Assembly (NCBI GenBank): GCA_017454265.1
Contig: JAFTDJ010000008.1
Coordinates: 1-36,009, forward strand
Direction of reading: 5' to 3'
Source of the DNA: Bacteroidales bacterium
GTDB taxonomy: Bacteria; Bacteroidota; Bacteroidia; Bacteroidales; UBA932
DNA length: 36,009 bases
In this document: positions 1 to 36,009 of the stretch, piece after piece
Layout: the number at the start of each line of letters is the position of its first letter
How positions within the stretch are numbered: position 1 is the stretch's first letter
Position numbers and translations under genes: made by a program
Notes under the pieces: model-generated
The model's input: the letters and a program-made list of their open reading frames with translations, nothing else
Database searches by the model: none
What the model was told of the DNA's origin: nothing

Positions 1-2
1 CT

Positions 3-104
3 CATGAAAAACTTCCGGGGGTCTGCCTTAGCGGCAGGGGTCGGAACCCCTGAGAGCGTTCCTCACGAGCTTCTCAGAAGCTCACTCCATTTTTATTTGG
101 GTTA
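3..104 (-). other. Hairpin-rich leader or terminator region at the left edge
   Basis: No gene is visible here. Three perfect stems can be read: GAGCTTC/GAAGCTC (67-73 with 77-83), AGGGGT/ACCCCT (36-41 with 46-51) and CTGCC/GGCAG (23-27 with 33-37). The last two share bases 36-37, so they cannot both form fully. On the minus strand the region follows a -7 box at 105-112 and leads to an ATG at 5-3, so it could be the structured 5' leader of a gene lying beyond the left edge. On the plus strand, the 67-83 hairpin followed by a T-rich stretch at 90-97 could instead end a transcript entering from the left. I do not recognise a known riboswitch class. Confidence 0.35.
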
Positions 105-112
105 CAAACATA
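105..112 (-). promoter_or_regulatory. Candidate -7 promoter element TATGTTTG
   Basis: The minus strand reads TATGTTTG, an exact match to the Bacteroidota -7 consensus TAnnTTTG. It lies just downstream of the SGNH hydrolase stop and points left, into the hairpin-rich region at 3-104. No -33 TTG was identified. Confidence 0.4.
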
Positions 113-116
113 GGGA

Positions 117-1292
117 CTACTTGATGCCGTATTTGGCGAGTATGGTGAGTATAGGCTTCTCGATGGACTTGCTCCAGAGGTAGTAGCCGTGATCGTCGGG
201 GTGCACTCCGTCCACCGAGTACTCGTGGCTGCCCTTCTCGCAGGCGTTGGTCTGGATAAAGTAAACATCTGCATACTTGGGATCCTTGAGCAGCTGGTCG
301 AAGAGGGTGGAAGCCATATCCTGTTTGGCCTGTTCCTTTGCATCGTAGGTAAGTGAGAAATTGCGGGCCTCGCGGTAGATAGTCTGCTGGAAGATGAGCG
401 GTTTGCCGGGATGGGCCGCTACCATGCGGTCGATGAAAGGCTGGAGGCGCTCCTTTATCATCTTGTAGTCGGGATTGGAGAAAGCGTCAAACACATATGC
501 ATCGGCCTCCACGTCCTCAAGGACTGCGGCGAAGTAGGGCTGCATCTTGCAATTGCCGCTCATACCGAAGCCGAGCACCTGCATTCCCGTGTGGCGCATA
601 AACTGCATGGGGTAGCTCATACCCGGGCGGCTGGTGCTGATGCCGTGGGTGTAGGAAGAACCGTGGAAGACTATCTTGTGACGGAACTGGCCGTCGAGCC
701 TTCTGATATACGAACCAATGGGCACGCCCACCTGGCAGGAACGGATTTCACAGTAATTGGGAAGATACAAAATGCACTCCTTTGCACCGGGGGCCATATC
801 TTTGATGAGCACCAGCACGTCTTCCCCTTTTTCGGGTTTGGTAGCGCCGGATGCGGCCCACTGCCACTCCCCTTTCTTGTTCTTGATATACAGGTCGTAC
901 CCCCGGTAAGCGATGGGCATGGTGGCCACGGAACTGTACAACTGGCCCCACTTCGTCTTTACGGCGATGGTAGTGGCGTCCGTGGTGAACTGGAGGCAAA
1001 GACCTGCTGAGCAACGTGCCTGGAAGTTCTCTCCCTTGGTCATACCCTTGTACTTCACCGTATCGATGCGATGGTAGGGATTGGGAGTATCGTAAAACAT
1101 TTTACCGAAAAGGCCTATTTCACTGGCCTCGGAAAAACTGTAACTGACTCCCTTGGGGGTAGTGGGATTGTCCAGCACCGCCTGGAGCTTGTCAAAATGC
1201 CTGTCGTCGTAAGACTTGGTTACGTTGTAGAGTTTAGGGCCGCAGGAAGTGGCCGTCAGGATAATCGCAGCTGCGATGAGAAACTTTTTCAT
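117..1292 (-). CDS. SGNH/GDSL-family hydrolase lipoprotein
   Basis: The 391-residue protein starts with a lipoprotein-type signal (MKKFLIAAAIILTATSC, Cys17), so it is probably anchored in the envelope. The C-terminal half is an SGNH esterase-like domain: the block I motif GSSYTHG at about 211-217 puts the nucleophile at Ser213, GMSGN lies at about 243-247, and DGVHPDDHGY at 361-370 gives catalytic Asp361 and His364. The first 200 residues form a separate N-terminal domain of the kind found in Bacteroidota SGNH_hydro_3 proteins, probably a beta-sandwich. Its substrate (acetylated glycan or other ester) cannot be told from sequence. The start is supported by the signal peptide and by a TATATTTG box 20 nt upstream. 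It lies downstream of pbpC on the same strand but has its own promoter. Confidence 0.85.
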   Translation of the reverse strand: MKKFLIAAAIILTATSCGPKLYNVTKSYDDRHFDKLQAVLDNPTTPKGVSYSFSEASEIGLFGKMFYDTPNPYHRIDTVKYKGMTKGENFQARCSAGLCLQFTTDATTIAVKTKWGQLYSSVATMPIAYRGYDLYIKNKKGEWQWAASGATKPEKGEDVLVLIKDMAPGAKECILYLPNYCEIRSCQVGVPIGSYIRRLDGQFRHKIVFHGSSYTHGISTSRPGMSYPMQFMRHTGMQVLGFGMSGNCKMQPYFAAVLEDVEADAYVFDAFSNPDYKMIKERLQPFIDRMVAAHPGKPLIFQQTIYREARNFSLTYDAKEQAKQDMASTLFDQLLKDPKYADVYFIQTNACEKGSHEYSVDGVHPDDHGYYLWSKSIEKPILTILAKYGIK

Positions 1293-1312
1293 TGTGGTTT
1301 ATTTTGGTCTTA

Positions 1313-1320
1313 CAAATATA
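1313..1320 (-). promoter_or_regulatory. -7 promoter element TATATTTG of the SGNH hydrolase gene
   Basis: This is an exact TAnnTTTG match on the minus strand, ending 20 nt before the ATG at 1292. No clear -33 TTG is present at the usual spacing. Confidence 0.55.
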
Positions 1321-1377
1321 ATCAATTCCCGGAATATAGCTAAGGCTTCTTAAATTCATTATGCTCAAGACATTCGG

Positions 1378-3630
1378 TTACTTGACTGTAAACAGCACGC
1401 TGCGCGAAGCTCCGAGGGCGTCCACTACCGTGAGGACGTGCCGCCCCGGCGCGGGATGCACGAGCAGGTCGTGGTCGCCCCGGGTGCTGCCAAGGTATTC
1501 GTCGTCCAGATGCCAGTAGAGCACGGCTGAAGGGTCGCGATGGGCCGCCCGCACTACCATTCCCTGCTCGCGGCCGTCGAGCCCCACCGTGGTCACCACG
1601 GTAATGCCTTGCTGGGGATAGATGATTTCTATGGGGCTGGAGGCGTCTGATGCCGCATCGAAATCGGGATGCTTGGGCGGCAGCGGACGGTAGTCCATAT
1701 GGTTTTTCATGTAATACCATTCCATGGCCGGAGGCAGCACGAACCACACTTTCTCCACCATCTTCTCCACGGGATAACAGCTGCTGTTGACCAGCATGCG
1801 CTGTTCTGCATCCAGGTGAACGATGCGGTGGTAACGGCACTCGTCGGGACGGCCGGCGATGTCGGGCACCCATACGGTATCCCTCTCCGGACAGATGCGC
1901 GATGCGGGAAGGCCGCTTTGACGGCAGACCTCCAGCGGCACCATTTCGTCCAAAGGCATGCTGAACCAGCGGGAAGGAGGCAGCGCCGCAAAAACGTCGA
2001 ACATCACGGGGGCAGCATAGCCCACGCCTGTCATCTGCGCACGGCCCTCCCCGTCACTGTTGCCTACCCACACGCCTACAACGTAGTCCCGGGTGACTCC
2101 TACACTCCATGCATCGCGGTTGCCCCAGCTCGTACCGGTCTTCCAGGCTACCTTGCCCGAAGAACTGAAGTCCATCCAGCTCGATTCCTCCTCAGGCCTG
2201 GCGGCCTTGGAAAGAGCCTCGAATGTCAGCCAGATCACCGATCTGGTTAACGTGCGGGGGAGGGACAGTCCCGCCAAAGCGGCTGCGAGGTCCGTGTAAA
2301 CCCCGACGAGGTCTTCGAGGGTGATTTCGGCACCGCCGAGTATGAGGGAAAGGCCGTAATGGTCGGCGCTGCGGGTAATCGTGCTGAAGCCAAGGTCCTG
2401 GAGCAGCGACAGGAAACGCGGCGCGCCGTACTGTTCCAACATACGCACGGAGGGCACGTTGAGAGAGCGTGAAATCACTTCGGAAGCGGGAACGGCCCCG
2501 TCGAAGCTGCGGGAATGGTTGTGCGGAGCAAAGTTGTTGTAGTTATACGGCGTATCCTTTATGAGCGTGCCGGGCAGGATTTCCCCGTCCTGAAGCATTG
2601 CGGCGTAGAGCAGCGGCTTGAGCGTACTGCCGCTGGAGCGGGCCGCCGGAATCATGTCCACGTCTGCGCCGCGAAGTTCCGGGGCAAGCCCTCTGGTATT
2701 GCCGTAGTATGCCAGCACTTCCCCGCTATCAACGCTGCGCACCAATATTCCCATGTTGTCCACCAGGTTTCCGTGATACAGTTCGAACCAGGAGCGGGCA
2801 ATGGCGTTCACCCTGTCCTGCAGGGCAAGGTCCACGCTGCATACGTATTCCCTGTCGCCGCCTTGCGCCCTGAGCCGCTCCAGCAGGTGATATGCCTTGT
2901 CCGGCATCGGAATGGGCTTCTCCGGAAGCGGTTCGTCTTTTGCCAGAGCACATTCCAGTTCGTCTATAATTCCACCGGCGTAAAGCTTGTCCAGCAGATA
3001 GTTGCGCTTTTCCATCAAGCGCCCGCGGTTACGCCCCGGATGGATGAGGGCAGGGGCGTTGGGCAGGACGGCAAGCGTTGCGCTTTCAGCCCAGGAGAGC
3101 TGGTCTGCAGGCCTTCCGAAATAGCGCCAGGCAGCCGCTTCAAGCCCCACCACGTTTCCTCCGAACGGCGCGTTGGATGCATATAGCAGCAGTATTTCCT
3201 TTTTTCTGCAGCGCATTTCCAGACGGGTGGCCATAACGGCTTCCAGTAGTTTCTCGGGAACGGAGCGGGGGGCACCGGGGCGGCTGAGACGTATCACCTG
3301 CATAGTGATGGTGCTGGCGCCGCTCACCACTTCTCCGCTGCCCAGATTCTGCCTCAGCGCCCTTCCGGCAGACAGCAAATCAACCCCCGGATGCCACCAG
3401 AAGCGCTTGTCTTCGTAGCATACAATGCATTTGGCGAACTTCTCCGGCACAGTGCCGGATGCAGGAAAACGCCATTGCCCGTCGGCAGAAATACGCGCGC
3501 CCAAAAGCAAGCCGTCGCGGTCTTTGAGAACAGCACTGCAGGGTGTGTCGAAGAGTTTTCCCGGGAGGCAAAACAGATATAGTGCCAGCAGGGGCGCTAA
3601 AATCAAAATAATTTTTGTACTTTTGGACAT
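1378..3630 (-). CDS. pbpC: Penicillin-binding protein 1C (bifunctional peptidoglycan synthase)
   Basis: This 750-residue membrane-anchored protein polymerises and is predicted to cross-link peptidoglycan. An N-terminal membrane segment (about 5-22) precedes a GT51 glycosyltransferase domain whose motif EDKRFWWHPGVD begins at Glu73. The transpeptidase domain shows S335-T-L-K338, S389-L-N391 and K497-T-G499, so all three penicillin-binding motifs are intact. The last 100 or so residues match the beta-rich C-terminal extension (BiPBP_C) typical of PBP1C. It is divergent from an alpha-2-macroglobulin gene 24 nt away, the classic pbpC/yfhM pairing, in which the macroglobulin is thought to protect the periplasm when the wall is breached. 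A TATATTTG box ends 7 nt before the start codon, so the 5' leader is very short. Confidence 0.95.
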   Translation of the reverse strand: MSKSTKIILILAPLLALYLFCLPGKLFDTPCSAVLKDRDGLLLGARISADGQWRFPASGTVPEKFAKCIVCYEDKRFWWHPGVDLLSAGRALRQNLGSGEVVSGASTITMQVIRLSRPGAPRSVPEKLLEAVMATRLEMRCRKKEILLLYASNAPFGGNVVGLEAAAWRYFGRPADQLSWAESATLAVLPNAPALIHPGRNRGRLMEKRNYLLDKLYAGGIIDELECALAKDEPLPEKPIPMPDKAYHLLERLRAQGGDREYVCSVDLALQDRVNAIARSWFELYHGNLVDNMGILVRSVDSGEVLAYYGNTRGLAPELRGADVDMIPAARSSGSTLKPLLYAAMLQDGEILPGTLIKDTPYNYNNFAPHNHSRSFDGAVPASEVISRSLNVPSVRMLEQYGAPRFLSLLQDLGFSTITRSADHYGLSLILGGAEITLEDLVGVYTDLAAALAGLSLPRTLTRSVIWLTFEALSKAARPEEESSWMDFSSSGKVAWKTGTSWGNRDAWSVGVTRDYVVGVWVGNSDGEGRAQMTGVGYAAPVMFDVFAALPPSRWFSMPLDEMVPLEVCRQSGLPASRICPERDTVWVPDIAGRPDECRYHRIVHLDAEQRMLVNSSCYPVEKMVEKVWFVLPPAMEWYYMKNHMDYRPLPPKHPDFDAASDASSPIEIIYPQQGITVVTTVGLDGREQGMVVRAAHRDPSAVLYWHLDDEYLGSTRGDHDLLVHPAPGRHVLTVVDALGASRSVLFTVK
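3618..3625 (+). promoter_or_regulatory. -7 promoter element TACTTTTG of the alpha-2-macroglobulin gene
   Basis: This exact TAnnTTTG match ends 29 nt before the ATG at 3655. It lies partly within the first codons of pbpC, so the two divergent transcripts would overlap at their 5' ends. Confidence 0.55.
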
Positions 3631-3637
3631 CTGAAAA

Positions 3638-3645
3638 CAAATATA
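3638..3645 (-). promoter_or_regulatory. -7 promoter element TATATTTG of pbpC
   Basis: Read on the minus strand this is an exact TAnnTTTG match, ending 7 nt before the pbpC ATG at 3630. It faces the macroglobulin promoter, whose own -7 box lies only 12 nt away. Confidence 0.5.
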
Positions 3646-3654
3646 ACAAAATAC

Positions 3655-6600
3655 ATGGAACTCTCCAAACTGTTCAGTTGCGTCCTTTTTGCGGCAGTTT
3701 TGCTAAGCGGATGCGGTCAGGAAAGCGAAAATACGGGCTCGAAAAACACCGACGACGCAGGTGGCGTCACCGTGGAGGAGCAGACTCCCCAGGAAGCGGG
3801 TTACCAAGTGTACACAGATCAGGATACGCCCGAAGCGGAGGCCCCTGAAGCTCCGGCGATACGCCTGCTGAGCAAGGGTTCCATACTGCCCAGCACGGGC
3901 AAAATGGACCTTCTGTTCAATTCCTACGGCTATGTCCAGGCTCGCGTCAGGGTACGCAAGGTGTTCACCAACAACATACTGCAGTTTATGCAGTACGACA
4001 CTTACGAAGCCCGGTACAACCTCTTCAAGGTAGCGCGCACGGTAGCGGACACCGTCCTGGTACTCGGCACGACTGACGCCCCGCACCTGCGTGAAGCCCG
4101 TAACTACGGAATCAGCCTGGACGAGCTCATAAAACCCGAACCGGGAGCCATCTATCACGTGGAAATCCGTGGTCTTGAGCCACTGGAAGAGGAGAGTTTC
4201 TGGGACAGCGACGCATACTTCGGCAACTATGAGACTTACGAGGAACGCAATACTTTCCTCCTGGCCAGCGACGTGGCCCTCATAGCCAAAGGCGGAGACA
4301 ACAAGTTCGACATCTATGCCTGCGACATACTCAGCGGCGAGCCCCTCAAGGGTGTGCGGGTAAAATTCTACGATGACGTCCTGCAGGAAACAGGCAAGGG
4401 TACTACAGACAGGGACGGCAGGATCAGCTTCCCCGCAGGCGAAGGCCGCTACATTGTAGCCAACTCCGACAAAGGCGCCGCATACCTGGCGCTGAAGAAC
4501 GAGAAGTCTCTGTCTACCAGCAATTTCGACGTAAGCGGCACTACCCGTGAAGGCGGCGTCAAGGCCTTCATCTTCGGTGAGCGGGGCGTATGGCGCCCGG
4601 GCGACGACATCCATATCACCGTAATCACCATGACCGAGGGCGACGAACTCCCTGCCGGACACCCTGTGGTAGCCGAGCTCCGCAACCCCGACGGGCAGGT
4701 CACCCAAACCCTCACCGCAAAGAACGACGGCAGCCATATCTGGCATTTCCCCTTCTCCACCAGCCAGGATGCGCCTACAGGCCGCTGGAGAGTAAGTGTC
4801 AAAGTTGGCGGACAGACCTTCTCCAAACCCGTAAAGATTGAAACGGTCAAGCCCAACAAGCTGGACATCAGCCTCGCCTTCAACGACGATATCCTCGTAC
4901 CAAAGAGCAGTTGCGTCGGTACTGTCACCGTAAAATGGCTCTACGGAGCTCCCGGAGACGGGCTTAAAGTAAACGGAGACATGGAGATGAGCAACGCAGC
5001 CACAAGTTTCAAGGGCTACGAAGCCTATGACTTCCGCGACGACTCCCGCTCTTTCAGCACCCAGACCCGCTATTACAACGATATGCTGACGGATGCGACC
5101 GGCAAGGCCACCATCACCACAAATATGAACTTGCGCGATGAAGGTATTCCCGGAATGCTGAACGTGAACTTCGTGTTGCGCGCCTTCGAGCCCTCCGGAG
5201 AATTCAGCACCGGTACGGTATCCTGCAAAATGTCTCCGTTCGACACTTACGTAGGCATGAAGGTACAGAAAGACCGCAGTTCCTGGGGTGAAGAGTATCT
5301 CAAGGCCGGCAAGGAGCACAAGTTCGACGTGGCTACCGTGGACTGCACAGGAGCCCCCGTATCCGTATCCGACCTTCACGTGGAGGTGTTTCACGTAGAT
5401 TGGAGCTGGTGGTGGAACTCCTCCAACCAGATTGCAAGCTATATGTCCGGAAACAGCAAGGAACTGCTGCTGGACAAGCATATCTCCACCCGCTCGGGAG
5501 CCGGTTCCTTCAGCTACGACTGGGCCGACGCGCCTGAGGGGCTTTACTTCATCCGCGTCAGCGACGAGAACGGCGGGCACGCAAGCTCCATGCTTTGCGA
5601 AGTATATGAGAACTACGGCGTCGGAGCCTCCGACTCCCAGGCCGCAGCCAGGCTGAGCATCAACGCCAACAAAGAAAACTACAAAGTTGGAGAGACCGCA
5701 AAGCTCACCATCCCCTCCTCCAAGGGCAGCCGGGCGCTGGTCTCCCTGGAAAAAGGCGGACGCATACTCAGTTCCGAATGGGTCGAGTGCGCCGGCGGCA
5801 GTACGGAAATCAAAGTCCCCGTAACCCGGGCGATGCTTCCCAACGTATATGCTTTCGTCACCCTGGTGCAGCCCCATGCCAACACGCTGAACGACGCCCC
5901 CTTGCGCCTTTACGGCGTTTGCAACCTCAACGTAACCGACGAGGCGTCTCACCTCTGGCCTGTACTGGATATTCCTTCCGAGGTGAAGCCCGAGACCGAA
6001 ATTTCCTTCAAGGTCAAGGAGAAAAACGGCAAGGCGATGAGCTATGTGGTCGCCCTCGTGGACGAGGGACTGCTCAACCTCACCGGCTTCAAAACACCCG
6101 ACGCCTGGAAGGCTTTCTACGCCAAGGAGGCTCTTCGGGTACGCACCTGGGACCTTTACGACGATGTGATCGGAGCTTACGGCGGCAAGATAGAGCAGCT
6201 GTTCGCCATCGGAGGTGACGAGGAAGGCGCCGCTGCGGTAATCAAGCCGCAGAACGCACAACGCTTCAAGCCTGTTGTCGCCTATCTGGGCCCCTACACC
6301 CTCAAAGCCGGTAAAACCGCCACGCTCAAAGCTTCCGTTCCACAGTACATCGGTTCCCTTCGCGCAATGGTGATAGCCACGGACGGTCACGCCCAGGGCA
6401 GCTGCGAGAGCAATGTAGCGGTAACCAAGCCGGTAATGGTGCAAGCCACGCTTCCAAGGGCCCTCAACACGGGAGAAAGCATCAGAGTGCCTGTAACCCT
6501 GCTTACGATGAAGGACGAAGTGGGCAAAGTGAAACTCGGCATCAGTACGTCAGACAACCTGCAGATCATCGGGCCTGCCACACAGACAGTGGAGTCAGGC

Positions 6601-8220
6601 AAGGCAGGGTCGGAGGTGTATTACTTTGACGTGAAGGTCGGTGACTCCACCGGCATAGCGAAGATCTGCGCCACTGCGGAAGCTGCAGGAGACAAGTCTG
6701 CGCACGACATCGAAATAGATATCCAGAACCCCAACCCCGAGGTGAGCCGCAGCAAGACCGTGCTGCTCGCAGCAGGCTCTTCACAGGAGATTGAGGCCGA
6801 GCTCTTCGGAATAGCCGGAACCAACTCCGCCACCCTGGAGCTGTCCACTATTCCAGCAATAGACCTCGGCTCCCGCGTGCGCTACCTTGTCAACTACCCC
6901 TACGGATGCCTGGAACAGACCGTATCTGCGGCATTCCCCCAGTTGTATCTGGACAAAATCAGCAATTTAGACGAAAACAAACTCAAGCGCAGCCGAATAA
7001 ACATAGAGGCGGCGATACGACGCCTGCAGAACTACCGCAGAAGCGACGGGTCGCTGAGCTACTGGCCCGGCCAGAACAGATCCTCGCTGTTTGGCAGCGC
7101 CTACGCCCTGCATTTCCTCAAGGAAGCCGAGGATCAGGGATATGCAGTGCCCGTCGAACTCAAGAAAGAACTCATCGCCTGGCTGGGCAAGGCGGTATCC
7201 GACAAACGCGAAGACTTCACTTCCCGCGCTTACGGCGTTTATTCTCTGGCGGCCGCAGGCAAACCTCAGCGCAGCGCAATGAACCTGCTGCGCGAGAATG
7301 TCAAAAAGATGCCCGCCAGCGCATCCTGGCTGCTTGCAGCCGCCTATGCAGTGGACGGAAAGAAAAACGTTGCGCGCGAACTTGCCGCTCCGCTTAAATA
7401 CGAAGACACGTTCTATGAGGCCTACGGCAGTTCCGACCGCAACCGCGCCGTGGCGCTCAAGACAATGCTGCTCACCGATCGCAAGGAAGACGCCTTCCGG
7501 CTTGCTTCCGAGATTGCCTCCCGCCTGAACGACAAAGACTGCTATATGAGCACCCAGTCTACCGCCTGGAGCCTCTACGCCATCTGCGATTATGCACGCG
7601 CCAATGCGGGCGGAGTTCAGGGATCCTGGACTGCCGGCGGCAAGGGCGGCAAGGTTAACGGCAGCAAGTGCATCGAGACCGTAGAACTGCCCGTCGGAGA
7701 CGGCACCGGCAAGTTCCCCGTCAAGGTAAAGAACAGCGGCAAGGGTGAACTCTATGCTGTAGTTTCCGTGAACGGCATACCTGCTGCATCTACAGAAAAG
7801 GCCGTGAGCAACAAACTCAGGATGACTGTGAGCTATCAGGACGAAAGCCGCAGGCCCGTCAAGGTGGACACCCTTTCCAGGGGGCGCACGGTATATGCCG
7901 TAGTCACAGTAACCAATCCCGGATCCGCAGCGGTCAAAGACCTGGCACTCAACCACAAATTCCCGTCGGGATGGGAGATTCAGAACGAGCGGCTGTATTC
8001 CCAAGCCGCTTCCTACCCTGCCGGTGTGAACTATCAGGACATACGCGACGACCGCGTTTACAGTTTCTTCGACCTGGCTGCCGGAGCGAGCGTTGTGGTG
8101 CGCACCAAAATAATTGCAACTTACCCGGGACGCTTCTACCTGCCGGCCGTGAGCTGCGGCGCCATGTATGACGCCACCGTAGAGGCCGTAGTTCCCGGAT
8201 ACTGGGTGGAGGTGAAGTAA
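3655..8220 (+). CDS. Alpha-2-macroglobulin family lipoprotein (thioester protease trap)
   Basis: At 1521 residues this has the usual length of bacterial alpha-2-macroglobulins of the YfhM type. The signal peptide ends in a lipobox (LLSGC, Cys20), so it is an envelope lipoprotein. An MG2-like motif (GERGVWRPGDD) lies near residue 310, and the thioester motif C-L-E-Q is intact at 1085-1088, followed by the alpha/alpha-toroid thioester domain and a C-terminal beta domain. The family entraps attacking proteases: cleavage of a bait region triggers a conformational change, and the thioester acylates the protease. The bait region cannot be defined from sequence. It is divergent from pbpC and ends 1 nt before a transporter gene. 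The minus strand is also open over long stretches here, but that is a codon-bias shadow. Confidence 0.93.
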   Translation: MELSKLFSCVLFAAVLLSGCGQESENTGSKNTDDAGGVTVEEQTPQEAGYQVYTDQDTPEAEAPEAPAIRLLSKGSILPSTGKMDLLFNSYGYVQARVRVRKVFTNNILQFMQYDTYEARYNLFKVARTVADTVLVLGTTDAPHLREARNYGISLDELIKPEPGAIYHVEIRGLEPLEEESFWDSDAYFGNYETYEERNTFLLASDVALIAKGGDNKFDIYACDILSGEPLKGVRVKFYDDVLQETGKGTTDRDGRISFPAGEGRYIVANSDKGAAYLALKNEKSLSTSNFDVSGTTREGGVKAFIFGERGVWRPGDDIHITVITMTEGDELPAGHPVVAELRNPDGQVTQTLTAKNDGSHIWHFPFSTSQDAPTGRWRVSVKVGGQTFSKPVKIETVKPNKLDISLAFNDDILVPKSSCVGTVTVKWLYGAPGDGLKVNGDMEMSNAATSFKGYEAYDFRDDSRSFSTQTRYYNDMLTDATGKATITTNMNLRDEGIPGMLNVNFVLRAFEPSGEFSTGTVSCKMSPFDTYVGMKVQKDRSSWGEEYLKAGKEHKFDVATVDCTGAPVSVSDLHVEVFHVDWSWWWNSSNQIASYMSGNSKELLLDKHISTRSGAGSFSYDWADAPEGLYFIRVSDENGGHASSMLCEVYENYGVGASDSQAAARLSINANKENYKVGETAKLTIPSSKGSRALVSLEKGGRILSSEWVECAGGSTEIKVPVTRAMLPNVYAFVTLVQPHANTLNDAPLRLYGVCNLNVTDEASHLWPVLDIPSEVKPETEISFKVKEKNGKAMSYVVALVDEGLLNLTGFKTPDAWKAFYAKEALRVRTWDLYDDVIGAYGGKIEQLFAIGGDEEGAAAVIKPQNAQRFKPVVAYLGPYTLKAGKTATLKASVPQYIGSLRAMVIATDGHAQGSCESNVAVTKPVMVQATLPRALNTGESIRVPVTLLTMKDEVGKVKLGISTSDNLQIIGPATQTVESGKAGSEVYYFDVKVGDSTGIAKICATAEAAGDKSAHDIEIDIQNPNPEVSRSKTVLLAAGSSQEIEAELFGIAGTNSATLELSTIPAIDLGSRVRYLVNYPYGCLEQTVSAAFPQLYLDKISNLDENKLKRSRINIEAAIRRLQNYRRSDGSLSYWPGQNRSSLFGSAYALHFLKEAEDQGYAVPVELKKELIAWLGKAVSDKREDFTSRAYGVYSLAAAGKPQRSAMNLLRENVKKMPASASWLLAAAYAVDGKKNVARELAAPLKYEDTFYEAYGSSDRNRAVALKTMLLTDRKEDAFRLASEIASRLNDKDCYMSTQSTAWSLYAICDYARANAGGVQGSWTAGGKGGKVNGSKCIETVELPVGDGTGKFPVKVKNSGKGELYAVVSVNGIPAASTEKAVSNKLRMTVSYQDESRRPVKVDTLSRGRTVYAVVTVTNPGSAAVKDLALNHKFPSGWEIQNERLYSQAASYPAGVNYQDIRDDRVYSFFDLAAGASVVVRTKIIATYPGRFYLPAVSCGAMYDATVEAVVPGYWVEVK

Positions 8221-8221
8221 T

Positions 8222-9100
8222 ATGTGGGCAACCCTTGCTGTTTGTTCTGCCGTTTTGCTGGGTCTTTACGACGCGGCAAAGAAGCAGACGCTCAAAAGCA
8301 ACGGCGTGCTGACCGTGCTTTTGGTAGTTACAGCGTTGTCCACGGTATTCGTATCGCCTTTCTTTGAAACAGGGCCCAGAGAAGACTACCTTAAACTCGC
8401 CCTGAAGGCAGTTCTGGTTACGGTTTCGTGGATATCCGGAATGGCAGCCCTCAAACGGCTCCCGCTCACCGTGGTAAGTACGGTAAAAGGCTCGCGTCCC
8501 ATGTTCGTGGTACTGTTTTCCATACTCGTTTTCGGAGAGCATCTCAGCGCCTGGCAGTGGACCGGAGTAGCCCTGGTATTCCTCTCGCTTTACCTTACAG
8601 GCCGCACAAGCCGCGGCGACGGTCCCAAGGACGTGCGGATGTCCGGATTCATCTGGATAGGCATTTCAGTTGCGTCGGGAGTTGCAAGCGCTTTGTACGA
8701 CAAGAACCTGCTGAGGGGTATGGAGCCGATGTTCGTACAGTGTTGGACAAACTTGTTCATCACAGTTTTGCTTGCCTTCTGCCTTGCAGGACAGAACCTC
8801 ATCGCCCGCGCCCTTGAGGCAGGCGGCAAACCGGGATTGATAAAGGCGGAAGCTCCGCTCAAATGGGATTGGTGGATGCTTATAACAGCGGTTCTCATCA
8901 CCGAAGCAGACGCCCTTTACTTCTTTGCCCTCAAGGAGCCGGACGCCCTGCTGAGCATATTGTCCACAATAAGGCGGGGGTCCGTGGTGGTAACTTTCAT
9001 TTGCGGGGTGGTGTTCTTCAAGGAGAAAAACGCAAAGGCGAAAAGCCTCACCATGCTCGTTATGATAATAGGGGTGCTTATCCTTCTGTTTGCGAAGTAA
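8222..9100 (+). CDS. EamA/DMT-superfamily inner membrane transporter
   Basis: The 292-residue, strongly hydrophobic protein has about ten predicted membrane helices in two repeated halves, the layout of EamA (DMT) permeases. A typical first-repeat end is seen at about residues 85-125 (VSTVKGSRPMFVVLFSILVFGEHL), and the second half has the parallel pattern LLSILSTIRRGSVVVTF. Substrates of this family include amino acids and other small metabolites; none can be assigned here. It starts 1 nt after the macroglobulin stop codon, so it is very probably co-transcribed and translationally coupled. Its last 23 nt overlap the end of the convergent U32 gene. Confidence 0.85.
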   Translation: MWATLAVCSAVLLGLYDAAKKQTLKSNGVLTVLLVVTALSTVFVSPFFETGPREDYLKLALKAVLVTVSWISGMAALKRLPLTVVSTVKGSRPMFVVLFSILVFGEHLSAWQWTGVALVFLSLYLTGRTSRGDGPKDVRMSGFIWIGISVASGVASALYDKNLLRGMEPMFVQCWTNLFITVLLAFCLAGQNLIARALEAGGKPGLIKAEAPLKWDWWMLITAVLITEADALYFFALKEPDALLSILSTIRRGSVVVTFICGVVFFKEKNAKAKSLTMLVMIIGVLILLFAK

Positions 9101-10343
9101 CCCAGATATACACCTTGTCTCCCCTGCGTACGTGTTCAGTCCCGGGGGCTGCCGGTATCGCGACTGAACACCTTTCTCCTTTTTCCGCACGGGAACAGGG
9201 CTTGAGGTTTACCCTCATGTCACTTACTGTAAGCTCCGTGACTCCGCTGGTTGCGCCTATGACGAGTATATCATCTCCTACGTTGAGAGGGACCGCCTCA
9301 ACGCTTATCTCGGCCACATTTATACGATCGAACCAATTGCTTACCTTCCCGCAGTAAACCTTCCTCCGGGTAGCATGGGAACCGTAAATGTCGCTCCACT
9401 GGCCAAGATACGCTCCCTGATAATAGCCGTCCCAAAAGCCTCGGTTGAACACCTCGGCAAGCGAATCCTTAAGTGAGCCCGCAAGTTCCGGGGTATAGCG
9501 TCCCCCTGCAATCGCATCGGCCGCCTGGCGATAACACTCGGTGCAGCGTTTTACATACTCCGCACTGCGCGCCCGCCCTTCTATCTTGAACACGCTCACT
9601 CCGCTGTCTGCCATAAGCTGCAGGAACTCTATGGTACAGAGGTCCTTGGGAGACATGATATACTTGTTGTCTATATCCAGCGTGTAACCGGTCTCAAGGT
9701 CCTTTACCTCATAACCTCTGCGGCATATCTGCATACAGGCGCCGCGATTGGCGGAAGAGCCGTAGGCGTGGAGACTCAGGTAGCACTTGCCGCTCACTGC
9801 CATACAAAGAGCTCCGTGGGCGAACATCTCTATTCGTACAGGCTCACCGGAAGGACCGCAGATATGCTCACTCTCTATTGCGGAACTTATCTCCCGTACC
9901 TGGTCAAGATTGAGTTCGCGGGCCAGCACCACCACGTCCGCCCAGCGGGCATAAAAGCGCAGCGCCTCGATGTTGGATATGTTCAGCTGGGTGGAAATAT
10001 GCACCTCAAGTCCGATGCTGCGTGAGTATTCTATGGCGGCAATGTCGGAAGCGATTACCGCATCTACTCCTGCAGCGCGCGCTGCGTCCAGGGCCTCGCG
10101 CATGGGCTGAAGGTCCTCCGGGTACAGGACGATGTTCAGGGTAAGGTAGGCGCGCACTCCGGCCTCGCGGCACTGGCGGACCACCTCCGCAAGGTCTTCG
10201 GGGGCGAAGTTGTTGGCGCTGTGGGAACGCATATTCAGCTTGCCTACGCCGAAGTAAACAGAGTCTGCGCCCCCCTGAATCGCTGCGCGCAGGCACTCGA
10301 AATTGCCTGCGGGAGATAGTATTTCAAGCTTATTCCGTTTCAA
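9078..10343 (-). CDS. Peptidase-U32-family protein, TrhP-like (likely tRNA hydroxylation)
   Basis: The 421-residue protein begins KRNKLEILSPAGNFE and contains the U32 signatures EVHISTQLNISN (113-124) and EMFAHGALC (172-180). Cys180, Cys187, Cys203 and Cys236 are spaced like the four iron-sulfur ligands known in U32 proteins such as UbiU. Members of this group (TrhP/YegQ, RlhA) hydroxylate RNA using prephenate rather than act as proteases, so tRNA wobble uridine hydroxylation is the best guess. The alignable N-terminus points to a TTG start at 10343-10341, overlapping the S41 protease stop by 14 nt; the upstream ATG at 10400 would add an atypical extension inside the S41 gene. It is the last gene of the rdgB operon. 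Confidence 0.82.
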   Translation of the reverse strand: MKRNKLEILSPAGNFECLRAAIQGGADSVYFGVGKLNMRSHSANNFAPEDLAEVVRQCREAGVRAYLTLNIVLYPEDLQPMREALDAARAAGVDAVIASDIAAIEYSRSIGLEVHISTQLNISNIEALRFYARWADVVVLARELNLDQVREISSAIESEHICGPSGEPVRIEMFAHGALCMAVSGKCYLSLHAYGSSANRGACMQICRRGYEVKDLETGYTLDIDNKYIMSPKDLCTIEFLQLMADSGVSVFKIEGRARSAEYVKRCTECYRQAADAIAGGRYTPELAGSLKDSLAEVFNRGFWDGYYQGAYLGQWSDIYGSHATRRKVYCGKVSNWFDRINVAEISVEAVPLNVGDDILVIGATSGVTELTVSDMRVNLKPCSRAEKGERCSVAIPAAPGTEHVRRGDKVYIWVTSQTEG

Positions 10344-11970
10344 ATCTGAAGTCTTTTGCCTTGGCCAGGGCCTCGCGAAGCTGGGTGTCATAGCGTACAC
10401 GGAGCTTGATGCCGTCCGGCTGGAAGTAATACCTGACCACTATCTCTTCTTCCAGGAAAGGGATAATTTCGTCTTTTTTGAGCCGCAGGAAATCTTCCTT
10501 TTCCATATCCAGAGCCGTCCCAAGGGCCTCTAGTTCATTTTTCACGGCCTCTTCCAGGCCATCCCGCTGCAGTTCCTTGCGCACATAGTCAAAGTAAGTT
10601 CGGGCGCTCGAACGGTAGTCGAACTCTTTGCCCTTGGCAAACTCCACGAAGGCGTCGTACTCTTCGTCGCTCAAATGAAACTCATCGGTGGGCGGGATGC
10701 TCGTGTGATTGCGCACATAATCAAGTGTAAACTGTTCTATAACTCCGTTCACCACAAGGGAATACGTGAGCCTGCTGTAGTCGTGGGGCTTCACTTCTAT
10801 GTCCGGAGTAATGCCGCCGCCATCCCGCACAGTACGCCCCATGGCTGTCTTGAACTCGTGGGTGAGAGAATCGGGGATGTGTCCCACCGAACCGTCTTCG
10901 TTGCGGTGCGAGTAGTCTATGGCCTGTACGCAGCGGCCGCTGGGAGTATAATACTTGGCGGTGGTGAGCTTGAGCTGTCCGCCGTAAGGGAGGGGACGTA
11001 TGCTCTGGACCAGGCCCTTGCCGAAGGTACGTGTTCCTATGATAACGGCGCGGTCCAGGTCCTGCAGGGCGCCTGAAACGATTTCCGAGGCTGATGCAGA
11101 GCCTGAGTCCACCATAACGATGAGCGGAATTTCTGTATCCAGCGGAACCTTGGTGGTGCTGCTGGAGTAGCCTGAGCCTTCAGCGCGGCCCCTGGCACTT
11201 ACAACCAGCGAACCCTTGGGAACGAAGATGGATACTATTTCCACTGCTTCCGACATCAGCCCGCCGCCGTTGCCGCGAAGGTCGAGCACCAGAGTATCCA
11301 GCTGCCCCTGCTTCCGCATGTCTTTGATGGCTGCACGCATCTGCTCGCCTACGCCCTCGGTAAAACCGGTCTGGTAGATGTATCCGGTATGCGGGGCTAT
11401 GTAGCCGTAGTATTCAATGTCCGGCAGGTGGATGGTGCGACGGGTGATGCGCACGTCCTTAAGCTCCCCGGTATGCACTTTCTTCACTTTGAAGAGCACC
11501 TTGGTACCGGGGGTCCCGCGCATCTTTTCGCTGCACTCGGCACTGTTCAGGCCTTTTACGCTTTCTCCGTCGATGGTGAGTATCTCATCGCCGCAGCGCA
11601 GGCCGCTGCTCCATGCAGGAGAGTCCTTGTATGGTTCGTTGATGATTACATTTCCCTGCAGGTCAGGCTTGTAGATTACCGCTCCTATACCGCCGTAGGA
11701 TTTGTTTATCATCATCTTGAGGTCCTCGTTTTCCTCTTCCGGGATATACACGGTGTATGGGTCGAGATTGGAAAGCATGGCGTCAACTCCCGCCCTTTCA
11801 ATGCGGTCAACAGGGAGTGAGTCAACGTATGAACGGTTGAGTTCCTTGAGTATGGAGCTCTGTATTTCCGTCCATTTACCCAGCTTGAAAGTGCGGGACT
11901 GGGCAGGTGCGGCAAGGCACAGCGTGAACAGTGCTGCCGAAAGCAATATTTTCTTCATACCTGATTTCAT
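10330..11970 (-). CDS. S41 carboxy-terminal processing protease (CtpA/Prc-like)
   Basis: The 546-residue protein has a signal peptide (residues 5-24, ending APAQS), an N-terminal cap, a PDZ domain at about 85-170 and an S41 catalytic domain. The catalytic dyad is Ser293 (in GSASASE) and Lys318 (in TFGKG), with the 25-residue spacing seen in CtpA and Prc. It is predicted to act in the periplasm, trimming or degrading exported proteins from the C-terminus. The start at 11970 overlaps the rdgB stop as ATGA; an alternative ATG four codons later (11958) would still leave a complete signal peptide. It is the second gene of a three-gene operon, and its 3' end overlaps the U32 gene by 14 nt. Confidence 0.9.
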   Translation of the reverse strand: MKSGMKKILLSAALFTLCLAAPAQSRTFKLGKWTEIQSSILKELNRSYVDSLPVDRIERAGVDAMLSNLDPYTVYIPEEENEDLKMMINKSYGGIGAVIYKPDLQGNVIINEPYKDSPAWSSGLRCGDEILTIDGESVKGLNSAECSEKMRGTPGTKVLFKVKKVHTGELKDVRITRRTIHLPDIEYYGYIAPHTGYIYQTGFTEGVGEQMRAAIKDMRKQGQLDTLVLDLRGNGGGLMSEAVEIVSIFVPKGSLVVSARGRAEGSGYSSSTTKVPLDTEIPLIVMVDSGSASASEIVSGALQDLDRAVIIGTRTFGKGLVQSIRPLPYGGQLKLTTAKYYTPSGRCVQAIDYSHRNEDGSVGHIPDSLTHEFKTAMGRTVRDGGGITPDIEVKPHDYSRLTYSLVVNGVIEQFTLDYVRNHTSIPPTDEFHLSDEEYDAFVEFAKGKEFDYRSSARTYFDYVRKELQRDGLEEAVKNELEALGTALDMEKEDFLRLKKDEIIPFLEEEIVVRYYFQPDGIKLRVRYDTQLREALAKAKDFRFETE

Positions 11971-12590
11971 TTCTGCTGATTCTCTTGCAACCACAGTGCC
12001 ATTGCGCGCAGTGCCTTGCCCCTGTGGGAAATGGAATTCTTCACGTCTTCAGGGAGCTCAGCCACGCTGCATCCCGGAAAATCATCTGCGATGAAAACGG
12101 GATCGTACCCAAAACCACCGCTGCCGCTGCGTTCCATTGCAATCCGGCCCTCCATAGCTCCTTCGAAAAAGTACTTGCGACCGCCCAGAATAAGGGTGAC
12201 GACACTACGAAACCTGGCCGTACGCGGTTCACCGGGGTGTTTTGACAGTTCCTTCAGCAGGGTTTCAATATTTATGTCGAAGTCGTGGTCGGGAGGCAGG
12301 GGAAGTCCGTCGCGACGGGCCACATCAACGGCAAAACGGGCAGCGTGGGCGCCGGGAGCGCCGCCAAGGGCGTCAACCTCCAGCCCTGAATCATCTGCAA
12401 AGCAGTCCAGTCCGCACAGGGCGTAGAGCGCCTCGGCCTTTTGGAGAGAGTTCTCCCGGAGGGTCATGGCGGTTTCCGGAAGTTCATCTGTTATTCCAAG
12501 ATCTGCCGGGCACAGCAGTTCGTAGCCTTCAAGGATCTCTCTTGCCTCACGGAGCTTGCCGCGGTTGCCGGTAGCGAATACAAGTTTCAT
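11967..12590 (-). CDS. rdgB: XTP/dITP diphosphatase (nucleotide pool sanitation)
   Basis: This 207-residue HAM1/RdgB enzyme hydrolyses non-canonical purine triphosphates (ITP, dITP, XTP) to monophosphates, keeping deaminated bases out of nucleic acids. Signature motifs are visible: TGNRGK at 7-12, FADDSGLEVDA around 65-74 with the metal-binding Asp pair 66-67, GFGYDPVF near 155-165 and SISHRGKA near the C-terminus. The length is normal for the family. It heads an operon with the S41 and U32 genes (ATGA overlap with the next gene). A TATATTTG box ends only 4 nt upstream of the ATG, implying a leaderless or nearly leaderless mRNA. Confidence 0.95.
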   Translation of the reverse strand: MKLVFATGNRGKLREAREILEGYELLCPADLGITDELPETAMTLRENSLQKAEALYALCGLDCFADDSGLEVDALGGAPGAHAARFAVDVARRDGLPLPPDHDFDINIETLLKELSKHPGEPRTARFRSVVTLILGGRKYFFEGAMEGRIAMERSGSGGFGYDPVFIADDFPGCSVAELPEDVKNSISHRGKALRAMALWLQENQQK

Positions 12591-12594
12591 ACTG

Positions 12595-12602
12595 CAAATA
12601 TA
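12595..12602 (-). promoter_or_regulatory. -7 promoter element TATATTTG of rdgB
   Basis: An exact TAnnTTTG match on the minus strand with 4 nt between its G and the rdgB ATG. Transcription would start at or next to the start codon. Confidence 0.5.
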
Positions 12603-12615
12603 TTCATTTAATTGC

Positions 12616-12623
12616 TATATTTG
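12616..12623 (+). promoter_or_regulatory. -7 promoter element TATATTTG of the polyprenyl synthase gene
   Basis: An exact TAnnTTTG match on the plus strand with 5 nt between its G and the ATG at 12629. It is back to back with the rdgB -7 box, 13 nt apart. Confidence 0.5.
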
Positions 12624-12628
12624 TGGTG

Positions 12629-13567
12629 ATGTTTGATGAAAAAATTATTTCCTTCCCGGAAAACCCGGCCGGTCTGTACGACCCGCTGCGCTATATGATC
12701 GCCATAGGCGGAAAAAGAATACGTCCCACCCTTTGCACTACCGCTTACAAGATGTTTCACGGCATCCTTGAGCCTGAGATCCAGGCTCCCGCGGCAGGGC
12801 TCGAGGTATTCCACACCTTTACCCTTATCCACGACGACATCATGGACCGTTCTCCCCTCCGAAGGGGGGTACCAACAGTATGGAAAAAATGGAATGAGGA
12901 TACAGCGATCCTGAGTGGCGACGTGATGCTCATAGAAGCGTACAAGCTTATGGGAAAGACCCCTGAGAGATGCCGCAGCGCAGTTCTTGACCTGTTCTCC
13001 AAAACTGCGGCGCAGGTATGCGAAGGGCAACAGTATGACATGGATTTTGAGAACTTGAGCACCGTATCCATGGGGTCTTACTCCATGATGATAGGCCTCA
13101 AGACAGCGGTCCTGCTCGCGTGCGCCGCCAAGACCGGAGCCATAATCGGGGGCGCCTCTCCTGAGGACTGCGAAGCGATGTACAGATACGGCTACGACCT
13201 TGGCATGGCTTTCCAGATTGCAGACGACTATCTGGATGCTTACGGCGACGAAAAAGTATTCGGAAAGCCGATAGGAGGCGACATCATCAACCGCAAGAAG
13301 AGCTGGCTGACGGTACGGGCACTGGAAAAGACGAGCAACCAAGAAGCCTTCCTGAAGGCCTTCGACGAGGATTGCCCGGACGAAGCGGCCGCCCACAAAA
13401 AGATAGAAACGGTAAAGCGGCTCTACGACAGCCTCGGCGTACCGGATGACGCCAGGGCGGAGATCCTGCGTTACACGAATCTGGCAATGAATGACGTAGA
13501 GAATCTACGCTGCGACACTGCCCCCCTCCTGGCCTTTGCCGAGAAACTCACCGGACGCGCCCGCTGA
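12629..13567 (+). CDS. Polyprenyl (isoprenyl) diphosphate synthase
   Basis: The 312-residue protein is a trans-isoprenyl diphosphate synthase that condenses allylic diphosphates with IPP to make precursors of quinone side chains or other isoprenoids. Both Asp-rich motifs are present: DDIMD at 69-73 and DDYLD at 199-203, and GGKRIRP (27-33) binds the IPP diphosphate. Chain length cannot be assigned. The N-terminus is shorter than most homologues by roughly 10-20 residues before the LYDPLRY motif. An in-frame GTG at 12623 would add only two residues and overlaps the -7 box, so the ATG is preferred. The stop overlaps the rsgA start as TGATG, so the two genes form an operon. Confidence 0.9.
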   Translation: MFDEKIISFPENPAGLYDPLRYMIAIGGKRIRPTLCTTAYKMFHGILEPEIQAPAAGLEVFHTFTLIHDDIMDRSPLRRGVPTVWKKWNEDTAILSGDVMLIEAYKLMGKTPERCRSAVLDLFSKTAAQVCEGQQYDMDFENLSTVSMGSYSMMIGLKTAVLLACAAKTGAIIGGASPEDCEAMYRYGYDLGMAFQIADDYLDAYGDEKVFGKPIGGDIINRKKSWLTVRALEKTSNQEAFLKAFDEDCPDEAAAHKKIETVKRLYDSLGVPDDARAEILRYTNLAMNDVENLRCDTAPLLAFAEKLTGRAR

Positions 13568-14502
13568 TGGAGGCAATTGTAGTCAAAAATGCCGGAAGCC
13601 ACTTCCTGCTGAGCAAATTACCGGACTGGGAGCCTTTCCCTGCCGTTCTCCGCGGCAAGGTGCGCCTGGAGCGGTCCGGGGCCACCAACCCGGTAGCCGT
13701 AGGCGACAGGGTCCGCTTCGAGCTGGAGGGGGAAGTCGCAGACCCCCTGCATCCGGCCGTTATAAAGGAGGTACTCCCCCGCTCCAACTACATAATAAGG
13801 CGCAGCACGAACCTGTCACGCCAGTCTCACGTAATCGCAGCCAACCTGGACCAGGCGTTGCTGGTGGTTACACTTTTCTTCCCGGAAATCAAGCTTCCGT
13901 TCCTGGACAGGCTTCTGGTGACCTGTGAGGTTTACGGAGTCAAGCCCGTGATAGTCCTCAACAAGATGGACCTCTGCATGGAGCTCGCACCGGAGCAGGC
14001 AAAAGCGTTCTGCAGCATATACAGGGACGCCGGATACACGGTCCTGGAATGTTCTGCGCTCAAGGGAGAAGGGATAGACCGGCTGCGCGAGCTGTGCAAG
14101 GGGCGGACGAGCCTTGTAAGCGGCGAGTCCGGCGTAGGCAAGTCTTCGGTCATCAAGGCCATGGACCCTTCGCTGGATCCGAAAATCGGCCGCATAAGCA
14201 CCGCACACCTTCAGGGGAAGCATACTACATCGCTTTATGAAATGTACCCCCTGTCCAGCGGCGGTTTCATAGTGGATACGCCGGGGCTGCGCGGCTTTGG
14301 CCTGGTTGACCTGGAGAAAGAAGAGATTTCCAAGTATTTCCCTGAAATGCTGCGGGTGGCAGACAATTGCCGCTTCATCCCCTGCACCCACACTCACGAG
14401 CCGGGCTGCGCCGTAAAGCAGGCCCTGGAAGAAGGCCTCATCAGCCCCGAGCGATACAACTCCTACCTTGGGATGCTCGAGGAAGACAAGAAATTCAGGT
14501 AG
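13567..14502 (+). CDS. rsgA: Ribosome small-subunit-dependent GTPase A
   Basis: This 311-residue circularly permuted GTPase checks late 30S ribosome maturation. An N-terminal OB fold (about 1-85) precedes the GTPase core, whose motifs come in the permuted order G4 NKMD (132-135), G1 GESGVGKS (186-193) and G3 DTPG (237-240). The C-terminal zinc domain has Cys268, Cys273, a His at 275 or 277, and Cys281. The ATG shares one base with the stop of the polyprenyl synthase gene. The last 8 nt overlap the end of the convergent histidine kinase gene. Confidence 0.95.
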   Translation: MEAIVVKNAGSHFLLSKLPDWEPFPAVLRGKVRLERSGATNPVAVGDRVRFELEGEVADPLHPAVIKEVLPRSNYIIRRSTNLSRQSHVIAANLDQALLVVTLFFPEIKLPFLDRLLVTCEVYGVKPVIVLNKMDLCMELAPEQAKAFCSIYRDAGYTVLECSALKGEGIDRLRELCKGRTSLVSGESGVGKSSVIKAMDPSLDPKIGRISTAHLQGKHTTSLYEMYPLSSGGFIVDTPGLRGFGLVDLEKEEISKYFPEMLRVADNCRFIPCTHTHEPGCAVKQALEEGLISPERYNSYLGMLEEDKKFR

Positions 14503-16474
14503 TTTTCCTGGGAAGCGTAAGCACGAAACGGGCACCGGAAGAGTAGGAGGTGTCGAGGACCACGTCTCCGCCCAGGCGCCGGCTCAGGCTGCGGGCAAGG
14601 GACAGGCCGATTCCCGTACCCTCCTGATAATCATCCAGCTGCACAAACTGACCGAAGACTCGTTCGGCATCTTCCGGCGGAATTCCTATTCCTGTATCCT
14701 CCACTACGAATGAGACCTCATCGGGAGAAGCAAGAATCCCCAGGCGCACGGCCCCCTTCCCCGTATATTTGACTGCATTCTCCAGGAGCAGCGTAAGGAT
14801 ATGTCCGGCAGCAGTACGGTTGGTGATCATTTCGGGGTCCTCCCCCTCTAGTATCAGGCTGTAATCTATTTCTGCATTTTGAACGATTCCGCAAGCTGCG
14901 GCGGCATCGGCGGCAATGTCACTTGCCCGTACGCGGTCTGTCTTCTCTATCTCGGAGCTGCTGACCAGATTGCTCAATTCCAGTATCTTGCCAATGAGCC
15001 CGGTGATACGCTTGGTATTGTCTATGACTCCGGTGTTGATTTGCGCCCTGCTTTCCTCGTCCAGCTCTATGCCGGGAGTGGTGAGTACCTGGGCAAAACC
15101 GGAAATCATATTAAGCGGCGTGCCTATCTCGTGCGAAATCTGCTGCAGGAATGCAGTTTTTACCCGTGAAGCCTCCTGGGCACGGTCGTTGGCCTCTTCC
15201 AGCCGGACATAGGCTTCCTTGAGGCGCTGTGCAGAGCGGCGCCTGAAAGTCAGAAAAAGAATAAGTCCGAGAATCAGGAGCATCATTCCGATTATAGTGG
15301 CGATAAAACGGTCCCGCTGAATCCGGGCATCCTGCTTCACCAAATCCTGTTTAATCTCCTGGTTGTGGTACACGGCGGCCAACTCTGCCGCCTTGTCTTC
15401 CCGCATCCACAACAGGGCGGAATCAATAGAATTACATATCTGCATGCCGGTTTCCAGAGCGGCGGCGCTGCGGCGCGATCGATAGTTTGCCTCGAACTTC
15501 GGAAGCAAGTAGCGTGTAATGTTATCCATACTCCACACGGCCCCGAAGCCGGACAGCTGGCTGTCCAGCAACTGCAGATTGTCTGCCGCTTCTTCCCACC
15601 GCTGTGCCAGCATCAGATAATTTACGGCCTCAATGCGTCCGTCGGGAGTTCCGGTATAAGCGCTCTCCATCGCATCGTCGTAATAATCCGCCGCTTCCGC
15701 GTGATAGCCCAGCCCCTCCAATGCAGAGGCCTTGTAAAGGCACACACGCGCTTGCTGCTTATCTACCGTCACAGCTTTTGCCCGTTCGGTCTTCTTGTAT
15801 TCATCCAGCACTTCCTGAAGCCTTCCGGCCCACATCTGAGCATCCGAGTAGCGTTTATGCGCAAGGCATTGGTCTGTGATAGTAATCAAGGCCGCCATGG
15901 TGCTGTTGTATTGTCCCGGTTTCTTGAGGAACTCGCTATACGCCCCCTCGAAGTTCTCCCGGGCGTCGGCAAAGTTGTAGAAATGCAGGTCACAACAACC
16001 CACGGCAATAAGCAGGTGTGCATAGTCGATACCGGAATCCATACCCGCCGCCCTCAACTTGTCGAGCGCACTCACGGCCACACGGAGAGCCGATTCATAC
16101 TCTCCCTTCAGGAGGTCCAGGTTGGAAAGGCGGTTGGCCGCCATCGCGTGGTATTTGATGTCTTCCTCGTTCAGCGGTTCAGGAGTAACGGCCTCCGTCC
16201 AGAGGATCTCCGCCTTGCGCCTGTCGTTCTGCTTGGAATAAGCATACCCGCGCAGGTATGCCGCCTTTATGGGTGACAATTCGCCGAGAGGCTGCAGCGA
16301 ATCCACCATAACAAGTATCCTGTCCGATAAACGGGCATCATGAGGGCCGTTCATGAGACCGTCTATCATATCGTTTCCCGAATCGGTATTATCGCTGCAG
16401 CGGGTGCCCAATGCGATGACAAGCAGGGCAGACAACAGCAGCAGAGGCAGCTTTGATATGAATCTTCTTTTCAT
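14495..16474 (-). CDS. TPR-domain sensor histidine kinase (orphan)
   Basis: The 659-residue protein has an N-terminal signal or membrane segment (8-25), a long periplasmic TPR-like helical region (about 40-385), a transmembrane segment (about 390-412), a short coiled coil, then HisKA and HATPase domains. The phosphorylated residue should be His448 in SHEIGTPLNM, where the usual Arg of SHEIRTPL is Gly. The N box has Asn566 (LLENAVKYT), and G1 (DTGIGI, from Asp593) and G2 (GTGIGLSLA) are intact, so it should be an active kinase. No response regulator is adjacent. The start at 16474 is chosen because it opens the basic and hydrophobic signal. A weaker TATATTTA box lies at 16483-16490. Confidence 0.88.
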   Translation of the reverse strand: MKRRFISKLPLLLLSALLVIALGTRCSDNTDSGNDMIDGLMNGPHDARLSDRILVMVDSLQPLGELSPIKAAYLRGYAYSKQNDRRKAEILWTEAVTPEPLNEEDIKYHAMAANRLSNLDLLKGEYESALRVAVSALDKLRAAGMDSGIDYAHLLIAVGCCDLHFYNFADARENFEGAYSEFLKKPGQYNSTMAALITITDQCLAHKRYSDAQMWAGRLQEVLDEYKKTERAKAVTVDKQQARVCLYKASALEGLGYHAEAADYYDDAMESAYTGTPDGRIEAVNYLMLAQRWEEAADNLQLLDSQLSGFGAVWSMDNITRYLLPKFEANYRSRRSAAALETGMQICNSIDSALLWMREDKAAELAAVYHNQEIKQDLVKQDARIQRDRFIATIIGMMLLILGLILFLTFRRRSAQRLKEAYVRLEEANDRAQEASRVKTAFLQQISHEIGTPLNMISGFAQVLTTPGIELDEESRAQINTGVIDNTKRITGLIGKILELSNLVSSSEIEKTDRVRASDIAADAAAACGIVQNAEIDYSLILEGEDPEMITNRTAAGHILTLLLENAVKYTGKGAVRLGILASPDEVSFVVEDTGIGIPPEDAERVFGQFVQLDDYQEGTGIGLSLARSLSRRLGGDVVLDTSYSSGARFVLTLPRKTT

Positions 16475-16502
16475 AAACAGCGTAAATATAGCCAAAAAAC
16501 AC

Positions 16503-16510
16503 TAAATTTG
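16503..16510 (+). promoter_or_regulatory. -7 promoter element TAAATTTG of the manA-rnr operon
   Basis: An exact TAnnTTTG match, 2 nt before an ATG at 16513 and 20 nt before the preferred manA start at 16531. It probably drives the four-gene run manA, rnr, M28 peptidase and dapF. Confidence 0.5.
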
Positions 16511-16530
16511 TAATGTTAAGACAGATTGAA

Positions 16531-17442
16531 ATGTACAAACTCGAACCTATCTTGCGCCCAATGGTATGGGGTTCTGAACTTTGGGTGCTTTCGGGATATC
16601 CCGAAAGAATTTCAGTAGTAGCGGAAGGTCCGGACAAAGGACTCACAATCAATGAGCTGGTAGCCAAGGAGAAGGGACGGCTGGTGGGTTCCAAGGTCTA
16701 TGCCGCTTACGGGAACGAATTTCCCCTTCTCGTGAAGTTTCTCGACGTCCATGCGCCCCTGAGCATACAGGTGCACCCTTGCGAGGAACTTGCGCAGCAG
16801 CGCCACGCCGCGCACGGCAAGACCGAGATGTGGTATGTAATACGTGCCGGAGAAGAAGCGGAGCTTATGGCTGGATTCTCGCAGCCGCTCACCCCGGAAG
16901 AATACGTGCAGCGCGTGGCCGACGGCAGCATTACGGAGGTGATAGCCCATCACGACATAGCCGCCGGAGACGTTTTCTTCATTCCCCCGGGCCGCGTGCA
17001 CGCCCTGTGCAAAGACAGCTACATAGCCGAGATACAGCAGACCTCCGACATGACCTACCGGATTTACGACTACAACCGCCCCGGTCTGGACGGCAAGCCC
17101 CGGCAGCTGCATACCGAGCTGGCAAAGGACGCCCTGGACTACAAGGTTTACAACGAATACAAGACACCCTACACTCCCGCGAAAGATGAGGAAGTAGGAC
17201 TGGTGAGCTGCGAGTATTTCACCACTTCCGTCATAGACCTTCAGAAGCCTCTGCACAAAGACCTGGGCACTTTGGACAGCTTCCTCATCGTGATGTGCCT
17301 TGAAGGGGAAGCGGAGCTGCGTACGGGACGCGAAAGCGCTACGGTCTCCGCAGACGGCTGCATCCTGGTCCCCGCCAGCGCAACTGATATAGAGTTCATC
17401 CCCGGTCCGGCCGGTTTTAAAGCTTTGCTTAGCCACTTATAG
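16531..17442 (+). CDS. manA: Class I mannose-6-phosphate isomerase
   Basis: The 303-residue cupin-type enzyme interconverts mannose-6-phosphate and fructose-6-phosphate. Zinc ligands are visible: His82 in QVHP, Glu99 in GKTEMWY and His157 in PPGRVHAL, with the substrate-site Arg expected in the following YRIYDYNR segment. The short single-domain-pair architecture matches the bacterial short class I enzymes. MYKLEPIL at 16531 matches the family N-terminus; an ATG at 16513 would add six residues, only 2 nt after the -7 box. It is followed 2 nt later by rnr. Confidence 0.93.
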   Translation: MYKLEPILRPMVWGSELWVLSGYPERISVVAEGPDKGLTINELVAKEKGRLVGSKVYAAYGNEFPLLVKFLDVHAPLSIQVHPCEELAQQRHAAHGKTEMWYVIRAGEEAELMAGFSQPLTPEEYVQRVADGSITEVIAHHDIAAGDVFFIPPGRVHALCKDSYIAEIQQTSDMTYRIYDYNRPGLDGKPRQLHTELAKDALDYKVYNEYKTPYTPAKDEEVGLVSCEYFTTSVIDLQKPLHKDLGTLDSFLIVMCLEGEAELRTGRESATVSADGCILVPASATDIEFIPGPAGFKALLSHL

Positions 17443-17444
17443 AA

Positions 17445-19541
17445 ATGAGCAGGAAAAACAACAAACAGTCTCACGGCAGCAAGAAGAGGCCAAAAACTCT
17501 TCAAGAATACGTAGGTAAGGTTCAGATGACCCGGGAGGGGTTCATCTTCGTGATAATCGAGGGTCAGGACGACGACGTTTATGTAAAGGCTTCACGCACC
17601 CGCCACGCCCTCAACGGAGACCTGGTGCGCGTAGCTGTAAAACACGGGAGCACCGCAAGCAAACGGCGCGAGGGCGAAGTGGTGGAGGTGCTGGAGCGCA
17701 GCAAGGCTCCTTTCGTGGGCTACATGCACTTCGTGGGCGCCCAGGCATGGGTGCTTATGCAGAGCAGGAATATGCCCTACGACATTCAGGTTGACGCCGG
17801 GCAGGCGCGCGACCTGGGGGCCGAACCCGGAATGAAGGTCGCCGCCGTTGTGGACGGATGGAAGCGGGGCGAAGCCTGTCCCTTCGGACATCTCACCGAC
17901 GTGCTCGGAACCCCGGGCGACAACGATACCGAGATGCACGCCATCCTGGCCGAGTTCAACCTCCCCTATCGCTTCAGCGAGGAGGTAGAAAACGCAGCGG
18001 ACAAGATTTCCGAAGAAATCACAGGCAAGGACCTCAAGGGACGCAGGGACTTCCGAGACGCCCTCACCTTTACCATCGACCCTTCAGACGCCAAGGACTT
18101 CGACGACGCCCTCTCGTTCCGCAAGCTGCAGAACGGCAATTACGAAGTGGGCGTGCACATCGCAGACGTTTCCTGGTACGTGCATCCGGGCGATGCCGTG
18201 AACGCCGAGGCCCGCGAACGCGGCACCTCGGTATATCTGGTAGACCGTACCGTACCCATGCTCCCCGAGAAGCTCTGCAACAAACTGTGCTCACTCCGTC
18301 AGGACGAGGACAAACTTACCTTTTCCGCCGTCTTTGAAATAAGCCCCAAGGCCGCGATAAAGTCCCGCTGGCTCGGACGTACCGTAATCCGCTCAAACCG
18401 CCGCATGGACTACGAACAAGCACAGGCCATCATAGACAATCCGCCGGAGGAGACTAAACGCACCCCTTTGGATGAGGCCGTGCTCACCTTGAACGGGCTG
18501 GCCAGACAACTGCGCGCAGCACGCTTCAAGGCCGGAGCCATCAACTTCGACCGCCCGGAGATGAAGGTTGAAGTGGACGAAAACGGCAAGCCGCTGCGGG
18601 TGTACCAGAAAATAGCTCGCGAGTCAAACAACCTCATCGAGGAGTTTATGCTGCTGGCCAACCGCACGGTGGCGGAATTCGTAGCCACCGGCGGAAAGAT
18701 GAACGGAGTAGCCATGAAGAGCGCCAAGACCTTCGTGTACCGTGTGCACGGGGAACCCAACTTCGAGAAACTCGAGGGCCTGCGCAGCTTCGCTTCCAAC
18801 TTCGGTTACAAAATGGCGGAGGCGACAAGCGGCAAGGGTGCGGCAAAAGCCCTGCGGGAGCTGCTTGGCGACGCCCAGGGCAAGCCAGAATACGACGCCT
18901 TCGAGAACATTGCCCTGCGCTCCATGGCAAAAGCCGTGTACAGCACCGACAACATCGGCCACTACGGTCTCGCCTTCCCCTTCTATACCCACTTCACTTC
19001 CCCCATCCGGCGTTTTCCGGACCTCATGGTACACCGCCTGCTGGGCAAATACCTGCGAGGCGAGGACTCAGCGGAGAAGGCACATTTCGAGAAAGAATGC
19101 GTGCACGCCTCTGAGCGTGAACTGGTGGCAGCCGACGCTGAACGTACGAGCGTGAAGTACAAGCTCGTAGAGTTCATGCAGGACAAGGTGGGGCTGGAGT
19201 ATGACGGAGCCGTTTCCGGCCTCACGGAATGGGGAATGTATGTAGAGCTCGACGAAACCCATATCGAGGGAATGGTGGCGCTGCGGCAGATGCGTTCCGA
19301 CTTCTACGAATTTGACGACGGCCACTACCGCCTCGTAGGACGCCGCAGCGGCAAGGAATTCCGTCTGGGCGACCGTGTGCGCATCAAAGTGGCCGGCGCC
19401 AACCTGGAACAAAGACAACTGGATTTTGAACTGATAGAAAATGAAGAAGACTATTCCTTGGATCCCGCTGCTGCTCCTCGCCGCACTCCTGCTGCAAGGG
19501 GGAAACGCGGCCGCGCAGTCTCGAAAAGAAAGGCTCGTTGA
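17445..19541 (+). CDS. rnr: Ribonuclease R (RNB family 3'-5' exoribonuclease)
   Basis: The 698-residue enzyme degrades structured RNA from the 3' end. It has N-terminal cold-shock-like RNA-binding domains, an RNB catalytic domain with the acidic motif DPSDAKDFDD at 212-221 (metal-binding Asp212, 215/218, 220 and 221), and an S1 domain ending near residue 660. The C-terminus is a Lys/Arg-rich tail, common in RNase R, but here the last 101 nt are read in another frame as the signal peptide of the M28 peptidase. The gene starts 2 nt after manA. Length is on the short side of normal. Confidence 0.95.
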   Translation: MSRKNNKQSHGSKKRPKTLQEYVGKVQMTREGFIFVIIEGQDDDVYVKASRTRHALNGDLVRVAVKHGSTASKRREGEVVEVLERSKAPFVGYMHFVGAQAWVLMQSRNMPYDIQVDAGQARDLGAEPGMKVAAVVDGWKRGEACPFGHLTDVLGTPGDNDTEMHAILAEFNLPYRFSEEVENAADKISEEITGKDLKGRRDFRDALTFTIDPSDAKDFDDALSFRKLQNGNYEVGVHIADVSWYVHPGDAVNAEARERGTSVYLVDRTVPMLPEKLCNKLCSLRQDEDKLTFSAVFEISPKAAIKSRWLGRTVIRSNRRMDYEQAQAIIDNPPEETKRTPLDEAVLTLNGLARQLRAARFKAGAINFDRPEMKVEVDENGKPLRVYQKIARESNNLIEEFMLLANRTVAEFVATGGKMNGVAMKSAKTFVYRVHGEPNFEKLEGLRSFASNFGYKMAEATSGKGAAKALRELLGDAQGKPEYDAFENIALRSMAKAVYSTDNIGHYGLAFPFYTHFTSPIRRFPDLMVHRLLGKYLRGEDSAEKAHFEKECVHASERELVAADAERTSVKYKLVEFMQDKVGLEYDGAVSGLTEWGMYVELDETHIEGMVALRQMRSDFYEFDDGHYRLVGRRSGKEFRLGDRVRIKVAGANLEQRQLDFELIENEEDYSLDPAAAPRRTPAARGKRGRAVSKRKAR

Positions 19542-20901
19542 ACACGTATATTTCTTTGCATCCGACTCACTGAAAGGCCGGGCCGCAGGAACGGCAGACG
19601 CAGCAAAGGCGCGCGACTACATAGTTGCACGCTACAAGGAATGCGGGCTGCAGCCCTACTTTGGCGGAAACTTTGTAGTGCCATTTGAGAAAAACGGCAA
19701 GCAATACGCCAACGTGGTGGGCATTATAGAAGGCAACGAGTTGAAAGACGAATACATAGTGCTCGGGGCGCACTTCGATCACCTGGGAGTCAAAAAAGGC
19801 GAGATTTACCCCGGAGCCGACGACAATGCATCCGGCAGCGCTGCTCTCATTGAAATAGCCCGTGAGCTCTGTGCCAACCGGGCCAGCCTCCGGCGCAGCG
19901 TGATAATTGCGGGCTTCGATGCCGAAGAAATCGGCCTCTACGGGTCTTCGGAACTGGCAGATTTCCTGAACGCTCTCGTGGGAACAGAGAACATCAAGCT
20001 GATGATGAGCGTAGATATGGTGGGATGGTACGGGCGCAATAAAAAACTCACCCTGGAAGGTGTGGCCACCATAAAGGACGGCCGCCGCATGGCCGCCAAA
20101 GAAGCCGCCGCATTCAACTTGAACATAAGGGCAAAAGACTTCGAGACCTCGGTCATGACCGCAACCGACACAGAAGGATTTGCGAAGAAGAAAGTCCCGA
20201 CTCTTGCTGTTTCTACCGGCCTGCACCCCAGCTACCACAAGCCATCCGACACCCCGGACAAGATTGACTACGACGGGCTGGACCGCATCAGCGGCTATCT
20301 TTCAGACTTCGCGCTGGAAGCTGCTTCCGACCCTCAGTTCGCCGCCAGCGGACGGGTAGCGCGCAAGCATAGGGACGGCGCGCCGGTATTCGAAGGAGGC
20401 GTCATAGGCTCCATAGGAGGCGCATCGTTACGCTTCCCTTCCGCCCAGGTAAGGACAGACCCTCGTATGAACTACAACGCCGGCCTGCTGGGGAGGCTCA
20501 ATTTCGGCCTTGCCGCCGTTCAACTGGAGGCCGTTTACGAAATGAGCAACGCCCGCTTCCCCTCCATTTATGCGCCCCTTGGTACGCCTCAGAACTATAC
20601 GCAGAGGGCGGTGACCGTTCCTGCGTACCTGCTGCTCAGGTCCGATGGTTCCACGAACTCCGCATTCGTAGGCTTCGGCGGCTTCTACCGCTATGCCTTC
20701 AACAGGCAGTTCGGAGAAGAAGAACTCGAAGGCGTGGGGCTCAATCCCCATCAGGCAGGTCTGGCTGCTGTATTCGGAATGCAGGTATCCGGGCTTCTGC
20801 TGCAGTGGGAGTTCCGCTGGCAACTGAATTCCGCCGTCACCGGAGGCATCGATGCACGCCTCAACAGCGGCAGTTATCTCACCCTCGGCTGGATATTCTG
20901 A
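19441..20901 (+). CDS. Exported M28 metallopeptidase with a C-terminal barrel-like domain
   Basis: The 486-residue protein has a Sec signal peptide (1-25, ending NAAAQ) and an M28 aminopeptidase domain (about 28-295). Two-zinc ligands are readable: His111 (GAHFDHLG), Asp127/128 (GADDNASG), Glu162-Glu163 (DAEEIGLYGS), Asp192 (SVDMVGW) and His266 (HPSYHKPSD). Residues from about 318 to 486 are different: alternating hydrophobic and polar strands rich in Gly, Tyr and Phe, ending in Trp-Ile-Phe, resembling a small outer membrane beta-barrel with a terminal aromatic BAM signal. This would display the peptidase on the outer membrane (inference). The start lies inside rnr (101-nt overlap), and the stop overlaps the dapF ATG as TGATG. 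Confidence 0.88.
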   Translation: MKKTIPWIPLLLLAALLLQGGNAAAQSRKERLVEHVYFFASDSLKGRAAGTADAAKARDYIVARYKECGLQPYFGGNFVVPFEKNGKQYANVVGIIEGNELKDEYIVLGAHFDHLGVKKGEIYPGADDNASGSAALIEIARELCANRASLRRSVIIAGFDAEEIGLYGSSELADFLNALVGTENIKLMMSVDMVGWYGRNKKLTLEGVATIKDGRRMAAKEAAAFNLNIRAKDFETSVMTATDTEGFAKKKVPTLAVSTGLHPSYHKPSDTPDKIDYDGLDRISGYLSDFALEAASDPQFAASGRVARKHRDGAPVFEGGVIGSIGGASLRFPSAQVRTDPRMNYNAGLLGRLNFGLAAVQLEAVYEMSNARFPSIYAPLGTPQNYTQRAVTVPAYLLLRSDGSTNSAFVGFGGFYRYAFNRQFGEEELEGVGLNPHQAGLAAVFGMQVSGLLLQWEFRWQLNSAVTGGIDARLNSGSYLTLGWIF

Positions 20902-21803
20902 TGAAACTGGAATTCACAAAAATGGAGGGCTGCGGCAACGACTACATCTACGTAGATACAAGCCGTTTTCTGGTCGATAACCCTGCCGCCTTGGCTATAC
21001 GTCTCAGCGACAGGCACTTCGGCCCCGGCGCAGACGGGCTCGTGCTGATTGGTCCTTCTTCCGTAGCAGACTTCTCCATGCGCATCTTCAACGCCGACGG
21101 GAGCGAGGCGCAAATGTGCGGCAATGCGGCGCGCTGCATTGGCAAATATGTGTACGACAGGGGACTCACCTGCAAAACTGCAATCTCGCTGGAAACGCTT
21201 TCCGGCGTGAAGCGGCTGCACCTGCATCTTGGGACCGACGGTTGCGTGGAGAGCGTAACGGCAGGTATGGGAAAGGCGGTCATTGCAGAGCCCGCCCTGG
21301 AGCTTGAAGCAGCTGGCGAGCGGTTTCGCGGCACGGTGGTGGATGTGGGCAACCCCCACTTCGTTGTGCTGTGCCCGGATGCCGAGGCCGTGGACCTGGA
21401 GCGTATAGGTCCGGCGCTGGAGCGTCACCCCCGCTTCCCTGAACGTATAAACGTAGAGTTCGTTTCCGTCATCCCGACCCCCTCTGTCATCCCGACCCCC
21501 TCTGTCATCCCGACCCCTTCTGTCATCCCGACCCCTTCTGTCATCCCGACCCCTTCTGTCATCCCGAGCGAAGCCGAGGGATCCCTCCGCATGCGCGTCT
21601 GGGAACGCGGCAGCGGCGTAACCCTTGCCTGCGGCACCGGCGCCTGCGCCTCCGTTGCCGCGGCCGTCACCGCCGGAGCCGTAGGCAGTCCCTGCACCGT
21701 ACAAGCCGACGGCGGCCTCCTCCTGGTCGTCTATAACGCAGACGGAGCCCTTCTGCTGAAAGGCCCCGCCCGCACCGTCTTCGACGGAACAGTGAATATC
21801 TAG
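20901..21803 (+). CDS. dapF: Diaminopimelate epimerase with a repeat insertion
   Basis: DapF converts LL- to meso-diaminopimelate for lysine and peptidoglycan synthesis. The two catalytic cysteines are Cys73 (MCGNAARC) and Cys244 (ACGTGACAS), and NPHF (151-154) and ERGSGVTLACG are also typical. The 300-residue protein is longer than most because residues 190-228 are an insert made of five Val-Ile-Pro-Thr-Pro-Ser units and one VIPSEAEGS unit, between NVEFVS and LRMRVWERG. The frame is kept, and both flanks align to the family, so the enzyme may still work if the loop is tolerated. The start is coupled to the M28 stop. The stop codon directly abuts the stop of the convergent outer membrane gene. 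Confidence 0.93.
   Translation: MKLEFTKMEGCGNDYIYVDTSRFLVDNPAALAIRLSDRHFGPGADGLVLIGPSSVADFSMRIFNADGSEAQMCGNAARCIGKYVYDRGLTCKTAISLETLSGVKRLHLHLGTDGCVESVTAGMGKAVIAEPALELEAAGERFRGTVVDVGNPHFVVLCPDAEAVDLERIGPALERHPRFPERINVEFVSVIPTPSVIPTPSVIPTPSVIPTPSVIPTPSVIPSEAEGSLRMRVWERGSGVTLACGTGACASVAAAVTAGAVGSPCTVQADGGLLLVVYNADGALLLKGPARTVFDGTVNI
21468..21587 (+). repeat. 18-bp tandem repeat (5 units) plus dispersed-type GTCATCCCGAGCGAAG element inside dapF
   Basis: Five 18-bp units lie at 21468-21557. Units 1-2 read GTCATCCCGACCCCCTCT, and units 3-5 differ by one silent base (CCCCTTCT). A sixth unit begins with the same ten bases and continues as GCGAAGCCGAGGGATCCCTC to 21587, ending in the 12-bp palindrome GAGGGATCCCTC (21576-21587). 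This last part resembles, from memory, a short dispersed repeat of the GTCATxCxGAGCGAAGC type found in many bacterial genomes. Every unit is a multiple of three, so copy-number change keeps dapF in frame. Confidence 0.95.
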
Positions 21804-24194
21804 TTACATGTCGTACGCCTTCACGTTCACATTCTCAATAGCCTTGAAACGACCGAAGCGCCAATAGACGTATATTCCGAACTTGCGCCCCAATCTCTCG
21901 TTGTAATTGTATTGTAGGAAATTGTCATACACAATTATGCTTTCTTTCCTGCCCCCGCTGTGAAAGACATCTGAGACAATCAGGGAAACTCCTAATCGGG
22001 GTTTGGAAAAATAGCGTGATATAGAAATGTCAGCCTGCGGTTCCATTATCAGTTTTGCAGATTGGACAGAGGCGGTTGAAGGTACAAGATGGAGATCGCC
22101 ATTCACTTCGAACCACTTGGAAGACCAGTTTATACCTGCCAAAAGCTTTGGAGTATCAATTGTGTTGGTCATCCCCCCAGGAAGTGTTACCCAGGTTTTG
22201 CTGTAACCGGAAACAATGGATATGCTCAGTGACTTGACCGGGGCAAGCATCGCCTGGGCGTCAAGTGACAAACTGCTGTTTTTGCCTATGTTTGCGAAAG
22301 TGCTGGTGGCCACTCCGTTAGAGTCAGTACTGATTATTCTTTGGATGGAATTGTTCCCTGAAGACCATCCTGAGCCAATAGATAACATGCGAATCCACTT
22401 CACAGAAGGCCTCAAAAGATAGTTAAGTGAAACCGTGCTGCTGGATTCGCCTTTTAATTCCGGGTTACCGGTTACCAAATTATAAGGATTATTGCGATTT
22501 ACATAAGGGTTGAGTTGGTTTATGTTCGGACGTCTGACGCCACGGTTGAACCCAAAGGATAATGAAGAACGTTTAAAATTCCAGCTTACACCTACACTTG
22601 GGAGGATGTTAAACCCCTGCCAATCCAATGGAACAGTTTCATTGGAAATAAAGAAAGTGCCGAAATTCCCAACATATTCACCCTTCAGGGTAACATGAGC
22701 TGACAATTTGTTTTCGAGGGCAGACGCCAGCATGATTGCACTTATATAACCTACATGTTGCCTGTAGTCAATACCTCGAGACTCAGTGGCAGAAACCGAA
22801 TTATTGGCAAAATGCCTGTTATAGTAACCACCGCTGAAAGAAGAGGAAAGATTTATTTGGTTTATTGTTATATCTCTTATGGTAAAAGTTGCGCTTGCCT
22901 TGTGTTCTGCTCTTCCGTTACTTGAAGTCTGAATATCGCCACCTCCGTAGCTTTCCTCATTGTTAGTTTGGTTATTCGAGTAGCTGTATTCGGTCTTCCA
23001 ATGGTATTTGTAATATCTGCCATTACTCGTTTTCGGACCGAAATCGCCGCTTAACGCCATTGCCCCGTTAAGACGGAATGGAGACTTGGAAGTACCATTT
23101 GTGTTGTTGGAACTGCTTTCAACAAGCTCATTACCGGCGCCAAATACTGTGGTGCTTGATTCCGCGAACGATTTACTGTCAGAAAAAGCACCGCCCAGGC
23201 TTGCATTTACGCGAAGCTCCTTGTCTTTGATATCACGGAACAGGGATGTGTGGAAACTATGGCTGTTGGATCGGCTCCACGAAGCAGAATAGCTGTCAAT
23301 CGTCATGTCGCCCATTTCCCGAACACTCTCGTTGGTAAGCGCAGGGGGGCCGGAAAACTCATAGCTGTACCCCACTCCAACACCTATCAACGGGGTATTG
23401 ATTACTACGTCCGCCGACGGCTTATGGCTGTTCTTAGTATCAGATTGAGCACAAATCTGCCCGGCAACGCCGTAGGGTAACTTTTTTGCCAGAGTAATGA
23501 GCATTATAGGCTCGGTATTTTGGTATTCAGGGTCACCAGGCAACACGAGTTCAATCGTTTTCATGTGGTCGGCTTTTATGAACTCCATCGGGTATTGGCG
23601 GGAGGCATTAATAAGGCCGCTCTCCTCTTGATCGATCAGGATTTTGCCGATTCTTGTATGCTCGAATTCGAGTTTGCCATTCCTTGATCCCACTTTAAGA
23701 TCCGGGATTCTCGACGCCATCTCCGTCATGCTGATTTTGGCCGCATCCGGGTCTTTGGACACATCGTAAGTGATGCGGGTCCCCTGCCTGTGAATGAGAG
23801 TACGGGTCTCCACGGCGGCTGCATCCAGCTCCTCACCTACTTCCAGGATTATTCTCCCGAGCGACAGCTCTGAGGACTTAACCTCAATGGAGATTCTCTT
23901 AGATTTGTGGCCAATATTCTCTACAAGTAAGTCATACAGGCCGGGGACAACAAGCAAGTGAAAGATGCCATCGTCTAAAGAAAGCGTCCTCGCGACCCTC
24001 TTTCCATCCTTGGAATACACGTAAACCTTGGACAGAGACAAAGGCGCATTGCTTCCTGCCTCAACCACGGTACCCGTAACGCTTGTCTTCTTCTCATCAG
24101 TGGAAAGAGCTACGGCATTTTGCGCTATAAGTCCCACCGCAGACAGCGAGACCTGCAGCACGATCAGTATTATTACATTAAGGAGTCTATTCAT
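21804..24194 (-). CDS. Outer membrane beta-barrel protein with a carboxypeptidase-regulatory-like N-domain
   Basis: The 796-residue protein has a signal peptide (about 1-25), a CarboxypepD_reg-like beta-sandwich (about 38-120, SVTGTVVEAGSNAPLSLSKV), a plug-like region (about 125-240) and a long beta-barrel rich in Ser, Asn and aromatic residues. This is the layout of the TonB-receptor-like OMP_b-brl_3 family of Bacteroidota. No TonB box is obvious and the ligand is unknown. The start at 24194 (MNRLLN) is preferred over an ATG six codons upstream because it opens the signal peptide. It follows the ACP-like gene by 34 nt, so they are probably co-transcribed. The sequence is AT-richer than dapF next to it. 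Confidence 0.82.
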   Translation of the reverse strand: MNRLLNVIILIVLQVSLSAVGLIAQNAVALSTDEKKTSVTGTVVEAGSNAPLSLSKVYVYSKDGKRVARTLSLDDGIFHLLVVPGLYDLLVENIGHKSKRISIEVKSSELSLGRIILEVGEELDAAAVETRTLIHRQGTRITYDVSKDPDAAKISMTEMASRIPDLKVGSRNGKLEFEHTRIGKILIDQEESGLINASRQYPMEFIKADHMKTIELVLPGDPEYQNTEPIMLITLAKKLPYGVAGQICAQSDTKNSHKPSADVVINTPLIGVGVGYSYEFSGPPALTNESVREMGDMTIDSYSASWSRSNSHSFHTSLFRDIKDKELRVNASLGGAFSDSKSFAESSTTVFGAGNELVESSSNNTNGTSKSPFRLNGAMALSGDFGPKTSNGRYYKYHWKTEYSYSNNQTNNEESYGGGDIQTSSNGRAEHKASATFTIRDITINQINLSSSFSGGYYNRHFANNSVSATESRGIDYRQHVGYISAIMLASALENKLSAHVTLKGEYVGNFGTFFISNETVPLDWQGFNILPSVGVSWNFKRSSLSFGFNRGVRRPNINQLNPYVNRNNPYNLVTGNPELKGESSSTVSLNYLLRPSVKWIRMLSIGSGWSSGNNSIQRIISTDSNGVATSTFANIGKNSSLSLDAQAMLAPVKSLSISIVSGYSKTWVTLPGGMTNTIDTPKLLAGINWSSKWFEVNGDLHLVPSTASVQSAKLIMEPQADISISRYFSKPRLGVSLIVSDVFHSGGRKESIIVYDNFLQYNYNERLGRKFGIYVYWRFGRFKAIENVNVKAYDM

Positions 24195-24228
24195 CCCCAG
24201 GTGAGCTCTCATCCAGAAGCGAAGATGA

Positions 24229-24594
24229 CTAAATAAGATAACTATATACCATCATTGCATAGCTATAAACAGTATAAGTAAGTGCATAAGCTAAAACTTG
24301 GCTATAGTTAATGGTAATACCATATTCAGCTTCCACATCTTGGGTAAACTCAAACATATCAACAGAATCCATACCTAGGTCAGACATCATATAATCACTC
24401 TCTTCAATACTGTCAAAGTCATATTTATCATATAACATGTCAATTATTCTCATTCTAACTTCATATGGAGTATAATTGTTCCGTGAGAGAGTCATATTCT
24501 CTTGGCAAGAACTGATTGTTTCAGCCTTTATGGGCTGATTCATAAAAGTAGTTATAGCCAGAAAGGCCATAACGGGTATGTAACGTATTCTCAT
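24229..24594 (-). CDS. Acyl-carrier-protein-like protein with an N-terminal signal peptide
   Basis: The 121-residue protein has an apparent Sec signal (MRIRYIPVMAFLAITTF, possible cleavage after Ala24) followed by an ACP-like domain from about residue 44. The segment SDLGMDSVDMFEFTQDVEAE (71-90) matches the phosphopantetheine site of acyl carrier proteins, with Ser77 as the expected modified residue. The last 25 residues are unusually rich in Tyr in place of a normal helix IV. ACPs are normally cytosolic, so an exported one is odd. Alternatively, translation could start at Met34 (24495), giving a cytosolic 88-residue ACP, but the upstream residues then have no explanation. It is very AT-rich and lies just upstream of the outer membrane barrel gene. 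Its function is unknown. Confidence 0.7.
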   Translation of the reverse strand: MRIRYIPVMAFLAITTFMNQPIKAETISSCQENMTLSRNNYTPYEVRMRIIDMLYDKYDFDSIEESDYMMSDLGMDSVDMFEFTQDVEAEYGITINYSQVLAYALTYTVYSYAMMVYSYLI

Positions 24595-24686
24595 AATAAA
24601 GCTAAATAATAGTGTTTACTTGATCATTTATATCGAAACCGCACCAGAATTGGACTGTGTAGTTGCCAGGGACAGCGTGCTCGCAA

Positions 24687-24712
24687 AGCCGCTGAGCGCT
24701 AGATCAGCGGCT
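24687..24712 (-). terminator. 9-bp hairpin spanning the gpmI stop codon (weak terminator candidate)
   Basis: AGCCGCTGA (24687-24695) and TCAGCGGCT (24704-24712) form a perfect stem with the gpmI stop codon in the loop. There is no U-tract after it on the minus strand, so intrinsic termination is doubtful; it may protect the mRNA 3' end instead. Confidence 0.3.
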
Positions 24713-26219
24713 CTGCGGTCATAGCCGCCGGCTGCGGCACACCCATCAACTTGAGAATGGTGGGGGCGACGTTGCAGAGGGCGCCGTCCTTCACGGTCTT
24801 CACCTCGTCGCCGGCACCTATCACAATGAACTGCACCAGGTTGAGGGAGTGGGCGGTGTTGGGGCTGCCGTCTTCGTTTACGGCATAATCGGCGTTGCCG
24901 TGGTCGGCAGTGAGCAGCACGGTGTAGCCGTGGTTAAGGGCACAAGTGACGGTGGTTTCCACGCAGCCGTCGATGCATCCGACGGCGTTGCAGATGGCCT
25001 TGTACACTCCGGTGTGGCCCACCATGTCGCCGTTGGCGTAGTTCAGGATAATAAGGTCGTTGCGCTCGCTGCGGATGGCCTCGCACAGGCGGTCTGTCAC
25101 CTCAACCGCGCTCATTTCGGGCTGCAGGTCGTAGGTCGCCACCTTGGGCGAGTTGACCAGGATGCGGTCTTCGTTCTCGAACGGGGTCTCGCGGCCGCCG
25201 TTGAAGAAGAAAGTCACGTGCGCGTACTTCTCGGTCTCGGCGATGCGGAGCTGCCTCAGGCCGGCCTTGGAGACGGTCTCCCCGAGGGTGTCGGTCACCT
25301 CCTCCTTGGGGAAGAGGATGTGCAGGCCCTGGAAGGATGCGTCGTAGGGAGTGAGGGTGCAGTAGTAGAGGGGCAGCGTGTGCATGCCTTCCTCCGGCAT
25401 GTCGTTCTGTGTGAGCACATTGGTGAGCTCGCGGGCGCGGTCGTTGCGGAAGTTGTAGAAGATGACGCAGTCGCCTTCCTCAACGGTGGCAAGAGGCTTG
25501 CCGCCCTCTGTGATGACGATGGGCTTGATGAATTCGTCGGTGACGCCCTCGTCGTAGGATGCCTGGATGCCGTCGAGCGCGTGCTCGAACTGGGCGCCCT
25601 TGCCCTCGACCAGCATGTCGTAGGCCTCTTTGATGCGGGCCCAGCGCTTGTCGCGGTCCATCGCGTAGAATCGGCCGCAGACGGTGGCAACCTTGCCTGT
25701 GGTCTGCGCCATCTTCTCCTCCAGCTCCTTCACGAAACCGTAGCCGCTGCGCGGATCGGTGTCGCGGCCGTCCATGAAGCAGTGCACGAAGACGTTCCCG
25801 ATGCCCTCGTTCTTTGCGACGGCGAGGAACTCGTAGAGATGGTCCAGAGAGGAGTGCACGCCGCCGTGGGAGCAGAGGCCGAAGAAGTGGAGCTTCTTGC
25901 CGCTCTGCTTGACGTAGTCGTATGCGGCCTTGATTTCCTCGTTCTCCAGCAGCTCGTGCTTGCGGCAGGCCATGTTGACCTTCACCAGGTCCTGATAGAC
26001 CACACGGCCTGCGCCCAGATTCATGTGTCCGACCTCGGAGTTGCCCATCTGGCCGTCTGGCAGGCCAACGTATTCGCCGCAGGCATGCAGGTGAGCCATG
26101 GGATACTTTGCGCGCAGGCTGTCGATGAAGGGTGCGCCCTGGGTATAGATTGCATTGCTGTGGTCGTGGCGACCTTCGCCCCAGCCGTCCAGAATCATTA
26201 AAAGAACTTTCTTTGCCAT
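24699..26219 (-). CDS. gpmI: 2,3-bisphosphoglycerate-independent phosphoglycerate mutase
   Basis: The 506-residue enzyme interconverts 3- and 2-phosphoglycerate in glycolysis using two manganese ions and a phosphoserine intermediate. The catalytic Ser61 lies in GNSEVGH, the N-terminal metal motif is LDGWG from Asp11, and ADHGNAD near the C-terminus carries further metal ligands. Length is normal. The gene is GC-rich like the housekeeping genes, yet AT-rich accessory genes lie on both sides, so it looks like a core gene flanked by acquired DNA. A TATCTTTG box 26 nt upstream gives it its own promoter. Confidence 0.96.
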
Positions 26220-26245
26220 ATAGTGTATATCTTTATTTCCGGACG

Positions 26246-26253
26246 CAAAGATA
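26246..26253 (-). promoter_or_regulatory. -7 promoter element TATCTTTG of gpmI
   Basis: An exact TAnnTTTG match on the minus strand, 26 nt before the gpmI ATG, in the 53-nt gap behind the serpin gene. Confidence 0.6.
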
Positions 26254-26272
26254 GCAAAAAGCCTAAATTATA

Positions 26273-27517
26273 TCACTTGCAGCATCCAAGAAATAGAATA
26301 CTGCCAGTAGTCTTTTCTACAACGGCAAACAGGAAAGGCCTGTCGCAATGGAAATCAATCACGCTTCCATCACCTGTATTGCCGGTATCACGATAAGTAT
26401 AAGAAACGGCAGCCGCTTCCGTACCGCCTTCGTTTACGGAGATATTGGCAATATGCTTGATGCCGCTGATTTCAAATTTCGAATCCGACATTAAAGAAAA
26501 ATCTGCATGCTCGCCGAAAAGATGCCGTATGCCCACGGTTTGCAAAGATTCCTTCATGTCGAAAGCGGTATTGATTTCGAATTTGGGAAGCCACAGATTA
26601 ACGCGGGAAGACTTTAACCGGGAATACATCTCAGCCCATTTCACACCATCAAGAGACGACAGGACCTGCTTTGTGGAGACACCCTCATCAGGAAGAATCA
26701 GCGCCATCTCAAAAAACTTCGAATACGGAACGGTCAGGGTGCTATAAGTACTTGATTTGCAATAAGCAAAAGCGTCTGTTGCACTCATCATGCTCACCAT
26801 ACGGTCGCCGAAGAGCGCGTCCCTTGTCGCGGCCTCCGCAAAAGGAGCTTTCCAAAAACCTTTGAAATACAATGCATTCAAGAAAATAGCAAATGAGGAC
26901 GGATCGACAGTATCCAGAATATGTGATATCCTGCTATGAGTTTTTTGATGTACCCAGTCGTTAATATATGCGGGGATATTTTCTGCCGAAAAACTTTTAC
27001 TGGCTATCTCGGCGCCATAACTCTCCTTGATACTGTTCCTGTAATTCTCTTTGATGGCAAATGCATTGTCTATTACAGCCAGGTCTGCTATTTCCAGGAC
27101 GTCTTTATCTGATTCTGAATGAACGCAATAATTCATTAAATCACTGCAAAAGGCGTTCAGTTGCTGCTGACCGGCAGCATCGTAACCCAAAGCATTCAGG
27201 ATTTCTGCCCGGGTCTCGCCAGCAGCCCCCTCAGACAGCATTCCTAGCAAATAGGCGACGCTGACAGGAGAGAAGACATACCCATCATCCGCGAAATCGT
27301 TATTCTTTGCCAAGTTAAAGGCAAAAGTATTGATTTTTGCCAGCTGAATCTGCTCTGTGGAAGTCAAGACAGACTCTGCATCATAGACCAGATTATTATA
27401 ATCCGGGGCGGAGTAATCTTCTGTTGTAGAATCCCCTGTGATTCGGGCTTCGTTGCACCCTAAAGCGCACAATGCAACAGAGAATAAAATTACACATTTA
27501 AATAATCTCGAATCCAT
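26273..27517 (-). CDS. Serpin lipoprotein (protease inhibitor), paired with the C10 peptidase upstream
   Basis: The 414-residue protein starts MDSRLFKCVILFSVALCALGC, a lipoprotein signal, then a full serpin fold. Typical signatures are VFSPVSVAYLLGMLSEGAAG (residues 80-100), FLNALYFKGFWKAPF and the C-terminal DRPFLFAVVEKTTGSILFLG. The hinge GTEAAAVS begins at about Gly365, matching inhibitory serpins (small residues at P15-P9), so it should be able to trap proteases. Standard counting puts P1 near residue 379, in the segment YRDTGNTGDG, but the loop is longer than in animal serpins, so P1 is uncertain. The start at 27517 lies 20 nt inside the end of the C10 peptidase gene, so the two are translationally coupled. 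Known Bacteroidota serpins such as miropin inhibit serine and cysteine proteases. Confidence 0.92.
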   Translation of the reverse strand: MDSRLFKCVILFSVALCALGCNEARITGDSTTEDYSAPDYNNLVYDAESVLTSTEQIQLAKINTFAFNLAKNNDFADDGYVFSPVSVAYLLGMLSEGAAGETRAEILNALGYDAAGQQQLNAFCSDLMNYCVHSESDKDVLEIADLAVIDNAFAIKENYRNSIKESYGAEIASKSFSAENIPAYINDWVHQKTHSRISHILDTVDPSSFAIFLNALYFKGFWKAPFAEAATRDALFGDRMVSMMSATDAFAYCKSSTYSTLTVPYSKFFEMALILPDEGVSTKQVLSSLDGVKWAEMYSRLKSSRVNLWLPKFEINTAFDMKESLQTVGIRHLFGEHADFSLMSDSKFEISGIKHIANISVNEGGTEAAAVSYTYRDTGNTGDGSVIDFHCDRPFLFAVVEKTTGSILFLGCCK

Positions 27518-28880
27518 ATACCAGATAACGTTTAGATGAATAATTACTATAATGATCAAGTGTCACCACCCAGCTAGTGAATAGATTATACCAAATTGTA
27601 GAACCATTTATAGAGTCACCTTTCCCATTATACCCCCAATTAACCGCCACAAAAGTCGAATTCTCATTTTGATAAGAATATGAAACATGGTCGGGTAATT
27701 GACCAGGTTGAATAATCCCATCAAGCCCTGTAAAATAATACTCTGTTGTCGTACGTATGGAGATATTTCGATAATTATACCCATCAACGACTACACAATG
27801 GCCAGATGAATTGTCTTGATAAGCCAATGACATTATAACCGGAAGTTGGTTCTCATATATCTGTTCTTCAAAAATAGTCGCCATGTCATCAATTGGCTCA
27901 TTGCTCAAAAGAAGATTATACCCTTGACACGAAATACCATAATTCGGGAAAACAGAAACAGCATCAGAAGTATAAGCATAAGTTCCATCAGCATAGTAAT
28001 CAGCTTGATATAAACAACCAAGATGCACCATTAGCGTAGAAACACTACCTGCACCATAAACCACGGTGCTATCCAAAGGCATATCATCCCATACATCTTC
28101 TGATTCGTTAAGAAATACAACATTTCCAGGGCACGTAAGATTTACGTAACTGTTGTTCGGAGCATATGCTACCGTATATGCATTACTGAACGATGAAGAC
28201 GGGACATCCCATAAACTATGCAAATAATATAGTACCTGCGCTGAAGCAACCGGGACGCACCCAGTCTCACACCTACTGGATAAGGTATAATCCGTGAATG
28301 GTGCATATTGGTTCCAGGGACTCCGAAGTCCCCACTTTGTACTCATAAGATGGTCTTGATATCTTACATCATAAAGAAGGGTATCAACAGTACGGACTCT
28401 TACGATAGTAACATCAATAGAATCAACTCGTGACCTGTTTCTCCAAGAGTCAGAAAAAAACTCAGGAGATGTAAAGTGACTGTCGTTGATTATATCTGAC
28501 ATACCTGAACATAATTTGCTAAAAAAGTCCGAGCTTGCCAGATTTGAATATAAATCGCGTACAGAAATATTACCGGTTTCTCCATAGGCGAAAACCCTGG
28601 GCACTCTGAGATCTGCAGACAACAATTCCCAGCCATTATCATAATTTGCTAAATACATTACTGTATCTCCAGCTTCGATTATAGGTTCAACTGAAATGCT
28701 ATTGGCTTTTGTTGGGGGTAATTGTTTGATAGTCTGAAAATAGTCTAGCAAATCTGCTTTTGTCACCCTATTTGAAATACTGACGCCGGTCTTCTCAAAA
28801 GCATAATTATAAAGATGGTCCTGCTTAGAGCAAGATACTAAAACCAGGATCACAACAATTATGATTGAAATTTTCGACAT
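27498..28880 (-). CDS. C10-family (SpeB/streptopain-like) cysteine peptidase lipoprotein
   Basis: The 460-residue protein has a lipoprotein signal (MSKISIIIVVILVLVSC, Cys17), a SpeB-type inhibitory propeptide (about 35-100, VMYLANYDNGWELLSAD), and a C10 catalytic domain. Catalytic Cys208 lies in ETGCVPVASAQ and His361 in SSGHCVVVDGY; the NWGYNG motif at 414-419 supplies the conserved Asn/Trp region. It should be made as an inactive precursor and matured by removal of the propeptide. The start at 28880 is chosen for the signal peptide; a TACCTTTG box ends 9 nt upstream, so it has its own promoter besides any readthrough from the serpin gene before it. The serpin gene that follows starts inside its 3' end. 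Confidence 0.92.
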   Translation of the reverse strand: MSKISIIIVVILVLVSCSKQDHLYNYAFEKTGVSISNRVTKADLLDYFQTIKQLPPTKANSISVEPIIEAGDTVMYLANYDNGWELLSADLRVPRVFAYGETGNISVRDLYSNLASSDFFSKLCSGMSDIINDSHFTSPEFFSDSWRNRSRVDSIDVTIVRVRTVDTLLYDVRYQDHLMSTKWGLRSPWNQYAPFTDYTLSSRCETGCVPVASAQVLYYLHSLWDVPSSSFSNAYTVAYAPNNSYVNLTCPGNVVFLNESEDVWDDMPLDSTVVYGAGSVSTLMVHLGCLYQADYYADGTYAYTSDAVSVFPNYGISCQGYNLLLSNEPIDDMATIFEEQIYENQLPVIMSLAYQDNSSGHCVVVDGYNYRNISIRTTTEYYFTGLDGIIQPGQLPDHVSYSYQNENSTFVAVNWGYNGKGDSINGSTIWYNLFTSWVVTLDHYSNYSSKRYLVYGFEII

Positions 28881-28889
28881 CGCTAAAAG

Positions 28890-28897
28890 CAAAGGTA
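28890..28897 (-). promoter_or_regulatory. -7 promoter element TACCTTTG of the second C10 peptidase
   Basis: An exact TAnnTTTG match on the minus strand, 9 nt before the ATG at 28880, in the 44-nt gap after the upstream serpin. Confidence 0.5.
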
Positions 28898-28924
28898 AAA
28901 AAATATGAATGGAAATATAGTATA

Positions 28925-30268
28925 CTACTTATAGCTCCCGAGGAAGAGAATTGCACCTGTGGAATTCTGTCGGATAATGTAAATAAACGGCCTGTTGCAA
29001 GTGAAGTAAACCGGTGCGTCGGGATCGTTCTCGTAATAATTGCCTGCCGGAAACTCATAAGAAATGGCTGCTGCCTCGGCACCGGATTCGTCAAAACTGA
29101 TCTTGGCTAGTTGCTCTATATTCACAGTATCGTAGCTTCTAGTCGTCATATTCGACAAGTCGGGTGATGAAAACAGAGCATTTATCCCCAGGGCCGGGAG
29201 TATGTCGTTGTAATTGACCCTGGTTGAGGCAACAAATTTCGGCATGCTCAGGATAACATATCTGTAAGTGGTGTTGTCCAGCGCTTCAGAGAATTCTTTT
29301 TCGTTAAGACTCTTAATGAGATAGTCTGCGCCATTATTAGTTGGCGGAAGCAGTATGTCCAATTCAAAGTCTCCCGCCTTTGGAGCTGAACCGGGAGCAA
29401 GGAACGAGCCAAATGGGTATCGCACCAGCTTAAATCTGCCGGTTTCGGTATATCGAACGTAGGGCTTGTCCATAGATTTCATCATCTGGACCTTTTTGGT
29501 CCGTCCGTCAGGCATCTTGAAATCTGAAGGAGAGGCCGGATTGAACGGAAATTCCCATACAGCATTGAAATATAGCGAGTTCAGAATGATGTTGTCTATG
29601 CCGTCCGGAAACTGATCGAACACTTTTTCGATAACACCGCGGGTCTGTTTTTTTGCCCATCCATTAATGAATAGAGCTATATCTTCATTGGCAAAGTCTT
29701 TATTGAAAACTAATGCGTCGTAATAATTCTTTACTTGCTTTTTATAACTTTCGAGCATAGGGAAGCTATTGTCTGCCACGACAATGTTGGCAAAATCCAG
29801 GGCTTCTCCATCCATGATGCCTTTTTTGGAAACGGCTATAAAATCCCGGAAAAACCGGTTTACTTCTGCCTGCTCATTTCTTTTCATATTCAGGGCAGCA
29901 CATATTTCATTGCGTGTTTCTCCTGCAGAGCCGGAAGACACCATCCCAAGCAATATGGACATACTGATGGGAGAAAAAACAAAACCTTCGTCTGAAGCAA
30001 TTATACCCGCAATATCAAATGCAAAGTCATTAAGCCCGGAAACCAGCTTATTGTCCGGCTCGGAAAGACTGGAAGGAGCGCCTTCAGCCAAAAAAGAATA
30101 ATCGGAGCTATACTCGCCGTCGGTATCCGTGGTTTCTCCAGGCGTATCAGGGAGATCTGAGGGCACCTCGTTCTCTACGCCGATAAGTTCCATCTTAATG
30201 CCATCACAAGAAGACAGTGCAAATAAAGACAGCACTAAAATTGCAATATTTAAAACTATTCCTTTCAT
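28925..30268 (-). CDS. Serpin lipoprotein (second paralogue)
   Basis: The 447-residue protein has a lipoprotein signal (LFALSSC, Cys21), an acidic, Pro/Thr-rich linker (about 28-65) that may hold the domain away from the membrane, and a serpin fold with FVFSPISMSILLGMVSSGSA and ILNSLYFNAVWEFPF. The hinge GAEAAAIS starts at Gly396, compatible with an inhibitory serpin. By standard counting P1 is near Asn410 in PAGNYYEND, different from the other serpin of the cluster, so the two are likely to have different targets; the extended loop makes the exact P1 uncertain. It starts 21 nt after the interrupted C10 gene with no promoter box of its own, so it probably depends on that gene's transcript. 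Confidence 0.92.
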   Translation of the reverse strand: MKGIVLNIAILVLSLFALSSCDGIKMELIGVENEVPSDLPDTPGETTDTDGEYSSDYSFLAEGAPSSLSEPDNKLVSGLNDFAFDIAGIIASDEGFVFSPISMSILLGMVSSGSAGETRNEICAALNMKRNEQAEVNRFFRDFIAVSKKGIMDGEALDFANIVVADNSFPMLESYKKQVKNYYDALVFNKDFANEDIALFINGWAKKQTRGVIEKVFDQFPDGIDNIILNSLYFNAVWEFPFNPASPSDFKMPDGRTKKVQMMKSMDKPYVRYTETGRFKLVRYPFGSFLAPGSAPKAGDFELDILLPPTNNGADYLIKSLNEKEFSEALDNTTYRYVILSMPKFVASTRVNYNDILPALGINALFSSPDLSNMTTRSYDTVNIEQLAKISFDESGAEAAAISYEFPAGNYYENDPDAPVYFTCNRPFIYIIRQNSTGAILFLGSYK

Positions 30269-30289
30269 AAGTCTGACAATTTATGAGCG

Positions 30290-31699
30290 TTAATATGTTA
30301 AACCGTGAATAATAGAGCGGGGAGAATAATCGTAAGTTAAACCAAGAAGCCAATTATTGTAGACGTTGTACCAAATGGGTGAATTAAGAATGCTGTCATA
30401 AAGGCCGTTCCACCCCCAGTTGATTGCTACATACCGCTGCTCTTCAAATTGGTTTCCTGCGACAATCTTTGTTTCTATTGGTTCAAAACCAGGAACAACA
30501 ACACCATTTTCATCGACAAAATATAGGCCATACTGGGCATCTTCACGGTATTTTTGGTATGAATAGCCGTCAATAACTGCCACGTGACCACTCAAACTAC
30601 CTGTAACTGTATTATCGCACAATAATGACACGATTATTGGTAATTCGTCCGAATAAACATCTTGTTCGCAAGCTGATATGAGTGCTTGTGTATTATTAAC
30701 TATGCTTGTTGTCTGACCGGTGATTTAAAAAAGGGATAAAAGTGACGGAATCATACCAAACCATCCAGTCGCGGCGCCTTGCCTGCGAAAAACGGCATGA
30801 TGTTTATGGCCCAGATATAGTAGGAAAGCCCCAACATTTTCTATTCCTGTGCTGTCACTCGAGGTAAGCGCCAAACTATCCCAGTTATCTTCAGAAATAT
30901 CGTAGAAACTAACATCACCGTCTAGTAAGACCATACCAGGTTCATTGGAAGGAACATAAGCGCTACATGCGGCATCGGAGCAAATCCCGACAGGCATCTC
31001 GTAAACATCATGAAGGTACTTGAGAGTTTGACCTACCGCAACCATCACGCAACCGCTAAAACAATGAGTAGTCAAAGTTGAATCAGTATACGGAGAGTAC
31101 TGATTCCACGGTGGGTCCATACCCCAATGAGTTTCGAGGAGATGGTTTTGTACTCTATTTTCTACTAGTGTCATTACTGAGTGCTCAAATACCCATGCAA
31201 GATGGGTAAGAATAACAGTGTCTCTGTTTGATGTTGCATCAATCCACGAATCAGAGATACCATCAGGAGGTGTTATTCTACTATCGTTTTTCAGATTGAG
31301 TAATCCGTCTGAAAGTTTGTTAAACAGCTCATCACTTTTAGCATTATTCTTGAGATTTGATACTGTTGTATTGCCATCATCGCTCTTTATCAATACTCGT
31401 GGTGCTCTCCTGTCTGCAGACAAAAGTTCCCATCCCTTTTCATAATTCACCAGAAACATAACAGTGTCAGAACCATTCAAGACCGGCTGTATTGAAATAG
31501 TTTGACTTTTCGTTGAAGGGATGCATTTAACGTTGTAGAGGTAGTCATTAATATCGGATATACGTACACTATATTCATTGCTCTTTTCAGAACCGAGAAG
31601 AGGACTACTACAATCATATTTTTTGCACGAAGCGAAGGCAGCCAGGAAAACAGCTGAAAGCACAAATGATCTTCTAATAAACAAAGCTGGTAAACTCAT
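30290..31699 (-). pseudogene. C10-family cysteine peptidase interrupted by one in-frame stop codon
   Basis: A single reading frame of 469 codons encodes a lipoprotein signal (MSLPALFIRRSFVLSAVFLA, then AFASC, Cys25), a SpeB propeptide (about 45-105, MFLVNYEKGWELLSADRR), catalytic Cys217 (FSGCVMVAVGQ), His372 (LSGHVAVIDGY) and Asn427 (INWGWNG). Codon 325 (30727-30725) is TAA, between the Cys and His halves, in the context CTTTTTTAAATC. Both parts stay in the same frame and align along their length with the intact paralogue at 27498-28880, so this is a substitution rather than an indel. As written, the peptide would lack the His and be inactive; readthrough or recent nonsense mutation are the alternatives. 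It heads the peptidase/serpin array. Confidence 0.85.
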
Positions 31700-31729
31700 G
31701 TCGCAAAATAATAAAAAAAACAATAAAAG

Positions 31730-31737
31730 CAAAACTA
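31730..31737 (-). promoter_or_regulatory. -7 promoter element TAGTTTTG in front of the interrupted C10 gene
   Basis: An exact TAnnTTTG match on the minus strand, 30 nt before the ATG at 31699, in the 93-nt gap after the small exported protein gene. Confidence 0.45.
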
Positions 31738-31792
31738 CAATAATACTTAGACACAGGCTCTACTGAACTTAAATGAAAGGTTACAACGTGTG

Positions 31793-32170
31793 TCACCAAA
31801 ATGCAAATTCACCATAATACACTGCTCCATACGGCAGTGTGATTTGCACAGTATAATCGCCGGAACTCGATAAAGACAAACCGTCAGGGATTGATGATAT
31901 ATACACCTCCTCATTACTAATTTCACCGGTACTCGTATTTACCAGAACAACATCGGCCTCAGTAACAATTGTGTTGGACGTAAAGAAAATACTGTTAGCA
32001 GATCTAATTACAAAGCATTGGACAGGTACGTGCGAAGGAGCGTGCGGGATAGTCCCTGGCGGAGGTGTAGGACCATAGAGCGGAACGTCATCAACAATCT
32101 GTCTGGAAGCGGTAAGGCAGAGTGAAAAGAGTGAAAGGAGTAAAATGACGGATTTCTGTAAAGAATTCAT
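31793..32170 (-). CDS. Small exported protein, DUF3244-like
   Basis: The 125-residue protein has a signal peptide (MNSLQKSVILLLSLFSLCLT), a Pro-rich stretch (YGPTPPPGTIPHAP) and a C-terminal beta-sandwich-like domain (about 50-125) with the pattern VVLVNTSTGEISNEEVYI and GDYTVQITLPYGAVYYGEF. This resembles the small exported DUF3244 proteins of Bacteroidales, which are of unknown function; the resemblance is by pattern only. The start at 32170 is chosen for the signal peptide and a TACTTTTG box 26 nt upstream; longer in-frame starts would place non-signal sequence in front. It is first in the minus-strand array of peptidases and serpins, so it may be an accessory partner of that module. Confidence 0.7.
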   Translation of the reverse strand: MNSLQKSVILLLSLFSLCLTASRQIVDDVPLYGPTPPPGTIPHAPSHVPVQCFVIRSANSIFFTSNTIVTEADVVLVNTSTGEISNEEVYISSIPDGLSLSSSGDYTVQITLPYGAVYYGEFAFW

Positions 32171-32196
32171 ATTTTGAAATATAGTCAGGCTCTGAG

Positions 32197-32204
32197 CAAA
32201 AGTA
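32197..32204 (-). promoter_or_regulatory. -7 promoter element TACTTTTG of the DUF3244-like gene and array
   Basis: An exact TAnnTTTG match on the minus strand, 26 nt before the ATG at 32170. It is the same octamer as the divergent regulator promoter at 32434-32441. Confidence 0.5.
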
Positions 32205-32409
32205 AAGAAAATATTGGCCCGGACATATCTGAAACTAAAATTTGATGTTGCAAGAAGAGTTCTCAGGTAAAAGGCTATATAGCTGTAAATCAAGCAAATA
32301 AAAAAAATCGTTGATAATCGCCCCATCCTGTTCAAAAACCTACAACACGCTCATAATGAGACATTTACCCTAATGCAACAAAAAATAGATTGTCCTCCGG
32401 TTCCCCATC

Positions 32410-32441
32410 TTGTCAACATGCAGGCATTTTTGCTACTTTTG
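32410..32441 (+). promoter_or_regulatory. Promoter of the TPR-HTH regulator (TTG, 21-nt spacer, TACTTTTG)
   Basis: TTG at 32410-32412 and TACTTTTG at 32434-32441 are 21 nt apart, close to the spacing of the Bacteroidota housekeeping promoter. Only 3 nt separate the -7 box from the ATG at 32445, so the transcript should be leaderless or almost so. Confidence 0.55.
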
Positions 32442-32444
32442 CAT

Positions 32445-34112
32445 ATGAAAAATCAATATCCACTAATAGCCTTTTTCTTGCTGGTGGTGTCATCTTGCAA
32501 CAACTACAATAACGCCCTGCTAGCTGACGCATCATCTGTTTTGGATACCCGGCCAGACAGCGCGTTGTTGATTATCTCGAAGGTTGATACCTCAAAGTTC
32601 CACAGCTCAAAACAATTCGCAAAGTACGAATTGCTAAAGGCTATGGCAATAGACAAGTGCTACATTGACACTACCGACATATCGATAATGGCACACGCAC
32701 AGCACTATTACCAAAACCACGGGGAGAGAAAGGACAGGATGCTGTCTCGCTACTATTATGGCAGGCTGCTGTATAATTCCAACAGTATGGACAATGCGCT
32801 GGAATACTTTCTGGACGCTCTCAACTATTCCGACGAAAATGACCCCAAGATGATGGGGATGATACATGCTCTGTTATCTGCTGTGTATAGAAACAATTAT
32901 GACTCTGGCAATGAGCTGAAGCATCAAGAAAAGGCTCTGGACTATTTTAGCAAGTTCGGAAATCCCCTTTACATTGAGCAGGCAACACTAAATTTGGGCA
33001 GTGCATTCCACAATAACCGTTTTTTTGACAAAGCGGACAGCCTGTATTCCTTAATTCCTGAGAGCAGCCCATATTATAAGGCTACAGTACTTGAACGGGC
33101 TTTTAACAAAATCACAGATGACTTGCGAGACCCATCAAACGTACACGATGCAATTGGTTATTTTGAAGAGGCAGAGCATCTGGAAGTAGTCTTTCCATAC
33201 GAGAATATGTATCAATTCGCCCTCGCATTGAATCTTTCCGGCAATTCAGCCAGATCTGAGAGCATAATAAAGCGCTTCAGAATTGAGCCCTCAGAATGCA
33301 ATGTGAACGAAGCGTATTGGCTTTACCGGTACTTCACGGCAGTTGGTAACAAAAGCAAAGCATTTGACTATTTTGAAGCTTATGCAACCAAACGTGAGGA
33401 AACCGTAAAAAAGCAGTTGACACAGTCTCTACAAAAAACCGAGGCGAATTATTACCGTAAACAAACCGAACTTTCAAAGTTAAATGAGAAAAGGACCAGG
33501 AATCAATTGATTGGAGCAGGAATAATTGCAATCATCTTCTTTTTCGTTGTAATAATTGTGACGCAACGCCAAAAGATTAAAATTCAGAAAGAGCGCTCCG
33601 AAGTGTTAGCCAGATTAAATGAAACTCAAAGACTACTGGCTCTCTACAAGACACAAGAAGACGAACTGCAAGAAACCCACGATTCCATTATGAAACTTCA
33701 AGTGGCGTTTACACACATATATAAGCGGCAGTTTGTCAGAATTGGCAGACTCTATAACACAAACCTGGTTTTCTCCATGCAAACTGACCCGGGCAAGGAA
33801 GAGTATGTCAATATGGTCTCTTCGATACTTTCCGAGATAGAATCTGCCGAAAAAGGCAGTCACATATTCGAAGCCAGAATCGACAAGGACCTTGATAACA
33901 TAATGACTAAACTCAGAAGTGATTTCCCCGAATATACTGAGGACCAGTACCGGTTGTTATGCTATGTGATAGCCGGTTTCACAGACGCAAGCATAGCTAC
34001 AATTATGAACGAGAACAACAATACCATACGCTCCCGAAAGTCGCGACTGAAGAAGGAAATATTCAGCAGAACGACTCCCAACTCAAGCCTCTACCGTGCT
34101 TTTTTGACATAA
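32445..34112 (+). CDS. TPR / transmembrane / HTH regulator lipoprotein-type protein
   Basis: The 555-residue protein starts with a lipoprotein-like signal (MKNQYPLIAFFLLVVSSC, Cys18). A periplasmic TPR-like helical region (about 25-335) is followed by one membrane helix (about 352-373), a coiled coil (about 374-420) and a C-terminal helix-turn-helix (about 498-538, DQYRLLCYVIAGFTDASIAT and NNTIRSRKSRLKKEI) resembling LuxR or sigma region 4 type HTHs. This architecture is a Bacteroidota class of membrane-bound transcription regulators that read an envelope signal. It is divergent from the peptidase/serpin array across a 274-nt gap, so it is a good candidate for controlling that array. If Cys18 is lipidated, the protein would be tethered at both ends. 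Confidence 0.82.
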   Translation: MKNQYPLIAFFLLVVSSCNNYNNALLADASSVLDTRPDSALLIISKVDTSKFHSSKQFAKYELLKAMAIDKCYIDTTDISIMAHAQHYYQNHGERKDRMLSRYYYGRLLYNSNSMDNALEYFLDALNYSDENDPKMMGMIHALLSAVYRNNYDSGNELKHQEKALDYFSKFGNPLYIEQATLNLGSAFHNNRFFDKADSLYSLIPESSPYYKATVLERAFNKITDDLRDPSNVHDAIGYFEEAEHLEVVFPYENMYQFALALNLSGNSARSESIIKRFRIEPSECNVNEAYWLYRYFTAVGNKSKAFDYFEAYATKREETVKKQLTQSLQKTEANYYRKQTELSKLNEKRTRNQLIGAGIIAIIFFFVVIIVTQRQKIKIQKERSEVLARLNETQRLLALYKTQEDELQETHDSIMKLQVAFTHIYKRQFVRIGRLYNTNLVFSMQTDPGKEEYVNMVSSILSEIESAEKGSHIFEARIDKDLDNIMTKLRSDFPEYTEDQYRLLCYVIAGFTDASIATIMNENNNTIRSRKSRLKKEIFSRTTPNSSLYRAFLT

Positions 34113-34276
34113 AGCTTCTTGGCACTCTGGCAAATGATTCATATACGAAATTCTTTGCCATCCCGTGTCCGGGATTCGGCACCTTCAAGACCCCCCAGCG
34201 AGGTTTGCGTAGAAGCCGTACGTGAAGCGATAAGCGCAAAAAGAGGCTAAAACGGCCGTATATTCGCAGTGCCAGA

Positions 34277-34328
34277 TTCCGCCACTCTTCCCACTTGAAC
34301 AGCGTACCAGGGCGGAACTTTTATTTTA
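34277..34328 (+). terminator. Weak terminator candidate after the TPR-HTH gene
   Basis: A 7-bp stem TTCCGCC/GGCGGAA with a 27-nt loop is followed directly by CTTTTATTTT. The U-rich tail supports termination on the plus strand, but the loop is large and the stem short. Confidence 0.3.
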
Positions 34329-34361
34329 TATAGGGGGTGGGTATGGAGTACACGAAAAAAC

Positions 34362-34406
34362 TATCTATAATTTGCGGAATCGCCCTGAAAAATGGAGATT
34401 CCGCAA
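34362..34406. repeat. Left copy of the 23-bp ATPase-flanking repeat, with inverted partner
   Basis: Positions 34362-34384 are identical over 23 bp to 35860-35882. Within it TTGCGGAATC (34372-34381) forms an inverted repeat with GATTCCGCAA (34397-34406). It lies 8 nt beyond the ATPase stop codon. On the minus strand the hairpin is followed, after about ten bases, by a run of six T, so it might also act as a terminator. Confidence 0.85.
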
Positions 34407-34413
34407 GACATAA

Positions 34414-35835
34414 TCAGTCGAAGAGTTGGTCCATGGTCACCTGCGACTGGAAGTCATCGTAGTAAATATTGTGTTTTACGCCGAAGGTTGTAACCATTGT
34501 CAGGTGAATGGCTTTCCGTGTGCCGGTCTGTCGGGCAAACACATCGGATTTATGGCGGAGTTCAGCATCGTATTTCTTATCGATGACGTATTCGTCGCCG
34601 GCCCATTTCATTTCGCACAGGTTGATGATATTGTCGTTGCGGTCGATAAGAAGATCAATCTGTACGCCGGATTCGCCTTCCTCCAGTTTCGCAGGATCTG
34701 AACGCCAGGCATGCTGGCGGGTGGCAACCATGGGGAATCCCAGGGCGCGTTTGATTTGGGAGACATGCTGAAGACAAACACGCTCAAAGGCAAGTCCGCA
34801 CCAACTGCGGATGCTCTGGCCGCCTCCTGCCGAACTCCAGAAGCCCTCAACATCCTCATTGTCCTGAATATACTTGAAATAGAAGATGGTATAATTGTCA
34901 ACCAGTTTGTAGATGGTATTCTTCTTTGTCTTCGGGAAGTCCGGGGCTTTGATGATAAAGCCGCATTCTTCCAACTCCTTAAGCTTAAGGGTTATGGCAC
35001 CATTGTCCTTGACGGTTCCTCCATCAATGAGTTCCTGACGGGTCAAACCTTTATTGTTTTTGCCAAGGGCATAGATGATTTCTTTGTAGGGTTCCGGATT
35101 CTTGAAAAGGGAATCGTATAATTCGTCGAACTCTCCCTTGAGTTTAGCCTTGGGATTGAAGAAAAGGGCATCGATATTCTGGACAGCAGAATAACGCCTG
35201 TCCAGCAGACTCCAGTACAGGGCAACGCCTCCCATCACCATATAAAGATTGACTATCTGGTAACGGTTGAGACGGAGCCCCCGCATCTGCGCATACTGTT
35301 CACATTCCTTGAGCGTAAAGGGTGACAGCGAGATTTTGTAGGTGACGCGGTTGTGCAGGCCACCTTTGTTTTTGAAGACTTTCTTGATGATCCAGGAAGT
35401 GGCCGAAGCGCAGATAATCAGCAAAACATCCTTTCTTGCGCTCGCCCAGTTGTTCCAGAAGTTCTCCAGCGCAGACATGAAACCGGACTTGGGCGTGTCC
35501 GTCCACGCAGTCTCATCCAGAAAGATGACCTTCTTTTTCTTGCGGGAAGAACGTATCAGGGCTTTCAGTCCATTGAAAGCTTCTAGCCAGTCCTTGGGGG
35601 TATCGCATCCGGTAAGACCAGCCTCAACAAGGGAATTCTTGAAGGCGGCAAGCTGCTTCTTCATCCCTTCCTTGGCAAGACCTGCGTGCTGGAAGGTGAA
35701 CTGATAATCGAATGCCTCTCGCACCAGGAAGGTTTTCCCTACACGCCGCCGGCCATACACGGCCACGAATTCAGAATACTTGGACTCGTAAGCTTCCTTG
35801 ATGGACCTGAGTTCTTCTTGTCTGCCGATAATCAT
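34414..35835 (-). CDS. AAA ATPase of the ATPase_2/DUF234 type with nuclease-like C-terminus
   Basis: The 473-residue protein has a Walker A motif YGRRRVGKT at 27-35 and a Walker B motif KKVIFLDE at about 100. A winged-helix region follows the ATPase domain. The C-terminal domain has Asp394 (VQIDLLIDRND) and Glu408-Met-Lys410 (LCEMKW), the spacing of a PD-(D/E)xK nuclease fold, as in DUF234-type archaeal/Bacteroidota ATPases. The physiological role of this large family is unknown. MIIGRQEE at 35835 matches the family N-terminus; an ATG at 35856 overlaps the promoter box and is rejected. The gene is bracketed by identical 23-bp repeats, and its promoter sits inside the right-hand repeat, suggesting autoregulation or a mobile cassette. 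Confidence 0.85.
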   Translation of the reverse strand: MIIGRQEELRSIKEAYESKYSEFVAVYGRRRVGKTFLVREAFDYQFTFQHAGLAKEGMKKQLAAFKNSLVEAGLTGCDTPKDWLEAFNGLKALIRSSRKKKKVIFLDETAWTDTPKSGFMSALENFWNNWASARKDVLLIICASATSWIIKKVFKNKGGLHNRVTYKISLSPFTLKECEQYAQMRGLRLNRYQIVNLYMVMGGVALYWSLLDRRYSAVQNIDALFFNPKAKLKGEFDELYDSLFKNPEPYKEIIYALGKNNKGLTRQELIDGGTVKDNGAITLKLKELEECGFIIKAPDFPKTKKNTIYKLVDNYTIFYFKYIQDNEDVEGFWSSAGGGQSIRSWCGLAFERVCLQHVSQIKRALGFPMVATRQHAWRSDPAKLEEGESGVQIDLLIDRNDNIINLCEMKWAGDEYVIDKKYDAELRHKSDVFARQTGTRKAIHLTMVTTFGVKHNIYYDDFQSQVTMDQLFD

Positions 35836-35853
35836 AGTCTTTCTATTTGCAAA

Positions 35854-35885
35854 CAAAGGTATCTATAATTTGCGGAATCGCCAAA
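35854..35885 (-). promoter_or_regulatory. Promoter of the ATPase gene (TTTG, 20-nt spacer, TACCTTTG)
   Basis: On the minus strand TTTG (35885-35882) and TACCTTTG (35861-35854) are separated by 20 nt, an excellent Bacteroidota promoter. The -7 box ends 18 nt before the ATG at 35835. The spacer is occupied by one arm of a 16-bp perfect inverted repeat, so a protein bound there would block RNA polymerase. Confidence 0.7.
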
Positions 35886-35909
35886 AAAATCAACGATTCC
35901 GCAAATTAT
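35860..35909. repeat. Right copy of the 23-bp ATPase-flanking repeat with 16-bp inverted repeat (operator-like)
   Basis: The 23-bp direct repeat is at 35860-35882. ATAATTTGCGGAATCG (35865-35880) pairs perfectly with CGATTCCGCAAATTAT (35894-35909) across a 13-nt A-rich gap. The left arm lies within the ATPase promoter spacer. Confidence 0.9.
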
Positions 35910-35926
35910 CTATACAAAGTCGTTTT

Positions 35927-36009
35927 TCATTTTATCCCCAAGAATTGGTGCTCCAGGATTTCCGGTTCAATACCCTCCGTTACAAACATAATGGTTCCGT
36001 GTTCATCCA
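35927..36009 (-). CDS. C-terminal end of an unidentified protein (runs off the right edge)
   Basis: An open frame enters from the right edge and ends at TGA (35929-35927). The visible 26 residues read DEHGTIMFVTEGIEPEILEH followed by QFLGIK. I do not recognise the family from so short a tail. It lies 17 nt beyond the inverted repeat upstream of the ATPase gene and on the same strand. The other two minus-strand frames close with stops near the edge. Confidence 0.5.
   Translation of the reverse strand, partial: DEHGTIMFVTEGIEPEILEHQFLGIK

Follow-up and report, generated by a model that had tools for sequence, protein, structure and literature searches.

Serpin genes directly follow C10 cysteine peptidase genes in some Bacteroidales: a possible protease-inhibitor operon

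In the window, i.e. the whole stretch of 36,009 nucleotides of Bacteroidales DNA that has been analysed, two C10 cysteine peptidase genes are each directly followed by a serpin gene; this pairing is more than a local accident, since a third C10-serpin pair is present in the same genome and the arrangement recurs at 20/80 and 9/12 C10 genes in relatives. The repeated order of C10 and then serpin, in uncultured gut-type bacteria, suggests at the level of sequence that these bacteria keep a protease of their own in check, and we read the locus, tentatively and with close to even confidence, as a protease-inhibitor operon in which a serpin would serve as the cross-class inhibitor. A recent survey calls what serpins do in many prokaryotes enigmatic (PMC8233489); a serpin gene that is repeatedly tied to one protease class provides a concrete, testable target. 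The pairing adds a further kind of candidate inhibitor to those encoded next to C10 enzymes, to whose family SpeB belongs, and it suggests that bacterial operons have put the serpin trap to new use across protease classes.

The ORF listing, the strand read and the Pfam matches give, on the minus strand, the order DUF3244-like gene, interrupted C10 peptidase, serpin, intact C10 peptidase, serpin, which bears out the five-gene order, with its interrupted first C10 gene, that had been proposed in the preliminary description. The features of the locus are the following:

32373..34112, plus strand: TPR/HTH regulator-like protein, divergent from the operon, with a weak BT3442-family match
31793..32170, minus strand: DUF3244-like small secreted protein of 125 aa, start ATG at 32170, without a lipobox; candidate C10 inhibitor of the btiZ type
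30725..31699, minus strand: interrupted C10 peptidase, N-terminal piece with signal, prodomain region and catalytic Cys, ended by an in-frame TAA
30290..30631, minus strand: interrupted C10 peptidase, C-terminal piece with the catalytic His, located after the stop in an unchanged frame
28925..30268, minus strand: predicted lipoprotein serpin of 447 aa; Pfam Serpin E 8.5e-72, hinge ESGAEAAAI
27498..28880, minus strand: intact C10 peptidase, predicted lipoprotein, with catalytic Cys and His; Peptidase_C10 E 1.4e-21
26273..27517, minus strand: predicted lipoprotein serpin of 414 aa; Pfam Serpin E 5.2e-83, hinge EGGTEAAAV

The DUF3244-like gene is separated from the interrupted C10 gene by 93 nt, the interrupted C10 gene from its serpin by 21 nt, and this serpin from the intact C10 gene by 44 nt; the second serpin overlaps its C10 gene by exactly 20 nt (the serpin ATG is at 27517 and the stop codon of the C10 gene ends at 27498), as had been described earlier. 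With the 21-nt gap and the 20-nt overlap, both serpins show the spacing of the btp-bti type, i.e. the same strand and a few tens of bp. Lipoprotein signals had also been attributed to the four peptidases and serpins and, in a pattern reading by eye, a lipobox-like Cys closes the N-terminal signal in 4/4. The promoter scan gives 24 promoter-like sites versus 16.5 (sd 4.3) in shuffled sequence, the terminator scan gives terminators no different from shuffled sequence, and the Rfam search gives no match.

The intact C10 gene occupies an ORF at 27498-28892, with the likely start at the ATG at 28880; its product scores 78.1 bits against the Peptidase_C10 profile (cut-off 26), matches interpain A (PDB ID:3bba, E 1.7e-07), and is linked by profile match with streptopain, the Inhibitor_I69 profile of the N-terminal prodomain reaching 21.4 bits, under its 25-bit cut-off. 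The interrupted gene consists of two same-frame open stretches (30725-31732 and 30290-30631) that are separated by one TAA at 30725, a single stop that is likewise counted by the whole-genome search, and its pieces score 26.3 and 24.2 bits against the Peptidase_C10 profile (cut-off 26). With the catalytic Cys upstream of the stop and the catalytic His downstream, the gene as read cannot yield an active enzyme. The serpin behind this broken gene is still present in the window. That serpin-linked C10 genes are more often broken has been considered and rejected, at 3/23 linked genes (the window, L009 and L252) versus 2 or 3 among the approximately 62 remaining genes (L206, L230 and perhaps L250), the C10 genes of L229 and L254 being single ORFs; it is possible that an assembly error lies behind every broken C10 gene.

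The preliminary description had placed a full serpin in the position of the small inhibitors of Bacteroides C10 peptidases, which it took to be propeptide-like; these small partners are described as staphostatin-like (PMC2873492, PMC3462683), and the serpin is no plain substitute for the small inhibitor, since the operon begins with a gene that belongs, on its sequence, with the btiZ-type DUF3244 proteins. A btiZ-kind protein still heads the operon, and a plain replacement is rejected for the first unit; no small gene belongs to the second, intact C10. Taken alone, the DUF3244-like protein has a weak Pfam DUF3244 match (E 0.042 and 0.017, below cut-off); it aligns with 17 similar small secreted proteins from C10 loci, and its size fits the 116-138 aa range of btp-bti-type partners. 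BtiZ is BT2221 (PMC3462683), which is entered as a DUF3244 domain protein (PMC10434189), and the DUF3244-like protein is probably a second inhibitor of this kind.

Conservation of the C10-serpin adjacency in relatives had been named beforehand as a check, its absence being one half of the stated refutation, and the adjacency does recur in the same genus, in another genus of the family and in a second family. A same-strand serpin lies directly downstream of the C10 gene in 20 of the 80 loci of this C10 subfamily (15 genomes, two genera) and, in the second family, which was sampled separately, directly after 9 of the 12 C10 genes. Behind other C10 genes, a serpin is found at 0/41 control loci in which 500 nt or more of downstream sequence is visible (20/80 versus 0/41, Fisher p 0.00015), and at none of the 14/59 with at least 1000 nt. 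The control set comprises 59 C10 loci, 30 of them the best Pfam hits within the family and 29 from an order-wide profile search; at least 500 nt downstream is visible in 41/59 after extending the sequence for 14 loci (34/59 before). Chance adjacency is rejected by these counts. The catalytic Cys is kept in 21/22, and the catalytic His in 19/20, of the serpin-linked C10 rows that have a letter there. One control locus (L133) scores with the subfamily, its partner being a non-serpin, and an order-wide search that started from a more distant C10 gave 1/295 genomes.

Recruitment has been repeated: on well-supported branches, the C10-serpin link changes at least 10 times on the C10 tree and at least 6 times on the serpin tree, and the trees, as inferred from these sequences, need the link to have been gained or lost several times. 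In one genome (G266), two C10 genes that are 24% identical are each followed by a serpin, and those serpins are 75% identical; in the genome of the window, the paired C10s form one supported group, and so do the paired serpins. Recent local duplication as the sole cause has been rejected, as the window serpins are 34% identical and the links are spread over both trees. The median terminal branch is 1.04 for linked versus 0.21 for unlinked serpins, a difference to which sampling may contribute, the unlinked ones being mostly best-scoring hits. In a mirror-tree comparison of 31 pairs, the distances of paired C10s and serpins correlate with r 0.40, a value reached by 0/2000 shuffles, for which shared ancestry alone could suffice.

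Both window serpins match the Pfam profile over its full length (279.7 and 242.8 bits, cut-off 27), and the best bacterial structure among the matches listed (60 of 179) is that of miropin (PDB ID:5ncs, E 1.7e-81; PMC8233489). The P17-P9 hinge is of the inhibitory type (ExGTEAAAA) in both; EGGTEAAAV fits the strict hinge pattern, while ESGAEAAAI, with A at P14 and I at P9, fails it. The strict motif occurs in 7/22 linked versus 54/64 unlinked serpins; the hinge is worn in many of the linked serpins, and in several it is unlike that of inhibitors. At the canonical P1 position the window serpins carry G and N, for which no clear match to C10 is evident, and no C10 cleavage site is readable from the reactive loops.

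We infer that each pair is co-transcribed, lipidated and located at the envelope and, above all, that the serpin inhibits its cognate C10. Each C10 peptidase would be exported as a lipoprotein zymogen, made together with the lipoprotein serpin that is encoded right behind it; the serpin would most likely be tethered to the membrane and work once only, trapping C10 that is stray or active too early at the producer's own envelope, where the C10 would cut the reactive loop, the loop would insert, and the acyl-enzyme would be stuck. Counting for this protease-inhibitor reading are the adjacency counts with their empty control, the repeated changes on both trees and the two pairs of G266, the catalytic residues of the linked C10s, the hinges of the window serpins, the downstream slot, which is the position of btiA and btiB behind C10 genes of B. 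thetaiotaomicron (PMC3462683), and the existence of cross-class serpins in bacteria (C. thermocellum serpin 1270 inhibits papain, and miropin inhibits gingipain K; PMC8201313). Counting against it are the worn hinges, the P1 residues, the small candidate inhibitor already in the first unit, the other genes that fill the slot elsewhere, and the capacity of C10 enzymes to destroy serpins, as periodontain, itself a C10, cleaves alpha-1-proteinase inhibitor (PMC2873492). A bolder version, possible in our view but doubtful, is that the serpins are exchangeable immunity proteins, captured repeatedly from the genome's stock and fast-diverging, that become cognate cross-class guards of surface C10; if true, bacterial serpins would gain a defined target in their own cell.

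A serious rival, which we nevertheless consider rather unlikely, is a division of labour: the C10 would attack proteins outside, the serpin would guard the producing cell or its C10 against proteases of the host or of competitors, and the operon would be shared from simultaneous need, not because either inhibits the other. Tannerella miropin inhibits both host and P. gingivalis proteases (PMC8201313, PMC7296668), many serpins stand alone (57/60 serpin loci have no C10 within 1.5 kb flanks, the exceptions being L072, i.e. the window, L079 and L032), and a guard directed outwards could persist, as the window serpin does, behind a broken C10; what such a guard leaves unexplained is that serpins join this C10 subfamily and were absent behind the other C10 genes examined. 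The canonical P1 residues of the three linked serpins of the window's own genome, G, N and D, also speak against it. Such residues are atypical for trypsin, elastase or chymotrypsin targets, although bacterial serpins can use bonds other than the canonical P1.

It seems improbable to us that the C10 subfamily merely heads a cassette with a surface protein as its variable third gene, the serpin being a passenger with an unrelated role. The slot is indeed common to eleven other partner clusters of at least two loci, plus singletons (some maybe spurious ORFs); at most of the other 60 loci it is filled by other genes, some of them non-inhibitor-like (e.g. DUF4249 and weakly matched beta-barrel proteins), and only one of 19 non-serpin partners from relatives is above the Pfam cut-off (DUF4249). 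With 20 loci, however, the serpin cluster exceeds every other partner cluster (the second in size has 10); the serpin has been repeatedly gained or lost, and it is the usual partner in the second family. That the serpin is a substrate, which the C10 would switch off by cleavage or convert to a conformation with a non-inhibitory role, is highly improbable: serpin cleavage by C10 enzymes is on record (PMC2873492) and the hinges of several linked serpins are not those of inhibitors, whereas the window serpins keep the inhibitory type.

As in Bfp/Bfi of Bacteroides fragilis and Btp/Bti of B. thetaiotaomicron, the C10 enzymes here are predicted lipoproteins with a tightly spaced secreted partner and an upstream DUF3244 gene, but the partner there has 116-138 aa, while the downstream partner here, a serpin, exceeds 400 aa. 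Miropin is likewise a serpin of the Bacteroidota, for which we know of no protease gene partner. KLIKK proteases belong to families other than C10, and in the KLIKK-potempin pairs the inhibitor is small and its gene comes first, whereas here the protease is a C10 and the serpin comes after. The likeness to these pairs of Tannerella forsythia lies in an operon that joins a secreted protease with a specific lipoprotein inhibitor (PMC7296668, where potempin inhibition of KLIKK proteases is cited as unpublished). SpeB/Spi and staphopain/staphostatin similarly have an inhibitor gene beside that of a papain-like protease (PMC2873492, PMC3462683); neither inhibitor is a serpin, Spi being analogous to a propeptide and the staphostatins lipocalin-like, and their presumed place of action is the cytoplasm. 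No report of C10-serpin pairing was found in the literature searched, and the word serpin is absent from the text of both Bacteroides C10 papers (PMC2873492, PMC3462683).

The product of the divergent gene matches NCBIfam BT3442_fam (E 2.1e-19) at 69.7 bits, far below the cut-off of 940; its homologs occur in 24/80 C10 loci, and it is a possible regulator of the operon.

The C10 peptidase gene and the serpin gene directly behind it are a real, recurrent gene pair, and two such pairs are found in the window, a single contig (C54) from a 1.94-Mb draft genome (70 contigs, 75.65% complete):

32170-31793, minus strand: DUF3244-like gene (weak DUF3244 match on its own)
31699-30725 and 30631-30290, minus strand: interrupted C10 peptidase, with one in-frame TAA between the two pieces
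30268-28925, minus strand: first serpin (strong profile assignment)
28880-27498, minus strand: intact C10 peptidase (strong profile assignment)
27517-26273, minus strand: second serpin (strong profile assignment)

From the DUF3244-like gene to the last serpin, the spacings are 93, 21, 44 and minus 20 nt. Against solved structures, the intact C10 alone finds interpain A as its only relative, and a profile of 11 of its relatives finds streptopain and interpain A; the window serpins match many solved serpins, with the synthetic conserpin ranking highest, followed by miropin (among the best 60 of 179 listed). Elsewhere in the window, next to the gene of a PBP1C-type penicillin-binding protein (1378-3630, minus strand), there is a gene (3655-8220, plus strand) for a bacterial alpha-2-macroglobulin, also a protease trap of broad range.

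A Pfam search of the whole source genome gives four serpins and four C10 genes, three of each being paired: two pairs are located in the window and one on contig C60, where the C10 is broken as well, into two frames. The fourth serpin (contig C3) has no adjoining C10, the fourth C10 (contig C18) is followed by another lipoprotein gene, and a subfamily profile search adds a weak C10 fragment on contig C1. The three paired C10s form one group in the C10 tree, as do the three paired serpins in the serpin tree, each with 99% SH-aLRT.

The preliminary description had read these genes as protease-inhibitor modules whose adjacency should recur in relatives, and the adjacency does prove to be conserved in relatives, both in the main subfamily and in a second family. 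For the former, profiles were run against 151 genomes from the genus and 299 from the family. Among the matches listed, we retrieved 80 C10 loci together with flanks of at most about 4 kb: 60 are family matches, almost all ranking in the upper part of that list, and 20 are genus matches, weaker genus matches and fragments being left out. With adjacency defined as a serpin on the same strand that starts at most 90 nt past the C10 end or overlaps it, a serpin is directly downstream in 20 of the 80 loci, from 15 genomes and two genera. Placed outside this count are loci with a serpin directly upstream (L205), downstream at about 0.5 kb with a gene in between (L235), about 2 kb downstream (L228) or about 3 kb upstream (L203), and one with a partial serpin about 1 kb downstream (L236); no downstream gene was found in L197, L250 and L255, the last of which stops at a contig edge. 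Chance would give about 0.1 in 80, our own estimate, not a computed value, from the few serpins among about 2000 genes. Among the control loci (other C10 loci outside this sample), none of the 41 whose visible downstream sequence reaches 500 nt has a directly downstream serpin (Fisher p 0.00015 in comparison with 20 of 80, kinship disregarded). After a recount, there is no excess of broken C10 genes among the serpin-linked ones.

The non-serpin partners in the downstream slot fall into eleven clusters of at least two loci, plus singletons: the partner is a DUF4249 lipoprotein in L220 (Pfam, above cut-off), a beta-barrel-like protein in L198 and L267 (weak matches), and in further loci a lipoprotein without a Pfam match. 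One lipoprotein family of about 250-320 residues, several members of which carry a PGEC-like motif, occupies the slot in L191, L194, L195, L259, L260, L262 and others; Pfam gives no match for four members or likely members. DUF4249-like lipoproteins, Pfam-tested in L220, follow the C10 in L219, L220, L234, L266, L268 and perhaps L215 and L233, and several of these loci additionally hold a receptor-like gene.

The second family was reached by a scan of named genomes, which gave two relatives: L271 (red deer MAG contig CAJODR010000026.1) is identical to the query from genome G266, i.e. the same record, while L272 (JAAVDD010000029.1, labelled Bacteroides sp. MAG) carries a C10 gene with a lipoprotein serpin gene 70 nt behind it. 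A search of 149 genomes of the family of the L272 genome gave 11 C10 matches in 8 genomes, and one further C10 was located beside a serpin; a serpin follows 9 of these 12 C10 genes, all three misses being in genome G850. Because the twelfth C10 was found from its serpin, the stricter count is 8 of 11, or 7 of 10 once the L272 gene is also excluded. Contig C34 of genome G808 repeats the order of the window: a regulator-like gene (E 2.2e-15), a small DUF3244-like gene (E 0.00025, weak), a C10 and a serpin.

The history of the link was followed on quick trees with several long branches. On the C10 tree (86 rows, including pieces of broken genes and both pieces of one gene, with L255 scored unlinked), the link label requires 11 changes, at least 10 of them forced by well-supported branches; on the serpin tree (87 serpins) it requires 11, at least 6 forced. 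When the second family is added, the figures are 12 and at least 8. Under label shuffling, about 20 to 27 changes are required, which indicates that part of the link has been inherited as well. The clearest case of capture is G266, whose two C10s are 24% identical and their serpins 75% identical.

By our own reading, 18 of the 80 loci encode a small secreted DUF3244-like protein immediately upstream of the C10 gene (size and signal picked out 25 loci of relatives, from which visual inspection removed seven); 4 of the 20 serpin-linked loci are among them. A profile from an alignment of the window protein with 17 of these 18 finds such a gene, at any position, in 21 of the 80 loci, and finds it in no control C10 locus (59) and no serpin locus (60), both of these sets having shorter flanks. 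Homologs of the regulator-like gene (32373-34112, plus strand) occur in 24 of the 80, many being loci of the DUF3244-C10 cassette, and likewise in none of the 59 and 60. In B. thetaiotaomicron, btiZ is BT2221, which lies upstream of a C10 gene at a distance of 14 bp (PMC3462683) and is listed as a DUF3244 domain protein (PMC10434189); by this analogy, the first gene of the window would be a candidate inhibitor of the btiZ type. Demonstrated inhibition was not found in the accessible text of the literature on Bti proteins.

Both window serpins have a hinge of the inhibitory type. A strict hinge is present in 7 of 22 linked versus 54 of 64 unlinked serpins (one cut-off serpin dropped), so classical inhibition may not apply to some of the linked serpins. 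The canonical P1 residues (G and N in the window serpins, D in the C60 serpin) do not point to trypsin, elastase or chymotrypsin as targets; bacterial serpins can use bonds other than the canonical P1, as reported for miropin (PMC8201313). In the C10 alignment, 8 of the 62 rows that are not serpin-linked lack the catalytic Cys in its column, as does 1 of the 22 serpin-linked rows; this absence is reminiscent of BtpZ of B. thetaiotaomicron.

Among the papers listed by a search covering few subscription journals, there was no published report of a C10-serpin (or streptopain-serpin) pairing, and the accessible part of one paper (PMC8861167) names serpins solely as predicted serine protease inhibitors. 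The locus is best read as a protease-inhibitor operon of a known kind whose partner slot holds an inhibitor class that we did not find reported there; its mechanism is inferred.

Some serpins have other neighbours. Lone serpins in L010, L035, L037, L040, L073 and L074 share a convergent neighbour gene that by eye resembles one for a C69 dipeptidase; in L032, L088, L091, L093, L098 and L100, the serpin comes after a gene whose product, of about 400 residues, appears by eye to be outer membrane barrel-like.
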